The position numbers were made by a program, and so were the translations under genes. A stretch of DNA of 63,139 nt, taken from assembly GCA_023544645.1 (NCBI GenBank), contig JAMJFO010000013.1, positions 1 to 63,139 of the forward strand. Reading direction: 5' to 3'. The DNA comes from Desulfobulbaceae bacterium. Its GTDB lineage: Bacteria > Desulfobacterota > Desulfobulbia > Desulfobulbales > Desulfobulbaceae. Below are positions 1 through 63,139 of this stretch, piece by piece (position 1 is the first letter of the stretch; each line of letters starts with the position of its first letter). Under the pieces are notes generated by a model, which did no database searches, was not told the origin of the DNA, and was given only the letters and a program-made list of their open reading frames with translations.

Positions 1-91
1 CCCTATCCCGGCACCCTTGCTATTACTGGGTTTCAGGGTACATCGGGAATGGCTGGATAAATGCCCAGCGGCAATACTTCAAAGGCACACC

Positions 92-900
92 ATGCAGGAC
101 CAGTTTGACAAGCAATCGCTGACAGAGCATCTCCGTGAACTCCGTTCGTGCCTTCTTATTTCACTGGCTGCTGTAGCGGCAGGTTTTGCTTTAGCCTATG
201 GTTTTATCCGGCCCATCAGCGACTGGTTTTTCCGTCCCCTCATAAAGGTCCTCCCTGAGAGCAAATCACTTGTGTTCACCTCGTACCAGGAAGGGTTTTT
301 TTTTATCTGAAATTAGCCCTTGTCTGCGGGGTTCTGCTGGCCACCCCGGTTATTTTTTACCAGATCTGGCGCTTCATCGCTCCCGGACTCTATCAGCATG
401 AAAAAAAGGCGCTGATCCCCTTCACGGTTATTTCGACATGCTGCTTTTTCTCCGGCGCCGCCTTCGGATATTTTGTCGTCTTTCCGCCGGCATTCCGTTT
501 TTTGATCGGGTATGCCAGCGATATCCTTGATCCATTGCCGGCGGTCAGTGAATATTTCTCACTCTCCTTGCGCTTGCTCATTGCCTTTGGTATTGTTTTT
601 GAACTGCCGGTGCTCATGGTCTTCCTCGGTAAGATCGGTGTCGTGGATGCCGCTTTTCTGCGCCGCAATCGGAAATATGCGCTGCTGATCAGCTTTATCA
701 TTGCGGCGATTCTGACTCCGACACCGGATGTTGTCAATCAGCTGCTCATGGCCGGCCCGCTGATTGTCCTTTATGAGGTGAGTATATTCGCGGTTGCCCT
801 GTTTGCCCGCAAGACATTGAGCGATTTCAACCGGGAAAGTGAACATTCGGAAAGCAGCTCGGAAAAAGAGAACAACGATTCAAACCAGGCTTCTTTGTAA
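92..900 (+). CDS. tatC: Sec-independent translocase subunit TatC, interrupted by a one-base frameshift
   Basis: TatC is the multi-spanning inner-membrane receptor of the twin-arginine export pathway, binding folded precursors with TatB. The N-terminal part starts at ATG 92 after AAAGG and carries the family motif LTEHLRELR. This frame reads to a stop at 308-310. The rest of the protein, in the next frame, reads on without a break to TAA at 900 and includes the typical segments around FELPVLMVFL and LTPTPDVVNQ. The break falls in a run of nine T (296-304); ten T would give EGFFFYLK and one protein of about 270 residues, the usual length. The charged tail (SEHSESSSEKEN) is normal. I infer either an assembly or sequencing indel, slippage-corrected expression, or a true recent mutation. 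No tatA or tatB is visible in the 91 bases before it. Confidence 0.85.
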
Positions 901-981
901 ATAACCTCAATCCGTGACGGTTTGTTGCTGGTACATTAGGTAAACGGATGCAGGAGCAAAAAACAGCAGAGAGGAGAAGAT

Positions 982-2262
982 ATGTCCAGTGCAATTGATT
1001 TCAACAGGGTCTTGGAGATCGGCAGGCCGCCGAATATTAAACAGCTTTTTCCCCATTCCCGCGCCCTTGTTGTAAGCGGCAAGGTGGTCGATCGGGCAAT
1101 GATTGCCAAGGGCAGAGCCATGACCATCGCTGCCAATGGCCGTAGCCACCTGATTATCAGGGGAGCCCTGCTGGCAGCGCAACGAGCTAATGCGGCCATA
1201 ATCATTGAGATTGCCCGTTCCGAAGGAGGCGCCAAGGCATACTGCGCGACCAGCTACTGGAATATCGCCCGCCAGGTGGACGCTCTCTGCAACGAAATGG
1301 CTATTACCGTCCCGGTAGCTATTCATGCCGATCATTACGGGATCAAAAGCAGTGACGATATCCCCTTTGCCAAGGTTGAGATTCCGTCAATGTTCGATGC
1401 GGGGGTGACTTCAATTGCCATTGATGCCTCCCATATGGCCGATGATGACAACCTGCTGGCCAACATTGAACTGGCGGACTGTATACCCGCCTGGGCGGGA
1501 TATGAAACGGAAATCGGCGAAATCAAGGGCAAGTTGGGTCTGTCATCTCCGGACGAGGCGCTTTTTCTCATCAAGGGACTCAATGCCCACGGGATTTTTC
1601 CCGACTGGATTGCGCTGAACAATGGGACGACGCACGGTATCGAGGCCAGTGACCAGGGGATCCAGGTTGAGCTGACAAGGGAGATCCATGACGTCCTTGC
1701 CCCGTTCAATGTTTCCGGCGCTCAGCATGGCACCTCCGGCAACAGTTCCGACCGGCTGCGGGCTATTGTGTCCCAGACCAGGACGACCAAGGCGAATGTT
1801 GCCACGGCTCTGCAGATGATTTCCTGGGGGCTTGAAGTCAACGATTACGGCAACGCCAGGCTTGATGACAATGGTGATTTTGTCAAGATCGCCGGGGAAG
1901 GGGTCACCGAGGAACTGTGGGACGAAATGAAGACATATGCAGCGGCCCAGGGCTGGAAAAAAGGTGATTACAAAAAGCTGAATCTTGTTTTTGAGAACAG
2001 GATACTGGGCCAGGCCGGGGATGTGCGTGAAAGAATGGCCGGCAGAGTGGCTGACTTCCTCTACACCATGCTGGTAGAGGTCTGCAATGCCGAGAACACA
2101 GCTGATTATGCCAGGGAGGCGATAATCGAGGCCGGCACCTACGACCTTGGTCCCAAGGTCGGGATCATTGAGCAGCCGGCTGAGTGGACGGTGGAGAAGA
2201 TAAGAGAGAAAGCGGCCCGGCTGGATACGGACAAGGGACCGCAAGGCGATTTTGACGATTAA
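982..2262 (+). CDS. fba: Class II fructose-1,6-bisphosphate aldolase (long form)
   Basis: Zinc-dependent aldolase that splits or forms fructose 1,6-bisphosphate in glycolysis and gluconeogenesis. The 426-residue product has the class II motif IHADHYG near residue 114, where the histidine is a metal ligand and the aspartate is catalytic, then the acidic stretch ending IDASHMADDDN. The phosphate-binding part shows the SGAQHGTSGNSS loop near residue 248. It is longer than the E. coli enzyme (about 360) and matches the long group found in some deltaproteobacteria and green sulfur bacteria. GGAGAAGAT precedes ATG 982. It stands 18 bp before the epimerase gene and may be co-transcribed with it. Aldolase activity is well supported; the exact substrate range is inferred. 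Confidence 0.85.
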   Translation: MSSAIDFNRVLEIGRPPNIKQLFPHSRALVVSGKVVDRAMIAKGRAMTIAANGRSHLIIRGALLAAQRANAAIIIEIARSEGGAKAYCATSYWNIARQVDALCNEMAITVPVAIHADHYGIKSSDDIPFAKVEIPSMFDAGVTSIAIDASHMADDDNLLANIELADCIPAWAGYETEIGEIKGKLGLSSPDEALFLIKGLNAHGIFPDWIALNNGTTHGIEASDQGIQVELTREIHDVLAPFNVSGAQHGTSGNSSDRLRAIVSQTRTTKANVATALQMISWGLEVNDYGNARLDDNGDFVKIAGEGVTEELWDEMKTYAAAQGWKKGDYKKLNLVFENRILGQAGDVRERMAGRVADFLYTMLVEVCNAENTADYAREAIIEAGTYDLGPKVGIIEQPAEWTVEKIREKAARLDTDKGPQGDFDD

Positions 2263-2279
2263 CTGCCATTGGTGGATGA

Positions 2280-3296
2280 ATGCAAAAAATTCTGGTTACC
2301 GGCGCTGCCGGCTTTATAGGCTATCACCTCTCAAAAAGACTGCTGGAGAGCGGCAGGGAGGTTGTGGGCCTGGATAATCTCAATGATTACTACGATCCGC
2401 AACTGAAGAGCGACCGGCTCGCACAGCTGATGGAGTACAGCGGATTTGTGCATTCCCCGCTGGATATGGCCGACCGGGAGGCCATGCCGGTGTTGTTCCG
2501 GGAGAATAATTTTGATGCGGTGGTCAATCTTGCAGCCCAGGCAGGAGTACGCTACTCTCTTATCAATCCTCATTCCTACGTGGACACCAACCTGGTCGGT
2601 TTCGTCAATATCCTGGAAGGGTGCCGCCATACCGGAGTGAAACACCTGGTCTACGCGTCGTCCAGCTCAGTCTACGGGGCCAACACCAATATGCCCTTTT
2701 CCGTGCATAACAACGTGGATCACCCGGTTTCGCTGTATGCGGCCTCCAAAAAAGCCAATGAGTTGATGGCCCATACATACAGCCACCTGTTCGGTCTGGC
2801 TTCCACCGGCTTGCGGTTCTTTACCGTTTACGGGCCATGGGGACGTCCTGATATGGCCCTGTTCCTGTTTACCAGGGCCATTCTTGAAGACCGGCCCATC
2901 GATGTGTTCAACAACGGCAACATGGAGCGGGATTTTACCTACATCGACGATATTGTCGAAGGAGTGTTCAGGATCATTGATCGGGTGCCGGAGCCTGATC
3001 CTTCATGGAGCGGAGATGATCCTGATCCGGCAACCAGCTATTGCCCGTGGCGGATTTATAATATCGGCAATAACAAAAAAGAAAAACTGATGCGCTACAT
3101 CGAGGTGCTTGAACAGTGCCTTGGCAGAAAGGCCCGGAAGAATTTTCTCCCGCTCCAGGATGGTGACGTGCCGGCCACCTATGCCAATGTTGACGACCTG
3201 GTCAGGGATATTGATTTCAAACCGTCTACATCCATTGAGGAAGGGATCCGGAATTTCGTCGACTGGTACCGGGAATATTACAGGGTTCAACCCTGA
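2280..3296 (+). CDS. NAD-dependent sugar epimerase, UDP-glucuronate 4-epimerase type
   Basis: Extended short-chain dehydrogenase that inverts C4 of a nucleotide sugar, supplying precursors for surface polysaccharide. The N-terminus has the NAD-binding Rossmann motif GAAGFIGYH (residues 8-16), followed by [12 protein letters not shown], which is characteristic of UDP-glucuronate 4-epimerases such as CapI and LspL. The catalytic pair appears as SSSSVYG (about 125-131) and YAASK (Tyr about 153). The motif [17 protein letters not shown] is also typical. At 338 residues it is full length. It lies 18 bp after the aldolase gene and is convergent with dxs. The family is clear; the choice of UDP-glucuronate over UDP-glucose is inferred from motif resemblance. 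Confidence 0.85.
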
Positions 3297-3308
3297 AGCT
3301 GATTTTTT
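3281..3308 (+). terminator. Weak hairpin plus T run at the end of the epimerase gene
   Basis: CAGGG-TTCAA-CCCTG forms a short stem that includes the epimerase stop codon, and six T follow eight bases later. It is a weak intrinsic terminator candidate between two convergent genes. Confidence 0.35.
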
Positions 3309-3336
3309 ATTAATTTATTCTTGTCCCGGGGAAACC

Positions 3337-5241
3337 TTACTGTTTCATTACTTCCAGCGTGCCCTTGATGATTCCTGACACGTCCAGTCCGTGATTTTTC
3401 CATAAAATCTGCTGCGGGCCATGTTCGATAAAGGTGTTGCCGTATCCCAGCAGCCGTACCGGCACCTTGAGATGCACTTCGCACAGCAGCTGCAGAACGG
3501 CGCTGCCAAAACCTCCCTTCTTGACGTTGTCTTCAATGGTTACCACCCGGCCGGTTTTTTCCGCCCACTCGCAGATGAGTTCGTTGTCCAGGGGTTTGAT
3601 AAACCGGGGATTGATCACCGCGGCATCGATGCCCAGTTTTTTCAGGCCGTCGGCGGCGGCCAGGGCAGGATAGACCCTGTTGCCGACCGGGAGCAGGAGA
3701 ACGTCCCTGCCTTCGCGCAGCAGTTCTCCCCTGCCTATGGGAAGGCGCAGCAGGTCTTTGTCAAGCTCCACTCCTTCTCCCGAACCCCGGGGATACCGGA
3801 TCGCTGTCGGCCCGTTGTGGTAGACAGCGGTGTTGAGCATATGCTGCAACTCGTTTTCGTCTTTGGGGGCCATCAGTACGAGATTAGGAATGAAGCGGAG
3901 AAATGACAGGTCGAAAACGCCGTGGTGCGTCGGTCCGTCATCGCCGACCACGCCGCCTCGGTCGAGAGCAAGGGTCACCGGGAGGTCGGGCAGGCAGACA
4001 TCATGAATGATCTGGTCCAGGGCCCGCTGCATGAACGATGAATAGATGGCAACCACGGGGCGCATTCCCTCCATTGCCAGGCCGGCGGCAAAGGTGACCG
4101 CGTGCTGTTCGGCGATGCCGACATCAAAGAAGCGGTCCGGGAACTGCTGGCTGAATGATGTGAGACCGGTGCCCGCAGGCATTGCGGCTGTAATAGCGGT
4201 GACCCGGTCATTCTCCCGGGCCAGTTTGCACAGGGTGCTGCCGAAAACCTTGGTGTAGGAGATGTTGCCGATGGAAGGCAGTGGTTTGCCGTTGGCAATG
4301 GTAAAGGGCCCCACCCCATGATAATCGCCCGGGTTGTGTTCGGAAGGTGCGTATCCTTTGCCCTTGGTGGTTATGACATGGATGAGCACCGGTCCGTGAC
4401 GATTATCCCGGACATTCTGCAGGGTCTCGATCAACGAGTCCAGCTGGTGGCCGGGAATGGGGCCGATGTATTCAAATTTGAGCGCTTCAAAGAGCATGCC
4501 CGGGGTAAAAAATCCCTTGAGGCTTTCCTCGCTTTTCCGCAGGACATTGAGGATGTTCTCACCCACTGCGGATAGCGATTTCAAGCGTTCCTCAACATGC
4601 TTGCGCAGTCCGCTCATGGTCTTGCCGGTCAGCTTTCTGCTGAGAAAGCTGGACATGGCGCCGACATTGGGCGAGATCGACATTTCATTGTCATTGAGGA
4701 TAACGATCAGGTCCTTGTCCAGATCGCCGGCATGATTCAGTCCCTCAAAGGCGAGACCGGCGGTCATGGATCCGTCTCCAATGACGGCGATTACCCGATT
4801 GTTGTCTTTTTTCAGATCCTTGGCTGCTGCGATGCCAAGCCCGTAGGATATGGAGGTCGAACTGTGACCGGCCTCAACCACATCATATTCGCTCTCCGAG
4901 CGTTTGGGGAAGCCGCTGATGCCCTTATATTGACGCAGGGTGTGAAACTTGTCCCGCCGTCCTGTCAACAGTTTATGGGCATAGGACTGATGGCCGACAT
5001 CCCATATCAGTTTGTCATGCGGCGTGTCAAAGACATAGTGCAGGGCAATGGTCAACTCCACCACCCCGAGACTCGGAGCAAGGTGGCCGCCAGTGTTGGC
5101 CACGGTCTGGATGATTTTGGTCCTGATCTCGCCTGTAAGCTGGGTCAGCTGTTCAGGTTTGAGTCTGCGCAGGTCAGCCGGTGAATTGATGGCGTCGAGC
5201 AGTTCGGTCTGCTGATCCTGCAGCGCGTTGATCATAAGCAT
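3337..5241 (-). CDS. dxs: 1-deoxy-D-xylulose-5-phosphate synthase
   Basis: Thiamine-diphosphate enzyme that condenses pyruvate and glyceraldehyde 3-phosphate, the first step of the MEP isoprenoid pathway. The 634-residue product is full length. It shows [21 protein letters not shown] near the N-terminus, the ThDP/Mg motif GDGSMTAG...NDNEMSIS (about 155-190), and the transketolase-type pyrimidine domain with [15 protein letters not shown]. The C-terminal domain has [15 protein letters not shown]. The start is two bases after the ispA stop, so the two are probably translationally coupled. A second in-frame ATG lies two codons in. The order xseB-ispA-dxs is widely conserved in Gram-negative bacteria, which supports the call. 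Confidence 0.97.
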
Positions 5242-5243
5242 TG

Positions 5244-6140
5244 CTATTTTTTCCTCTCAATAATGTAGCGGGCCAGTCCGCGTAATGGTTCCGCTGTTTC
5301 GCTGAAAGTCTCAAGGGCCCGCAAAGCCTCGGCAACGGCTTCATCTGCCATTTTTTTTGCTTTCTCGATTCCGAACAGAGCGGGGTAGGTTGACTTGCCC
5401 CGCTTTGCATCACTGCCGGCCGCCTTGCCGAGTTGTTCCGTTGTTGACTCAACGTTGAGGATATCGTCAATGATCTGGAATGCCAGTCCTATGGCATTGC
5501 CATACTCGCTGAGCCGGTCCCGCTGTTCCATGGAAGCTCCGGCGGCGATCCCCCCGGCCATGACCGAAGCGGTTATCAGCATTCCTGTTTTGCTGCGATG
5601 GATGGTGCGCAGCAGTTCATAAGAAATCTCCCTGCCTTCATTGACAACGTCAAGATACTGGCCTCCGACCATGCCCAACGGGCCGGCCGCCCTGGAAACA
5701 ACCGAGATGATTTCCAGCCGGTCGTTGGCCGGTATCCGGCTGCTGTCGGGATGGCTGAGCAGGTCAAAGGCAAAACAGTGCAGGCTGTCGCCGGCAAGAA
5801 TTGCCGCCGCCTCACCATAGACGGTATGGCTGGTCGGTTTGCCCCTTCGCAGATCGTCGTCATCCATGGCCGGCAGGTCGTCATGGATCAACGAATACGT
5901 ATGTATGTATTCCAGGGCACAGGCAATAGGGAGGGTCGATGCATCTATATCCGCGCTGCCGGACACCATTCTCGCCGAGGCAAGACAGAGGATGGGCCTG
6001 ACTCTTTTTCCGCCGGCAAAAAGGCTGTAGCGCAATGTTTCAATATGGTCAGCAAAGGCTTCCCCGGATTGAATCATGTACCGGGCAAGGGCATTCTCGA
6101 CAAGCGTTTTCTGCTCGTCAAGATAGGTCTTGATCTCCAT
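5244..6140 (-). CDS. ispA: Polyprenyl (farnesyl/geranylgeranyl) diphosphate synthase
   Basis: Short-chain trans-prenyltransferase that builds farnesyl or geranylgeranyl diphosphate from IPP and DMAPP, feeding quinone and undecaprenyl synthesis. The first aspartate-rich motif is [15 protein letters not shown] and the second is FQIIDDILN, both intact. The substrate-binding GGKRVRP motif is near the N-terminus. I start it at ATG 6140 ([10 protein letters not shown]) after CTGGGGAAAA; a TTG at 6161 would extend it by seven residues. Its 5' end overlaps the end of xseB, and dxs follows at once, so it is the middle gene of an xseB-ispA-dxs operon. Chain length (C15 or C20) cannot be decided from sequence reading alone. 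Confidence 0.93.
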
Positions 6141-6366
6141 TTTTTTCCCCAGGGAAATCAACCGTTGTCAGGGTGTCATCCTGTTTGACAAGCAGGTCGA
6201 CTTTTTTGCGTGCCTCCTCAAGTTTGGCGCTGCAGAACTTGACAAGTTCGATGCCTTCGTCGAATTTCTTGAGAGATTTCTCCAGGCTGGGATCACCTTG
6301 TTCGAGTTCCGCGGTAATCTGCTCCAGCCTGTCGAGGGCAGCTTCAAAGGTTATTTTCTTTGCCAT
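6118..6366 (-). CDS. xseB: Exodeoxyribonuclease VII small subunit
   Basis: XseB is the small helical partner of XseA in exonuclease VII, which degrades single-stranded DNA. The 82-residue product has the family signature FEAALDRLEQITAELEQGDPSLEKSL followed by the F-x-EG-x-EL helix. Its stop lies 22 bases inside the ispA reading frame, an overlap often seen in this operon. The large subunit gene xseA is not adjacent here. The size and motif match are typical of the family. Confidence 0.93.
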   Translation of the reverse strand: MAKKITFEAALDRLEQITAELEQGDPSLEKSLKKFDEGIELVKFCSAKLEEARKKVDLLVKQDDTLTTVDFPGEKNGDQDLS

Positions 6367-6473
6367 AAAATACGCCGGTGATCATGTGTTTCCGCGTGCA
6401 TGAGAGAATCTGTAGTCAGTATTGTTTTGCAACGTAATTTTATATAGTAAACTTTATGGGAACGGCTTTCAAC

Positions 6474-8252
6474 TTATCTTTTTTCCTCAAATCCCCAATA
6501 AGGATAGTCAAGACGATAATCTCCGATCTTGCCGGGACTTTGTTCCCTGCTCGCCACCAGCCACAGGCTGTTTGTTCTTTCGTCCATGGGCCCGGAATCA
6601 AAGGAGTTCCAGTCCGAAAGCAGGATCATGGCATTGTCGGCGGAATACTCGATATCTCCTGTGCCTTTAAAAGAACCCATGTGGGGCTGCGCGTCATACT
6701 GGTCATCCTTGCCCCGGGAAAGTTCGGAAATCACCAGAAATGAAACATTGAGCTCGTCGCGGATGGCTTCCAGCTGACGGAGCCAGGCGTCAATGCCGGT
6801 GCGGCGCTCAGACAGGTTCTGGAAGGGCAGTTTATGCAGGCTGTCAATGACGACCATGGTGTAATGATTTTTGGTCTCGTGCCGGAAAAAATCGATGTGC
6901 CGGCGCATGATGTCAGGGGTCAGTTTACGGTCGGTAACTACTTTGAACCAGGGCAGCAGCGCGCGCAGTTCATCCTTGGCTTTCTGCAGGCGTCCGGCAT
7001 GGTCCTGGTCCATGCTGCTGTTTTTTATCTGCTCCGCCGAAAGTCGGCTCAGCCGGCACAGGGTGCGCTGGTAGATCTTCTGGCGGCCGTTCTCGAAATC
7101 ATAATAAATAACCGGTATCCTGCGGCGGGCCATTTCTGTGGCGATCTGGATGAAGAAGCAGGATTTTCCTGCCTTGGGCGTGCCGCCGACGATATTTATG
7201 CCATGGATGCCGCCCAGGGCCTGGTCCAGCCGGGTAAATCCCGACTGCATGGTCCGGTAGGCATCACCGGACTCGTTCTGAAGCCTGTCGCGGAACTGCA
7301 GAAATTCCTTTTCCGGCGAGGCGAAAGGCGAAAAAGCCCTGGATTCCTTGATGAGCCGGAATGCAGTCTGTTGAAATTCCTTGCCAAGATCCGTGGATAA
7401 TCCGACCAGAGAGTAGTTTTTTTCCGTATGTTCAGGCCAGCGGATCAGGCGTGCCTTGAACCCGAGCCTGGTGGCCAGGCTGCGGGCGGCGCTTTGGGAT
7501 TCGTTGCTGTTGTTTGCCCACAGGAAGACTGTGGTGAGCCAGTTCAAGGCGGCAGCGTCAAGCCTTTCCAGATTTGCCGGGGAGGTAACGGCGATACCCG
7601 GGAGGCCGAGCTGCTTGATGGTAAGGAGATTATCTTCGTTTTCAACGACAAAAAGAGTGCCGTTTTCGCACCTTTCGATATCATTCATGTTATAGACCAT
7701 GTTCCGCTCAGCGACGAATTCCTCGTCCCCGAACCAGAAGCTGTCTTCGGGCCGGTCAGGATGAATGCAGCGGGCGTTGTAGCAATTGCCGTCATCTTCA
7801 ATATAGGGATAGACAAGGTAGCGGCCATTATAGCCGATCTTCATCTCCTGCAGCACTTCCCGGGAGATTTCCATCCTGCTGAAATGATCATACTGCTCCT
7901 CGGTCATCCGGTTCATGAAGCTCTGGATATCCGAATTTATATTTTTTACCGGATATTCGATGCCGGCTGAGGCATATTCACGGTCCGGGTCATATCCCGG
8001 CACATTCATCATGTTCAGGGCAAGGAGGCGGGCGAAATAGAGGGGGAAGCCGCCGGGCACGCAGCGGTTCTGGCAGCGGAAATAGCCGTGGAAAAAGGTG
8101 TCGGGGTTAAGGAAGACAATGAGCCGGCCCGGGCCGGCCGTTTTTTTTCTCGCGCACAAGGGACAGGGAGCTTGAAGAATGTTGTTTTTCAGTTCGCCGT
8201 CTGGTAATTGATTGGTATAGAATGCGGTAATAGCGTCCATTTTACTCATCAC
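6474..8252 (-). CDS. Twinkle-like primase-helicase with DnaB-type ATPase and degenerate TOPRIM
   Basis: The product resembles phage T7 gp4 and mitochondrial Twinkle: an N-terminal zinc site (CPLCARKK, then CQNRC), a TOPRIM-like domain (about 200-290), and a C-terminal RecA/DnaB helicase domain. The helicase part has Walker A GTPKAGKS near residue 355, Walker B MVVIDSLHKL, and a DnaB-like end motif HMGSFKGTGDIEYSAD. The TOPRIM domain looks impaired: the expected glycine after the first glutamate is Asn (VVENED), and the DxD region reads FLWANNSNE. Helicase activity seems likely and primer synthesis doubtful. The start is GTG 8252 or ATG 8249, after AAGGAG. It is divergent from the HerA-like gene. 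It may be an old phage gene or a repair helicase; its chromosomal role is unknown. Confidence 0.75.
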   Translation of the reverse strand: MMSKMDAITAFYTNQLPDGELKNNILQAPCPLCARKKTAGPGRLIVFLNPDTFFHGYFRCQNRCVPGGFPLYFARLLALNMMNVPGYDPDREYASAGIEYPVKNINSDIQSFMNRMTEEQYDHFSRMEISREVLQEMKIGYNGRYLVYPYIEDDGNCYNARCIHPDRPEDSFWFGDEEFVAERNMVYNMNDIERCENGTLFVVENEDNLLTIKQLGLPGIAVTSPANLERLDAAALNWLTTVFLWANNSNESQSAARSLATRLGFKARLIRWPEHTEKNYSLVGLSTDLGKEFQQTAFRLIKESRAFSPFASPEKEFLQFRDRLQNESGDAYRTMQSGFTRLDQALGGIHGINIVGGTPKAGKSCFFIQIATEMARRRIPVIYYDFENGRQKIYQRTLCRLSRLSAEQIKNSSMDQDHAGRLQKAKDELRALLPWFKVVTDRKLTPDIMRRHIDFFRHETKNHYTMVVIDSLHKLPFQNLSERRTGIDAWLRQLEAIRDELNVSFLVISELSRGKDDQYDAQPHMGSFKGTGDIEYSADNAMILLSDWNSFDSGPMDERTNSLWLVASREQSPGKIGDYRLDYPYWGFEEKR

Positions 8253-8349
8253 GTTTTCTCTGCTCCTTGGCAAATATATAACATCATGTATCTATTGAAG
8301 CAGAAAGCGGTAAAGTGTTCAATGAAATTGCATGATGGTGGAGGTTATC

Positions 8350-10752
8350 ATGGGTGATTCTTTAGCATATGAAAAAATGGATCTTTTTTACCTGGGCCGG
8401 GAAATTGACCGCCGGACCGGCAAGACCTCGATGCTGCCGCTGTTGTACAAAAACAGGCATCTCACCACCCATGCCGCCATTATCGGCATGACCGGCAGCG
8501 GCAAGACCGGGCTGGGGGTCTGCCTCCTTGAAGAGGCGGCAATGGACAGGCTTCCGGCAATAGTGATTGACCCCAAAGGAGACATGGGTAATCTCCTGCT
8601 CTCTTTCCCTGAAATGCTGCCTGAGGATTTTCTGCCATGGGTCGATGGCATCAAGGCCGAGCAGCAGGGGGTAAGTCGTGAGGACCTGGCACGCGAAACG
8701 GCAGCGACCTGGAAAAAAGGAATTGAATCCTGGGATCAGAGCAGCGACAGGATTCAACGCCTCAGGTCTTCCACCGAGCTTGCCGTCTACACACCCGGGG
8801 CGGAATCTGGCCGTCCGGTATCGGTGCTTGACACCCTGGAGGCGCCGGATCCGGGAGTCATGGAAGATAATGATACGGCAGCCGGCCTGGTCGGCTCAAC
8901 AGTATCCTCGATCCTCGGCCTGATAGGAGTCCAGGCTGATCCGCTCAAAAGCAGAGAGCATATCCTGCTGTCATCGATACTCCTCCATCACTGGCAGGAA
9001 GGGACTGACCTGAGCCTGGAAACCCTGATCGCCTCGGTGGTTAATCCTCCCTTTGAGCGGATCGGCGTTTTCGGGCTGGAAAGTTTCTATCCCCAGACAA
9101 AGCGGATGGATCTGGCCATGCAGCTCAACAATATTCTGGCCAGCCCCGCATTCAGCGGATGGACCAGGGGAGAGCCTCTCCGGATTGAAGATCTTCTGTA
9201 TGACGCCGACGGCCGGCCCCGGATCTCCATTTTCTCCATTGCCCACCTCAGCGAACCTGAAAGGATGTTTTTTGTAACCATGCTGCTGGGTCGACTGGTC
9301 AGCTGGATGCGCAAGCAGGAAGGCAGCACGGGCCTCAGGTGTCTGCTCTACATGGATGAGATATTCGGTTATTTTCCGCCCCTGGGCAACCCGCCATCCA
9401 AGAAGCCCATGCTCATGCTGCTCAAGCAGGCCAGGGCTTATGGCCTCGGGGTTGTTCTGGCCACCCAGAATCCTGTTGATCTTGATTACAAGGGTTTATC
9501 GAATATCGGCACCTGGTTCATCGGCCGCCTGCAGACCAGGCAGGATCAGGACCGTGTTCTGCAGGGAATCGCGGCAGGTTCCACTGCCGGGGAAAAAGAA
9601 GAGGTTCGCGCTTTGCTGGCCAACATGCGCGGCCGCACCTTCCTGATGTATTCCGCCCATATTGATGAGCCGGTGCTCTTTGAAACACGCTGGGTGATGT
9701 CCTATCTCAAGGGGCCTATCTCCCTGGCCGAGGTGAGCCGGCTTCCCGGCGTCGCTCTGGCCGAACAGCCCGGCAGCGAGCAGCCTGTTCCGGTACGGAA
9801 AACCGGTACGGCAGATGTCGGCCTGCAGGCAACGCCTCCTCTTCTGTCCGATAGCATACCGCAGTGTTTTGTGCCGCTGGCCATTTCCGCGGAAGAATTG
9901 TCATTTGCCCCCTGGCTGGCCGGGAGAGCCAAAGTACGATTCCATAACCAGGCCAGGGGCATCGATCGAACCGATGATATCAGTCTGCGGCTTGCCCTGG
10001 ATGATTCTTTTTCCGGTTTTGACTGGAGCCGATCCGTTGCCAACCAGGTACAGGCTGAAGAAACCCTGAAAACGCCGCCGCCTTCGGCCCGGTTCAGGAC
10101 TCTGCCCGCGATGCTTGGGCAATTGAACAACCTGCGTGAAGCGGAAAAAAGGATCAATGATTACCTGTATCACACCATGCGGATTTCGCTGTGGCGGGTG
10201 CCCGCCTTAAAGCTTGAATCACAGCCGGAGGAGACGGAGAACCGGTTCCGCCAACGGGTTGTCGATTCACTGCGGGAGAAGAAGGAGGCGGCCATGCATA
10301 CCCTTGAGGAGCGTTATCGTTCCAAGGAGGATATGCTTGAGCGGCGCCTGGCAAAAGTCTATGAGCGGATTGAAAAAGAAAAAGGTGATGTCAAGGCCAG
10401 GGGACTGGATACAGCCCTGTCCTTCGGCATTGCTGTTGTCGGCGCCCTGTTCGGCCGCAAGGCCCTGTCTGTTTCTACCGCTTCCCGATCGGCCCAGGGA
10501 ATGCGCAACGCCGGACGAATGGCCAAGGAGAAGGGAGATGTGGACAGAGCCGTCGATGAAGCTGAGCGGATCCAGAGCGAGATCGCTGCCCTGGCCCGTG
10601 AGTTTCAGGAAAAAGCGGCAGCGGTGTCCAGCCGGTATGCGCAGGAAAATTACCCTCTGGAGGTATTCTCCATCGGTCCGAAACGCAACGGTATCTTTGA
10701 CGTCCAAGTCTGTATACAATGGGAGCCGGAGCTCGATCTGCCGCCATTGTAG
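8350..10752 (+). CDS. HerA-like / DUF87-type ATPase with C-terminal coiled coil
   Basis: A large P-loop ATPase of the HerA-FtsK group, which typically forms hexamers that move DNA. Walker A is GMTGSGKTG near residue 46, followed by the HerA-like strand AIVIDPKGDMGNLL. Walker B is LYMDEIFGYFPP near residue 332, and a sensor-type motif ATQNPVDLDYKGLSNIGTW follows, as in other HerA/DUF853 proteins. Residues from about 600 are charged and helical (REKKEAAMHTLEERYRSKED), consistent with a coiled coil. The start is ATG 8350, where GGTGGAGG lies at good spacing; ATG 8332 is possible. It is divergent from the primase-helicase gene. No NurA nuclease is adjacent, so a classic HerA-NurA resection pair is not shown. 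It could act in repair, defence or plasmid-like maintenance. Confidence 0.75.
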   Translation: MGDSLAYEKMDLFYLGREIDRRTGKTSMLPLLYKNRHLTTHAAIIGMTGSGKTGLGVCLLEEAAMDRLPAIVIDPKGDMGNLLLSFPEMLPEDFLPWVDGIKAEQQGVSREDLARETAATWKKGIESWDQSSDRIQRLRSSTELAVYTPGAESGRPVSVLDTLEAPDPGVMEDNDTAAGLVGSTVSSILGLIGVQADPLKSREHILLSSILLHHWQEGTDLSLETLIASVVNPPFERIGVFGLESFYPQTKRMDLAMQLNNILASPAFSGWTRGEPLRIEDLLYDADGRPRISIFSIAHLSEPERMFFVTMLLGRLVSWMRKQEGSTGLRCLLYMDEIFGYFPPLGNPPSKKPMLMLLKQARAYGLGVVLATQNPVDLDYKGLSNIGTWFIGRLQTRQDQDRVLQGIAAGSTAGEKEEVRALLANMRGRTFLMYSAHIDEPVLFETRWVMSYLKGPISLAEVSRLPGVALAEQPGSEQPVPVRKTGTADVGLQATPPLLSDSIPQCFVPLAISAEELSFAPWLAGRAKVRFHNQARGIDRTDDISLRLALDDSFSGFDWSRSVANQVQAEETLKTPPPSARFRTLPAMLGQLNNLREAEKRINDYLYHTMRISLWRVPALKLESQPEETENRFRQRVVDSLREKKEAAMHTLEERYRSKEDMLERRLAKVYERIEKEKGDVKARGLDTALSFGIAVVGALFGRKALSVSTASRSAQGMRNAGRMAKEKGDVDRAVDEAERIQSEIAALAREFQEKAAAVSSRYAQENYPLEVFSIGPKRNGIFDVQVCIQWEPELDLPPL

Positions 10753-10767
10753 TGACCGGCATTGAAA

Positions 10768-12180
10768 TTATACTCCCATGATCACCTGCAGGGCCTGGCG
10801 GTCAAGCTCACTGGTGAATTTGACATGGACCGAGTAGTCGCTGACAATCAGGTCAACGTTCTGCACGCCGATGACTGTGCCGCGGAGAATTTTATCCGGC
10901 AGCCCGTTGACCGGTATGCCGGCCTTGATGCTGCGGCCGAGAAGAAGGCGGCTGTTTTCCTTTTTGGTGATGCGGATAATGAAGGAGTAGCCGCCCAGTG
11001 AGATATCGGTCATTTCTCCCCGGAAGCTGCTGAGCACCCTGTCCCGGTCATCAACCACCTGCAGTTGAATGCGGCGTTCAAGTTTGTGTCGGTCATGAAC
11101 CCTGCGGTCCATGCCCTTGAGTTCAAGCATTTTGTGGATGTCGCTTGAGCGGCCGTAATAATCCCTGAGCTTGGATTCTATTCCGGGATTTTGCTTTTCG
11201 AGCTCCGTGAGTTTTTCCCGTTTCAGCGCCAGGATTTTCGTCAGCTGCATGGCGGTCAGGGACACGGTCCATACCGAGGCGTTGAAAAAGTTTTCCCCGG
11301 CAATCTGCCCGGTGTTCAGATTCTTCAGGAACAGTTCCTTTTCGCCGCCCATGTAGGATACGCGCACGCTGCCCATGTTGATGAAAAAGAGTTCATCGTT
11401 TCGCGCGCCCTGGGTGACAATGGCCTCCTCGGGTTTGTAGGTTCGTTCCTCCATGGAGTAGTACAGGGCGTTGAATTCATCAAAGGTGAGGGCGTTGCGC
11501 AGTTTTGACCAGACTTCCAGGTCATCCTCGCTGATTGCCTCGCTCTTTTCCTGGTCGATGATTTCCCCGGACTGGATGATTTCCATCAGGGCCATGGGGT
11601 CAATTTCATATATACGTTCTCGCAGCCGCTCGGCGTTGGCAAAATCTTTTTTTCTCGCGCAGGAGACAACCAGGTCGTAGAGCTGTTTTTTGGCAACTTC
11701 CGTGTTGCCGGCCTCGGCGAGCTGAAAGATCTGTTGTTCCCTGATGGCCAGGGGGGTCTTAGGAGCGGGGTCTTGGGAGGGAGCAGCGGGTTGGCCGCCG
11801 GAGCGGCCGGAATCGATTCTGCTGAGCAGGGTTTTGGCCCCGGAGCGGATTTCTTCCCTGTATACCGGACTGTCGACAATGGTTTTCAGGCCGGAAGTGA
11901 TTTTTTCGAGCCGCTGCCAGTGGCGGGCATCAGCAAGCATTGTCGCTGTTGCGATGAAACAGGTTGCGGCCGCCGGCCGGAGTTGTTTGTCAAACGCCCG
12001 CGAAGCCACTGATATCTGGGCAAGCAGGGCATCGACAGCCGGCAGTTTCTGATTCTCTGCCAGGCGCATAATCGTTGCCGGCAGGATTTTTGTTACGGCT
12101 GGATCAAGCAGAACGTCATGTTGTCCTTTGGCAAGGCTGTTGAGGGCTTCCTGCAGCCCGCTGAGTTGCTGTTGTCCCAA
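10768..12180 (-). CDS. Cyclic nucleotide-binding domain plus PilZ domain protein
   Basis: A probable two-signal receptor. The first 200 residues are helical and include a low-complexity linker (QPAAPSQDPAPK). A cyclic nucleotide-binding fold follows (about 225-325): FDEFNALYYSMEERTYKPEEAIVTQG, then IAGENFF in the phosphate-cassette position. The C-terminus is a PilZ domain (about 345-465) with an arginine-rich RRVHDRHKLERR motif and DISLGGY, the c-di-GMP-binding pair. The start is TTG 12180 with GGAGG five bases upstream; no closer ATG exists. It stands alone, convergent with the HerA-like gene. Ligands are inferred from family; the CNB part may bind cAMP, another nucleotide, or nothing. Confidence 0.8.
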   Translation of the reverse strand: MGQQQLSGLQEALNSLAKGQHDVLLDPAVTKILPATIMRLAENQKLPAVDALLAQISVASRAFDKQLRPAAATCFIATATMLADARHWQRLEKITSGLKTIVDSPVYREEIRSGAKTLLSRIDSGRSGGQPAAPSQDPAPKTPLAIREQQIFQLAEAGNTEVAKKQLYDLVVSCARKKDFANAERLRERIYEIDPMALMEIIQSGEIIDQEKSEAISEDDLEVWSKLRNALTFDEFNALYYSMEERTYKPEEAIVTQGARNDELFFINMGSVRVSYMGGEKELFLKNLNTGQIAGENFFNASVWTVSLTAMQLTKILALKREKLTELEKQNPGIESKLRDYYGRSSDIHKMLELKGMDRRVHDRHKLERRIQLQVVDDRDRVLSSFRGEMTDISLGGYSFIIRITKKENSRLLLGRSIKAGIPVNGLPDKILRGTVIGVQNVDLIVSDYSVHVKFTSELDRQALQVIMGV

Positions 12181-12407
12181 GCAATCCTCCCTGATTCACC
12201 GGCCGGATGTTTTTGTCCATGCCGCTGAATAAATGAAACTGTTATTCCTGCAATGAGCTTCTGTAATCCGGACCGCGGCAGTTTAAAAAAAACTGCTCCA
12301 ACCTTCCGGATTACTCCGGTTGATGCCTGGACATGTCCCAAGCTGTTATATTTTATCAGGTAGCATTGAACCGCAAAATTGTCAAGTTTTAGTCTTGTTT
12401 CGGGAGG

Positions 12408-13016
12408 TTAAAGCGGGGTGTCGATGATGTTGTGCTCCAGGAGGAGCTGGACCAGCCTGTTGACCGGCAGGCCGATAACGTTGGTGCACGAACCATTGAT
12501 TGATCTGACCAGAAACGAACCCCGGCCCTGTATGCCGTAAGCGCCGGCCTTGTCCAGAGGTTCTCCGGATTGAATATACGCCTTGAGCGCTTGTTCCGGA
12601 ACGTCCATAAAGGTCACCTCGGTTGTTTCAACCAGCGTCGTTTCAATATCCTGTTCCAGGCAGCAGAAGCACATGCCGGTCATAACCCGATGGGTTGTAT
12701 TGTTGAGGAGAGCAAGCATGGTTGCGGCCTCGTCTTCATTGGCTGGTTTGCCGAGGATGGTTCCATCCGACAGGGTGACGACCGTATCCGCGCCAATGAC
12801 CCAGCACCGGGGTTTTGCCCTGGCAACAGCGCCGGCTTTGGCCTGGGCCATCCGCCGGGCAAAGGTGTCAGGGGCTTCACCGGTAATCGGCGTCTCGTCA
12901 ATATCCGCTGTGATGACGGTGAATTCAATGCCGAGGTTGCGCAGAAATCGCTGCCGCCGGGGCGATGATGAGGCCAGGATAAGTTGCTGCCGGGTTTTGA
13001 ACATTGCCCTCTTCAT
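12408..13016 (-). CDS. maf: Maf nucleotide pyrophosphatase
   Basis: Maf proteins hydrolyse non-canonical or pyrimidine nucleoside triphosphates, cleaning the nucleotide pool. The N-terminus has the signature LILASSSPRRQ and the active region has VIGADTVV. The GKP and THRVMTGM motifs are also family-typical, and the 202-residue length is normal. ATG 13016 overlaps the truA stop by four bases, so it is translationally coupled as the last gene of argC-truA-maf. Subfamily (dTTP/UTP or m7GTP) is not assigned with confidence. Confidence 0.9.
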   Translation of the reverse strand: MKRAMFKTRQQLILASSSPRRQRFLRNLGIEFTVITADIDETPITGEAPDTFARRMAQAKAGAVARAKPRCWVIGADTVVTLSDGTILGKPANEDEAATMLALLNNTTHRVMTGMCFCCLEQDIETTLVETTEVTFMDVPEQALKAYIQSGEPLDKAGAYGIQGRGSFLVRSINGSCTNVIGLPVNRLVQLLLEHNIIDTPL

Positions 13017-13801
13017 CGTTCAGCTTGAAAGGGTTTATAGTGGACCATGTTCAGCACCAGACCGCAGGACGGGGCTGTGGGGCCGGCATTGTCGCGGTTG
13101 CAGCTGTGAAGAACAGTCTTGAATTCGGCGGAGGACATCCTGCCGGAGCCGACTTCCATAAGGGTGCCGACTAGGTTGCGGACCATGTGGCGCAGGAAGC
13201 CGTCGCCGGTGAATGAAAACACCCAGGTATCCGTTTTTGCCGGGGACCGGGACAGTGTTGCCTGAAAAAGGGTGCGGACCGCGCCCCGTCCTCCCGGAAT
13301 ATTGACATCCCTTGAGCCGGCGGCCTCAAAGCTGGTAAAGTCTTGGGTGCCGCGAATATGTTTCAATGCCTGCTCCACCATGGTTTCATCAAGGCCCCCC
13401 CTGAAATGGGCTGTATACAATCTTTCGGTGGGCAACAGGACCGCGCCGGTGAAGAACGTATAACTGTAGGTTTTGCCGGCAGCATTGTATCTGCTGTGAA
13501 AGTCTTTCTCCATCTCGTCGACATCAAGGATGCGGATGTCTTTCGGCAGCATGGAGTTCAGTCCGTCCATGAAACCGGCGCAGGGTATGGATGATGTGGT
13601 GACAAAATTGGCTACCATGCCCGTGGCATGCACTCCGGCATCGGTGCGCCCGGCACCGTGGAGGGTGATGCCGGAGGTGGTCATGACCGCAAGGCGGTCT
13701 TCAATGGTTCCCTGGATGGTGGGCGCATTTTGCTGGCGCTGCCATCCGCTGTAGCCGCTGCCGTCGTAGGCAATCAGCAGGCGGATGTTTCGTGGTCTCA
13801 C
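13013..13801 (-). CDS. truA: tRNA pseudouridine(38-40) synthase
   Basis: TruA converts U38-U40 of the anticodon arm to pseudouridine in many tRNAs. The product has [14 protein letters not shown], the catalytic [11 protein letters not shown] motif near residue 57, and the C-terminal [13 protein letters not shown]. At 262 residues it is full length. The start is GTG 13801, overlapping the argC stop as GTGA; its own stop overlaps maf. The tight argC-truA-maf arrangement points to one transcript. Confidence 0.95.
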
Positions 13802-14838
13802 GGAAAAAGAGACGCCCCCCGAAGGCCTGTGTCCTCAGCAAAACCATTCATCAGGTTCATGTTCTGCACCGCCTGGCCCGCAGCTCCTTTGACGATGTTG
13901 TCAATGGCTGAGAAGACAATGATGCGGCCCGCCCGCTCGTCGAAGCTGATGCCGATGTCACAGAAGTTGCTGCCCCGCACATGCTGGGTGGCCGGTACCG
14001 TGTCTCCCGGGCACAGCCGGATGAAATATTCATCACCATAGTTTTGTTCATACAGGGCCTGCACCTTTTCCCGGCTGATGTCAGTGGTCAGTTTTGCGTA
14101 CATGGTGCTGAGGATGCCCCTGGTAATGGGAAGAAGATGCGGGGTAAAGGAAATAGTCACCGGTGTATCTGCCAGCACAGTCAACTCCTGTTCCATTTCA
14201 GGTATATGCCGATGGGTGCCGCCAGTCTTATAGGCCCTGAAACCATCCGCTACCTCGCAGAATAGCGTGGCAATGTTTGCCGATCGTCCCGCTCCCGAGG
14301 CGCCGGATTTTGCGTCCACTATAATGGTGGACGGGTCGATCAGCTTTTCCCTGAGCAGAGGGGCTAAACCAAGGATTACCGAAGTCGGGTAGCAGCCGGG
14401 GTTGGCAACCAGCCTTGCGTTCTTTATGCTGTCCCGGTACAGCTCCGATAGGCCGTATACCGTTTCTCCGATCAGTTCACCGCTGGTGTGGCGCTGGTAC
14501 CATTGCTCATACACCGCCAGGTCGCGGATCCGGTAGTCGGCGCTCAGGTCGACAACTTTTTTGCCCGCGGCGATCAGCGATGGTACTATTTCCATTGCTG
14601 TCTGATGCGGGACCGCCGTAAAGAAGAAATCCGCCCGGTCGGCCAGCGCAGCGGGCGCTGGATTCTCACAGGTAATATCAAGGCAGCCGCGAAGATTGGG
14701 ATAGACATCGCCAAGGTGTTTTCCCTCAAACTGCCTGGATGTGGCAATTGATATTTCAACTTCGGGATGACGGCTCAGGATCCGTGCAAGTTCAACTCCC
14801 GTATAGCCTGAAACACCTACAATACCTACTCGTAGCAT
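13798..14838 (-). CDS. argC: N-acetyl-gamma-glutamyl-phosphate reductase
   Basis: ArgC reduces N-acetylglutamyl phosphate to the semialdehyde with NADPH, the third step of arginine synthesis. It has the nucleotide-binding motif [14 protein letters not shown] at the N-terminus and the catalytic cysteine in VANPGCYPT near residue 147. [11 protein letters not shown] and the C-terminal [16 protein letters not shown] are strongly conserved in the family. I start it at ATG 14838 (MLRVG), six bases after GAGGA; an upstream in-frame start at 14865 would overlap the rpsI terminator. It leads the argC-truA-maf operon. Confidence 0.95.
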
Positions 14839-14865
14839 GGTCTGTCCTCTTGTGGAAAAATCCAA

Positions 14866-14900
14866 TAAAAAAGGGAATAACGAAGCTGATCGTTATTCCC
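14866..14900 (-). terminator. Intrinsic terminator of the rplM-rpsI operon
   Basis: On the minus strand GGGAATAACGA and TCGTTATTCCC form an 11-bp perfect stem with a six-base loop, followed by a run of T. It sits between rpsI and argC and should end the ribosomal protein transcript. Confidence 0.88.
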
Positions 14901-14954
14901 TGGTATTCTACTGACAAAGAGAGGGACTGGTGAAAATAATCCGCTCCGCCGGAA

Positions 14955-15347
14955 TTAACGCTTGGAGAACTGGAAGCGAGCCCGGGCGCCGCGCAGTCCA
15001 TATTTTTTCCGCTCCTTGCAACGGGGATCCCTGGTCAGGAGACCTGCTTTTTTCAGGGAATGGCGAAGCTCGCCGTCCATGTCCTGGAGGGCTTTTGAAA
15101 TACCGTGCACAATGGCATCAACCTGGGCGGACTTGCCCCCACCCTTGACCGTCGCCGTTACATCAAACTTGTTGGCTGTCTCGGTTACTGAAAAGGGCCT
15201 GGCAATTTTCGGTTCAAAGAAAATGCCGCCGAAATAATTGTCGAATGATTGTTTGTTGACGGAAAATTTGCCACTGCCGGGTTTTATCCATACACGGGCA
15301 ACAGCTGTTTTTCTTTTGCCGGTTGCGTAAATAGGTTCCTGAGACAT
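14955..15347 (-). CDS. rpsI: 30S ribosomal protein S9 (uS9)
   Basis: uS9 lies in the head of the 30S subunit, with its basic tail reaching the P-site tRNA. The product begins MSQEPIYATGKRKTAVARVW and ends with the universal tail GARARFQFSKR, both diagnostic. I choose ATG 15347; the frame opens earlier at 15377, inside rplM, but the family starts here. It follows rplM by 19 bases as the second gene of the standard rplM-rpsI operon. Confidence 0.97.
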   Translation of the reverse strand: MSQEPIYATGKRKTAVARVWIKPGSGKFSVNKQSFDNYFGGIFFEPKIARPFSVTETANKFDVTATVKGGGKSAQVDAIVHGISKALQDMDGELRHSLKKAGLLTRDPRCKERKKYGLRGARARFQFSKR

Positions 15348-15366
15348 GAGTGATTTGCTCCGTTGA

Positions 15367-15795
15367 TCAGATATCAATATTTTCAGGTTTCTGTGCCTGG
15401 TGCGGGTGATCCGTGCCGGCGTAGATCTTCAGTTTTTTGAGCTGCTTGCGGCCGAGTTTGTTCTTGGGGAGCATGCCCCTGACCGCCATCCTGATCAGCT
15501 CTTCAGGTTTTTTGGTTAATACTTCTCTTGCCGTCTGCTCCTTGATGCCGCCAATGTAACCTGTATGACGATAATATTTTTTGTCGTCCCATTTTTTTCC
15601 GGTCAGGTGGATCTTTTCAGCATTAACGACAACGATGAAATCGCCGTTATCCTGAAAATTACAGAAAGTCGGTTTATGCTTGCCGCGGAGTCTGCGGGCT
15701 ATTTCGGTGGCAAATCGCCCGAGGGTTTTGCTGTCGGCATCGACAATATACCATTTGCGGTCAATATCTTTCACCGGCGTATAATACGTTTTCAT
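15367..15795 (-). CDS. rplM: 50S ribosomal protein L13 (uL13)
   Basis: uL13 is an early-assembling 50S protein. The 142-residue product has [19 protein letters not shown] near the start and the motif [11 protein letters not shown], followed by [14 protein letters not shown], all hallmarks of the family. It leads the rplM-rpsI pair. The 5' leader begins just after the terminator of the upstream tRNA gene, so either a new promoter or read-through from the tRNA must supply transcription. Confidence 0.97.
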
Positions 15796-15816
15796 TGCAG
15801 CGCCTCAATAAAGTAT

Positions 15817-15848
15817 GAAAAAAAGGTCCGATCAAAGTCTGGACCTTT
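15817..15848 (-). terminator. Intrinsic terminator after tRNA-Gly
   Basis: On the minus strand AAAGGTCC and GGACCTTT pair around an 11-base loop and run into a T tract. It lies between the tRNA 3' end and rplM, so it may end the tRNA transcript and limit read-through into rplM. Confidence 0.8.
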
Positions 15849-15856
15849 AGCAGTCA

Positions 15857-15931
<75 letters not shown>

Positions 15932-16161
15932 CCTGATTATTACTGTAAACAGCTCCAAATGTTAACAAAGGCTTCCCCGGTATGTCAATAAAAAACTTAT
16001 GGTCGGTTGCAGAAAATATTCCGTGGAAAATGATGTGAAATAATTGAAGAAAAGTTGCTAATCTGGCTGAACAATAATATGATATTCATTAATATCATTA
16101 AAAATCTGCTTATATATTTATGCTGGAACCACTGGTAAACGATTTGGGACAGGAGCATAAC

Positions 16162-16761
16162 GTGACAGAATCGGGAATGCGGAAGGGGAAGATTCAACGC
16201 CGGACAAGAGAAACGGATATTGTCCTTGAAATTGCTCTGGAAGGCGAGGGAGCAGCGAAAATCGCCACCGGTGTCGGTTTTATGGACCATATGCTGACAC
16301 TGTTTGCCGTGCATGGTTTTTTTGATCTGATGGTAAGCGCCACCGGTGACATTGTTGTTGATGATCATCATACGGTCGAAGATATAGGCATCTGCCTGGG
16401 CCAGGCCCTGAAAAAAAGCCTGGGGGAGATGGCCGGAATACAAAGATACGCTCACAGTTATGTGCCCATGGATGAAGCCCTGGTGCGGGTTTGTGTCGAT
16501 TTCTCGAACAGATCCTACCTCCATTTCAATGTTGCTCTGCCTGATCAGAAAGTGGGGAGCTTTGATACATCACTGGCCAAGGAATTCATGCGGGCCTTGG
16601 TTCTGCATAGCGGGATGACCTTGCATGTTGACCTGCTGCACGGGGAAAACACCCATCATATAATCGAGGCAGTGTTCAAGGCGCTTGGGCGGGCCCTGGC
16701 ACAGGCTGTTCAGATCGATGAACGGCTGCAGGGCCATCTTTCCTCCAAGGGAACACTGTAA
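16162..16761 (+). CDS. hisB: Imidazoleglycerol-phosphate dehydratase
   Basis: HisB is the manganese-dependent dehydratase of histidine synthesis (imidazoleglycerol phosphate to imidazoleacetol phosphate). The metal-binding histidine clusters VDDHHTVEDIGI and ENTHHIIEAVFK are both present, and GFMDHMLTLFAVHG is a family signature. I start it at GTG 16162, six bases after AGGAG; the ATG at 16120 has no ribosome site. About 199 residues is the length of the single-domain form (no HisB-N phosphatase). It stands alone rather than in a his operon. Confidence 0.95.
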   Translation: MTESGMRKGKIQRRTRETDIVLEIALEGEGAAKIATGVGFMDHMLTLFAVHGFFDLMVSATGDIVVDDHHTVEDIGICLGQALKKSLGEMAGIQRYAHSYVPMDEALVRVCVDFSNRSYLHFNVALPDQKVGSFDTSLAKEFMRALVLHSGMTLHVDLLHGENTHHIIEAVFKALGRALAQAVQIDERLQGHLSSKGTL

Positions 16762-16983
16762 ATATATTTACCGATGAGAATGCTGTTTTTTGGTAAATAC
16801 AGGCTAGAGCAGCCACGTATTAGGCTATTACCAATAGTTACAGCGGTCACAGGGTTGCGCGGATTCCCAACGACGCCTGGCCGCGCTACATCAGGTATGC
16901 GAGGCCGATGACAAAGGAGATGCGGCGCCCTGTAACCGCTTCCGTTTTTGAATAGGGTAAGAGAATATGCCAGGAGGGGTAAC

Positions 16984-17673
16984 ATGTTGAAATCATTTCT
17001 GTACACAGTGTTAATAGTTGCCGGCTGCAGTTTTGTGTTGTCCGGTTGCGCGGTAAAGGATGAAAGGCCGGATGAGCCGGGGCAGGCTCAACTTTCCCGG
17101 ATCAATTGCATCGGCGTTTTACCGGCAACCCCGGTGGTCAAGGCAGAAATGGCCGAAGATGACGCAGAGGTGAAACGTATCCGCCGCGGAGTCGAGGTCA
17201 TGGATGAGATTCTGAGCCGGGAGCTTGGCGGTAAGGAAAACATCCGCTTTGTCGGCGTTGAACAGGTGGCAGCTCTGCAGATAAGCGGCGGGGAAAGCCC
17301 GCTGACGTTTGACCGCCTGGTCGGTGAGAGCATTGGCTGCAATGCTGTCCTGGAGAGTACGGTCAGCCATTTCAGCCAACGAGTCGGCGGCAGGTACAGT
17401 GTCGAATCACCTGCAGCGGTTGCCTTTGCAATGAGGCTCATTTCACTGGAAACCGGTGCGGTCCTCTGGTCGGCCAAGTTTGATGAGGTCCAGAAATCGG
17501 TGATGGAAAATGTCCTGGAATGGAAAAAAGCAGGTGCCCGGGGATTTGTCTGGATCACCGCTGAAGAGCTCATGCGGGAAGGGATCAGGGAAAAGCTTGC
17601 AGACAGCCCGTATTTCAACCCTGAAGGGGAAATGACGCCTCCTGCCGGTTCCGCCTCAGGGGATTCCCGATAG
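16984..17673 (+). CDS. Hypothetical lipoprotein
   Basis: The N-terminus is a lipoprotein signal, with hydrophobic FLYTVLIVAGCSFVLSGC ending in the lipobox LSGC, so the mature protein should be lipid-anchored in the envelope. The rest is a soluble alpha/beta domain starting INCIGVLPATPVV, a pattern seen in small lipoproteins that gather at the outer membrane (GNA1162 or CsgG-like), but I cannot assign the family firmly. The start ATG 16984 has GGAGGGG four bases upstream. It lies 35 bp before the TtcA-like gene on the same strand. Function unknown. Confidence 0.7.
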   Translation: MLKSFLYTVLIVAGCSFVLSGCAVKDERPDEPGQAQLSRINCIGVLPATPVVKAEMAEDDAEVKRIRRGVEVMDEILSRELGGKENIRFVGVEQVAALQISGGESPLTFDRLVGESIGCNAVLESTVSHFSQRVGGRYSVESPAAVAFAMRLISLETGAVLWSAKFDEVQKSVMENVLEWKKAGARGFVWITAEELMREGIREKLADSPYFNPEGEMTPPAGSASGDSR

Positions 17674-17708
17674 AAAGAAGTTGTCCTGTTATTGTCACGA
17701 CCTGTAAA

Positions 17709-18491
17709 ATGCTGCCCCGAGATGTCAACCGGCGTTTAGGCAGGGCAATGCATACCTATGGTATGCTTGATGATGGTGACCGGATCCTGGTTGCGGTATC
17801 CGGCGGAGTGGATTCCCTGTTTCTGGCCTGGCTGCTGCAATTCTGGCAGCGTAAAGCGCCGATTTCCTATCATGTTCACGCCCTCCATATTGACATGGAA
17901 CCGGACGGAAGCGGAGCCGGTTCGGCAGCTCTCGCCATTGAAAAGCAGCTGCGCGGTATCAACATTCCCTGTACGATCATACCGGCGTTCCGGCAGCCGT
18001 CAAATCTTTCAAAGGGTGATCAGGATCTTTCTCCCGGGGAAGGGAAGGACATCTGTTATATCTGTGCCAGAAACCGGCGAAACCAGCTGTTTGAGCATGC
18101 CCGCCGGGAATCCTTTAACAAGATCGCCCTGGGCCACCACCGGGATGATATTATCGAGACGTTTTTTTTGAATATCTGTTTTGCCGGCAACATCAGCACA
18201 ATGGTCCCCCGTCAGGAGCTGTTCGATGGACGGCTTGCCCTTATCCGTCCCCTGGCATTTCTCGATAAGCACGAAATCATGCATCTTGCCGGTGAACTGA
18301 AGCTGGAGCCGGTGCGGACGAACTGTCCCTTGTCGGAGAAGACCAGGCGCATGGAGGTCAGGCACCTGCTGGATGACCTGTATAAGAAAATTCCAGGTGC
18401 CAAAATGCGTATTTTTTCCGCCTTGTCCAATGTCCGGCAAGACTACCTTCTCACCCCGCCAGGCAGTGAGCGTCGGGGGACCCAGGCCTAA
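17709..18491 (+). CDS. TtcA-like PP-loop ATPase, probable tRNA thiolation enzyme
   Basis: Adenylating enzyme of the TtcA/TilS superfamily; TtcA proteins make 2-thiocytidine at tRNA position 32 using an Fe-S cluster. The PP-loop SGGVDSLFLAWLL lies near residue 32. The TtcA-type cysteine pair is CYICARNRR and a third cysteine occurs in RTNCPLSEKTRR, which together could hold the cluster. ALGHHRDDIIETFFLN is the conserved HxxDD motif. At 260 residues it is slightly short for TtcA. It ends TAATG, coupling it to the DUF89 fragment, which in turn overlaps asnS. Substrate position is inferred. Confidence 0.82.
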   Translation: MLPRDVNRRLGRAMHTYGMLDDGDRILVAVSGGVDSLFLAWLLQFWQRKAPISYHVHALHIDMEPDGSGAGSAALAIEKQLRGINIPCTIIPAFRQPSNLSKGDQDLSPGEGKDICYICARNRRNQLFEHARRESFNKIALGHHRDDIIETFFLNICFAGNISTMVPRQELFDGRLALIRPLAFLDKHEIMHLAGELKLEPVRTNCPLSEKTRRMEVRHLLDDLYKKIPGAKMRIFSALSNVRQDYLLTPPGSERRGTQA

Positions 18492-18703
18492 TGCGGACAG
18501 ATCCTGAATGTGCTGCCTGTCTCTTGCGGCAGGCCCTGTCAACGGCACGGTTGAGCACAACGGACCCCGAGATCCTCCATCTGGTCGTCAAGGAGACGGT
18601 CCGTCTGCTGACCCGGCTGGACATGTCGGCTTCTCCTCCGGAAAATGCGGTTGCTGGATTAATTATGAAAAAGGAGGCGCGGAATGCTCAAGCCGCAGAT
18701 TAA
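18491..18703 (+). CDS. DUF89-type N-terminal fragment, 70 residues
   Basis: The short product starts MRTDPECAACLLRQALSTAR, a pattern of the N-terminal helical region of DUF89 (ARMT1-like) proteins, which are normally near 280 residues and metal-dependent phosphatases. The catalytic domain is absent. The frame is intact, its ATG overlaps the stop of the TtcA-like gene, and its 3' end overlaps asnS by 20 bases, with the AAGGAGG before asnS inside it. It may be a decayed gene kept only as a translational bridge to asnS, or a free-standing small domain. Family similarity is my recognition and was not tested. Confidence 0.55.
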   Translation: MRTDPECAACLLRQALSTARLSTTDPEILHLVVKETVRLLTRLDMSASPPENAVAGLIMKKEARNAQAAD

Positions 18704-20063
18704 GGCACTTCTTGAAAATCCTCCGGTCGGGGAGCTGGTTGATGCACGGGGATGGATCAAAACGCGGAGGGATTCCGGTTCTGTTTCATTCTTCGAGCTC
18801 AATGACGGGTCCTGCCTGGCCAGTCTCCAGGTTGTTGCCGAAAAGACCCTGGAAAATTTTGAGTCGGAGATACGGAAAATAACCACCGGCACCTCTGTTT
18901 ATATTCAAGGAAGACTGGTAGAATCACCGGCCAGGGGTCAGTCGGTGGAACTGGTGGCCCGGAAGATCGAAATCGTTGGTCCGGCGGATCCGGAAACCTA
19001 CCCGCTGCAGAAAAAACGGCACAGCTTTGAGTTCCTGCGAACCATCCCGCAGTTCCGTCCCCGCACCAATGCCCTGGCAGCGGTGACCAGGACGCGGAGT
19101 GTACTCAGTTTTGCGGTGCATCGTTTTTTTATGGAGCGCGGATTTTTCCATGTCCATACGCCCATCATCACCACCAGTGACTGTGAGGGCGCGGGGGAGA
19201 TGTTTCTCGTCACCACTCTTGAGCCCGGGCAGGTAAAGGATCAGGACGCGTTCGCGGAGGATTTTTTCGGCCGCCGTGCCGGTTTGACCGTCAGCGGTCA
19301 ACTTCAGGCTGAAATTTACGCCCAGGCCATGGGCAGGGTCTATACCTTCGGCCCGACCTTCCGGGCGGAAAATTCCAATACCAGCCGCCATCTGGCCGAG
19401 TTCTGGATGGTGGAGCCGGAAATGGCTTTCTGTGACCTCCGGGATGATATGGATCTGGCAGAGGAGTGTATCACCGTCCTGATAAATAATGTCCTGGCAG
19501 AGTGTGAACCGGAGCTTGATCTGTTCAACCGCTTTGTCGCCAAGGGGCTGGTGGACCGGCTCACCGAAATTGTCGCGCGACCCTTCAGCCGCCTGTCCTA
19601 CACCGATGCGGTGGATGCGCTGCTGCAATCCGGCCGGAAATTCGAATACCCGGTGCAATGGGGTATTGATCTCCAGTCAGAGCATGAGCGTTTTCTCTGT
19701 GAAGAGATCATTGGCGGCCCGGTTATCGTCTATGATTACCCGGCAGAGATAAAACCGTTCTATATGAGGATGAATGATGACGGGAGAACAGTTGCGGCAA
19801 TGGATATCCTGGTGCCCGGTATCGGCGAACTGGTGGGCGGGAGCCAGCGTGAGGAAAGGTATGACAAGCTGACGCAGCGTATGGATAAAGCGGGTTTAAG
19901 CAGGGAAGAATACGGCTGGTATCTTGACCTGCGCCGGTACGGTTCTACGCCCCATGCCGGGTTTGGCCTGGGTTTTGAACGTATGGTCCAGCTGGTGACC
20001 GGCATGCAGAACATCCGGGAGGTGATTCCTTTTCCGAGAACCCCTGGATCCGCCCCATGCTAG
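18684..20063 (+). CDS. asnS: Asparaginyl-tRNA synthetase
   Basis: Class IIb synthetase that charges tRNA-Asn. An N-terminal OB fold (VDARGWIKTRRDSGSVSFFELNDG) binds the anticodon. The catalytic domain follows with FLRTIPQFRPRTN, motif 2 GPTFRAENSNTSRHLAEFWMVEPE split over its usual loop, and motif 3 GFGLGFERMVQLVTG near the C-terminus. The end FPRTPGSAPC replaces the more common final NAEF. ATG 18684 has AAGGAGG well placed upstream inside the DUF89 fragment. Its stop codon is the first base-pair region of a long hairpin before hflX. Its presence suggests direct asparaginylation rather than only the amidotransferase route. Confidence 0.95.
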   Translation: MLKPQIKALLENPPVGELVDARGWIKTRRDSGSVSFFELNDGSCLASLQVVAEKTLENFESEIRKITTGTSVYIQGRLVESPARGQSVELVARKIEIVGPADPETYPLQKKRHSFEFLRTIPQFRPRTNALAAVTRTRSVLSFAVHRFFMERGFFHVHTPIITTSDCEGAGEMFLVTTLEPGQVKDQDAFAEDFFGRRAGLTVSGQLQAEIYAQAMGRVYTFGPTFRAENSNTSRHLAEFWMVEPEMAFCDLRDDMDLAEECITVLINNVLAECEPELDLFNRFVAKGLVDRLTEIVARPFSRLSYTDAVDALLQSGRKFEYPVQWGIDLQSEHERFLCEEIIGGPVIVYDYPAEIKPFYMRMNDDGRTVAAMDILVPGIGELVGGSQREERYDKLTQRMDKAGLSREEYGWYLDLRRYGSTPHAGFGLGFERMVQLVTGMQNIREVIPFPRTPGSAPC

Positions 20064-20115
20064 CCCGCATTTTTCACAAGGCTTCTCGCGACAACCCTTG
20101 TGAGAAATGCGGGCT
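20062..20115 (+). promoter_or_regulatory. Long hairpin between asnS and hflX
   Basis: Two 20-base arms (20062-20081 and 20096-20115) are reverse complements except for one G-T wobble, around a 14-base loop. The stem starts at the asnS stop codon and ends about 14 bases before the hflX ribosome site. There is no T run, so it is not a standard terminator; it may protect the asnS end or tune hflX translation. Confidence 0.6.
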
Positions 20116-20137
20116 GATCCCCTCATAAGGAGGAAGT

Positions 20138-21775
20138 ATTACCACTGTTACCGGAAATATTGCCGGGCTCAAGACCAGACAGATCAAGGATCTGGAGCGG
20201 CTGGCCAGGAAACGGGTGGACCCTGATGACATTATCGGCAGGGATCTGGCCCGTTCGCTGTGCTCCCTGTCTTCCGCCATGAATCGCCAGGTCGGCCTGC
20301 TGATCCACCGTTCAGGCAGCGTGGAGAGTGTTATTGTCGGCGATCATGACCGGATAACCATTCCGCCGCTTTCAATGATCCGTACAGCAGGCGGGCGTTT
20401 GCGCGGGCTGCGCTGTGTCCATACCTGTTTCCGCCGGACCGGGCTCAACGAGGAAGACCTCATGGATATGGTCTGTCTGCGTCTTGACATGATGTCCGTG
20501 CTGACCATGCAAGGGGAGCTGCCGGAACTTCTCCATACCGCCTACCTTGTTCCGGAACCTGTGGACGGCAAGGACTGGGCAATGCTCGAAAGTGTCCATC
20601 CGGCACAGCAGACGGTATCCTGTCTTTCTTTTATCGAGGCCCTGGAGGACGAGTTCGTCAGAAACCGGCCTGTCCGGGAGGTCGACAAGGGTATCGATCG
20701 GGCTCTCCTGATCAGTGTGACCACCGGAAGTGTCCGGGAGGCGGAGGCTTCCCTGGATGAACTGGCCGAACTGGCCAAGTCGGCAAAGGTCATGGTTCTG
20801 GACCGGGTCGTGCAGCGGCGGAAAGCCATTCATCCCCGCTTCATTCTTGGTCGGGGGAAGCTGATGGAGATCATGCTGCGCAGTCTCCGTCTTGGCGCCA
20901 ACCTGCTGATTTTTGATCAGGAGCTGAGTCCTTCCCAAATTCGCTCGGTGACGGAACATACGGATCTGCGGGTAATTGACCGGACGCAATTGATTCTCGA
21001 TATTTTTGCCGGCAGGGCCCTGTCACGGGAGGGCAAACTGCAGATTGAAATGGCCCAGCTCAAGTACATGCTCCCCCGTCTTTCAACCCGGGACGATGCC
21101 CTGTCACGCCTTACCGGCGGCATCGGAGCCAGGGGACCGGGTGAAACCCGGCTGGAAATCGACCGGCGGCGGATCAACGACCGGATCACCAGGCTGGCCC
21201 GGGAATTGAAGACCGTGGGGAAAGAGCGCTATTATCGAAGGTCAAGGCGGCGCAAGAAAGATGTGCCGGTTATTTCACTGGTCGGGTATACCAATGCCGG
21301 CAAATCGACCCTGCTCAACACCCTGACGCAGAGCACCATCAAGGCGGAAGATCTGCTTTTCGCCACCCTGGACCCGACAAGCCGCAGGCTGCGTTTCCCC
21401 CGGGACATGGAGGTTATCATCACCGATACGGTGGGTTTTATCCGCCATCTTCCAGCCGAATTGCTGAAGGCCTTTGAATCAACACTGGAGGAGCTGCACG
21501 AGGCGGATCTGCTGGTCCATGTCATTGATGTGTCAAATCCATCATGGCAGGAGCAGATGGAAGTGGTTGAATCACTGCTTCGTGACCTGGAGCTTGATTC
21601 GATCCCCTGCCTGCGCGTGTTTAATAAGGTTGACCTGCTGGATGGATCGACTGTTCCCGGCATGTCCCGTTTTGACGGCATAGCCATAAGCGCGCTGGAC
21701 GAAAGAAGTTTGGCGCCGTTTCTGGAAGAGGCGCAGTCGAGACTGCAGGCGGTTGTGGGCAGGAACGGGTTTTGA
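20138..21775 (+). CDS. hflX: GTPase HflX, apparent AUU start
   Basis: HflX is a ribosome-associated GTPase that splits stalled or stressed 70S ribosomes. The P-loop is GYTNAGKSTLLN near residue 383, with DTVGFIRHLP (G3) and NKVDLL (G4). The HflX-specific domain has IDRTQLILDIFAGRA and SRLTGGIGARGPGETRLE. The deltaproteobacterial N-terminal extension is present (VTGNIAGLKTRQIKDLERLARKRV split here as VTGNIAGLK and QIKDLERLARKR). No ATG, GTG or TTG precedes these residues in frame, an in-frame TAA lies at 20126, and AAGGAGG sits four bases before ATT 20138. GTG 20216 would delete 26 conserved residues. I therefore call AUU as the start. Confidence 0.85.
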   Translation: MTTVTGNIAGLKTRQIKDLERLARKRVDPDDIIGRDLARSLCSLSSAMNRQVGLLIHRSGSVESVIVGDHDRITIPPLSMIRTAGGRLRGLRCVHTCFRRTGLNEEDLMDMVCLRLDMMSVLTMQGELPELLHTAYLVPEPVDGKDWAMLESVHPAQQTVSCLSFIEALEDEFVRNRPVREVDKGIDRALLISVTTGSVREAEASLDELAELAKSAKVMVLDRVVQRRKAIHPRFILGRGKLMEIMLRSLRLGANLLIFDQELSPSQIRSVTEHTDLRVIDRTQLILDIFAGRALSREGKLQIEMAQLKYMLPRLSTRDDALSRLTGGIGARGPGETRLEIDRRRINDRITRLARELKTVGKERYYRRSRRRKKDVPVISLVGYTNAGKSTLLNTLTQSTIKAEDLLFATLDPTSRRLRFPRDMEVIITDTVGFIRHLPAELLKAFESTLEELHEADLLVHVIDVSNPSWQEQMEVVESLLRDLELDSIPCLRVFNKVDLLDGSTVPGMSRFDGIAISALDERSLAPFLEEAQSRLQAVVGRNGF

Positions 21776-21870
21776 TGGTCCGGGGCTGGAGAAAAGCGGC
21801 GGGGGAGTATTCGTCAATACCTACGGGGTAGAGCAGCCGCTCATTGCGTTTTTGGCAACATGTAGAGCAG

Positions 21871-22341
21871 TTACCCTTTGAGATAAAAGCCCAGCTCTTT
21901 TTCATAGGCCTGGGTGGAGCTGAAGCGGCATCCGACAAAGTTGTCGTTGACCGACTGAACAACGACCTCTTTTTTCAAAGCGGTTTTACGTTTGTCATCC
22001 AGCTGGAAGGACACCAGCAGGCGGTGGCCTTTTTCAATGGTATTCATACCGGAAACAGTGAAGCCTAGACCGCCGTGGGAGATGTCTTTGATATGGATTA
22101 TCCCGCCGCCGTGCCCGGCTGGTTTCAATGTTTTGTATGTTCCCGGAATATCGGTTGTTTTGCGGTAAAATCGCCTGAAGTCAAGATGGACCCTGAAAAC
22201 CGTGTTGCATTGGCAGCGCACCTTGAGGTAGTGGGTTTTGTTTTTGAAGGACGCCACAGAGATGGTTTTCGGCATTTTGCAGGCAGGGCAGACAATGGTG
22301 GCGGTATCATCTTCCCGGACAAATGTTTTTACTGTTTCCAT
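21871..22341 (-). CDS. PilZ-domain protein with N-terminal zinc-type motif
   Basis: A 156-residue probable c-di-GMP receptor. The N-terminus carries CPACKMPK and later CQCN, a small zinc-ribbon-like part. The PilZ part has FRRFYRKTT for the arginine motif and KDISHGGLGF for the second ligand motif, then beta strands ending FVGCRF. Targets are unknown. It starts five bases after the tiny zinc-ribbon gene and follows pyrE, so the three are probably one operon. Confidence 0.8.
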   Translation of the reverse strand: METVKTFVREDDTATIVCPACKMPKTISVASFKNKTHYLKVRCQCNTVFRVHLDFRRFYRKTTDIPGTYKTLKPAGHGGGIIHIKDISHGGLGFTVSGMNTIEKGHRLLVSFQLDDKRKTALKKEVVVQSVNDNFVGCRFSSTQAYEKELGFYLKG

Positions 22342-22345
22342 GGCA

Positions 22346-22516
22346 TCAGTCGTAAATAATAGCTGTGTAGTTGCTTAGTTCAGCTTCTGTTTCGCTGTCA
22401 AGCCTGGATGCCACTTCATGAACCTGAAATTCCTGGAGGCAGCCCCGGCATTTGAGCCGCACCTGGCTGCAACGTCTGACAACTTCGAGTTTGTCGCCGC
22501 ATTTTTCACATTTCAT
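22346..22516 (-). CDS. Small zinc-ribbon protein, 56 residues
   Basis: A small frame between pyrE and the PilZ gene encodes MKCEKCGDKLEVVRRC at its start and a second pair CRGC, giving a CxxC...CxxC zinc ribbon, followed by an acidic tail ending YTAIIYD. It starts 16 bp after the pyrE stop and ends four bases before the PilZ gene. Its N-terminal partner motif resembles that of the adjacent PilZ protein. Function unknown; a real gene is supported by tight packing and the four well-spaced cysteines. Confidence 0.75.
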   Translation of the reverse strand: MKCEKCGDKLEVVRRCSQVRLKCRGCLQEFQVHEVASRLDSETEAELSNYTAIIYD

Positions 22517-22532
22517 AACTTTGTCGGCCGGT

Positions 22533-23084
22533 TCAGTTCACCAGTTGTTCACGGGTAAAGATCGAAACCAGGGGGTATCCGTGGGCAGCCAGAGTATCCG
22601 CGCCTCCTTCCTGGCGGTCGACAATGGTCGCGACCAGGCCGACCCGGAACCCCTCGCTTTCCACTCTTTCTATTACCTTGACCAGCGTGCCCCCGGTTGT
22701 GACGACGTCTTCAACCACCGCAACCAGGGCGCCGGGAGTCAGGTTGTTTTTTCCTTCAATGTAGTTGTCGGTGCCATGGCCCTTGGACTCCTTGCGCACG
22801 ATAAAGGCCGGTATGGGATCGCCTTCCAGGTGGCTGACAATGGAAACAGCCGTTACCAGGGGGTCGGCTCCCAGGGTCATGCCTCCAACGCCGCTTATTT
22901 TTTCATGATGTTCCTTGATCAGGCCGTACAGGAGCCGTCCGCAAAGGTAGGCCCCTTCGGCGGATAAAGTGGTCTGCTTGCCGTCCACGTAAAAATCGGA
23001 GGTCTTGCCGGAGGTCAGCGTAAAGGTTCCTTCTCGGTAAGATTTATTGAGCAGCAACTCTTTGAGTCGTAATTTTTCGTCCAT
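22533..23084 (-). CDS. pyrE: Orotate phosphoribosyltransferase
   Basis: PyrE joins orotate to PRPP to form OMP in pyrimidine synthesis. The PRPP-binding motif VAVVEDVVTTGGT lies near residue 115 and the loop KESKGHGTDNYIEG is the flexible catalytic loop region. The body is full length. The frame opens at 23117; starts at 23096 (MDLHMDEK) and 23084 (MDEKLRL) are both possible, and I use 23084. It leads an operon with the zinc-ribbon and PilZ genes, an unusual pairing of nucleotide synthesis and c-di-GMP sensing. Confidence 0.93.
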   Translation of the reverse strand: MDEKLRLKELLLNKSYREGTFTLTSGKTSDFYVDGKQTTLSAEGAYLCGRLLYGLIKEHHEKISGVGGMTLGADPLVTAVSIVSHLEGDPIPAFIVRKESKGHGTDNYIEGKNNLTPGALVAVVEDVVTTGGTLVKVIERVESEGFRVGLVATIVDRQEGGADTLAAHGYPLVSIFTREQLVN

Positions 23085-23271
23085 GTGCAAATCCATAAGT
23101 TGAAGTCTTTTTCTCAAGATACATGCTTTTTAGTTGAGATAAAAGTGATTTCTGTCATACTCCCGGCAGCCGGTTTTCTATGTTATTCTATAACGTGTTG
23201 TGCTACCATAATAAATACTGCATTATGTAAAATAAGCATTGAAATTACTGGTACGTGTTGAGGGAATATAA

Positions 23272-25110
23272 ATGTGTGGAATTGTGGGGTATACAGGATC
23301 GAGGCGAGTGGTGCCCATCCTGCTGGAGGGACTGCGGCGGCTTGAATACCGCGGATATGATTCGGCCGGACTGGTTTATTTTTATGAAAACAGGCTGGTA
23401 AAGTACCGGGCCCAGGGAAAACTGGATAATCTCGCCGCTGTTGTCGATGAACATATCGGAGTATCGAGTTTCTGCGGACTCGGGCATACCCGCTGGGCAA
23501 CCCATGGCGCGCCCACCGAGAACAATGCCCATCCGCACAGCGACTGCAGCGGAGAGCTGGTCGTGGTCCATAACGGCATCATTGAAAATTATGGGGCCCT
23601 CCGAAAAGAGCTGCAGGAAGAGGGGCATCGCTTTTCCTCGGACACGGACACCGAGGTCCTGGCACACCTCATCGAGGAGTATCTGGAGGGAGATCTGCCG
23701 GCAGCCGTGCGCAAAGCTCTGAGCCGGGTGGAAGGTTCGTATGCCATCGGGGTGCTCTGGGCAAAGGAGCCGCAAACCATTGTGGCTGCTCGTAATCACA
23801 GTCCTCTGGTCATCGGAGTTGATGACGGCGCCAGTTTCATTGCCTCCGACATTCCGGCGCTGCTGCCCTACACCCGCAAAGTCGTTTTCCTCGATGATCT
23901 GGAAATGGCGGTCCTGCGTCCGGATGCAATCGATTTTCAGAGCATTGACGATGGGGCCTTCCTTGACAAGGAGGTCGTCACCATCGACTGGAGCGCTTCC
24001 ATGTCGGAGAAATCCGGCTACAAGCATTTCATGCTCAAGGAAATATTCGAACAGCCCGAGGCGATCATCAATACGGTGAGCGGGAGGATCACCCCGGACA
24101 CAGGGGAAATAGATCTTCCTGAAATACGTTTGTCCGATTCCGAACTGCAGGCAATTGAACGCATTGCCATTGTCGCCTGCGGCACATCCTGGCATGCGGC
24201 CCTGGTTGCCAAGTACTGGATCGAGAAATGGGTGGGCATCCCGGTGGAGGTCGATATCGCTTCGGAGTTCCGCTACCGGCGGCTGCTGCTCAATGACCGG
24301 GTTCTGACCATTGCCATCTCACAGTCGGGCGAAACCGCGGATACCCTGGCCGGGATCCGTCGGGCGGCCGAACTCGGCTCCAGGATCATTACCATCTGTA
24401 ACGTGGTGGGCTCGACCATGACCAGGGAGGCGGACGGCGTTATCTATACCCATGCCGGCCCGGAGATCGGCGTGGCCTCCACCAAGGCCTTCACCAGCCA
24501 GCTGGCCGCTCTGTTTCTGCTGACCTTGTATCTCGCCAGGGTTCGCGGCGCCGCCGAGGCGCAACAGATCAAGGAACTGGGCCAGGCCCTGGTCGGCATT
24601 GCCGAGATAATAGAAACCGAACTGCCGCGGATCCAGCAGGAGCTGCGTGAATTGATCGAGCGCTACTACGATAGCCGCGACTTTCTTTTTGTCGGCCGCG
24701 GCCACAACTTTCCCATTGCCCTGGAGGGCGCCCTCAAACTCAAGGAAATATCTTATATCCATGCAGAAGGGTATGCGGCCGGGGAGCTGAAACATGGTCC
24801 CATCGCCCTTATTGACAAGGATATGCCTGTGCTGGCCATGGTCCCCCGGGATTCGGTTTACCAGAAAACCATATCCAATGTGGAGGAGATCAAGGCCCGG
24901 CAGGGAAGGTTGCTGCTGATCGGCACCCAGGGGGATGAGCACCTGGCAACCCTGACTGGGGATATCCTCTATCTGCCCCAGGTTCATGAAGATTTGAATC
25001 CCCTGCTGTATACCATTCCCGCTCAGCTTCTTGCCTATGAAATCGCCAACCGGCGCGGCTGTGATGTTGACCAGCCGAGAAACCTGGCCAAAAGCGTGAC
25101 CGTTGAGTAG
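23272..25110 (+). CDS. glmS: Glutamine-fructose-6-phosphate aminotransferase
   Basis: GlmS makes glucosamine 6-phosphate from fructose 6-phosphate and glutamine, the entry to peptidoglycan and lipid A sugars. The N-terminal glutaminase domain begins MCGIVGYTGSR with the nucleophile Cys2 after Met removal, and TRWATHG follows. Two SIS domains hold ISQSGETADTLAGIR and the C-terminus ends PRNLAKSVTVE. At 612 residues it is full length. Its neighbours (NamZ and lipid A genes) fit a cell-envelope theme. No glmS ribozyme is apparent in its leader. Confidence 0.97.
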   Translation: MCGIVGYTGSRRVVPILLEGLRRLEYRGYDSAGLVYFYENRLVKYRAQGKLDNLAAVVDEHIGVSSFCGLGHTRWATHGAPTENNAHPHSDCSGELVVVHNGIIENYGALRKELQEEGHRFSSDTDTEVLAHLIEEYLEGDLPAAVRKALSRVEGSYAIGVLWAKEPQTIVAARNHSPLVIGVDDGASFIASDIPALLPYTRKVVFLDDLEMAVLRPDAIDFQSIDDGAFLDKEVVTIDWSASMSEKSGYKHFMLKEIFEQPEAIINTVSGRITPDTGEIDLPEIRLSDSELQAIERIAIVACGTSWHAALVAKYWIEKWVGIPVEVDIASEFRYRRLLLNDRVLTIAISQSGETADTLAGIRRAAELGSRIITICNVVGSTMTREADGVIYTHAGPEIGVASTKAFTSQLAALFLLTLYLARVRGAAEAQQIKELGQALVGIAEIIETELPRIQQELRELIERYYDSRDFLFVGRGHNFPIALEGALKLKEISYIHAEGYAAGELKHGPIALIDKDMPVLAMVPRDSVYQKTISNVEEIKARQGRLLLIGTQGDEHLATLTGDILYLPQVHEDLNPLLYTIPAQLLAYEIANRRGCDVDQPRNLAKSVTVE

Positions 25111-25120
25111 GAGGATTTTC

Positions 25121-25159
25121 ATGGTTAATTTCCGTCATTTCTTTAGCCGGACCCGTTGA
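25121..25159 (+). CDS. Possible 12-residue leader peptide before namZ
   Basis: ATG 25121, ten bases after a good AGGAGG, opens a 12-codon frame (MVNFRHFFSRTR) whose TGA overlaps the namZ ATG as TGATG. namZ has no site of its own, so this leader may deliver ribosomes by coupling. It could instead be the old namZ N-terminus after a frameshift. Confidence 0.45.
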   Translation: MVNFRHFFSRTR

Positions 25160-26334
25160 TGATCGGTGTTGGCATTGAACAGCTGCGCGCCTCTCCTCCC
25201 GCGAGCCTCAAGGGCAGAAATCTCGCCCTGTTGAGCAACCAGGCGTCCACCGACCGGAATTTCCTGCACAGCCGCGAGATAATTGAGCAGGTTTTTCCCG
25301 GCCGGCTCAGGTGCCTTTTTTCCCCGCAGCATGGTTTTTTCAGCGAAAAACAGGACAACATGGTCGAATCGGATCACATGCGCGATCCGGTTTCCGGTCT
25401 GCCGGTGTATTCACTCTATGCGGAGAAACGGGTGCCCGATCCCCGGATGTTTGATGATTTTGAGGTGCTCCTTGTTGATCTCATCGATGTCGGCACCCGG
25501 GTCTATACATTTATCTGGACGGTTGTCCATTGTCTGCAGATCGCAGCCCGGACCGGCAGAAAAGTGGTGATCCTGGACCGGCCCAACCCCATTGGCGGCC
25601 ACCTGGTGGAAGGCAATCTGCTGAAAAAGGAATGGGCCTCCTTTGTAGGTTTGTATGCCATTCCCATGCGCCACGGATTGACCTTGGGGGAGCTTGCCCT
25701 GCTCTGCAACCGCGAGATGGGCATCAACGCCGAACTGGAGGTTATCGCGGCCCCGGGATGGAAGCGCAATATGTTCGTCGATGAATCGGTGTTCCCCTGG
25801 GTTTTTCCTTCTCCCAATATGCCGACCTTTGCCACTGCGCTGGTTTATCCCGGGCAGGTGATCTGGGAGGGGACCAATGTCTCCGAAGGGCGCGGCACAA
25901 CGCTGCCCTTTGTGCTCTGCGGCGCGCCATATATCCGTCACCGGGAAGTCCGGAAATATCTTGATCAGACCCCGCTGCCCGGATGCGTGCTGCGGCCGCT
26001 GGTCTTTGAGCCGACTTCGGGGAAATGGCATAATCAGGCATGCAACGGTTTCCAGATCCATGTCACCGATCCGCAGAGATTCAGGCCGTACCGGACAAGT
26101 CTGGTCCTCCTCCAGGCCCTGATGAGCCTGTATCCGGATCGGTTTGCCTACAAGGAGCCGCCCTATGAATATGAGTTCGACCGTCTGCCCATGGACCTGA
26201 TCCTGGGGGACCGGCAGGTGCGCCATGCCCTTGAGCAAGGGGTTGATGTCCTGGAACTTGAGCGTTCCTGGGAGGATGAAATCAACGGTTTTCGTGAACT
26301 CTGCCGTTCTGTTTTTCTTTACGATGAGATGTGA
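25159..26334 (+). CDS. namZ: DUF1343 family exo-beta-N-acetylmuramidase (NamZ-like)
   Basis: DUF1343 proteins include NamZ, which releases terminal N-acetylmuramic acid from peptidoglycan fragments during wall recycling. Family signatures visible here are LALLSNQAS, LFSPQHGFF, LVDLIDVGTRVYTFIWT and ILDRPNPIGG, followed by MRHGLTLGEL and SPNMPT. The 391-residue length is typical. No signal peptide is seen, suggesting a cytoplasmic form. Start ATG 25159 overlaps the stop of a 12-codon leader frame. It follows glmS by about 50 bp, linking amino sugar recycling and synthesis. Confidence 0.85.
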   Translation: MIGVGIEQLRASPPASLKGRNLALLSNQASTDRNFLHSREIIEQVFPGRLRCLFSPQHGFFSEKQDNMVESDHMRDPVSGLPVYSLYAEKRVPDPRMFDDFEVLLVDLIDVGTRVYTFIWTVVHCLQIAARTGRKVVILDRPNPIGGHLVEGNLLKKEWASFVGLYAIPMRHGLTLGELALLCNREMGINAELEVIAAPGWKRNMFVDESVFPWVFPSPNMPTFATALVYPGQVIWEGTNVSEGRGTTLPFVLCGAPYIRHREVRKYLDQTPLPGCVLRPLVFEPTSGKWHNQACNGFQIHVTDPQRFRPYRTSLVLLQALMSLYPDRFAYKEPPYEYEFDRLPMDLILGDRQVRHALEQGVDVLELERSWEDEINGFRELCRSVFLYDEM

Positions 26335-26387
26335 ATACGCTATGGTCCCTGAGCTTGAATGAACTACCTGAAAACTGAAAAGAAATT

Positions 26388-27464
26388 ATGGGTAAATTGT
26401 GTACACTGAATGAACTCGCAGCGCTTGTGCAGGGAGAGGTGGTCGGAGACGGAAATCTGCAGGTCAGCGGCCTGAACGGAATCGACTATGCCGGCAACGA
26501 TGAGATTACTTATGTAACCGGTATCAAAGCAGCAGTCGGCCTCCGTAAAACCAGGGCTGCCGCATGTATTGTTCCTCTTGATCTGGATGATCCCGGCATT
26601 CCTCATATCCGGGCCGAAAACCCCGAATGCGCCGCCGCGATAATTCACAGCTATTTTCTGGCCCAACCATTCGTGGCCCATGGCATTCATCCATCGGCGC
26701 ATATCGGCAGGGACTGCCGGATCCATGAAAAGGTATCTCTCGGACCACAGGTTGTGGTGGGCGAACGCGTCCAGATAGCAGCGAGGGTGACGATCCATCC
26801 CGGGGCCGTCATCGGCAATGACTCCGTGATCGGTGAAGATACCGTTATTTATCCCAATGTCACCATTGGAGCAGATACGATTATCGGCAGGAGGGTAATC
26901 ATCCATGCCGGCGCGGCCATCGGCAGCGACGGTTTCGGATATGCCACCGATCACCAAACAGGGATCCATTTGAAAAAACCGCAGGTCGGCAATGTGCGGA
27001 TAGACGATGATGTCGAAATCGGCGCCAACAGCTGCGTCGACCGGGCCGCGTTCGGGACAACCAGGATACGCAGCGGGGTCAAGATCGATAATCTGGTCAT
27101 GGTTGCCCACAATGTCGATATCGGTGAGAATTCCATCCTGGTCGGGCAGGTGGGGATTGCCGGGAGCACGACACTTGGCCGCAATGTCGTTCTCGCCGGC
27201 ATGGCCGGTGTCGCCGGCCACCTGCACATCGGCGACAGGTCCATGGTCGCGGCCATGAGCGGTGTCCACGCTGACCTGAAGGACGGCTCCAGGGTCGGAG
27301 GCGCCCCGGCCTTTGACGTCAAGGAATGGGCAAAGGCATCTGCAGTATTTGCCCGGCTGCCTGACATGTATAAGGAAATACGTCGTTTGCGCAAGGAGAT
27401 AGAAAGTCTGCACCAGCGGCTGCCTCGGCAGACGACAGCAACGGAAACTGATGGGGAGGAATGA
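26388..27464 (+). CDS. lpxD: UDP-3-O-acylglucosamine N-acyltransferase
   Basis: LpxD adds the second hydroxyacyl chain to UDP-3-O-acylglucosamine in lipid A synthesis. The N-terminal uridine-binding domain is followed by a left-handed beta helix of hexapeptide repeats (VIGEDTVIYPNVTIGADTII and many more) and a short C-terminal helix. The motif AHNVDIGENSILVGQVGIAG carries the catalytic histidine, near residue 240. At 358 residues it is a little long. Its stop overlaps an upstream ATG of fabZ, and the order lpxD-fabZ-lpxA-lpxI is conserved in this group. Confidence 0.96.
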   Translation: MGKLCTLNELAALVQGEVVGDGNLQVSGLNGIDYAGNDEITYVTGIKAAVGLRKTRAAACIVPLDLDDPGIPHIRAENPECAAAIIHSYFLAQPFVAHGIHPSAHIGRDCRIHEKVSLGPQVVVGERVQIAARVTIHPGAVIGNDSVIGEDTVIYPNVTIGADTIIGRRVIIHAGAAIGSDGFGYATDHQTGIHLKKPQVGNVRIDDDVEIGANSCVDRAAFGTTRIRSGVKIDNLVMVAHNVDIGENSILVGQVGIAGSTTLGRNVVLAGMAGVAGHLHIGDRSMVAAMSGVHADLKDGSRVGGAPAFDVKEWAKASAVFARLPDMYKEIRRLRKEIESLHQRLPRQTTATETDGEE

Positions 27465-27469
27465 TAAAC

Positions 27470-27919
27470 ATGGAAGCATCTGGTGGTAATTCATTGGATA
27501 TTAAAGAAATACTGGAGATTCTGCCTCACCGGTATCCGTTTGTCATGGTTGACCGGATACTCGAATATGCAGAGAGACAATTTATCACCGGCATTAAGAA
27601 CGTAACCATCAACGAATCGTTTTTCATGGGGCACTTTCCCGGGGAACCGGTCATGCCGGGTGTGATGATCCTCGAGGGGATGGCCCAGATAGGGGCATTA
27701 CTGGCATACAAGTCCATGCCAGAGGCTATCGGCAGCAAACTGGTCTATTTCGCCGGTATCGACAAGGTCCGGTTCAGGAAGATGGTCCGACCCGGCGACC
27801 AGCTCCTGTTCCGGGTTGAATGCATCAAGATGAAACCGAAACTCAGCAAGATGAGCGCCCGGGCCTATGTTGATGATCAGCTGGCCGCGGAAGCTGAACT
27901 CATGGCTACTTTTGGCTGA
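27470..27919 (+). CDS. fabZ: 3-hydroxyacyl-[acyl-carrier-protein] dehydratase
   Basis: FabZ dehydrates 3-hydroxyacyl-ACP in fatty acid elongation and competes with LpxA/LpxD for hydroxyacyl-ACP. The hot-dog fold shows LPHRYPFVMVDRI and the catalytic HFPGEPVMPGVMILEGMAQ, with His and Glu intact. GGAGG lies about nine bases before ATG 27470; the ATG at 27461 overlaps the lpxD stop but is too close to that site. About 150 residues is normal. Confidence 0.95.
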   Translation: MEASGGNSLDIKEILEILPHRYPFVMVDRILEYAERQFITGIKNVTINESFFMGHFPGEPVMPGVMILEGMAQIGALLAYKSMPEAIGSKLVYFAGIDKVRFRKMVRPGDQLLFRVECIKMKPKLSKMSARAYVDDQLAAEAELMATFG

Positions 27920-27987
27920 TGAACAAAACAAAGAGTTCCGTACCCATTTCACTAATCACAATTCATTGAAATAATTCAGGAAAGATT

Positions 27988-28785
27988 ATGACTATTCACC
28001 AGACTGCCATGGTTGATCCGCAGGCACAGATTCATGATACTGCCGAAATCGGACCCTACGCCATAATCCAGGGCAAGGTCGTTATCGGCGAGGACACAGT
28101 TGTGAATGCCCATGCCTCCATTTCCGGGCCCACAACCATCGGCGCCCGGAATACCATCGGCTCCTTCACCTCCATCGGCGCACCTCCCCAGGATTTAACC
28201 TATAAGGGAGAGCCCACCGAACTTATCATCGGGGACGATAACCAGATACGGGAATATGCGTCCATTCATCGCGGTACGGTGGCGGGCAAGGGGAAAACCA
28301 TTGTCGGCAGCAGCAATATGATCATGGCCTATTCCCATATAGCCCATGATTGTGTAATCGGCAACAGGGTGATCCTGGCAAATGTTGCTACCCTGGCCGG
28401 TCATGTCGAGATTGGCGACCATGTCAATATCGGCGGTCTGGTCGCGGTCCTGCAGTACTGCAGGGTCGGGGCTTTCACCTATGTCGGCGGTTTGTCCGGA
28501 ATCAGCCTTGATGTGCCGCCGTTCGTCATTATCGCCGGCACCAGAAACAGGATGCGGATCACCGGCATCAATAAGATCGGCATGCGGCGCAGCGGTATGA
28601 GCAGGGAGCGGATCAACAAGCTCGAAGAGGCGTTCAAGATTATTTTCCGGTCCCCGCAGCTGCTGCTCAAGGACGCGCTGGTCAAGGTGCGGGAAGATAT
28701 CCCTGATTCACCCGAGGTGGATCTCCTGGTCGACTTCTTCCAGACCTCCAAACGGGGTGTGGTCAAGCGGACCATCGATGACTGA
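27988..28785 (+). CDS. lpxA: UDP-N-acetylglucosamine O-acyltransferase
   Basis: LpxA starts lipid A synthesis by acylating the 3-OH of UDP-GlcNAc. The beta helix is built of hexapeptide repeats from IHQTAMVDPQAQIHDTAEIG onward. The catalytic histidine is in YSHIAHDCVIGN near residue 118. The C-terminal helical domain with GMRRSGMSRERINKLEEAF is intact. At 265 residues it is full length. It lies 68 bp after fabZ, with AGGAAAG before the ATG, and six bases before the lpxI frame. Confidence 0.96.
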   Translation: MTIHQTAMVDPQAQIHDTAEIGPYAIIQGKVVIGEDTVVNAHASISGPTTIGARNTIGSFTSIGAPPQDLTYKGEPTELIIGDDNQIREYASIHRGTVAGKGKTIVGSSNMIMAYSHIAHDCVIGNRVILANVATLAGHVEIGDHVNIGGLVAVLQYCRVGAFTYVGGLSGISLDVPPFVIIAGTRNRMRITGINKIGMRRSGMSRERINKLEEAFKIIFRSPQLLLKDALVKVREDIPDSPEVDLLVDFFQTSKRGVVKRTIDD

Positions 28786-28803
28786 TCTGTTTTGTCAACG
28801 TTC

Positions 28804-29637
28804 ATGAGTTCGGTGATAGGTCTTATAGCCGGCGGAGGCCAGTTTCCGCTGCTTTTTGCCGAGGCCGCGAGATCCAGGGGGAAAAAGGTTGTTGCCGTCG
28901 GGCATAGCAATGAATCGCTTCCGGAACTTGAGAATGCTGCTGATGTGGTTTGCTGGGTCAAGCTTGGTCAACTGGGGAAGATCATCAGTTTTTTCCGCAG
29001 CCATGGCGTGGAGGAGGCGGTATTCGCCGGCACCATCACCAAGACCAGGATCTTCCGGGATGTGCTGCCCGATCTGAAAGCCATCACTCTGTGGAACAAG
29101 ATCGACGTTCGTCAGGACGATGCCATTTTGCGGGCCGTAGCCGGAGTTCTTGAAAAGGAAGGTGTCAGGATCCTTGCCTCAACCTGTTACCTGGACCATC
29201 TTTTTTTCCCCAAGGGACTCCTGACCAGGAAAAAGCTTTCCAAGGATCAACTGGAGGACATCCGCTTCGGCTGGAAGATCGCCCGGGAGATCGGCCGTCT
29301 GGATATCGGCCAGTGTGTGGTGGTCAGGGAGCGGAGCGTGATGGCCGTGGAAGCCATTGAAGGAACCGACGCGGCAATCCGCAGAGGGGGCGAACTTGCC
29401 GGATCCGGGGCCGTGGTGGTCAAGGTGAAAAAACCCAATCAGGATTTCCGTTTCGATCTTCCCGCTACCGGCATTCAGACCATCGAAACCCTGGCTGGTG
29501 TCAAAGGCAGTGTACTGGCCGTGGAAGCGGGACAGTCTCTATTGTTTGACCGGAAGGAGATGACCGATACCGCCAATCGGCTTGGCATAACTGTTGTCGG
29601 CCTGGTGGAGGATGACAACGGCGAGCTGGTATATTAA
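28804..29637 (+). CDS. lpxI: UDP-2,3-diacylglucosamine pyrophosphatase LpxI
   Basis: LpxI (formerly DUF1009) hydrolyses UDP-2,3-diacylglucosamine to lipid X and UMP; it replaces LpxH in alphaproteobacteria and many deltaproteobacteria. The N-terminus has IGLIAGGGQFPLLFAEAAR and the C-terminal domain has FDLPATGIQTIETL, then GVKGSVLAVEAGQSL, both typical. I start it at ATG 28804; a TTG at 28792 is possible. It closes the lipid A cluster. The next 680 bases lack genes. Confidence 0.93.
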   Translation: MSSVIGLIAGGGQFPLLFAEAARSRGKKVVAVGHSNESLPELENAADVVCWVKLGQLGKIISFFRSHGVEEAVFAGTITKTRIFRDVLPDLKAITLWNKIDVRQDDAILRAVAGVLEKEGVRILASTCYLDHLFFPKGLLTRKKLSKDQLEDIRFGWKIAREIGRLDIGQCVVVRERSVMAVEAIEGTDAAIRRGGELAGSGAVVVKVKKPNQDFRFDLPATGIQTIETLAGVKGSVLAVEAGQSLLFDRKEMTDTANRLGITVVGLVEDDNGELVY

Positions 29638-30320
29638 CTGTTACGAACCCCGCCCATTCCAGCAATGAACCCGGACAGGTCAATCCGGTCCGGCTGGAAC
29701 CCATGAAGATTGTTGATGTTTTTTCGATGCAAGCTGGTAAGCATATCCATTGTATTTGTCCTTACATTGTCCGGGGCATTCGCACTTTGGTGCGGCGCAG
29801 GAGAAAAATTGTCTGATTCCTCTGTTTCAACCGCTGTAGGCTGAAGACTATTAGGTTACTTGCGAAAACCGACCCTCAAAGCCTATAGCCTTGACAGCTA
29901 CAGCCTATTCCATCATAATATAATATATAAATACTTCATGATTTCAGTCAGATAGATCAGCTCAGAAAGTTGAGATAATAAAAAAGTGCAACCTCTTTCA
30001 GGCATGCCGGAGCAGGCTGCCCTGGTTGTCTTTGCCGGTGCGAGCATCAGTCAAATGACATTTTTCCCGTATTGATCTTCTTTGCGACACCGTGCTATCA
30101 ACCTCAGTCAATTCGGTTGAGGGTTTTCATTGAGCGAAATGACATTGTTTTCAACCTGTGAATGCGAGGCCCATCAGATTGCATAGCGCCGCAATCGTTT
30201 GCTTTTTTGTTTGGTTTGACATAATGTATTTTATGTATTCATCAATATCATTGATTGATTTACCCAAAAAATGAATTTGCCGGAAGATGATGCATAAGGT
30301 CTTCGCAAAAGAGAACGGAC
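29638..30320. other. Gene-poor boundary between housekeeping region and accessory island
   Basis: Nearly 700 bases hold no supported gene. The only structured part I see is the first copy of a 73-bp repeat at 29833-29905. A 67-residue minus-strand frame (30151-30354) ends here, but nothing supports it. The sequence is visibly more A+T rich than the lipid A cluster before it. Confidence 0.6.
29833..29905. repeat. 73-bp imperfect palindromic repeat, copy 1
   Basis: Begins GCTGTAGGCTGAAG and ends GACAGCTACAGCC, so its ends can partly pair. A second copy of the same length and orientation lies at 37208-37280; most positions match. The two copies flank the activator, kinase and CheBR genes. Confidence 0.75.
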
Positions 30321-32399
30321 ATGGGCGGGAATAAACGCGCTGCGGAAAAATCACAGTCCAAAAACATTACCGAAAAGATAGGGGCTCCATCACGTGATTA
30401 TGATGAGGTCATCCATGATCTGCAAGTGCATCAGATCGAACTTGCAGCGCAAAACGAGGAATTGCGCAAGACGCAACTCAAGCTCGAGGAGTCCCGTGCA
30501 CGCTATGTGGATCTGTACGACCAGGCGCCGGTCGGGTATTTCACCCTTGACCGGAAGGGGCGGATTCTGGGGGTAAATCGTACCGGCAGCAGGCAGTTGG
30601 GGCTGGAGCCGGAGACCCTGCTCAAGAGACCTTTCCCTTCCTTTATGAGCCAGGATGACAGTGATCTTTTTTACCTGCATTTAAAAAAAGTATTTGGTGC
30701 CCAAAGTAAACAGACCTGCTCCCTCACCCTCCTGCAGGAAAAAGGCACACCCTTTTACGCCCAGCTTGACTCCATCCCGTTTTCCCTGGGCCCCGACGAA
30801 AATCCGCTCTGCCAGACCACGGTCACCGACATCAATGAACGCAGGGAGCTGGAGGAGGCGCTGCAGGCCTCGGAAACCCGTTACCGTCGTCTCTTCGAAG
30901 CAGCCGGGGAGGGCATATTAATCCTTGATGCCGAGACGGGCCAGATAACTGATGTCAATCCCTTCCTGATCGAAATGCTGGGCTATTCCCATGAGGAAGT
31001 CCTGGGAAAAAAACTCTGGGAAATCGGTTGCCTGCAAGATACCGGCGCGTCAAAAACCGTATTTGCGGAGCTGCAGAGCAAGGGGTATGTCCGCTACGAC
31101 AATCTGCCGCTGCAGACCAAAAACGGCCGGGTCATTGCCGTGGAATTTATCAGCACCATCTATCTGGTGGATCATCACAAGGTGATTCAGTGCAACATCC
31201 GCGATGTCACCGGTTGGAAACTTCAGATGCCTGCTTCAACGCAAGATCGCAGCGAAAAGGAACGGCGGGTGTCGGAGCGCAGGATCTCTCACAGGATGCT
31301 CAGTGAGCAACTGGAGCAGAAAAACGAAGAACAGCGGCAGACGGAGGAATCCCTGCTCAAGGCCCTGGAGGAAATCAAAGCCTTGAAGGACCGCCTGGTG
31401 GTGGAGAATATCTACGTTCACCAGGTGAGTGAAAAGAAGCACCAGTTCGAGCATATCATCGGGCAGAGCGATGGCCTCAAGTATGTTCTCTATCGCGCCG
31501 AGCAGGTTGCGCCGACAGATGCGACGGTTCTGGTACTCGGCGAGACCGGCACCGGCAAAGAGCTGATTGCCGCGGCCATCCACAACTTGAGTCCCCGCAA
31601 AGACCGGCCTCTCATTACCGTCAACTGTGCCGCCCTGCCCGCCAATTTGCTGGAGAGCGAACTGTTCGGCCGGGAAAAGGGAGCGTTTACCGGAGCCGAA
31701 ACCAGGCAGATAGGCCGGTTCGAAATCGCCGACGGCTCCACCCTGTGCCTGGACGAAATCGGCGAGCTGCCGCTGGAAATGCAGGCCAAGCTGCTCCGGG
31801 TCATCCAGCATGGCCAGTTTGAACGGCTGGGCTCGTCCAAAACCATCAAGGTCAATGTGCGGGTCGTGGCCACGACCAATCGAAACCTCGAGGAAGAGAT
31901 TGCCGGCGGCAGGTTCCGCAAGGATTTATACTATCGGCTGAACGTGTTTCCCATCACCGTCCCGCCCCTGCGAATGCGGACGGAAGATATCCCGCCCATG
32001 GTTCATGCCTTTGTCCAACGATTTGCGCGCAAAATGGGGAAGCAGATCACCTCGATCCCCAGGGAAACGATGCAGGCATTGCTTGATTATCCGTGGCCAG
32101 GGAATGTCAGGGAGCTGGAAAGCATCATCGAACGGGCCGTGATCCTCTGCCCCGGTCCGGGATTTCAGCTCGCGGATAACCTGAATATCTCACCCACCCC
32201 GGTCTCTTTCACGGGAGGTACCGTCAAGGAGATGGAGCGCAAGCACATCCTGGCTACGCTCACGGAAACGGGATGGCGCATCGAGGGGAAAGACGGGGCA
32301 GCCAGGATCCTGGGGCTCCACCCCAGCACCCTGCGGGCGAGAATGCATAAACTCGGGATAGAGCGCGGCGATGCCGCTGCGCAGCCCCCTTCCTCCTGA
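30321..32399 (+). CDS. Sigma-54-dependent activator with two PAS domains
   Basis: A bacterial enhancer-binding protein that remodels sigma-54 RNA polymerase. An N-terminal coiled stretch ([15 protein letters not shown]) leads into two PAS domains (about 60-165 and 185-300), then an AAA+ domain (about 380-610) with Walker [10 protein letters not shown], the sigma-54 contact loop [10 protein letters not shown] and Walker [12 protein letters not shown] Fis-type helix-turn-helix closes it ([22 protein letters not shown]). No receiver domain is present, so input is through PAS. It stands just upstream of a sigma-54 promoter that has the repeated upstream element, and is the best candidate to bind all four copies in this window. 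The ribosome site before ATG 30321 is weak. Confidence 0.93.
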
Positions 32400-32514
32400 T
32401 GGGCACCCGGCATGCTCCTGCCAAAGTAATAAAAAAAGGTGGCTTAGCAAAAATCCAGGCCAAGCAAACAAATTCTGAGAAGTGAGCGCACCGAGTGTAT
32501 TGCAGTTCAAAGCG

Positions 32515-32551
32515 CCCTCAATATCTTGAGGGGCCGCCACATGCTGTGGCC
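32515..32551 (+). promoter_or_regulatory. Upstream activator element, copy A
   Basis: A perfect 7-bp-arm palindrome CCCTCAA-TATC-TTGAGGG is followed by a second perfect palindrome CCACA-TGC-TGTGG, with centres about 20 bp apart. The element ends 97 bases before the GG of the sigma-54 promoter. Related copies lie at 37355, 39700 and 54623. Confidence 0.75.
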
Positions 32552-32645
32552 AAAGTGTTGCTTCCGCCTTTCCTCCTGTTTTCTCCCCCAATACCACTCT
32601 TATGTTATTACTTGATTTTTAACTATTTCCGCACCTTTTCTTTTC

Positions 32646-32663
32646 GCGGCATGTTTTTTGCTT
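32646..32663 (+). promoter_or_regulatory. Sigma-54 promoter P1
   Basis: GCGGCATGTTTTTTGCTT has GG and GC exactly ten bases apart and matches the GGCA...TTGCT core. It lies about 100 bp before the histidine kinase start. Confidence 0.8.
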
Positions 32664-32761
32664 CAGGTTGGTGAGGGTCCCGGCGATGGAGAGCGGATGG
32701 TCGAACTGATCACCGGCGCGTCAGATTGCCGAGAGGACCAGGAATCCTGAGGATGGTGAAC

Positions 32762-34471
32762 ATGGAGAAACAGAAGCTGGATGAGCTGCGCCGACGGGCA
32801 AAAGAAAGGCTTGAATCTGAACGCGACGATTCCCCGGAAAATGCAGGGGACGACGTCCGCAAACTGCTGCATGAATTACGCACGTATCAGATCGAACTGG
32901 AATTGCAGAATGACGATCTGCGCCGGGTCCAGGAAGAACTGGTGGAAACCCGGGACCAGTATATTGACCTCTACGATTTTGCGCCGTTCGGCTATCTTAC
33001 GCTCAACGAAAAGGGTGTGATCGTGAAGGCAAATCTGACCCTGGCCGACCTGCTGGGCGAAGAGAGGGGGGCGCTGCACGGCCAATCCTTTACCCGCTTC
33101 ATCTTTTATAATGATCAGGACAGATTCTATAAACATTTCAGGGCATTTACTGCCTCGATGGATCGGCTGGTATTCGATCTGCGGATGCAGCCTAAGGATG
33201 GTGACTGGTTCTGGGCCAAGCTGGAATGTGTTCCCAGGACAAAAAGCGAGATGAGCGGCATCCACATCCGGATTGCCCTGCATGACATCACGGATGCAAA
33301 GCGGTTGGAAAACGAAATCATAAAGACCAAAAAACTTGAAGCCACGGCACTGCTCGCCGGCGGCATTGCCCATGATTTCAATAATCTGCTCGCGGTCATC
33401 ATAGGTAATCTGGAGGTCGCGCAGGAAGATCTGCTCAAGGGGCTGCCTGTTGCCGATAAATTGCAGGATGCGCATAATGCATGCCTGCATGCCGCGGAGC
33501 TGACCAAGAAGTTTCTGACCTTTTCTTCCGGCGGTGTACCGTTGATAACCTCGGTTCCCGTCGAGACACTCGTTACCGACGCGGTGAGCCTGGCCCTTGC
33601 CGGATCCAATGTGGATTTCGAGTGTTCCTTTCCTGATGACTTGTGGCCCGTTGCGGTGGATATCGGCCAGATGACGCAGGCCATCGGCAATGTGGTCACC
33701 AACGCCCGGGAGGCCATGCTTCAGGGAGGTTTAATTCGAATTCGCGCTGAAAATGTGGATTCTATCCCTGAAAACCTGGAGGTCCTGAACAATCGGGAGG
33801 CGAAGCTTGTCAAGGTTTCGATTCAGGACCAGGGGGTGGGCATACCCTGGGAGGTTCTCACCCAGGTATTTGATCCTTACTTTACATCCAAGGATTTGTG
33901 GAATAAAAAAGGATTGGGGCTGGGGCTCACCGTTACCTATTCCATCCTGAAAAAACATGGGGGCGCCATTGATATTGCATCGCGACCGGACGCAGGCACA
34001 ACGGTTTCCATGTATCTTCCGGCGAGAGACAGGCAGATCATCGACACGCGGGAAACCCGGCCGCGAAAGGCGCCAGCCTCCAACAAAAAAATTCTGTTCA
34101 TGGACGATGAGGAAATGCTGCGCAACGTAACCCGGAGTATGTTGGAAAACCTGGGATATGAAGTTGAAACGGTCTGCAACGGAGAAGAAGCCATTAAACT
34201 CTATACGGATGCCAAAGAAGCAGGCGAGCCGTTTGGCGCGGTTATCCTGGACTTGACCATCAAGGGCGGCCTGGGGGGCAGGGAAACCATCAAAAAGCTC
34301 CGGGAATTCGATCCTGATATCAGGGCCATCGTTGCCAGCGGCTATTCAAATGACCCGGTTATGGCAAACTTCAGGGAGTACGGTTTTCTTGACGCGCTCA
34401 ATAAACCATATCAGTTGCAGGATCTGGAGAAATCCCTGGAGGGCATAGGTGATGCGGCAAAAGACCGTTAA
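32762..34471 (+). CDS. PAS sensor histidine kinase with C-terminal receiver (hybrid)
   Basis: A soluble hybrid kinase. The N-terminus is a coiled coil and PAS domain (about 30-180) whose sequence YQIELELQNDDLRR...YIDLYDFAPFGYLTL closely resembles the start of the sigma-54 activator next door. The phosphoacceptor helix has AHDFNNLLAVIIGNLE, the ATPase domain has VVTNAREAM (N box) and GLGLGLTV, and a receiver follows with LFMDDEE and the phosphoacceptor in VILDLTIKGG. No membrane segment is seen. ATG 32762 is nine bases after GAGG. It runs into the CheBR gene with a 20-base overlap, so the two are co-transcribed from P1. Confidence 0.9.
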   Translation: MEKQKLDELRRRAKERLESERDDSPENAGDDVRKLLHELRTYQIELELQNDDLRRVQEELVETRDQYIDLYDFAPFGYLTLNEKGVIVKANLTLADLLGEERGALHGQSFTRFIFYNDQDRFYKHFRAFTASMDRLVFDLRMQPKDGDWFWAKLECVPRTKSEMSGIHIRIALHDITDAKRLENEIIKTKKLEATALLAGGIAHDFNNLLAVIIGNLEVAQEDLLKGLPVADKLQDAHNACLHAAELTKKFLTFSSGGVPLITSVPVETLVTDAVSLALAGSNVDFECSFPDDLWPVAVDIGQMTQAIGNVVTNAREAMLQGGLIRIRAENVDSIPENLEVLNNREAKLVKVSIQDQGVGIPWEVLTQVFDPYFTSKDLWNKKGLGLGLTVTYSILKKHGGAIDIASRPDAGTTVSMYLPARDRQIIDTRETRPRKAPASNKKILFMDDEEMLRNVTRSMLENLGYEVETVCNGEEAIKLYTDAKEAGEPFGAVILDLTIKGGLGGRETIKKLREFDPDIRAIVASGYSNDPVMANFREYGFLDALNKPYQLQDLEKSLEGIGDAAKDR

Positions 34472-37133
34472 GTCCGAAAAAGCTGAAACCGGCGATAATG
34501 GTGTGCGGGCAGGTCGCAAAGGCGCCTCCGGGACCGGAAAACCATTACCCATAGTCGGGTTAGGCGCCTCGGCCGGAGGGCTGGAGGCCTTTGAAGCTTT
34601 TTTTACCGCCATGCCGCCGGACGCAGGCATTGCCTTTGTCCTGGTATCTCATCTCGATCCGACCCATGTCAGCATCATGCCCGAACTGATCCGGAAGCGC
34701 ACCAGGATGGAGGTCCTGCAGATCAAGGACGGGATGCGGGTGCAGCCCGATACGGTCTATGTTGTCCCGCCCAACCAGGACCTCTCCATTCTCAACGGCG
34801 TCCTGCAGCTTATGGAACAGAGAAAGCCCCGCGGCGTCAATCTGCCCATCGATGGTTTTTTCCAGGCCCTGGCCAGGGACCAGGGCCCAAATGCTACTGC
34901 CATCATTTTCTCCGGCACCGGCGCCGACGGCACCCTGGGGATAAAAGCGATCAAGGGCGAGGCCGGCATGGTGATGGTGCAGGACGAAGGGTCCGCCAAG
35001 TATGACGGCATGCCGAGAAGCGCCATTGCCACGGGCCTTGCCGACTATATCCTGCCGCCTGCCGAAATGCCGGGGCAACTGCTCAAATATCTACGCCACA
35101 AGGTCCAGGCGACAACGGCAACGATCCTGGCCGATGGCGAGAAAGTGCCCGACACCCTGCAGAAAATTTATATCCTCCTGCGCAACCGTACCGGGCACGA
35201 TTTTTCCTTGTACAAGAAAAACACCATTCTCCGGCGTATTGAACGCAGGATGCACGTGCACCAGATCGATACGGTTAAGGATTATATCCTCTATCTCCAG
35301 AAAAGCGCTGTTGAGCTTGACATCCTGTTCAAGGAACTCCTGATCGGGGTCACCAGTTTTTTCCGTGATCCCCATGCCTTTGACAAGCTCCGGGAAAATC
35401 TGCTCGAACTGCTCGGGGAAAAGCCGGAGGGCTATACCATGCGTGTCTGGGTATCCGGCTGCAGCAGCGGCGAGGAGGCCTATTCCATTGCCATTCTCCT
35501 GCAGGAGGTCATGGAGGATCTGGGGCACCGTTTCAACGTGCAGATATTCGGCACCGACATTGACGCGGACGCCGTTAATGCGGCACGGGCAGGGATTTTT
35601 CCGGCCAGTATCGCCGCAGATGTGAGCGCGGCGCGTCTGAAGCGCTGGTTCTCCAAGGAGGACAATCACTACCGGGTAAAAAAAACGATTCGCGAGATGC
35701 TGGTCTTTGCCGTGCAGAGTATTATCAAAGACCCGCCGTTTACCAGGCTGGACCTGCTGTGCTGCCGTAATCTGCTCATTTATCTCGGTCCGGAATTACA
35801 AAAAAAACTCATCCCTGTCTTCCACTACAGCCTGAAACCGGATGGTCTTCTTTTTCTCGGTTCCTCGGAATCCATCGGGCAGGCCCACGAACTTTTTGCT
35901 ATCCTGGACAAAAAAGGGAAAATTTACCGGCGCAAGCCGGCATCGGCAGTCGGCCGGCCGGTCCTGTCATTTCCGGCCGCCCCTGAAATAGCTGAGAGGG
36001 GGGGGCAGGCCCAGCCGGAAAGCATCAGGAAGGCCGAAGAGCTGAGCGCCTTCCAGATGGTGGAAACGATTCTCAGACAGATCGATGCCCCTCCCTGCGT
36101 CATTATCGACGAGGCGAACAACATCGTCTACCTCCATGGCCGAACCGGCAGGTACCTGGAGCCGGCCATCGGCAAAGTCAGTGTCAATATCCTGGAAATG
36201 GCGCGTCCCGGTCTCAAAATGGACCTGGCAGCCGCCATCCGCAGTGCTGCCACCAACAAACAGGAATGCGTCCGCAAAGGGGTAGCCATCGAGCAGAACG
36301 GCGGCCATCTGACCATTGATCTGACCGTGAAGCCGGTCCGAGAGCATAGCGCTCTGCGCGGCCTGATGATGGTCATCTTCAAGGAAAAAACTCCCCCGGC
36401 AAAAAAGGAGAGTTCCTCAACCCAGGCCAGGGGACGCAAAAAAAACAGCGTTGTCGAGACCCTGGAACAGGAGCTGCGCCACACCAGAGAAAATCTGCAG
36501 ACCACCATTGAAGAGCTGGAGACCTCCAACGAAGAGCTCAAGTCAGCAAACGAAGAGCTGCAGTCCACCAATGAGGAGCTGCAGTCCACCAATGAGGAGC
36601 TGGAGACCTCCAAGGAAGAGCTGCAATCCCTGAACGAGGAAGCGGCCACGGTCAACGCCGAGCTGCAGAGCCGCCTCGACGAGTTGTCCACCACCAATGA
36701 TGACATGAAGAACCTGCTCGACAACACGCATATTGCCACCATTTTCCTCGATCTCGATCTGGGTGTCAGGAGGTTCACGCCAAAGGCCGTGGACATCATC
36801 CCTCTGGCCGCCATCGATTCCGGCCGTCCCATCAGCCATTTTGCCACCGCCTTGATTGACACGGACCTGGCAGAGGATGCGCATGACGTGCTGCAGGACC
36901 TCGGCATGAAGGAAAAGGAAGTGCGGAGCAAGGACGGGGCCGTCTACCGCATGCGGGTGCGGCCCTATCGCACGGTGAACAATGTGATTGACGGCGTGGT
37001 GATCACCTTCGAGGATATAACCGCACTCAAGGAAACAGAGGCGGCGCTCAATGCCTTGAATGCGAAACTCGAACAGCGCGAGCGCGAAAGGGTCCGGGAG
37101 AACGAGATTCCCGGCCCCGGGAAAACCGAATAA
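34452..37133 (+). CDS. CheB-CheR fusion with coiled coil and PAS domain
   Basis: A single chain with both chemoreceptor-type modification activities. CheB methylesterase (about 30-215) shows GASAGGLEAFE, SHLDPTH and GTGADGTLGIKAI. CheR methyltransferase (about 240-490) shows TSFFRDPHAFD, the SAM-binding SGCSSGEEAYS, and GTDIDADAVNAAR. A coiled coil built of the repeat NEELQST (about 670-735) leads to a C-terminal PAS domain. Such fusions are common beside hybrid kinases and away from flagellar clusters, and are thought to tune a signalling pathway rather than swimming. No receptor, CheA or CheW is nearby. It overlaps the kinase gene by 20 bases. Targets are unknown. Confidence 0.92.
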   Translation: MRQKTVKSEKAETGDNGVRAGRKGASGTGKPLPIVGLGASAGGLEAFEAFFTAMPPDAGIAFVLVSHLDPTHVSIMPELIRKRTRMEVLQIKDGMRVQPDTVYVVPPNQDLSILNGVLQLMEQRKPRGVNLPIDGFFQALARDQGPNATAIIFSGTGADGTLGIKAIKGEAGMVMVQDEGSAKYDGMPRSAIATGLADYILPPAEMPGQLLKYLRHKVQATTATILADGEKVPDTLQKIYILLRNRTGHDFSLYKKNTILRRIERRMHVHQIDTVKDYILYLQKSAVELDILFKELLIGVTSFFRDPHAFDKLRENLLELLGEKPEGYTMRVWVSGCSSGEEAYSIAILLQEVMEDLGHRFNVQIFGTDIDADAVNAARAGIFPASIAADVSAARLKRWFSKEDNHYRVKKTIREMLVFAVQSIIKDPPFTRLDLLCCRNLLIYLGPELQKKLIPVFHYSLKPDGLLFLGSSESIGQAHELFAILDKKGKIYRRKPASAVGRPVLSFPAAPEIAERGGQAQPESIRKAEELSAFQMVETILRQIDAPPCVIIDEANNIVYLHGRTGRYLEPAIGKVSVNILEMARPGLKMDLAAAIRSAATNKQECVRKGVAIEQNGGHLTIDLTVKPVREHSALRGLMMVIFKEKTPPAKKESSSTQARGRKKNSVVETLEQELRHTRENLQTTIEELETSNEELKSANEELQSTNEELQSTNEELETSKEELQSLNEEAATVNAELQSRLDELSTTNDDMKNLLDNTHIATIFLDLDLGVRRFTPKAVDIIPLAAIDSGRPISHFATALIDTDLAEDAHDVLQDLGMKEKEVRSKDGAVYRMRVRPYRTVNNVIDGVVITFEDITALKETEAALNALNAKLEQRERERVRENEIPGPGKTE

Positions 37134-37207
37134 CTCAATTTTATCACTTATGTTAACTTACTGTAAAGAAAAAGAATGTATGAGTATTCAACTCGCTTAT
37201 TGATCAG

Positions 37208-37280
37208 GCTGTAGGCTGAAGTCTATTAGGCTGCTTGGGAAAACCGCCCCTAAATGCCTATAGCCTTAACAACTAACAGC
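37208..37280. repeat. 73-bp imperfect palindromic repeat, copy 2
   Basis: Same length and orientation as the copy at 29833, with roughly five of every six bases matching by eye. Ends are partly complementary. The pair bounds a 7.3-kb signalling block. Confidence 0.75.
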
Positions 37281-37354
37281 TTTTCAAACGTTGCCTGGCC
37301 AGTGATGAATAGTCCTCGCTCCGTGGCCCGGGTCCGCGGGCTTCCTCCATCTTT

Positions 37355-37392
37355 CCCTCAATATTTCGAGGGTTCTGCCACATATTGAGGCC
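37355..37392 (+). promoter_or_regulatory. Upstream activator element, copy B
   Basis: CCCTCAATATTTCGAGGG, then CCACA-TAT-TGAGG, ending 100 bases before the GG of P2. Same architecture as copies A, C and D. Confidence 0.75.
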
Positions 37393-37489
37393 GGAAATAT
37401 CCTGTCAGCCTCTTTCGCTTTACTCCCCGTTTCATCTCATCCCCCCTGCAACAGGTTTTTCTCACATTTTTCCACCTTGCATGTGATTG

Positions 37490-37507
37490 TCGGCATGCAA
37501 TTTGCTT
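37490..37507 (+). promoter_or_regulatory. Sigma-54 promoter P2
   Basis: TCGGCATGCAATTTGCTT has GG (37492) and GC (37504) ten bases apart and a near-ideal core. It lies 50 bp before the outer-membrane protein gene. Confidence 0.85.
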
Positions 37508-37556
37508 GTTTGGATAAAGAGTTATTTTATCCAAAAACGAAAAGGAGAAGGGAAAG

Positions 37557-38492
37557 ATGAAGAAAAAATGGATACTGTTGTTAGGAGTATGTCTTGTGAT
37601 GGCGTGCGCGTCGTCCACCTTTGCCGCCGAAACCCTCAAACGTCTGGGGACTCATCCCTTTTCGCCGCCAATGAACACAGAGACAGAGCTGCGGACCATG
37701 GTTCAAAACAACAACGCTGAACTGCGGACCGGGTTTGCCAAAGCAGGAAACCCTGAACTTTTTGAGGAGTTCATGGCCCAGTTTCCGGCGGCGGCAATCG
37801 ACTCCATCCGGATTGCTCCAGGGGAACGCCTCGATTGGATGCTTTTCAAGAAAAATGGCGCCGGTCCGGTCAAGGTGATCAAGGATGTGACCTGGGACGG
37901 CAAGGCACCTTTTGATGCCTACAGGTTCTATATCACCAAGGATGGCCGGCGCTACGAGTTCATAGTCCCCACCGAGTGCGGCAACCTGAGCTTGAGGACT
38001 GCCGGCCGCGTTCCCGGCAAGCCTGCTGTGGTTCCCCCACCGGTTGCAGTTCCCGAACCAGCTCCTCGGCCGGAGAAGGTTGCTGAGCGCAGGGGCGGAC
38101 CGGTGGTCGATATTGGAGTTTCGCGCATGTTCGACCCTGCCACCTATGCTTTTGGTCGCGTCGGTTACGAGTTTCCGTTTGCTGAAAGATGGTCTGCCAT
38201 GGCTCTTATCGGCGGTTTTATCCGTTTTGAAGGCGATGATTACGGAGACGCCTTCATTGCTGATGCCCTGCTGAACTACTACATCACCGAGAAAATGTTC
38301 GTTGGCGGCGGTGTTGGGTTCTGGGCCGGAGACGAGGACCAGGCTGATTTGATTCTCAATATGGGATATCTCGTCTATGAGAATCCCGGCGTATTTAAGA
38401 CTTCACTTTTCATCGAAGGCCGTTGTGAAGCTGATAATCTGACCTCCAGCAATTCAACTCGCCTGGGTGCGGGATTGCGCTTCCAGTTTTAG
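37557..38492 (+). CDS. Exported outer-membrane beta-barrel protein
   Basis: A signal peptide (KKKWILLLGVCLVMACASSTFAA split at the AxA site) is followed by a soluble part of about 130 residues, a proline-rich linker (VVPPPVAVPEPAPRPE), and a C-terminal domain of alternating strands (GRVGYEFPFAERWSAMALIGGF) that ends in FQF, the terminal aromatic typical of outer-membrane barrels. I read it as a small OmpA-barrel-like porin or adhesin with an N-terminal periplasmic or surface domain; no named family is certain. It is the sole gene between P2 and a strong terminator, and AAGGAGAAGGG precedes its ATG. Probably induced by the sigma-54 activator. Confidence 0.75.
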   Translation: MKKKWILLLGVCLVMACASSTFAAETLKRLGTHPFSPPMNTETELRTMVQNNNAELRTGFAKAGNPELFEEFMAQFPAAAIDSIRIAPGERLDWMLFKKNGAGPVKVIKDVTWDGKAPFDAYRFYITKDGRRYEFIVPTECGNLSLRTAGRVPGKPAVVPPPVAVPEPAPRPEKVAERRGGPVVDIGVSRMFDPATYAFGRVGYEFPFAERWSAMALIGGFIRFEGDDYGDAFIADALLNYYITEKMFVGGGVGFWAGDEDQADLILNMGYLVYENPGVFKTSLFIEGRCEADNLTSSNSTRLGAGLRFQF

Positions 38493-38524
38493 GCAGGAAC
38501 AAAAAAACGAGAAGAAGAATCCGC

Positions 38525-38558
38525 AGGCCCATCCGGTGCAAGCCGGATGGGCCTTATT
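38525..38558 (+). terminator. Intrinsic terminator after the outer-membrane protein gene
   Basis: AGGCCCATCCGG and CCGGATGGGCCT form a perfect 12-bp stem with a six-base loop, followed by TTATTTG. Confidence 0.85.
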
Positions 38559-38682
38559 TGAATAATCATTACAAATCTTCGCGCAGACGACCGGATTTGT
38601 CCGCTGCCCCTCACCTTACCCCGCAACATTCTGCCGGTTTTTCACCACGACAGGAAAAACAACCATGGAAAAGGAGAAGTAC

Positions 38683-39471
38683 ATGAAAACAATGAATACA
38701 CAATCGCTCCCGGTAATGACGAGAGCGAAATGGATTATACAGGGCCTTGTTCTTACGGCGGCCTTATTTGTTCCGTACCAGGACGCGACGGCAGACCAAA
38801 CACTGGTTAATCTCGGATCGGCTGACTCTTTCGCTGTTCTCGCCGCCACAACGATTACCAGCACTTCCGGCGGCACCATTAATGGCGATGTCGGGGTGTG
38901 GCCAGGTGCTGCTTTTGTGGTTGGCGTTCCGCCCGTCAAAGTAAACGGAACGCTTCACCTGGGAGATCCCATCGCAGCCCAGGCCCAGGGCGATTTGACT
39001 ACCGCGTATAATGACGCTGCTGCACGGACCCTCGATGTCATCGTCGTATCCGATGGCGAACTGGGCGGCAAGACTCTGGCCCCCGGCCTCTACAAATCTG
39101 CGCCGGGTTCGTTTGCCATGACGTCAGCGGATCTTACGCTCGATGCCCGGGGAGATCCGAATGCAGTCTGGATTTTCCAGATGGCGTCCACACTTATCGT
39201 GGGCAACGGCCGTCAGGTAATTCTGGCGGGCGGCGCCCAGGCAAACAACATCTTTTGGCAGGTAGGCAGTTCCGCCACCCTGGGAACGACCTCTGTCTTC
39301 AAAGGAAATATACTGGCATATACTGCAATCACCGTTATGACCGGCGCAGTTCTGACCGGCCGGGCGTTGGCAAGGAATGCCGCAGTTACCTTAGACTCGA
39401 ATACGATCAGCGTCACGCCCACTGATGCTATGGGCCCTGATCAGCCCTGGCGGATTTTATTAATGAACTGA
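38683..39471 (+). CDS. DUF3494 ice-binding-like secreted protein
   Basis: DUF3494 proteins fold as a beta solenoid and include many antifreeze proteins; others are adhesins. After a long signal region (WIIQGLVLTAALFVPYQDATA) the mature domain starts LVNLGSADSFAVLAATTITS, then INGDVGVWPG, LAPGLYKSAPG and IFQMASTLIVGNG, ending near AVTLDSNTISV, a typical order for this family. ATG 38683 has AAGGAG six bases upstream. There is no extra C-terminal sorting domain. It may bind ice, a polysaccharide or a surface; the sequence alone cannot choose. I see no sigma-54 core directly upstream. Confidence 0.85.
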   Translation: MKTMNTQSLPVMTRAKWIIQGLVLTAALFVPYQDATADQTLVNLGSADSFAVLAATTITSTSGGTINGDVGVWPGAAFVVGVPPVKVNGTLHLGDPIAAQAQGDLTTAYNDAAARTLDVIVVSDGELGGKTLAPGLYKSAPGSFAMTSADLTLDARGDPNAVWIFQMASTLIVGNGRQVILAGGAQANNIFWQVGSSATLGTTSVFKGNILAYTAITVMTGAVLTGRALARNAAVTLDSNTISVTPTDAMGPDQPWRILLMN

Positions 39472-39699
39472 GGCGGAAAAAATTCTTCGCTAAAATAAAA
39501 TCATGATTTCTATGTTTTTTCCCTCGCTTTCCCACGCGAGAGCGGGGATGACGTTTTATGCTTTTCAGGTATTTGAAACATCTGAAGAGCGAAAAACCAT
39601 TGTCCTGCAACAGGTTGATGTTTAAAACCAGGCGCGCTGCCACGCCACTCGGCAACAGATGCATAAAGGTTTCGCACCGGCAACCGTATCTGCCTGTTT

Positions 39700-39735
39700 C
39701 CCTCAACATTACGAGGGTCCGCCACATATTGAGGC
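39700..39735 (+). promoter_or_regulatory. Upstream activator element, copy C
   Basis: CCCTCAACATTACGAGGG, then CCACA-TAT-TGAGG, ending 100 bases before the GG of P3. Confidence 0.75.
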
Positions 39736-39832
39736 AAGTCGCACGCTCCGCTCATTGCGCCCTGTTATCACTGCCTCTCCCAATCATCTGTTAAATGGTG
39801 CTTTTCCAAATGATTGTATCTGCTTTTACCAG

Positions 39833-39850
39833 TCGGCATGCTTCTTGCTA
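39833..39850 (+). promoter_or_regulatory. Sigma-54 promoter P3
   Basis: TCGGCATGCTTCTTGCTA has GG (39835) and GC (39847) ten bases apart. The predicted start of transcription (about 39860) touches the ATG of the ABM gene. Confidence 0.82.
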
Positions 39851-39860
39851 GTATGTCAAT

Positions 39861-40226
39861 ATGATTCTAATCATTATTCATATGAAGGTGCCTGCCGAGA
39901 GACGCAAGGAATTGTCCCAGACAATTGACTCGCTGCTCAACTCCATCAGGGCCGAAAAGGGCTGCGGGCGGTGTGATTTTTTTCATGGCCTGGAGGATGA
40001 AAACATTCTTTGTCTGCTGGAGGAATGGGATACGGGGAAGAGTTTTGCCGCCCATCGCGAGTCTGAATGTTTCAAGGTGCTGCGGGGGGCAATGAATCTG
40101 CTGGCAGAACTATGTTCAATAATTTCCTACAAGAGTATGCCGGGAAGTGAGGAAATCGGCCACCCGTTCATAACAGGCTCCAAAATTTTTGTATCAAAAA
40201 AAGGTACCCATGAAAGTAATACATAA
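39861..40226 (+). CDS. ABM-type (antibiotic biosynthesis monooxygenase fold) protein
   Basis: A small ferredoxin-like fold protein of the ABM/YgiN group, which includes quinol and aromatic monooxygenases. MILIIIHMKVPAERRKE opens the first strand and helix, and EKGCGRCDFF with LLEEWDTGKSFAAHRES matches the usual second half. It has about 100 folded residues plus a tail of 20. The start is ATG 39861 by likeness to the family, which would place it at the predicted transcription start with no ribosome site; ATG 39882 is an alternative. Likely an oxidative or quinone stress protein in the sigma-54 regulon. Substrate unknown. Confidence 0.75.
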   Translation: MILIIIHMKVPAERRKELSQTIDSLLNSIRAEKGCGRCDFFHGLEDENILCLLEEWDTGKSFAAHRESECFKVLRGAMNLLAELCSIISYKSMPGSEEIGHPFITGSKIFVSKKGTHESNT

Positions 40227-40271
40227 TGGCCGTATGGGCACAAACAAAAAACACTTGCATGGAGGAACACG

Positions 40272-40592
40272 ATGAAAGCATTCAAACAGTTCGTTAACTT
40301 TTTTCTCGTCATTCTGCTGGTTTCCGCACTGGGCTGCGCTTCGACGGCAACAAAGGAGGGAACCGGAGAGTATGTTGACGACTCGGTTATTACCGCCAAA
40401 GTAAAAGCGGAAATCTTCAAGGACGCTTCGCTGAAGTCAAGCGAGATCAACGTTGAAACGTTCAAGGGCGTGGTTCAGCTGAGCGGTTTTGTCAATTCCG
40501 AAGCCGATATAGCCAGAGCGGTGGAAGTTGCCCGCAGGGTCAAGGGGGTGACCTCGGTCAAGAATGACATGCGTGTTAAGGGAAATCAGTAA
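40272..40592 (+). CDS. BON-domain lipoprotein
   Basis: A short envelope protein. The signal FFLVILLVSALGC ends in a lipobox, and a single BON domain follows (VDDSVITAKVKAEIFKDASL, then VQLSGFVNSEADI and VARRVKGVTSV), a phospholipid-binding fold found in OsmY-type stress proteins. The 106-residue length fits. GGAGG precedes the ATG. It follows the ABM gene by 45 bp and may share promoter P3. A hairpin without T run (40611-40639) lies after it. Confidence 0.88.
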   Translation: MKAFKQFVNFFLVILLVSALGCASTATKEGTGEYVDDSVITAKVKAEIFKDASLKSSEINVETFKGVVQLSGFVNSEADIARAVEVARRVKGVTSVKNDMRVKGNQ

Positions 40593-40610
40593 GCCGGCTT
40601 AGCTGCCTTT

Positions 40611-40639
40611 GGTCCCGGGACATCTGGTTCCGGGACCAG
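40611..40639 (+). terminator. Hairpin after the BON lipoprotein gene
   Basis: TGGTCCCGG and CCGGGACCA form a 9-bp stem with an 11-base loop. No T run follows, so it may slow decay or need Rho. Confidence 0.4.
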
Positions 40640-40748
40640 ATGGCGCTGGTGCAAATAACTGTTTTTCAGGCGATGGACGGTTGCACGTTGTTCCCGGCAG
40701 GGAGAAATCCATGAATTCCGCTCAGTCGGACAAGACAAGGAGAAGACT

Positions 40749-40940
40749 ATGCCTTTGATTCAATTAATAATTATTCTGGTTCTCGTTGGGGTGGTTTTAT
40801 GGGTGATCAACAGTTACATCCCGATGCAGTCCACCATTAAGAAAATCCTCAATGTTGTGGTGATCATCGTTGTCATTATCTGGCTGTTGAGTGTTTTCGG
40901 GGTCATAGGAGACATCTCAACAATTCGGGTCGGGCGGTAA
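40749..40940 (+). CDS. Small two-segment membrane protein (Thivi_2564 type)
   Basis: A 63-residue protein of two hydrophobic helices (LIQLIIILVLVGVVLWVI and VVVIIVVIIWLLSVFGVIG) joined by NSYIPMQSTIKK. The order and the linker IPM...KKILN match the family named Thivi_2564. It is found beside stress genes in other bacteria; its function is unknown. AAGGAGAAG lies before the ATG. It is 42 bp before a second small membrane protein gene. Confidence 0.8.
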   Translation: MPLIQLIIILVLVGVVLWVINSYIPMQSTIKKILNVVVIIVVIIWLLSVFGVIGDISTIRVGR

Positions 40941-40981
40941 AGAGTCCGGACATTTGAAAAATGGAGTAAACGGAGGATGAT

Positions 40982-41125
40982 ATGTTGTGGACAATCGCTG
41001 TAGTCCTGATAGTTCTGTGGTTGGCGGGATTTGTGAGCAGTTACACCATGGGAGGGTTAATTCACATCCTGCTGGTAATTGCGATTATCATGATACTTGT
41101 CAACGTTATTTCTGGGCGCCGCTAG
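40982..41125 (+). CDS. Tiny membrane protein, lmo0937 type (47 residues)
   Basis: ATG 40982 opens a 47-codon frame: a first helix LWTIAVVLIVLWLAGF, the turn SSYTMGG, and a second helix LIHILLVIAIIMILVNVI ending SGRR. The SYTMGG turn and the basic end match the lmo0937 family. CGGAGGATG lies just before it. It is a sibling in arrangement to the Thivi_2564-type gene and probably sits in the inner membrane. Function unknown. Confidence 0.82.
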   Translation: MLWTIAVVLIVLWLAGFVSSYTMGGLIHILLVIAIIMILVNVISGRR

Positions 41126-41155
41126 CACACCGGAACATGAATTATTTCGCATTCC

Positions 41156-41239
41156 GTAGGTTGGGTTAGCGAAGCGTAACCCAACACAATGGTGCCAGCA
41201 TGTTGGGTTACGGCCAGACAACGGCCTAACCCAACCTAC
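41156..41239. repeat. Palindromic GTAGGTTGGGTTA repeat
   Basis: GTAGGTTGGGTTA at the left and TAACCCAACCTAC at the right are perfect reverse complements, with inner CGTAACCCAACA and TGTTGGGTTACG also pairing. This sequence family is widely dispersed in bacterial genomes and can be linked to REP-type transposases; none is here. Confidence 0.85.
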
Positions 41240-41282
41240 ATAATGTAGGAGTTACAGCGTACTAGCCTGATTAGATCACTGT

Positions 41283-41300
41283 CAGGCGCGCAGTTTGCCT
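41283..41300 (+). promoter_or_regulatory. Weak sigma-54-like core P6
   Basis: CAGGCGCGCAGTTTGCCT has GG and GC ten bases apart but a poor -24 region and no upstream element. It precedes the lipoprotein at 41359. Confidence 0.3.
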
Positions 41301-41358
41301 TGGTACATCTGCTGACCTGGCAATCCGTGGCCACCCATTTGCAGAAAGGAGTGAGAAA

Positions 41359-41928
41359 ATGAAACGGTTTCTTTTGTTGTCACTGGTAGTTTTTGTCGGC
41401 TTCGCCTTGCTTTCGGGTTGCGCCACCATGCCCCGGACATGGCCGGATTATGAACGGAGCGCAGAGAACAAGTTGGTTATAATCCAGGAAAAGATCGGGG
41501 AGGGACTGAAAACCGGCGCGCTTACACCCGACCATACCCAGATATACTTGACGACCCTGAAAAGTATTCGAAGAGACTATACGGAACTGCGGGACAAAAG
41601 GGTCTACCGGAACGAGTGGGACATCATTTTTGCCCGACTTGATGCGCTTGAGGATGACATCAACAGGGACTTGGACCGCCGCCCCTCAGGTATTGATCTG
41701 CCAAGGAATGGGGACAGGATTATCGCCCTGCAAAGAAGAATTGATGATGGAAGAATCAACCGGCGTTCGTCTATGAACGAGTGGCGGGATATGCAGGAAA
41801 GACTGGACTCCATTCGGCGTGATTACTTACGGATGACGGAAGACGGCAGATACTCCACGCGCGAGGAGAGCGCCGACATTTCCCGCAGGCTTGATTCCCT
41901 GGAAAGGGATATGGATCGGTACCGGTAG
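41359..41928 (+). CDS. Charged helical lipoprotein, unknown family
   Basis: The signal LLLSLVVFVGFALLSGC has a lipobox (LSGC). The mature 170 residues are charged and helical, and contain an internal duplication: IYLTTLKSIRRDYTELRDKRVY...WDIIFARLDALEDDI is echoed by WRDMQERLDSIRRDYLRMTEDGRYSTREESADISRRLDSLERDM. This suggests a paired coiled-coil hairpin in the periplasm. I do not recognise a named family. AAAGGAGTGAG precedes the ATG. It sits among small stress-type envelope genes. Confidence 0.75.
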   Translation: MKRFLLLSLVVFVGFALLSGCATMPRTWPDYERSAENKLVIIQEKIGEGLKTGALTPDHTQIYLTTLKSIRRDYTELRDKRVYRNEWDIIFARLDALEDDINRDLDRRPSGIDLPRNGDRIIALQRRIDDGRINRRSSMNEWRDMQERLDSIRRDYLRMTEDGRYSTREESADISRRLDSLERDMDRYR

Positions 41929-42007
41929 AATTTTTTATCGATGCTGCGCTGAGTGATCAACTGGATTTGACAGTTCATACAGGATGACAACAGAAAAGGA
42001 GAACACC

Positions 42008-42229
42008 ATGAAATCATACACGTTGATCGGCATCGGCCTTATTGTGCTCGCCGTCATCGCCTTTGCCTATCAGGGAATCACCTACACGACCAGGGAGAAG
42101 GTCGTCGATATCGGTCCCCTCGAGATATCGGCCGATACCGACAAGACGATTCCCCTGCCGCCGATTGTGGGGGGTATTGCCCTGGTGGGCGGCATTGTTC
42201 TGCTGGTTATGGGAAATAAAAAAAGTTGA
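42008..42229 (+). CDS. Small membrane protein, 73 residues
   Basis: A short protein with an N-terminal helix (LIGIGLIVLAVIAFAYQG), an exposed middle TYTTREKVVDIGPLEISADTDKT and a C-terminal helix (IVGGIALVGGIVLLVMG). This pattern, with DIGP and PLPPIVGG, occurs in small proteins often labelled DUF3185 or left unnamed. ATG 42008 has AAAGGAG six bases upstream. Its TGA stop is shared with the left end of the mobile-type repeat at 42226. Function unknown. Confidence 0.78.
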   Translation: MKSYTLIGIGLIVLAVIAFAYQGITYTTREKVVDIGPLEISADTDKTIPLPPIVGGIALVGGIVLLVMGNKKS

Positions 42230-42384
42230 TGGCGTCGCAAAAAGTCGCCAACTGCTGTGTTGCTGCAAATTGTCTCGTCACTGCGGCGTACCTATGTACG
42301 CCTCATTCCTCGAAATTTGCGCGCCTTGCATTTGACGATTTTTGCTTAGCCATCTCTTTTGATGACTTTTTGCGAGTTCATCAA
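42226..42384. mobile_element. MITE-like element with terminal inverted repeats
   Basis: TTGATGGCGTCGCAAAAAGTC at the left (with the first 20 bases used here: 42226-42245) is nearly the reverse complement of the right end at 42364-42384; three mismatches. The 159-bp body codes for nothing. A third copy of the end (TTGATGGCGTTGCAAAAACT) follows at 42388. Likely a small non-autonomous transposable element. Confidence 0.7.
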
Positions 42385-42781
42385 AGGTTGATGGCGTTGC
42401 AAAAACTCCACAAATCCATCCAAGGCCTGCGGCTCAAACGAGATACGGCCAGGGGAAAACTGCACGAGGCGATGCAACCTTTTCGGGGCTTCGAGCTGGA
42501 TAGTTACAAATGAGAAAAAACACTGAACCCCTCGACCTGACGATGAGTGGTCGTGGTATTTCCACCGTTTGCGGGCAGAATGATACCTTGGGCACCTACG
42601 ATATATATTACATAAATCCACGGCGGGGGATGAATTCCCCCCGAATGTTACTCCTCCGAAAAACGGATTTTCTTCGCCCCGGGGCCATGGAATTCATCCT
42701 TTCCCAAACCTGGAGCGGATAGGGAGTGAACGGCGGCCGTGCGTTCCTGATTCATAAGGAGACCGGACGCTGAAATCAATT
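42385..42781. other. Leader region before the glucan synthase gene
   Basis: About 400 bases. After the extra repeat end at 42388 I see no convincing gene; short frames on both strands lack ribosome sites and family signs. A small hairpin (GGGGGATGAATTCCCCCC) lies near 42627. AAGGAG at 42757 is too far from ATG 42782 to be ideal. Confidence 0.5.
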
Positions 42782-45700
42782 ATGAAACTCCCATGGACGA
42801 AAGCGGCCCCCTCGCTGGTCGTCGGCTTCTACCAAAGCCCGGAACTCGCGGCGGAGGCTCTGCGGAACCTCCGCCGCGATTGTTTTTCCCGGTCGGCGGC
42901 GGTGCATTGTTCGAACACAGGCGAGGTGCGGGTGGACGAGTATGGTGTCCCCGCGGGACGCTGGGTTTTGTGGGCAGGGCTGGTTGGTCTGCTGCTTGCA
43001 ATACTCGCGCTCCGGCCGTCGTGGGGCATGCTGAATCCCGAAGCGATTCCCAAACTCATCGTCCAACTTGCGGCGTGCGCTCTCGCCGGTGCGCTTGCGG
43101 GATGGCTGGTGTTTCGCTCGTTGGCCGCGCGGGTCCATGGCGCGCATCTGGCGAGGTTTAAGCGCTGGCTCGTCCGCAACGAGACGGTGGTGCTGGTAGA
43201 GATGCCGGCCGGAGAGACGGAGCGCGTCTTGACGATTTTGCGCGCCATGGAAGGCGAGTCGCCGGTAACGTTCTCCTTCCTGCCGTCATCGACGTTTGAT
43301 TTCGAGCCCGAGGCGAACCTGCTCCGGCACGAGGTGCCTTCGCGGGAGCGCCTCGCGGAAAAGGCGGCCTGCCTGGCACATTCCTTCTCCATTGAGGCCG
43401 GAGCGAAACAGCGAGGTCATCACCTCCTGCACCGGTTGCGTGAGAGCGAACGGATTCTCAAGTGGACGGATGGCTGCCTGACCATATCGGCGGTGGGGCA
43501 TCATGCATTCACCCTTTCTGCAGAGTGGCTGCTGGATAATGCCTACCTGATTCAAGGGCAGATCAACGAAATCCATCAGAGCCTTCCGAAAAGCTATTAC
43601 GAGCAATTACCGGTGATTGCCGGCGGGCCGCAGGCCGGACTGCCCCGCGTTTATCGGATCGCGACGGAAATCGTGGCAGAGAACGACGGCGTGGTGGAGG
43701 TGGAGACGATCCGGACTTTCCTCATGGCGTTTCAGGACGTGGCGCCGCTGAACATCGGCGAGCTCTGGGCGGTATCGCTGATGCTGCGGCTGAGGCTGGT
43801 CGAATGCCTGCGCTCGCTGGCGATCCAGGTCGAACGGCTCCAGAACGAAAGCGAGGATGCGGATTTCTGGGCGAACCGGCTTATCACTGCGGCGCGGCGC
43901 AGTCCGGATCGGCTGGTCGAGTTGATGGCGGAGCTGGTCCGGCACCATCCGGAGCCGACGGCGCATTTTGCCAGCGAACTGGTGGCGCATCTCTACGACG
44001 AGGATACCGCGTTGCCGATGGTGAGCGCCTGGCTCGATCCTTTCTTCGGGACGCCGATGATCGAGGTCGTGCAGCAGGAGCACCGCCGGCAGGCGGTGCA
44101 GCAGACTTCGCTGGCAAATGTGATCACCAGCTGCCGCCGGCTCACCCAGATCCAGTGGCAGGATCTTTTCGAAGAAGTCAGCCGGGTGGATATTGAGTTC
44201 GCCAATGATCCTGCGGCCATCTATCCGCGCATGGATTTCAAGACGCGGAACCGTTGCCGCGATGCGGTGGAGGAACTCGCCCGCTGGTCAAAAATCACCG
44301 AACTGGATGTCGTTGGTCGCGTGCTGGAGCAGGCGGAATCTGCCGAAGACGAGTTGGCGAGGCATTTGGGCTACCATTTGCTCGATGAAGGCAGAATGAC
44401 GCTCGAGCGGTCTCTCGCTTGCCGGGTGCCGGTTGCGGAACGCTGGCGCCGCTGGCATCGACGTCACGCCGTGAAATTCTATTTCGGCAATCTCGTCCTG
44501 TTCACCTCCATCCTCGTGGCCGCCATTCTCGCACTCACCATGGCTTTCGGGGCCACCACCCCGGTGCTGATCCTGCTTGGCATTCTGCTGCTGCTGCCCG
44601 CAAGCGAATTGGCCCTGCAGATCTTGAACTATCTGGTGACCCGGATGCTGCCGCCCTGGGTACTGCCGAAGATGTCTTTCAAAAAGGATGGCATCCCTGA
44701 CGATTGCCGTACGCTGGTCGTGGTGCCGATGATGCTGACGATGCCGGAAGCGATCCGCAATGAACTCTCACGCCTGGAAATTCGTTATCTAGGCAATACG
44801 GACCAGAACCTGCGTTTCGCTTTGCTCAGCGATTTCGCGGACGCTCCCCGGCAGCATATGCCTGAGGACCCTGAATACATCGAAATCGTCTCACGCGGCA
44901 TCGAGGAGTTGAACAGCCGGCACGGGGCGGGCCGTTTTTTTCTTTTTCATCGGCAGCGGGAATGGTGTGAAGGCGAGCAGTGCTGGATGGGATGGGAGCG
45001 CAAGCGCGGCAAACTCGAACAGCTCAACCGGTTTCTCATGGGCGAATCGGCGCCTGAACTCGATGAATTGCTCTATGTAGGCAATCCCGCGCAGCTCACA
45101 GGGATCCGCTTTGTCATCACTTTGGATGCCGATACGCAACTCCTGCGCGACTCGGCCCGGCGGCTGATCGAGACACTGGCGCATCCGCTCAATCAGGCGC
45201 GGTTTTCGCCTGATGGCTGTAGCGTGCTGCGTGGATACACCATCATTCAGCCGGCGGTAAGCGCCACCCTGCCCAGCGCCAGGGCGACGTGGTTCTCGCG
45301 CATCTGCGCCGATCCGCGCGGGGTTGATCCCTACACGCAAGCGGTGTCCGACGTGTACCAGGACCTGACCAGGGAGGGGAGTTATCACGGCAAGGGTATC
45401 TATGACTTGCAACCATTTCACCGTATTCTGTCCATGCGGTTCCCGGAGTCGCACCTGCTGAGTCACGATCTGCTGGAAGGCGTCCATGTGCGAGTCGGGC
45501 TGGCGACGGACATCGAGTTGCTCGACGTCTTTCCGAGCAGCTACATCGCCTGGTGGTACCGGCAGCACCGATGGATTCGCGGCGACTGGCAGATCATCCA
45601 ATGGCTGAAACCACATGTGCCCGCGGGCGATGGCAGCGATTATCCTAATCCGCTTTCACCGTTCAGCCGGTGGAAGATCTTCGACAACCTGCGGCGCAGT

Positions 45701-48700
45701 CTTATGCCGGTCTCGATCCTGGCGCTGTTGATCACCGGCTGGCTGTTTTCTCCCGTGCCCGCCCTGTGGAGCCTCCTCATCGCGGTCATGCTTCTCTGGC
45801 CGATGTTTGCGTCGCTGATCGTACCGCTGATACATCCGCCGCCGCCGGGAACAAGTTACTGGCGGGAGCCGCGGAATCGTCTGCTGCGCTCGCTTTTTAC
45901 AACGGTTTTCCTTGTTGATTGCGCCGGGATGGCGCTGGATGCGATTGCGCGCGTTGTCCATCGGCGACTGATTTCACACCGGCAGTTCCTCGAGTGGGAG
46001 ACAGCGCAGGATGCGCACCTGCGGGCAAAGAACCAGCAAAGGCAATTTATCGTCGCTAGGCTTTGGATTCCCGTCTTTTCCGCGCTCCTCCTGGTCACCG
46101 TTTTCTTCTTCGGACCAGTGGGTGCCGTTCCGGCGGCGTGGCCGTTTCTGCTCCTGTGGGCGTTATCCCCGGCGGCGGTGGTTTTGATCAATCGCCCGGC
46201 AACCAGTACGCCGGGGGGTTCGTTGACCGACGCTGATCGCCGGCTGCTCCGTGCCACGGCGCGGCGGACCTGGCGATATTTCGATGATTTCGTGGGGCCG
46301 CAGACCCACTGGCTGCCTCCGGATAATTTTCAGGAGGTGCCGACCCGCGAACTCTTCCTGCGCACGTCGCCAACCAATATCGGGCTGTGGCTGCTTTCGA
46401 CGGTTGCGGCGCATGACTTCGGTTACATCACCCTCGATGACCTGGCCGCGCGTAACCTGAATACAATGGAGACCCTGGAAAAACTCGAGTGTTTTGAGGG
46501 CCATCTGCTCAACTGGTATGACATCGAAAAGCTCGAACCGCTGCGGCCCAGATATGTCTCCACTGTGGACAGTGGTAATCTGGTTGCGAGCCTGTGGGCG
46601 CTGAATGCGAGCCTGAACGACTTTATAGCGCAACCAGTGCTCGATGCAGCAGCGCTCGACGGGCTGACCGACACCTTTGATGTATTGCGGCAGATCAGCG
46701 GTCCGGCGATTGCGCCGGCGTATCAACAGGCGTTGCTTGCGCTGGACAGGCTGACAGCAGCCGCGCCGGTGGATCTCGAAGATGTGATTTATCGGCTTCG
46801 CTCGGCGGTACGGCCCGCGCAGGCGCTGGTGCAAGCGTTGCCGGCTGACGGCAGCGACCCTCGGACCTACTGGGCGCAACAGGTGGAGAAACAGGTCGCG
46901 GCCTGGAACGGGGTCATCGACAAATATCTGCGGCCGGTGGAAATCCTTGCCGCATCGCCGCCGCAGTTGATGTCTCTGGGTAAGTCCGTCCATGAATTCC
47001 GGCGCGAAGTACTCGCAGGGACCTTTTCCCTGCACAGCATCGCGACCACAAACATCCCGCGTCTGGCGGCGCTGCTCGCATTCCAGCACCGGTGCGACGA
47101 ACTGAATGTACCTGAACCGGTGCGCGCATGGCTCGGCGATCTGGCGGTGGAGGTCGCCCGTTCGCAACAGAAAGCCCAGCAGCAGTTGGCGCAGATGGAA
47201 GATATCGTCAGGCGCATTCATCAGTTGGAACGTGACATGGGGTTTCGCTTCCTTTACGACGTGCAGCGCCGCATTTTCGCCATCGGCTACCAGGTGGAAG
47301 ATCGGCGGCTGGACACCTCCTTCTATGATCTGCTTGCCAGCGAAGCACGGTTGACCAGCCTGCTGGCCATTGCGCGGGGCGATGTCCCCGTTGAGCACTG
47401 GTGGGCGCTTGGCCGGCCCTTTGGCTCGACGGATGGGCGGATGCCGCTTTTGTCCTGGAGCGGCACGATGTTCGAATATCTCATGCCTGTGCTCTTCACT
47501 CGGATGCATGAGAATTCGCTGCTCGACCGCGTATGCCGCGACGCGGTGCATTGCCAGAAAGCCTACGGCAAACAACGCGGCGTGCCGTGGGGCATTTCGG
47601 AATCAGCTTTCAGCGCACTGGACCGTCATCATGTGTATCAATACCAGGCATTCGGCGTGCCAACCCTCGCGTTGAAGCGCGGCCAGGAGCGCGACCTGGT
47701 CATAGCGCCGTACGCATCGGCGCTCGCCCTGGTTGTGGAACCGGTGGCGGCGATGGAGAACCTCCGGCGGCTGGCAGCACTGGAAGATGCCGTTATGGTA
47801 GGCGACTACGGTTATTACGAAGCGATCGACTATTCGCGGCGGCATGAACCAGGTGGCGAAGCAGGGATCGTCGTGCACTGCTACATGGTACATCACCAGG
47901 GAATGTCGCTGCTGGCGATTGACAACGTTCTGCACGAGGGGATAATGCAGACACGTTTCCATTCTGATCCACGCTTCCGTGCCACCGAGGTTTTGCTCCA
48001 CGAGCAGATCCCGGCATCCATCTCGCCCGCCACGGGCAAGGCGCACGAGGAACGTCCGGTGCCGCGCGTGAGTCCGTTTGCCGGTGGTGCGGCCCGTGCG
48101 CACACACCCGACTCCGGGGTACCAAGGACGCAGCTCCTGGCCAACGTCTCCTGCTCGGTGATGGTGACCAATTCCGGCGGCGGTTACCTGCGCTGGCGCG
48201 ATCTCGATGTCACCCGCTGGCATGCGGATCCCACCTGCGAGGTGCCCGGACCCGCCTGTTTTATCCGGGATCTGGACAGTGGAACCATTATGAGCGTCAC
48301 CCAACAGCCGGTGCCTTTAGCGGAGTTGCGCTACACCTGGAACCTGACCCCCGACAAGGCTTTATTTCGTCGCCGCTGCGGTCCGTGCGACACATATACC
48401 GAGATCACGGTGTCAGCCGAAGACGACGCCGAGGTTCGACTCGTGACCCTGGTGAACGTTTCCCGCAAGCCGAGTCATTTTGAATTGACCAGCTACGTTG
48501 AACTCGCGCTGGCACCGCACAAAGCGGATCGCGCGCATCCGGCGTTCAACAAGCTGTTCATCGAGACCGAGTGGCTGCCGCAACACCAGGTCCTGCTCGC
48601 ACGGCGTCGTCCGCGCTCGCCGCATGATCAGCCGGTCTGGGCGGCACATCTGATGGTCATGGAATCGCCGCAGGTTGATCCCCCCCAGTTCGAGACTGAC

Positions 48701-51700
48701 CGGGCACGCTTTCTGGGCCGTGGGCGTACGCAGGAAAATGCGCAGGCTCTCGGAGAAGTCCTGACAGGCAGCACCGGCTCGGTCCTCGATCCGGTGTTCA
48801 GTCTCCGCCGCTCCGTGACCATCGCTCCGAACCAGCGTTTTCAGTTTTCTCTCGTCACCATGGTCGCTGATTCGCGTGCGGCGGTGATGGGTCTGATCGA
48901 GCGCTACTCGGAATTCCGCATCTCGACCCGCGCCTTTGAGACGGCGTGGGTGCGCTCGCAGATCGAGATGCGCCGCCTGCACATCCACCCCGGGGACGTG
49001 CAGCTTTTCCAACAACTCGCCGCGCACATTCTGTTGCCGCAGGCACAGCTGCGGCCGCCGTCAACACGGCTTGGCCGCGGTACGGCCGGTCAGCTGGCGC
49101 TCTGGGCGCAAGGCATCTCGGGAGACCTGCCCATCGTTGTCGTGACCATTGGTAATTATCGCGATATCGAAGTCGTCCGCGAAGTCCTGACGGCCCATAC
49201 CTTCTGGCATCTTCGGGGACTGAAGGTTGATCTGGTGCTCATCAGCGAGGAGATGGAGAGCTATGAGGAGCCCCTCACGGTCCATCTGCGCCAGCTCTCC
49301 GAAGCACATGCCCAACTTACCGGCGTGGATCAACCCGGTGGCGTGTTCCTGCGGTCGGCGAACAAGATGGCAAAGGGGGAGTTGCTCGCGATCCATGCCG
49401 GCGCGCGGGCGGTGCTCGTGGCCGCGCGGGGATCGCTGCGCCAGCAACTGGCAACTCCCGCGCCAGCCAGCCCGCAAACGGTGATGTGGGTGCCCGGAAA
49501 ACAGTTCCGCGAAGAACCGTCGCCACCGCTGCCATTCATGGAACTGGAGTATTTTAACGGCATTGGCGGTTTTACCCTGGACGGAAAGGAATACGCCATC
49601 TACCTCGGCCCCGGAGCGCAGACACCCGCGCCGTGGGTCAATGTCATGGCTAATCCCAATTTCGGCACGCTGGTTTCCGAATCGGGCGCGGGCTTTACCT
49701 GGTGCGGCAACAGCCAGAGTCATCGCCTCACCCCCTGGTCCAACGACCCGGTTTCCGATCCGCCCGGCAGCGCCATCTATATCCGCGACGATGACCTTGG
49801 TGTTTTCTGGTCGCCCACACCGGCGCCGATCCGCGAGATGGATGCCTACCGCACGCGGCACGGGCAGGGGTACACCGTCTTTGAGCACAACAGCCATGCC
49901 ATCGAGCAGGAGCTGCTGACCTTCGTGCCGGTGGATGCCGGCGGCGGCCAGCCCGTGCGCGTGCAGCGGCTCCGTTTGCGCAACCGATCGCCGCAGCGGC
50001 GGCGGCTGACATTGACCTCCTACGCCGCGCTTGTTCTCGGCAGCGATCCGGAAGAAACCCGGATGCATGTTGCGACCAAGTGGGATCTGCAAAGCCGGAG
50101 CCTTTTCGCGCGCAACTCCTACGATCCTGAGTTCGGCGACCGTGTTACTTTTGCCACATCGAGTCCGGAGCCTTCCTCGTACTCAGGCAATCGTGCGGTT
50201 TTCATCGGCCGCAACCGCTCGCTGAGCAATCCGGCGGCCATGGAGCATGCTCGATTATCCGGCGGTGCGAGTGCGGGTCTCGACCCCTGCGCTGCGGTGC
50301 AGGTTACCGTCGAGATCGAGCCCAACCTGGAAGCGGAAGTAACTTTCCTCCTCGGGCAGGGAGGCGATGAGCGCGAGGTGCGCTCCCTCGTGCGCCGGTT
50401 CCGCGATCCCGCCAATGTCGAGGCCGCGTTCGTGGAAACGTGCCGCTGGTGGAGTGATTTTCTCGGTACGATGCAGGTGGAAACACCCGAGCCTTCCGCC
50501 AACCTGCTGCTGAACGGCTGGCTGCTCTACCAGACGCTCAGTTGCCGCCTCTGGGGTCGTTCGGCCTTTTACCAGTCGGGCGGCGCTTACGGATTTCGCG
50601 ATCAACTCCAGGATGTGCTAGCGCTGGTGTACGGCGCGCCGAACCTTGCCCGCGAACACATCCTGCGCGCCGCCGCCCGGCAGTTCGTTGAAGGCGACGT
50701 TCAGCACTGGTGGCATCCGGAGTCCGGCGGTGGTGTGCGCACGCGGATAACCGACGACCTGCTGTGGCTGCCGTTCGTCACCGCTCAGTATGTGCGGATC
50801 ACGGGTGATGCGGCGATTCTCGACGAAATAGTTCCTTTTCTCGAAGCCGGGCCGCTGGAAGAAAACGAAGCCGAAAGCTTTTCCGTCCCTGCAATCTCCG
50901 GCACGCACTCTCCACTGCTCGATCATTGCCGGCGCGCCATTGCCCGCGTCCAGGTTTTCGGCCCGCACGGCCTGCCGCTTATCGGCGGCGGCGATTGGAA
51001 CGATGGTTTGAATCGCGTCGGCATCGGCGGCAAAGGCGAGAGCGTCTGGCTCGGCTGGTTCCAGATTTGCGTATTGAACGACTTTGCGCAGTTGCTCGAA
51101 CTGCGAGCCGAAGCCGCCGAAGCCGCCGAATACCGGGCTCTTGCCCGGAACCTGGCCGGAACCGTCGAGGCCGAAGGCTGGGACGGCGCCTGGTATCGCC
51201 GCGGCTATTTCGACGATGGCAGCTCGCTGGGGGCAAAGGAGAGCGCGGAAGCCCGCATCGATTCCCTGCCGCAATCATGGGCCGCAATCTCCGGCGCCGC
51301 GGATCCCGAGCGCGTGAACCGTGCCATGCGCGCGTTGGAAGAGCATCTCGTCAAGGATACTGAACAGATGATCCTGCTTTTTACCCCCCCCTTTGATACA
51401 ACGAAACAGGACGTCGGGTACATCAAGGGCTACCCGCCCGGAGTTCGGGAAAACGGGGGCCAATACACCCACGCCGCTGCCTGGGTCGCGCAGGCCTTTG
51501 CGCGCCTGGGCGATGGCGACAAGGCGGTGTCCCTGCTGCGGATGCTGAACCCCATCGAACACGCCCGCGCTGAAAAGGAGCTCGACCGCTACAAGGTCGA
51601 GCCGTACGCGGTGGCCGCCGATGTCTATGCGTTAAAGGGCCGGGTCGGGCGCGGTGGCTGGACCTGGTATACCGGGGCGGCCGGCTGGCTGTATCGGGTC

Positions 51701-51964
51701 TGGCTGGAGGATGTCCTCGGGTTCAAGCTCCGCGGCGATACCTTTACCCTGGAGCCGGTGATCCCGAAAGAGTGGCCCGGCTTTCGCCTGCGCTACCGGC
51801 ACAAGAGCACTTTCTACAACATCGTGCTCGAAAACCCCGAACATGTCAGCCATGGCATCACTCTTGTCGAATTGGACGGCGTTCCGGTGTCGGCCAGGGC
51901 CATCCCGCTTTGCGACGACAGGCAACTCCACACCGTTTGCGTTTTCCTGGAACCGGAGCAGTGA
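42782..51964 (+). CDS. Cyclic beta-1,2-glucan synthase (NdvB-like) with extra N-terminal domain
   Basis: A giant inner-membrane enzyme of 3060 residues. NdvB/Cgs proteins start a glucan on themselves, extend it with UDP-glucose and close it into an osmoregulated periplasmic cyclic glucan. The GT84 part (about 600-970) has VITLDADTQL and YRQHRWIRGDWQ. Membrane helices lie near 560-620, 1000-1060 and 1090-1140. A glucoamylase-like domain follows (about 1150-1700, with PWGISESAF and HHQGMS), then paired GH94-type regions up to GGDWNDGLNRVG (near 2737). Residues 1-170 are unusual: two small alpha/beta halves around two glycine-rich helices (GLVGLLLAILAL and LAGALAGWLVF), like small stress proteins. 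Composition is more G+C rich than its flanks, which may mean transfer. Product linkage is inferred. Confidence 0.88.
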   Translation: MKLPWTKAAPSLVVGFYQSPELAAEALRNLRRDCFSRSAAVHCSNTGEVRVDEYGVPAGRWVLWAGLVGLLLAILALRPSWGMLNPEAIPKLIVQLAACALAGALAGWLVFRSLAARVHGAHLARFKRWLVRNETVVLVEMPAGETERVLTILRAMEGESPVTFSFLPSSTFDFEPEANLLRHEVPSRERLAEKAACLAHSFSIEAGAKQRGHHLLHRLRESERILKWTDGCLTISAVGHHAFTLSAEWLLDNAYLIQGQINEIHQSLPKSYYEQLPVIAGGPQAGLPRVYRIATEIVAENDGVVEVETIRTFLMAFQDVAPLNIGELWAVSLMLRLRLVECLRSLAIQVERLQNESEDADFWANRLITAARRSPDRLVELMAELVRHHPEPTAHFASELVAHLYDEDTALPMVSAWLDPFFGTPMIEVVQQEHRRQAVQQTSLANVITSCRRLTQIQWQDLFEEVSRVDIEFANDPAAIYPRMDFKTRNRCRDAVEELARWSKITELDVVGRVLEQAESAEDELARHLGYHLLDEGRMTLERSLACRVPVAERWRRWHRRHAVKFYFGNLVLFTSILVAAILALTMAFGATTPVLILLGILLLLPASELALQILNYLVTRMLPPWVLPKMSFKKDGIPDDCRTLVVVPMMLTMPEAIRNELSRLEIRYLGNTDQNLRFALLSDFADAPRQHMPEDPEYIEIVSRGIEELNSRHGAGRFFLFHRQREWCEGEQCWMGWERKRGKLEQLNRFLMGESAPELDELLYVGNPAQLTGIRFVITLDADTQLLRDSARRLIETLAHPLNQARFSPDGCSVLRGYTIIQPAVSATLPSARATWFSRICADPRGVDPYTQAVSDVYQDLTREGSYHGKGIYDLQPFHRILSMRFPESHLLSHDLLEGVHVRVGLATDIELLDVFPSSYIAWWYRQHRWIRGDWQIIQWLKPHVPAGDGSDYPNPLSPFSRWKIFDNLRRSLMPVSILALLITGWLFSPVPALWSLLIAVMLLWPMFASLIVPLIHPPPPGTSYWREPRNRLLRSLFTTVFLVDCAGMALDAIARVVHRRLISHRQFLEWETAQDAHLRAKNQQRQFIVARLWIPVFSALLLVTVFFFGPVGAVPAAWPFLLLWALSPAAVVLINRPATSTPGGSLTDADRRLLRATARRTWRYFDDFVGPQTHWLPPDNFQEVPTRELFLRTSPTNIGLWLLSTVAAHDFGYITLDDLAARNLNTMETLEKLECFEGHLLNWYDIEKLEPLRPRYVSTVDSGNLVASLWALNASLNDFIAQPVLDAAALDGLTDTFDVLRQISGPAIAPAYQQALLALDRLTAAAPVDLEDVIYRLRSAVRPAQALVQALPADGSDPRTYWAQQVEKQVAAWNGVIDKYLRPVEILAASPPQLMSLGKSVHEFRREVLAGTFSLHSIATTNIPRLAALLAFQHRCDELNVPEPVRAWLGDLAVEVARSQQKAQQQLAQMEDIVRRIHQLERDMGFRFLYDVQRRIFAIGYQVEDRRLDTSFYDLLASEARLTSLLAIARGDVPVEHWWALGRPFGSTDGRMPLLSWSGTMFEYLMPVLFTRMHENSLLDRVCRDAVHCQKAYGKQRGVPWGISESAFSALDRHHVYQYQAFGVPTLALKRGQERDLVIAPYASALALVVEPVAAMENLRRLAALEDAVMVGDYGYYEAIDYSRRHEPGGEAGIVVHCYMVHHQGMSLLAIDNVLHEGIMQTRFHSDPRFRATEVLLHEQIPASISPATGKAHEERPVPRVSPFAGGAARAHTPDSGVPRTQLLANVSCSVMVTNSGGGYLRWRDLDVTRWHADPTCEVPGPACFIRDLDSGTIMSVTQQPVPLAELRYTWNLTPDKALFRRRCGPCDTYTEITVSAEDDAEVRLVTLVNVSRKPSHFELTSYVELALAPHKADRAHPAFNKLFIETEWLPQHQVLLARRRPRSPHDQPVWAAHLMVMESPQVDPPQFETDRARFLGRGRTQENAQALGEVLTGSTGSVLDPVFSLRRSVTIAPNQRFQFSLVTMVADSRAAVMGLIERYSEFRISTRAFETAWVRSQIEMRRLHIHPGDVQLFQQLAAHILLPQAQLRPPSTRLGRGTAGQLALWAQGISGDLPIVVVTIGNYRDIEVVREVLTAHTFWHLRGLKVDLVLISEEMESYEEPLTVHLRQLSEAHAQLTGVDQPGGVFLRSANKMAKGELLAIHAGARAVLVAARGSLRQQLATPAPASPQTVMWVPGKQFREEPSPPLPFMELEYFNGIGGFTLDGKEYAIYLGPGAQTPAPWVNVMANPNFGTLVSESGAGFTWCGNSQSHRLTPWSNDPVSDPPGSAIYIRDDDLGVFWSPTPAPIREMDAYRTRHGQGYTVFEHNSHAIEQELLTFVPVDAGGGQPVRVQRLRLRNRSPQRRRLTLTSYAALVLGSDPEETRMHVATKWDLQSRSLFARNSYDPEFGDRVTFATSSPEPSSYSGNRAVFIGRNRSLSNPAAMEHARLSGGASAGLDPCAAVQVTVEIEPNLEAEVTFLLGQGGDEREVRSLVRRFRDPANVEAAFVETCRWWSDFLGTMQVETPEPSANLLLNGWLLYQTLSCRLWGRSAFYQSGGAYGFRDQLQDVLALVYGAPNLAREHILRAAARQFVEGDVQHWWHPESGGGVRTRITDDLLWLPFVTAQYVRITGDAAILDEIVPFLEAGPLEENEAESFSVPAISGTHSPLLDHCRRAIARVQVFGPHGLPLIGGGDWNDGLNRVGIGGKGESVWLGWFQICVLNDFAQLLELRAEAAEAAEYRALARNLAGTVEAEGWDGAWYRRGYFDDGSSLGAKESAEARIDSLPQSWAAISGAADPERVNRAMRALEEHLVKDTEQMILLFTPPFDTTKQDVGYIKGYPPGVRENGGQYTHAAAWVAQAFARLGDGDKAVSLLRMLNPIEHARAEKELDRYKVEPYAVAADVYALKGRVGRGGWTWYTGAAGWLYRVWLEDVLGFKLRGDTFTLEPVIPKEWPGFRLRYRHKSTFYNIVLENPEHVSHGITLVELDGVPVSARAIPLCDDRQLHTVCVFLEPEQ

Positions 51965-52007
51965 GATGTGCTGGAAGGAATCATTGAAGCTGCCATGCGT
52001 TTTCGCC

Positions 52008-52026
52008 TGATGGCATATATCTTGCA
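52008..52026 (+). promoter_or_regulatory. Sigma-54 promoter P5
   Basis: TGATGGCATATATCTTGCA has GG (52012) and GC (52024) ten bases apart. It lies right after the glucan synthase stop and about 190 bp before the second kinase. The upstream element of P1-P4 is absent. Confidence 0.7.
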
Positions 52027-52069
52027 TAGACAATTCAAGGGGAGATTATCGGCTGTAGAACCTGTTTAG

Positions 52070-52213
52070 ATGTTCATGCCGGAGAAAAAGGACAAAGAGG
52101 ACGATCGAGCGATTAGAAAAATCAGTCCCCTGATAAAAATATTTTTTTGCGAGCCGTACCAGTCGGTCAGAATTTGTGATAATGATCCTGACTGCAAGAA
52201 AGGAGATAGGTAA
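52070..52213 (+). pseudogene. Receiver-domain remnant, open 47-codon frame upstream of the kinase
   Basis: The first 25 codons (MFMPEKKDKEDDRAIRKIS and onward) mirror the receiver domain of the kinase just downstream (MIMPKKNGKEVAEAIRKIS, 54370-54455), with most bases identical. The frame stays open to a TAA that overlaps the kinase ATG as TAATG. No ribosome site suits its ATG. It looks like a leftover of rearrangement that may still be read as an upstream frame. Confidence 0.65.
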
Positions 52214-54573
52214 TGGTCAATGAAAAGAGCTTGACTCAATCCCGGGAATATACCGAGAACATTATCAACACCGTGCGTGAACCCTTGATCGTTCTGGATC
52301 AGGACCTCAGGGTGGTTTCGGCCAGCCGCTCCTTCTTTCGTGTCTTCAAGGTAATGCCCGAAGAAACCGTGGGGCACCTTATTTACGACCTGGGCAACAA
52401 ACAATGGGATATCCCCAGGCTGCGGGAGCTCCTGGAAACCATCCTGCCCGAGAAAACCACCTTTGATGACTATGAGGTGGAGCACGATTTCGCCACCATC
52501 GGCCGACGGATCATGCTGCTCAATGCCCGGCAGGTTGAACAGGCGTGGGGCAAAGAGCGGATCATCCTTCTGGCCATCGAGGACATTACCGAGCGCAAGG
52601 AGATAGAAGCCGGCCTGGAAAAGACCAGAAAAGAACTGGCGGTTATTAAGAAATCCGCGGATGAAGCCCATGATTTCGCCGAGAGCGTCATCAACACGGT
52701 GCGCGAACCCTTAATCTCTCTGGATCAGGACCTCAGGGTGGTCACCGTCAGCCGCTCCTTCTATGAATTTTTCAAGGTAAAGCCTGAAGAGACAGTAGGT
52801 CAGCTTATCTATGACCTGGGCAACAAACAGTGGGATATCCCCAGGCTGCGGGATCTCCTGGAAACCATTCTGCCCGAAAAGACCACCTTTGATGACTATG
52901 AGGTGGAGCACGATTTCGCCACCATCGGCCGACGGATCATGCTGCTCAATGCCCGGCAGATTGAACAGGCGTGGGGCAAAGAGCGGATCATCCTTCTGGC
53001 CATCGAGGACGTTACAGAACGCAGACGACTGGAAGAACTGCTGGGAAACTCTGAAGAGAGATACAGGAGACTTTTCGAGACCGCAAGCGACGGGATAGTG
53101 CTTCTTGAAAAGGATAAAGGGCATATAGCCCATACCAATCCGGCCGCCGAGAAAATGTTGGGGTATTCGGAAGGAGAGTCCGTTGGGAAAATGCTGCAGG
53201 ATATCGGCGTTGCTCTCGACATGAGTGATTTCTCAGCAACAATGAATGACCTGGACAGGAACGGCATCCTTAATTACGAAAATATTCCGGCGAAAACCAA
53301 GGACGGGCAGGTTCTCTACACGGATATTTATATGGTCGACAAAGCACAGCTGACCCAATGTAATATTCGCGATGTAAGTAAACGGAAGCTCGCGGAGGAA
53401 ACACTTAAAGAGGAAAAAAGAAAACTTGAAGCCCAACTTCGCCAAGCCCAGAAGATGGAGGCAGTCGGCACGCTGGCGGGGGGGATTGCGCACGATTTCA
53501 ATAATATGCTCAATGTGATCATGGGGTATGGCGGCATGGTCCTGGACAAACTTGAATCAGGCAGTCCTTCAAAAGAAGATATGAATACGCTGCTCGCAGC
53601 CGCCGAAAGGGCCGCGAATCTCACTAAAAGGCTGCTTCTCTTCAGCAGAAAACAGGTTGTTGACGTCAAGCCCGTCAACATCAATGAGCTTATTCTTGAC
53701 CTGCGGAAGATGCTTGACCGGATTGTCAGGGAATGCATCGAGTTGCATCTGGACCTTGCGGCCGGCCCCTTGATGGTGCCGGCAGATACCGGGATGCTGG
53801 AACAGGTGCTGATGAACCTCGTCGTCAATGCCAGGGACGCCATGCCGGAGGGCGGACAGCTTTCCATCTGCACCGGTCTCATGGAAATGGATGATGAATA
53901 TGTGGCGATGAATGGATATGGAAAGGCCGGAAGGTATGCGCTTATCACGGTTACCGATACAGGACACGGAATAGACGCGGAAACCCAGAAGAGGATATTC
54001 GACCCTTTTTTTACCACTAAAGGCATTGACGAAGGGACAGGGCTCGGCCTGGCGATCTCCTACGGAATAATACAAAAGCACAACGGCTACATTAATGTTT
54101 ACAGCGAACCGCGACATGGCACGGTATTCAATATATACCTTCCACTCTGCGAAACAGAGCCGTCCTTGGAACGGAAAACACCGGCCGAGGTCCCTGTCAA
54201 GGGCGGAAACGAGACTGTCCTTGTGGCCGAAGATGATCCGCCCCTGAGGGAATTGATCAGAAGAATGCTGGAGGCCCACGGCTACAATGTTGTCTCCGCC
54301 GGGGACGGCAACGATGCGATCACGAAATTCATGGAGAACGGGGAAGGTATCAGCCTCCTCCTGCTTGATATGATCATGCCGAAGAAAAACGGCAAAGAGG
54401 TTGCTGAGGCGATTAGAAAGATCAGCCCCCGGATAAAAATACTCTTTGTGAGCGGATATACCATGGATATCATCAAGGCCAGGGATTTGACCGTGTCAGA
54501 TTTTAACTTCATCCACAAGCCTTTCCAGTTGAAAGAGCTTGTGATGAAGGTGCGGGAGGTTCTGGACAAGTAA
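52213..54573 (+). CDS. Triple-PAS sensor histidine kinase with receiver domain
   Basis: A soluble hybrid kinase of 786 residues. Two nearly identical PAS domains come first (about 12-140 and 155-270), each with NTVREPL, DQDLRVV and LIYDLGNKQWDIPRLR, then a third, different PAS (about 280-400, with RYRRLFETASDGIVLL). The phosphoacceptor helix has GGIAHDFNNMLNVIMGYGG; the ATPase domain has VVNARDAMPEGG and GTGLGLAISYGI. The receiver ends the protein with VLVAEDDPPLRE and the acceptor in LLLLDMIMPKKNGKE. AAAGGAG lies seven bases before ATG 52213. It is preceded by P5 and a receiver remnant. It stands apart from the kinase at 32762 but has the same layout. Confidence 0.92.
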   Translation: MVNEKSLTQSREYTENIINTVREPLIVLDQDLRVVSASRSFFRVFKVMPEETVGHLIYDLGNKQWDIPRLRELLETILPEKTTFDDYEVEHDFATIGRRIMLLNARQVEQAWGKERIILLAIEDITERKEIEAGLEKTRKELAVIKKSADEAHDFAESVINTVREPLISLDQDLRVVTVSRSFYEFFKVKPEETVGQLIYDLGNKQWDIPRLRDLLETILPEKTTFDDYEVEHDFATIGRRIMLLNARQIEQAWGKERIILLAIEDVTERRRLEELLGNSEERYRRLFETASDGIVLLEKDKGHIAHTNPAAEKMLGYSEGESVGKMLQDIGVALDMSDFSATMNDLDRNGILNYENIPAKTKDGQVLYTDIYMVDKAQLTQCNIRDVSKRKLAEETLKEEKRKLEAQLRQAQKMEAVGTLAGGIAHDFNNMLNVIMGYGGMVLDKLESGSPSKEDMNTLLAAAERAANLTKRLLLFSRKQVVDVKPVNINELILDLRKMLDRIVRECIELHLDLAAGPLMVPADTGMLEQVLMNLVVNARDAMPEGGQLSICTGLMEMDDEYVAMNGYGKAGRYALITVTDTGHGIDAETQKRIFDPFFTTKGIDEGTGLGLAISYGIIQKHNGYINVYSEPRHGTVFNIYLPLCETEPSLERKTPAEVPVKGGNETVLVAEDDPPLRELIRRMLEAHGYNVVSAGDGNDAITKFMENGEGISLLLLDMIMPKKNGKEVAEAIRKISPRIKILFVSGYTMDIIKARDLTVSDFNFIHKPFQLKELVMKVREVLDK

Positions 54574-54622
54574 GGAAAAAAATCTACGAGTACTCTCCGA
54601 GCGGAAATTTGCATTTTGGTTT

Positions 54623-54659
54623 CCCCCAATATTTTGATGGGCCGCAATATAGTGAGGCC
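54623..54659 (+). promoter_or_regulatory. Upstream activator element, copy D
   Basis: CCCCCAATATTTTGATGG, then GCAATATAGTGAGGCC. It is the most diverged of the four copies but keeps the layout, and ends 97 bases before the GG of P4, the same as copy A. Confidence 0.7.
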
Positions 54660-54753
54660 AGACAGTTGCTGCGATCCTTGTTTCATTTACTCGTATTTCA
54701 ATTTTTTCCTGTAATTATTGCAGGTTATCGAAGTTTCCGTATGTTTTCGTTTG

Positions 54754-54771
54754 TCGGCACGCCTTTTGCAA
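54754..54771 (+). promoter_or_regulatory. Sigma-54 promoter P4
   Basis: TCGGCACGCCTTTTGCAA has GG (54756) and GC (54768) ten bases apart and the consensus GGCACG. Transcription should begin near 54781. Confidence 0.88.
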
Positions 54772-54808
54772 AATGTTTGATAACACATCTACAACAGAGG
54801 AGATCATC

Positions 54809-55270
54809 ATGAGTGAATTTAATCGAATTCTCGTCGTCGCAAGAATGATCCAGACCTGCAGAACAGCCATTCAACACGGAGCTTCACTTGCCCGGAAATA
54901 CGGGGCCGACCTGTATGTTATTCATTCCGTATACAACCCCTTCGGTCCCAAGGAATGGGGTTTTGGAACCTGGGCGCTTGCCGAGGAGTACGAAAAGAGC
55001 ATTGTCGACATCAAGCGAAAGCTGGCCGGTCTTGTCGATGCGGAAAAAACAAAAGGAATGGCCATAACGGAAATAGTTCGGGAGGGAGAACCCACCGCGG
55101 AAATTCTCAAAACCATTGAGCAGGAAAATATTGATCTGCTGGTCATGCTTGCCCATGAAGAGGGGCGGGTGGAAGATCTTTTTTTCAATCGCAGCAATGA
55201 TGAACTGGTGAGAAGGATGCCCTGTTCAATCATGTTGGTGAAAAAAGAGCCCGGTCCGGCGCTGGACTGA
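54809..55270 (+). CDS. Universal stress protein, UspA family
   Basis: A 153-residue Rossmann-like stress protein. FNRILVVARMIQTCRTAIQHGASLARKYGADLYVIHSV spans the first strand-helix-strand (cut here into its parts ILVVAR and GASLARKYGADL). The usual ATP loop GxxG-9x-G(S/T) near the end is not present; instead the end reads AHEEGRVEDLFFNRSNDELVRRMPCSIMLVKK, so it may not bind ATP. GAGGAG lies six bases before ATG 54809. It is directly under P4 and copy D, and 100 bp before the radical SAM gene, with which it may be co-transcribed. Confidence 0.88.
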   Translation: MSEFNRILVVARMIQTCRTAIQHGASLARKYGADLYVIHSVYNPFGPKEWGFGTWALAEEYEKSIVDIKRKLAGLVDAEKTKGMAITEIVREGEPTAEILKTIEQENIDLLVMLAHEEGRVEDLFFNRSNDELVRRMPCSIMLVKKEPGPALD

Positions 55271-55370
55271 TAAGACCATGCTGGGGCAACAAAGGAAATG
55301 ACTGCGCCGTTGTTCTCGACCGGAAGCCGCATTGCAGGGGTTGGCCACCAATAATTTGAAAGGACGCTCC

Positions 55371-56849
55371 ATGAACATTCTCCTCATTTATCCCCAATAC
55401 CCCGACACCTTCTGGAGTTTCAAGCACTCCCTCAAGTTTATTGCCAAGAAGGCCGCTTTCCCGCCCCTGGGCCTGTTGACCGTGGCCGCGATGCTGCCGG
55501 AGAACTGGCAGAAAAAACTGGTGGACCTGAACGTCGAACCGCTGTCGGATGAGCAGCTGGCATGGGCGGATATGGTTTTTTTGAGCGCCATGATCGTGCA
55601 GAAGGAAAGCGCTCTGCAGGTCATTGAGCGCTGCCGGGCGCACTCCAAAAAGGTTGTTGCCGGCGGCCCGGTTTTTACCACCCAGCATGAGCAGTTTGCA
55701 GGCGTTGACCATTTTATCCTCAACGAGGCGGAAATAACCCTGCCCCTCTTTCTCAAGGATCTGGCCGTTGACCGGCCGAAACCGCTGTATACCTCCGCGG
55801 AGCGGCCTGATATCACCCGAACGCCGGTTCCTCTCTGGTCGCTGATTGATTTAAGAAACTATGCGTCCATGGCTATCCAGTATTCGCGGGGATGCCCGTT
55901 CAACTGCGAGTTCTGCGACATCATCATCATGAACGGCAGGGTACCGCGCGTAAAATCATCGACCCAGATGCAAAGGGAATTTCAGGCCCTGTATGATGCC
56001 GGCTGGCGGAAATCCGTTTTTATCGTTGATGACAATTTTATCGGCAATACCCGGGAAGTGAAACAACTGCTGCCCCCTCTGATTGAATGGCAGCGCGCGC
56101 ATCAATTTCCGTTCACCCTGCTCACCGAAGTCAGCGTTAACCTGGCGGACGACGAGGACCTGATGCAGCTGATGAGCGCGGCCAATTTCTTCAAGGTGTT
56201 CATGGGGCTTGAAACGCCGAACCAGGACAGCCTGGTCGAATGCGGTAAAAAACAGAATACCACCCACAGCATGGTGGATGTCGTGGACACTATCCACCGC
56301 CACGGCATGCAGGTCATGGGCGGGTTCATTGTCGGTTTTGATCATGACCCCGAGAATATATTCGACCTGCAGGTGCGCTTTATCCAGCAGATCGGCGTGG
56401 TCACGGCCATGGTGGGCATCCTGACCGCGCTGCCGCAGACCCGGCTCTGGCATCGGCTGAAGGCTGAAGGCAGGCTGCTCAATGACGCCACCGGCGAGAA
56501 TACGGACGGCTGTCTGAACTTCAGGCCCAGGATGGAAAAAGAGAAACTCGTGGAAGGCTATCAACAGCTCCTCACAACACTGTATACCCCGAAACACTAT
56601 TACCAGCGGATAAACACCTTTCTCAAGAACTACACACCCACCGCCAGGTCCAGGGTAACCGGGGAAGATCTGCTCGCGTTTATTCGAGCCGGCTGGCGGC
56701 TTGGTATCGTGTCCAAGGCCAGGTTTCGCTATTGGAAATTGATTGTGAAAACCTTTTTCGTCAAACGCAGGGCACTGCCCATGGCCGTGGAACTGGCCAT
56801 CCATGGGTTTCATTTCGAAAAGGTTTTGGAGCGGGTTTGTCGACAATAA
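55371..56849 (+). CDS. B12-binding radical SAM protein with DUF4070-type C-terminus
   Basis: A cobalamin-binding domain (about 1-130, starting MNILLIYPQYPDTFWSF and with FPPLGLLTVAAMLP) is followed by a radical SAM core with the cluster motif CPFNCEFCD near residue 182 and a C-terminal DUF4070-type region. Members of this group include hopanoid C-2 methylases (HpnP) and many unassigned enzymes that may methylate unactivated carbons. The canonical B12-ligand motif DxHxxG is not seen; the region reads DLNVEPLSDEQL, so cobalamin may bind base-off or not by histidine. At 493 residues it is family-typical. It follows uspA. Substrate unknown; a membrane lipid is possible. Confidence 0.85.
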   Translation: MNILLIYPQYPDTFWSFKHSLKFIAKKAAFPPLGLLTVAAMLPENWQKKLVDLNVEPLSDEQLAWADMVFLSAMIVQKESALQVIERCRAHSKKVVAGGPVFTTQHEQFAGVDHFILNEAEITLPLFLKDLAVDRPKPLYTSAERPDITRTPVPLWSLIDLRNYASMAIQYSRGCPFNCEFCDIIIMNGRVPRVKSSTQMQREFQALYDAGWRKSVFIVDDNFIGNTREVKQLLPPLIEWQRAHQFPFTLLTEVSVNLADDEDLMQLMSAANFFKVFMGLETPNQDSLVECGKKQNTTHSMVDVVDTIHRHGMQVMGGFIVGFDHDPENIFDLQVRFIQQIGVVTAMVGILTALPQTRLWHRLKAEGRLLNDATGENTDGCLNFRPRMEKEKLVEGYQQLLTTLYTPKHYYQRINTFLKNYTPTARSRVTGEDLLAFIRAGWRLGIVSKARFRYWKLIVKTFFVKRRALPMAVELAIHGFHFEKVLERVCRQ

Positions 56850-56881
56850 GGACCTGTAGGAAAATAAGATGGCCAATATTG

Positions 56882-57151
56882 TGCTCAGATTTGGAGTTCA
56901 GGAGTGGTGGTACATGGTTGGGCGGATCTCTCAGACCGGTTGCGGCTTTCGACCTTCAGAACTTCGAAGAAAGCGATTGGGATGCGAATGTGTCGTTGCG
57001 TGACAGGGTCCAGCTTGAAAACCCGGATTTCCTGAGCCGCAAACTGCAAATCCTCATCGAATACTATAACGGCAGCTCTCCTAACGGACAGTTCTATGCA
57101 CGAGATCCCGAGGAGTTTATCGGGCTCGGTTTTCATTTTATCTATGATTGA
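56882..57151 (+). pseudogene. Remnant of a DUF1207-type gene, C-terminal part
   Basis: A frame without its own start reads RPVAAFDLQNFEESDWD, then VSLRDRVQLENP, ILIEYYNGSSPNGQFY and FIGLGFHFIYD, which resembles the C-terminal barrel part of DUF1207 proteins (normally over 300 residues). The front two-thirds is missing; ATG 56869 is in another frame and stops early. It ends 21 bp before the next gene. Probably a deletion remnant. Confidence 0.6.
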
Positions 57152-57172
57152 TATGAAAGGAAGGAGTTGGGG

Positions 57173-59125
57173 ATGAAGAGTGCGATGAAGATTGTATTGG
57201 CTCTGATTATGGCAACGGCCATGTTGTATGGCGAGGCGACAGGACAACCGCCGCCGATGCCGGCAGAAGAGCAGCCGGAGGTACTGACGCGGGGACCGGT
57301 GAACGAGGCTTTTGCCCAGCCGGTAAATTTGGAAACCCTGGCAGGTTTTACCGCGCCGATAGAGCCCCCTCCCGACATAGAGGAAGTCCCTCCGGCAGAG
57401 AGGCCGGCCGGCGATCATTTTGCCTGGGTGCCGGGCTACTGGGCGTGGGATACAGACAGAAACGGGTATATCTGGGTGAGCGGATGCTGGCGGGCAGTGC
57501 CGCCGGATATGTACTGGGTGCCGGGCTACTGGGCGCGCGCATCGGCGGGCTGGCAGTGGGTGGCAGGATTCTGGGCACCGGTCAGCAATACCGAAATTGA
57601 GTATCTGCCGGCGCCGCCGGCGCTGGTGATCGAAGAACCGCCACCTGCGCCTTCACCGAACAGGATATGGGTACCGCCTTGCTGGTACTGGAGTTACGGA
57701 CAATATATCCTCAGGCCCGGCTACTGGATCGCGGCACAGGTGGACTGGGTATGGGTGCCGTCCCATTACGTATGGACGCCGCGCGGTTATGTATTTGTGA
57801 GCGGGCATTGGGACTACGCACTTGATCGTCGCGGAATACTGTTTGCACCGGTGTATTTTCCGAGGCATATCTATGAGCGCCGGGGGTATTCGTACCCGCT
57901 GAGCATCGTAATCAATATTGATAACTTTCAGTTTGGTCTGTTTTCCCGCCCGCGATACAGCCATTATTACTTCGGCGATTACTACGATAGCAGCTATATC
58001 AGCATCGGCATTTTCCCCTGGTTTGAGTTCGAACAGCGACGCACCTGGTATGACCCGATTTATGCGCATGCCCGCTGGCGCCATCATCGTGATGAACCGC
58101 AATGGGATCGCCACCAGCGACGTGAATATGACCGCCGCCGGTCCGACGTGACACTTCGGCCGCCGCGGACCTATCGCGAAATGGAGCGCAGAGTGAGCAG
58201 TGTGCCTGAGCCCCAGCGAAAGAACTTCCAGATAGTCACGCCAATCACTGACAAGGCTTATTTAAAGAGGTCGGCAATCAAGTTCGAGAAGAGCAGTCCG
58301 AAAGGCCGGGCGCAGATAGCAGAGGATTCAGGTAAAGTTCAGAAATTTATCAAGGAACGGCGCAATTGGGAGGCACAGGGCCCTGGCCGTAAGGACAACA
58401 GGCCGGCACGGGAGCACGTTTCACCAGTCCCGACGAAAAAAGAAATGACGTCGCCGGAGAAGAGTAAGGGATTGGAAATGAAGCCATCGGAAGGTAAAAA
58501 ATCAGCGCCTGGAGAGCCTAAAGGTCGCGTCGCGGAGCCAAGCAGCGGCCGGAAGGGTTCCGCGCCTCCTCCCCAACAGCAACAACCGAAGAGGGATTCG
58601 CCGCGTGAAATGAAAAAAGAAATGACATCGCCGGAGAAGGGTAAGGGATTGGAAATGAGGCCATCGGAAGGGAAGAAATCAGCGCCTGGAGAGCCTAAAG
58701 GTCGCGTCGCGGAGCCAAGCAGCGGCCGGAAGGGTTCTGCACCTCCACCCCCACAGCAAAAATCGAAGAAGATTTCGCCGCGTGAAATTGAACAGCCAAA
58801 GGTGGACAGGGTGAAGGTCCATGCCCCGCCGGTGGTGGACAAGCAGAGCGGCGCTTCCCGTCAAAAAGGGCTGCCATCTCGGCCGACTGAAGAAATGAAC
58901 GCGCCGGTGAAGTCTAAAGGAGCGGAAAAGAAACCAGCGAAGCAGATGCAATCAGCGCCTGCAGGTTCTAAGGGGCAAGGCTCGGCGCCAGGCAAAGGCG
59001 GGAAGGATTCATCCGCTTCGTCCAAGCAGCAGCAGTTGAAAAAAGTTTCGCCGGATGAAACCGAACAGGATCAGTCGGACAAGGGAAAGGAGAAGGGAAA
59101 AGGAAAGGGCGGCGGTTCCCGCTGA
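57173..59125 (+). CDS. Tryptophan-rich YXWGXW-type exported protein with tandem tail repeats
   Basis: A signal peptide (KIVLALIMATAMLYGEA) precedes a domain rich in Trp, Tyr and Pro with repeats such as WVPGYWAW, WVSGCW, WVPGYWAR and WVAGFW, the pattern of YXWGXW-type proteins. A basic, tyrosine-rich part follows (YSHYYFGDYYDSSY). From about residue 420 the tail is disordered and basic, with two nearly identical 58-residue units (58435-58611 and 58612-58788; KKEMTSPEK, PSEGKKSAPGEPKGRVAE, SSGRKGSAPPP) and weaker later copies. It ends in GKGKGGGSR. Possibly a surface or matrix protein that binds polyanions. GGAG lies six bases before ATG 57173. Confidence 0.75.
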   Translation: MKSAMKIVLALIMATAMLYGEATGQPPPMPAEEQPEVLTRGPVNEAFAQPVNLETLAGFTAPIEPPPDIEEVPPAERPAGDHFAWVPGYWAWDTDRNGYIWVSGCWRAVPPDMYWVPGYWARASAGWQWVAGFWAPVSNTEIEYLPAPPALVIEEPPPAPSPNRIWVPPCWYWSYGQYILRPGYWIAAQVDWVWVPSHYVWTPRGYVFVSGHWDYALDRRGILFAPVYFPRHIYERRGYSYPLSIVINIDNFQFGLFSRPRYSHYYFGDYYDSSYISIGIFPWFEFEQRRTWYDPIYAHARWRHHRDEPQWDRHQRREYDRRRSDVTLRPPRTYREMERRVSSVPEPQRKNFQIVTPITDKAYLKRSAIKFEKSSPKGRAQIAEDSGKVQKFIKERRNWEAQGPGRKDNRPAREHVSPVPTKKEMTSPEKSKGLEMKPSEGKKSAPGEPKGRVAEPSSGRKGSAPPPQQQQPKRDSPREMKKEMTSPEKGKGLEMRPSEGKKSAPGEPKGRVAEPSSGRKGSAPPPPQQKSKKISPREIEQPKVDRVKVHAPPVVDKQSGASRQKGLPSRPTEEMNAPVKSKGAEKKPAKQMQSAPAGSKGQGSAPGKGGKDSSASSKQQQLKKVSPDETEQDQSDKGKEKGKGKGGGSR

Positions 59126-59252
59126 AAAGGGTTGCCATCTCCGCCGATTGAAGGAAGACAATTGTAATGTACATGGCAATAAAGAATTTTACCCTCGCAA
59201 CTTTCTGTTACTCTGTTAACCGATTTGCGAAAACCTTTTTTCAGGAGGCAGT

Positions 59253-59675
59253 ATGACCCTATTAGACAATATTATTAGAGTTGGAGGCACAGCCATGATT
59301 TTGAAAGAAATTGCAGACAATATCCGACGTTCAGGACTCCATCGTGAACAAACGCTTCGGCGGAACAGGGCCGGTATGCTGGCGCTCGGTGTTGTTATTG
59401 GCGGCACGGTGGGAGCGGCGGCAGGCGTTCTTTTTGCCCCAAGGGCCGGAAAGGAAACGCGTGAAGATTTAAGCCGCCGCAGTTCCGAGGCCTGGGAAAA
59501 GGTGAAGGAAAACGCTTCCACCACCGGGCAGCAGTTAGTCAGCGCGGTGGAGGAAAAGAGTTCCCGCGTGCGCACAGCGGCTGAGAAGGGTGTTGATGCG
59601 GCCAAAAAGGGAGTTGATGCGGCCAGAGAATCGTTAAAAGAACCATCCGGGGAAAGCGAAGAAAAGAAAGGATAA
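59253..59675 (+). CDS. YtxH-domain stress protein
   Basis: A 140-residue protein with one glycine-rich membrane helix (MLALGVVIGGTVGAAAGVL) followed by the YtxH signature FAPRAGKETREDLSRRSSE, then a long charged helix with short repeats (KGVDAAKKGVDAARESL). YtxH proteins are general stress proteins with one membrane anchor and no known activity. The residues before the helix are basic and cytoplasmic. ATG 59253 follows GGAGGCAGT. A large hairpin lies just after the gene. Confidence 0.85.
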   Translation: MTLLDNIIRVGGTAMILKEIADNIRRSGLHREQTLRRNRAGMLALGVVIGGTVGAAAGVLFAPRAGKETREDLSRRSSEAWEKVKENASTTGQQLVSAVEEKSSRVRTAAEKGVDAAKKGVDAARESLKEPSGESEEKKG

Positions 59676-59682
59676 AGATTGG

Positions 59683-59739
59683 GTAACTACTCAGATCACT
59701 CCTGAAAATGTCTGTTCAGGAGTGTTCCTGAGTAGTTAC
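59683..59739 (+). terminator. Long interrupted hairpin after ytxH-type gene
   Basis: GTAACTACTCAG and CTGAGTAGTTAC pair perfectly, and inside them ACTCCTGAA and TTCAGGAGT pair around eight bases. No T run follows. It may be a Rho-assisted terminator or a repeat. Confidence 0.6.
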
Positions 59740-59778
59740 AAAATTGGATGAAATACTTCACTGGAAAGGAAACCCATT

Positions 59779-60117
59779 ATGGAAGGATACATCACGTTCA
59801 GTCAACTGGGACTGCTTATTATGTTTCTGATAGGGGTGGCGGTGGGCGGCTATGCCATTATCACCCTGAGAAACGTCAACGCCGCATCCAAGGATATCAG
59901 GGCTCTCCTCAAAGAACATAAGCAATCGCTCGACTCGGCTATTCCCAATATCGCCATGGCCTCGGAAGATGTGGTTGCCCTTACCGGCGAACTGCGGACA
60001 GGTCTTGGCGAGGCGAGCAGGGCCATTGCAACCGCTGACCAGATTGCATCGTACGCTGTGGTCATCAGTGAGGCGGCCAAAGTGATGGTCAGCGCTTTTA
60101 CGGCCGCTAAAAAATAA
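59779..60117 (+). CDS. Small membrane-anchored coiled-coil protein
   Basis: A 112-residue protein with one N-terminal helix in the membrane (LGLLIMFLIGVAVGGYAIITL) and a long amphipathic helix (VNAASKDIRALLKEHKQSLDSAIPNIAMASEDVVAL, shown here only in part), similar in build to DUF948-type proteins. GGAAAGGAAAC precedes the ATG. I do not recognise a specific function. It continues the run of short envelope stress genes. Confidence 0.65.
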   Translation: MEGYITFSQLGLLIMFLIGVAVGGYAIITLRNVNAASKDIRALLKEHKQSLDSAIPNIAMASEDVVALTGELRTGLGEASRAIATADQIASYAVVISEAAKVMVSAFTAAKK

Positions 60118-60125
60118 CAACAATA

Positions 60126-60147
60126 CCCTTGCCGAATGTGGCAAGGG
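60126..60147 (+). terminator. Short hairpin after the coiled-coil protein gene
   Basis: CCCTTGCC and GGCAAGGG form a perfect 8-bp stem with a six-base loop. No T run follows. Confidence 0.4.
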
Positions 60148-60169
60148 AGGCGACCAGGAATGAGTGAAC

Positions 60170-60412
60170 ATGAACGAACATAATGATTCAGCCGTGACAA
60201 ACCCGGGCATGGGGAATGAACTGGTCATTTACGAGATGCATGTCGGCACCTTTCACGTCAAGGACGAAGATCACGTCGGCACGTTCGACACTGCTATTGA
60301 AAAACTGCCCTATCTCCAGGAGTTGGGGATCAATGGTGTGGAAATCATGCCGGCGCTTCCCCGGCAAAATCAGCATCGGGCCTTACACGGTGGTGATTTT
60401 TTCGCAGGATGA
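60170..60412 (+). pseudogene. Remnant of a GH13 branching-enzyme or trehalose-type gene, N-terminal part
   Basis: The frame reads [38 protein letters not shown] and GVEIMP, a good match in pattern to the start of the GH13 catalytic domain in GlgB and trehalohydrolases. The normal protein is 600-700 residues; here it stops after about 80 and the frame is lost where the sodB remnant begins. Probably truncated by a deletion. Confidence 0.65.
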
Positions 60413-60428
60413 GTAAAATCGATCAGGC

Positions 60429-60832
60429 TGCCGTCAGCCAGGTTCTCTGCCGCGAATTCCCGGTTGATCAGCTTGTCGATCACGGCGCTGCCATGGTTAG
60501 GCACGGCGATTCTGATAATCCAGGTTATACGCATGCTCTCAAGCGTCCACGGTAAGCAGCGGCTTCATGCCGGTGGTCAAAGGGACATCACCATTGGCGG
60601 TTTTGACGACCCTGAGTTTATCGCCATCCAGTACGAGTCATGCCCAGCCGCTGCCGAACTGGGAAACTGCCGTGCCGGCAAGTTTCTTCTTGCAGGCGTC
60701 CATGCTACCGAAAGATTCCTTCATTTTCTGTTTCTGGACAACGGGCGGTTCGCCTCCACCCCGAGCTTTCGTGCTTTTCCAGTAAAAAGTGTGGTACCAG
60801 ATTTGCGCTGCATTGTTGAATATCGCACTTTT
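60429..60832 (-). pseudogene. sodB: Decayed iron/manganese superoxide dismutase gene (sodB-like)
   Basis: Minus-strand translation gives IFNNAAQIWYHTFYW, KESFGSMDACKKKLAG, VSQFGSGWA, LVLDGDKLRVVKTANGD, PLLTVDA, EHAYNLDYQNRRA and VIDKLINREFAAENL in order, the C-terminal two-thirds of an iron-type SOD. Stops interrupt it at 60638-60640 and 60539-60541 (both TGA where Trp is expected) and 60497-60499 (TAA), after which the frame shifts. The N-terminal part is missing. It cannot make a working enzyme. Confidence 0.85.
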
Positions 60833-60945
60833 TTACGGATGTCCTTCTTTTTCGGACGTGTCCGGTGAAAGCGGACAATAATTTACGTGAGACGCCGGCG
60901 AAGAATGTGGTAAGTAGAGGCCATGAATGAGAAAAAGGATATTTG

Positions 60946-62133
60946 ATGCAGATGCCTGAGAGGTTGTCCCGCTTTATCCCGGGTAATCAGGTCACCCTGT
61001 TACATAACGGAGAAGCATATTTCCCCGCCATCGAAGCAGCCTTCGACCGGGCCCGCCATGAAATTTTCCTTGAAACATATATTTATCAAGATGACGCCAC
61101 CGGCCAAAAGATTGCGAACGCACTTATGCGGGCCGCCCGGCGCGGCGTAAACGTCTATGTCCTGATCGACGGCTTCGGGTCCAGGGGTCTGCCGCGGAGC
61201 ATGCTGGACTCCCTCCGGACGGGCGGCGTGAAAACGCTTATTTACCGGCCCAGGATTTCACCCTGGACTTTTCGGCGTAATCGCCTGCGCCGATTGCATC
61301 GGAAAATCGCGGTGGTGGACCGGGAGACAGCTTTTGTCGGCGGGATCAACATTATTGATGACAGAAAACCGACTGACGACATTCCCCCTCCCTACGATTT
61401 TGCAGTAAGCGTGGAAGGGCCGCTGGTGGATGCAATCCGTCTTTCCGCCCGGCGCCAATGGTCAAAGACGGCGTGGCATAGTTTGCGCAAAGGGCTGGGC
61501 CGGGGCAGGGCGCTTCCCCCTCCGACCTCCCCCGGGGGGAACATGCGCGCGGCGTTCCTGGTGCGGGATAATGTCCGCCATCGCCGGGACATTGAAGCGG
61601 CTTATCTGCGGGCCATCGACCAGGCGAAATCAGAGATTATCCTTGCCAATGCCTATTTTCTGCCGGGACTAAATTTCCGCCATGCCCTTATCCAGGCTGC
61701 CGGCCGGGGAGTGCGGGTGGTTTTACTGCTGCAGGGGAGGGTGGAATATTTCCTCCAGCATTATGCCACACAGGCGCTCTACGGCCATTTCCTCGATGCG
61801 GGAATTGAAATTTACGAATACCGCAAAAGTTACCTGCATGCCAAGGTGGCGGTGATCGACAACCATTGGGCCACGGTGGGTTCTTCGAATCTGGATCCGT
61901 TCAGCCTGCTGCTTTCGCACGAAGCGAATGTTGTCGTTGATGACGAGGAATTCGGCGCGAGTCTGACCCAAAGCCTGAAACAAACCATGGAAGCCGATGG
62001 CCTGCGGATTTTGCCGGACAGGTGGAAACAGCAGTCCGTGGGCTTTCGGTTTATGAGCTGGCTCAGTTATGGTTTGCTGCGATTGGTGATGGGAATCAGC
62101 GGCTATGCCCGGGAAGAAATAACAGAATCTTAA
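60946..62133 (+). CDS. clsB: Cardiolipin synthase B-like phospholipase D
   Basis: A two-domain PLD enzyme that makes cardiolipin or related phospholipids. The two catalytic HKD motifs are intact: [19 protein letters not shown] (near residue 123) and [20 protein letters not shown] (near 300). The chain lacks N-terminal membrane helices and is 395 residues, as in ClsB rather than ClsA. AAAGGA lies seven bases before ATG 60946 (a second ATG follows two codons later). It is followed by the phosphoketolase gene after 17 bases. ClsB can use phosphatidylethanolamine or phosphatidylglycerol; the substrate here is inferred. Confidence 0.9.
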
Positions 62134-62150
62134 CCAAAGCGGAGAAACCA

Positions 62151-63139
62151 ATGAGCGAGCCTCTGACCCGAAAGGAAATGGCAGCGATGGACGCCTACTG
62201 GCGCGCGGCGAATTATCTCTCCGTCGGCCAGATCTATCTGTACGACAATCCCCTGCTGAAAAAGCCCCTGACCCTGGAGCATATCAAGCCGCGCCTCCTC
62301 GGGCACTGGGGCACCACACCGGGCTTGAACTTTATTTATGTCCACCTCAATCGCCTGATCAAAAAGCATGATCTGGACATGATCTATATCGCCGGGCCGG
62401 GACACGGCGGCCCCGGCCTGGTCGCCAACACCTATCTGGAAGGGACCTACAGCGAGGTGTATCCGGACATCTCCCAGGACAGCGAGGGGATGAAAAAGCT
62501 GTTCAAGCAATTTTCATTCCCCGGCGGCATTCCAAGCCACGTTGCCCCGGAAACACCAGGCTCCATTCATGAGGGCGGCGAACTCGGCTATGCCGTGTCC
62601 CATGCCTATGGCGCGGTCTTTGACAACCCGGACCTCATCGCGGCCTGCGTCGTGGGCGACGGTGAGGCGGAGACCGGTCCGCTGGCAGCCTCCTGGCACT
62701 CGAACAAATTTCTCAACCCGGTCCATGACGGCGCTGTCCTGCCGATCCTGCACCTGAACGGCTATAAAATCGCAAGTCCGACCATCCTTGCCCGGATCAG
62801 CCATGCTGAACTGGAGCAGCTTTTTTCCGGGTACGGCTATAAACCCCATTTTGTGGAAGGGGCCGAGCCTGAGGCCATGCACCAGCTCATGGCAGCTACC
62901 ATGGACACTGTTCTCGCCGAAATCAAGGCGATCCAGGAAGAGGCCCGCGATACCGGGATTGCGAAGCGTCCCCGCTGGCCCATGCTTATTTTACGGACCC
63001 CCAAGGGCTGGACAGGCCCCAAGGAAGTTGACGGCAAGCAAACTGAAGGCTCCTGGCGCTCCCACCAGGTGCCCCTGGCGAACCTGGCCGCCAATCCCGG
63101 TCATGTCAAGCTCCTTGAAGAATGGATGCGAAGTTACCG
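62151..63139 (+). CDS. xfp: Phosphoketolase, 5' part (continues past the window)
   Basis: A thiamine-diphosphate enzyme that splits xylulose 5-phosphate (and often fructose 6-phosphate) to acetyl phosphate. ATG 62151 after GCGGAGAAACC opens the frame, which runs off the window end after about 329 codons. The N-terminal domain shows [45 protein letters not shown] and the ThDP motif [13 protein letters not shown], all diagnostic. Full-length enzymes are near 790 residues. It follows clsB closely and probably shares its transcript. Acetyl phosphate supply under stress fits the setting. Confidence 0.95.

Follow-up and report, generated by a model that had tools for sequence, protein, structure and literature searches.

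Introduction

Why animal Twinkle retains a primase half that does not prime is an old question. A locus of a Desulfobulbaceae bacterium raises it again for bacteria: here a gene for a DnaB-type helicase with a primase-like N-terminal half of altered metal site lies back to back with a gene for a HerA-like ATPase, and it may be asked whether the primase half can still make primers, what it is kept for if it cannot, and whether the two motors belong together. The window, that is, the whole stretch of DNA analysed (63,139 nucleotides of contig JAMJFO010000013.1, assembly GCA_023544645.1), derives from a 3.85-Mb draft genome of 153 contigs with a completeness of 99.92%. A preliminary description of the window compared the helicase with animal Twinkle and proposed that the two DNA motors may form a repair, replication-restart, or defence unit. 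By alignments, profile searches, and structure prediction the observation, first made on a single gene, is extended to a helicase family carried by a group of sulfur-cycling bacteria, including the cable bacteria. A search of the open-access PMC literature found no paper on this helicase family.

The Locus and Its Source Genome

The features of the locus are collected in Table 1. The two open reading frames (ORFs) stand back to back about 100 bp apart, just as had been described, with exactly 100 bp between the divergent start codons ATG 8249 and ATG 8350. At full extent the helicase ORF occupies 6474–8273 on the reverse strand (599 aa) and is readable from TTG 8273, from which helicase residues are numbered throughout; ATG 8249 is the likelier start, judging by its place near the beginning of the family alignment. 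The HerA-like ORF at full extent occupies 8332–10752 on the forward strand (806 aa), and ATG 8350, preceded by GGTGGAGG, seems the likelier start there. Farther out, the locus is flanked at one end by Maf, TruA, and ArgC and at the opposite end by XseB, polyprenyl synthetase, and Dxs. The same genome also encodes a separate RadA and a separate DnaB, the gene of the latter following one that resembles rplI. In the Rfam search a tRNA was the sole match. Between positions 42000 and 52000 the G+C content climbs to 58–64% in comparison with ~54% elsewhere in the window.

Table 1. Features of the helicase locus (positions in the window; residues counted from TTG 8273).
Feature	Position	Strand	Remarks
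Helicase with pseudo-primase N-terminal half	6474..8249	-	591 aa from ATG 8249; ORF search and Pfam
DnaB-type RecA motor	6477..7283	-	Residues 331–599; DnaB_C match, conservation, structural alignment
TOPRIM-like domain without metal site	7434..7673	-	Residues 201–280; E211, N215, N254-N255-S256
Zinc-binding region	8046..8174	-	Residues 34–76; C37, C40, C67, C71
36-bp element TATTGAAGCAGAAAGCGGTAAAGTGTTCAATGAAAT	8293..8328	+	Upstream of HerA; pattern TATTSAAKCAGAAA-N11-TTCAATRAAAT
HerA-like (DUF87) ATPase	8350..10752	+	C-terminal coiled coil interrupted by hydrophobic Gly/Ala-rich stretch; optional neighbour
cNMP-binding and PilZ domain protein	10768..12180	-	Pfam; helicase's strand, beyond HerA

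Architecture of the Helicase and Its Motor Half

In the helicase a Cys4 zinc region comes first from the N-terminus, an RNA-polymerase-type and TOPRIM-like region follows, and the C-terminal part is a DnaB_C motor. In Pfam the motor was recognised at 7.1e-29, and Toprim_3 gave a sub-threshold match of 16.6 bits against a cut-off of 27.2. The motor contains Walker A (residues 363–371), the catalytic-type glutamate E394, Walker B ending at D477, the sensor SEL (516–518), and the arginine finger-type R576. Walker A (GGxPKxGKS), YYDFEN, DSLHKL, SEL, and the finger motif SRE show little or no variation across the family alignments, and an intact helicase half, first described for the single protein, is thus found family-wide. 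Two changes set the motor apart: the Lys which stands before the arginine finger in T7 gp4 and in the control proteins is gone (LKNR to VASR), and the sensor is SEL where DnaB has SQL; because of them strong unwinding by the helicase is not guaranteed. In one genome (G140) a second, motor-only copy with 59% identity to the window's helicase was observed two genes 3' of the full-length gene (L059:6647–7336 = L208:7624–8313).

The AlphaFold model of the helicase had a mean pLDDT of 85.4 and a pTM of 0.63. In the full-length Foldseek comparison T7 gp4 came first (~500 columns, 8.5e-22), followed by human Twinkle (6.1e-18) and DnaB (1.0e-17), and in VIA-align comparison of the RecA core DnaB and G40P reached Z ~30, T7 gp4 ~26, and Twinkle ~24, with superposition on DnaB over ~255 residues at 2.1–2.6 Å. 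When the family profile was searched against PDB, DnaB was found, RadA was found weakly, and T7 gp4 and Twinkle were absent at E up to 0.1; directly compared with T7 gp4, the profile gave a weak alignment (0.0026). By hhalign the family was aligned end to end with pSMQ308 (E 3.6e-18, columns 20–547) and, starting before the TOPRIM domain, with phage scaffold MT839351 (E 1.3e-17), and PHROG 239 matched residues 21–551 of the helicase at 7e-26.

In the RecA-domain tree the helicase family forms one clade (100/100) on a long stem. The tree contains no Twinkle row and gives no resolution of the family relative to DnaB, the mobile-element primase-helicases, and T7 gp4 (end branch 9.9); the RadA of L250 was dropped from it, as no Walker motif was found in the ORF, which leaves one RadA row, and the other domains were cut by a Walker-based rule. 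In accordance with the Foldseek result and the lost metal site, the family resembles Twinkle in its architecture and in the type of loss, so that the suggested likeness holds for these features rather than for demonstrated kinship. Likely the family descends from a mobile-element primase-helicase. Origin via a close phage relative was also considered and rejected, as no such relative occurs in IMG/VR, phage, or plasmid records: the IMG/VR scan returned 47 pattern matches and no relative of the helicase family, none of the 180 phage records with a match covered 80% of the query, and of the 120 plasmid records with a match two did so, at 22% identity.

Loss of the Primase Metal Site

In the window's helicase EGxxD of the primase metal site is changed to ENEDN and DxD is changed to NNS. 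The loss of acidic residues had been deduced from the motifs VVENED and FLWANNSNE; these read as quoted and DxD is lost indeed, but the first Glu (E211) is actually kept. Two alignments were used, one with the window and 69 loci of the order sample, from which rows with <400 aligned residues (G031, G127) were left out, and another of 125 rows from two collections, for which 154 ORFs were reduced to 124 by dropping those of length <400 or with identical last 300 residues. The zinc cysteines, noticed as kept in the window's protein, proved to be kept in the family as well, Cys 37, 67, and 71 in all 125 rows and Cys 40 in 124.

The metal site gave the opposite picture. At position 211, the first Glu of EGxxD, Glu is found in 102 of the 125 rows, Gln in 14, Asp in 6, Val in 2, and Thr in 1, while four residues further, at position 215, the Asp of EGxxD is replaced by Asn (114 rows), Ser (7), or Thr (4). 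Asp at both DxD positions (254 and 256) does not occur in any row; a single Asp is present at position 254 in 8 rows and at position 256 in one (L245). Six active-type controls, namely, T7 gp4, plasmids pSMQ308, pJBL2, and pSTERM02, phage SsuFJZZ32, and phage scaffold MT839351, were treated by the same alignment method and kept Glu, Asp, and DxD in 6/6, although to our knowledge priming tests exist for T7 gp4 alone among them. Since both Asp residues are present in none of the 125 relatives and in all six controls, the DxD loss is neither a sequencing error nor chance. The Arg matching R84 of T7 gp4 is likewise present in 6/6 controls versus 6 of 125 family rows. No functional TOPRIM site was thus found, the metal site being gone both in the window's sequence and in the family, and on the evidence of these alignments the primase site is disabled in the whole helicase family, with the zinc site and the motor motifs conserved.

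The locus L245 (G193, family f40, outside the class) is the most distant full-length member; its DxD site retains one Asp (FRND), Cys 40 is missing, and it may possibly represent an intermediate.

The residues C202, G205, E213, L216, L217, G223, P225, A267, G271, K273, R275, and W279 of the TOPRIM-like region are near-invariant, and in entropy this region (1.41 bits) differs little from the zinc (1.55) and polymerase (1.59) regions, with position 254 standing out at 2.61. In six close pairs dN/dS was 0.09–0.22 for the N-terminal half and 0.08–0.26 for RecA, as estimated by simple Nei-Gojobori counts, in which TOPRIM alone comprises 80 codons. Low dN/dS together with such entropy values indicates that the dead N-terminal half is maintained by purifying selection, and the invariant E213, G271, K273, R275, and W279 may constitute its new working surface.

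Distribution of the Helicase

The helicase was detected in 72 of 146 Desulfobulbales genomes, in 71 of them at E below 1e-100 and in G127 as a contig-edge fragment. The carriers include 25 of 27 genomes of f1, the family to which the window belongs, and 26 of 28 genomes of family f12. Being absent from the other 74 genomes, it is not essential to the order. By profile search it was present in 77 of 115 genomes of the class and in 12 of 297 genomes of the phylum sample, five of these 12 lying outside the class, and the named relatives belong to Desulfobulbaceae, Desulfocapsaceae, and the cable bacteria (Candidatus Electrothrix). The helicase is a stably inherited chromosomal gene beside a normal DnaB, rare outside the class. 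In the RecA tree L071 (G065, family f6 of the order) and L240 (G200, family f47 outside the class) are near-identical branches (support 99/97), and since these branches are very short, some transfer of the helicase across classes, probably recent, is indicated.

The HerA-Like Neighbour

The HerA-type identity of the neighbour with its long coiled coil, already recognised in the preliminary description, agrees with the Pfam matches to DUF87 and HerA_C. The fold matches to HerA and the DndH C-domain (E ~1e-7) give support only, because the predicted structure reached just modest confidence (mean pLDDT 72.6, the ATPase core in part ~50–65). The HerA NCBIfam scores are all far below cut-off. The reported lack of NurA was also upheld: PF09376 had no match in the window's genome, and the control gave matches in 7 of 14 genomes.

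At 152 loci, some genomes being represented twice, the immediate upstream neighbour of the helicase was a divergent HerA gene in 17 cases. In about half of the loci (75) this place belongs to a same-strand cNMP/PilZ gene, and where HerA occurs its position is between the PilZ gene and the helicase. A directed search found the divergent HerA-helicase pair in 16 of 80 named loci. Of the 72 helicase carriers in the order, four (G000, G078, G127, G144) have HerA right next to the helicase, and a full-length HerA gene is present in 14 of 146 genomes, being adjacent in these four, located at another locus in seven, without a junction to the helicase visible on the contig in G040 and G048, and unaccompanied by any helicase in G063. 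Mapped on a 53-helicase tree, the adjacency of HerA requires six changes, where seven loci with an unseen upstream gene are uncounted, including L163, which shows the first HerA codons at the contig end; 16 of the 17 HerA-adjacent rows belong to a single group of 28, in which HerA-less rows, for example, those of cable bacteria, are found as well. At L138 (G124, ~4052–5140) the HerA-like gene lies in several pieces and is likely a recent pseudogene. According to these data the HerA-helicase pairing is genuine and is inherited within part of one family; HerA was apparently lost repeatedly while the helicase stays. As adjacency is sparse and HerA is often unlinked or missing, the helicase does without it.

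Within the window's genome the 36-bp intergenic element (Table 1) has a single occurrence at up to 3 mismatches. Its TTSAAK and TTCAAT parts are spaced by 17 bp and resemble -35 and -10 hexamers, making the element a candidate promoter or operator of HerA. With ≤3 substitutions the pattern is found in 17 of 18 HerA-helicase intergenic regions of varying length, L153 being the exception, and L152 and L156 are the only HerA-less helicase loci that retain it; its presence thus follows that of HerA.

The neighbourhood of the helicase offers no pathway clue. No defence genes were recognised among the recurrent neighbours at the 152 loci, and the window neighbours are housekeeping genes. No Sir2, DUF4297, or other effector was recognised next to HerA, whose neighbours are the helicase and the cNMP/PilZ protein, and at ten unlinked HerA loci no recurrent partner or effector was seen. 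In PADLOC there were only generic HerA matches, and for the helicase nothing beyond mad8 at 4e-4.

These results bear on the idea that the helicase and the HerA-like ATPase constitute one repair, restart, or defence unit. In favour of it are the divergent arrangement in the window and in a fifth of the named loci, the intergenic element conserved in nearly every pair, and the survival of this element in the two loci that have no HerA; but the partners are adjacent in only 4 of 72 helicase genomes, HerA is unlinked in 7 and deprived of the helicase in 1 of its 14 genomes, adjacency is repeatedly altered on the helicase tree, recurrent defence neighbours and a helicase match in PADLOC other than the weak mad8 are lacking, and NurA is missing from the genome. 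The gene-neighbourhood survey recommended for the pair was thus carried out and showed that the two genes are not conserved together across the order. The two-motor unit in its stated form is rejected on the order survey, the 80 named loci, and the adjacency tree, HerA having turned out an optional neighbour, and any joint unit of the two proteins is regarded as very unlikely.

Proposed Function and Alternative Explanations

Probably the protein is a ring-type (SF4) DNA helicase of phage/plasmid primase-helicase build, the non-catalytic primase half of which is kept for DNA handling and ring stabilising. Its primer-making capacity would have been lost, and the primase half would have been retained as a DNA-handling, ring-stabilising domain. 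The helicase would form a hexamer on single-stranded DNA, with the zinc and TOPRIM-like half gripping DNA behind the ring after the "doorstop" model, which PMC9860392 proposes for the N-terminal domain of human Twinkle; according to the same paper this domain has lost primase activity but binds ssDNA, makes oligomers more stable, and aids processive unwinding. In T7 gp4, as stated in PMC9198812, the primase domain affects DNA binding by the helicase, and its residue R84 is needed for helicase activity and ssDNA binding. Since the R84 position is not kept in the family, DNA gripping would need other residues. In the cell the protein could serve as an accessory helicase, either for restarting replication or in recombination, and the HerA-like neighbour would be an independently transcribed insertion rather than a partner.

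Other explanations concern each half of the protein. A primase that still works through a remodelled metal site, made up for instance of E211, E213, and E258 with a changed third ligand, might be imagined from the conservation of Glu at position 213 (125/125), 258 (116/125), and 211 (102/125), but position 211 is taken by Gln, Val, or Thr in 17 rows, position 254 accepts at least 9 residue types, in line with its high entropy, and the R84-type Arg is lost, which, on the assumption that an ordinary DnaG is present as well, makes such an enzyme extremely improbable. It is somewhat easier to imagine that the ring is an ATP-dependent DNA clamp, adaptor, or signalling ATPase and not an unwinding motor, as the finger and sensor changes described above are fixed in the family; nevertheless this is quite unlikely, given that the family still has Walker A, the catalytic Glu, Walker B, and the arginine finger and that the RecA core superposes on DnaB as stated above.

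The role of RadA (Sms), described as a D-loop helicase in PMC5512693, deserves separate consideration. Here the helicase would extend D-loops with RecA, usually in parallel to RadA and alone where RadA is gone. Genus g24 (family f4) lacks RadA in all 9 genomes (G017, G027, G044, G051, G058, G069, G075, G081, G086; TIGR00416 missing, no more than partial Lon- or RecA-like matches remaining), and 8 of them carry the helicase, the ninth being 63% complete, while in its sister genera g12, g34, and g43 RadA is present and the helicase absent (3/3), and a Cys4 zinc site with a DnaB-type motor is common to both proteins. However, this is one switch on one branch, and chance may therefore account for the g24 pattern, which is only a hint at a pathway. 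In addition most helicase genomes (63 of 72) are among the 132 genomes with RadA, and the helicase has no Lon-like domain and scores 25.5 bits against the TIGR00416 cut-off of 403, so that a RadA role is considered unlikely. RadA replacement as a general rule was rejected, as the RadA-less genomes outside g24 (G133, G025, G029, G117, G138) are scattered; for the RadA-less members of g3, g22, g25, g33, and g38 assembly gaps are likely because congeneric genomes have RadA.

To return to the preferred reading of an accessory ring helicase with a non-catalytic primase half, an extended version of it can be formulated: a mobile-element primase-helicase was domesticated, ceased to prime, and became an independent, order-wide counterpart of animal Twinkle, using the zinc finger and the primase fold as a DNA grip and serving as an accessory recombination or fork-restart helicase able to replace RadA, as in g24. 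In this complete form it is doubtful, though conceivable.

Comparison with Known Systems

A bacterial family with the same chemistry lost, apparently independently, provides a second and genetically simpler case beside Twinkle. The kept zinc site and the purifying selection suggest that the primase fold has a non-catalytic role common to both, for testing of which cultured Desulfobulbus could serve; Desulfobulbus elongatus DSM 2908 carries the gene at locus L169. Also, the genes counted for replication and recombination in Desulfobulbales, the cable bacteria among them, now include a second DnaB-type helicase.

With the HerA family (HerA-NurA, Sir2-HerA, DUF4297-HerA) the window's HerA-like protein shares the DUF87 ATPase and the fold matches to HerA and the DndH C-domain, but it differs in having no NurA in the genome and no recognised Sir2 or DUF4297 neighbour, and in a long coiled coil at the C-terminus that is broken by a hydrophobic stretch. 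RadA resembles the helicase by a zinc site and a DnaB-type motor, whereas the helicase has a TOPRIM-like domain instead of a Lon-like one, and its TIGR00416 match is restricted to residues 340–410. For the motor DnaB is the best sequence and structure match by its RecA core; nevertheless, the helicase has no DnaB_N match, carrying the zinc and TOPRIM-like half instead, and scores 94 of the 385 bits required by the equivalog cut-off.

The phage/plasmid primase-helicases (T7 gp4, PHROG 239, pSMQ308-type) combine, like the family, a zinc finger, an RNA-polymerase domain, and DnaB_C in one chain, but they keep EGxxD, DxD, and the R84-type Arg, which are lost in the family, and identity to them is ~22–23%. 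Finally, animal Twinkle shares with the family a primase-derived N-terminal half joined to an SF4 motor, a mutated TOPRIM metal site, and a full-length fold match. Unlike the bacterial family, which keeps the Cys4 zinc site, human Twinkle has its zinc-binding domain mutated as well, according to PMC9860392; the bacterial helicase, in turn, is chromosomal beside DnaB, and its RecA core is nearer to DnaB (Z ~30) than to Twinkle (Z 24).
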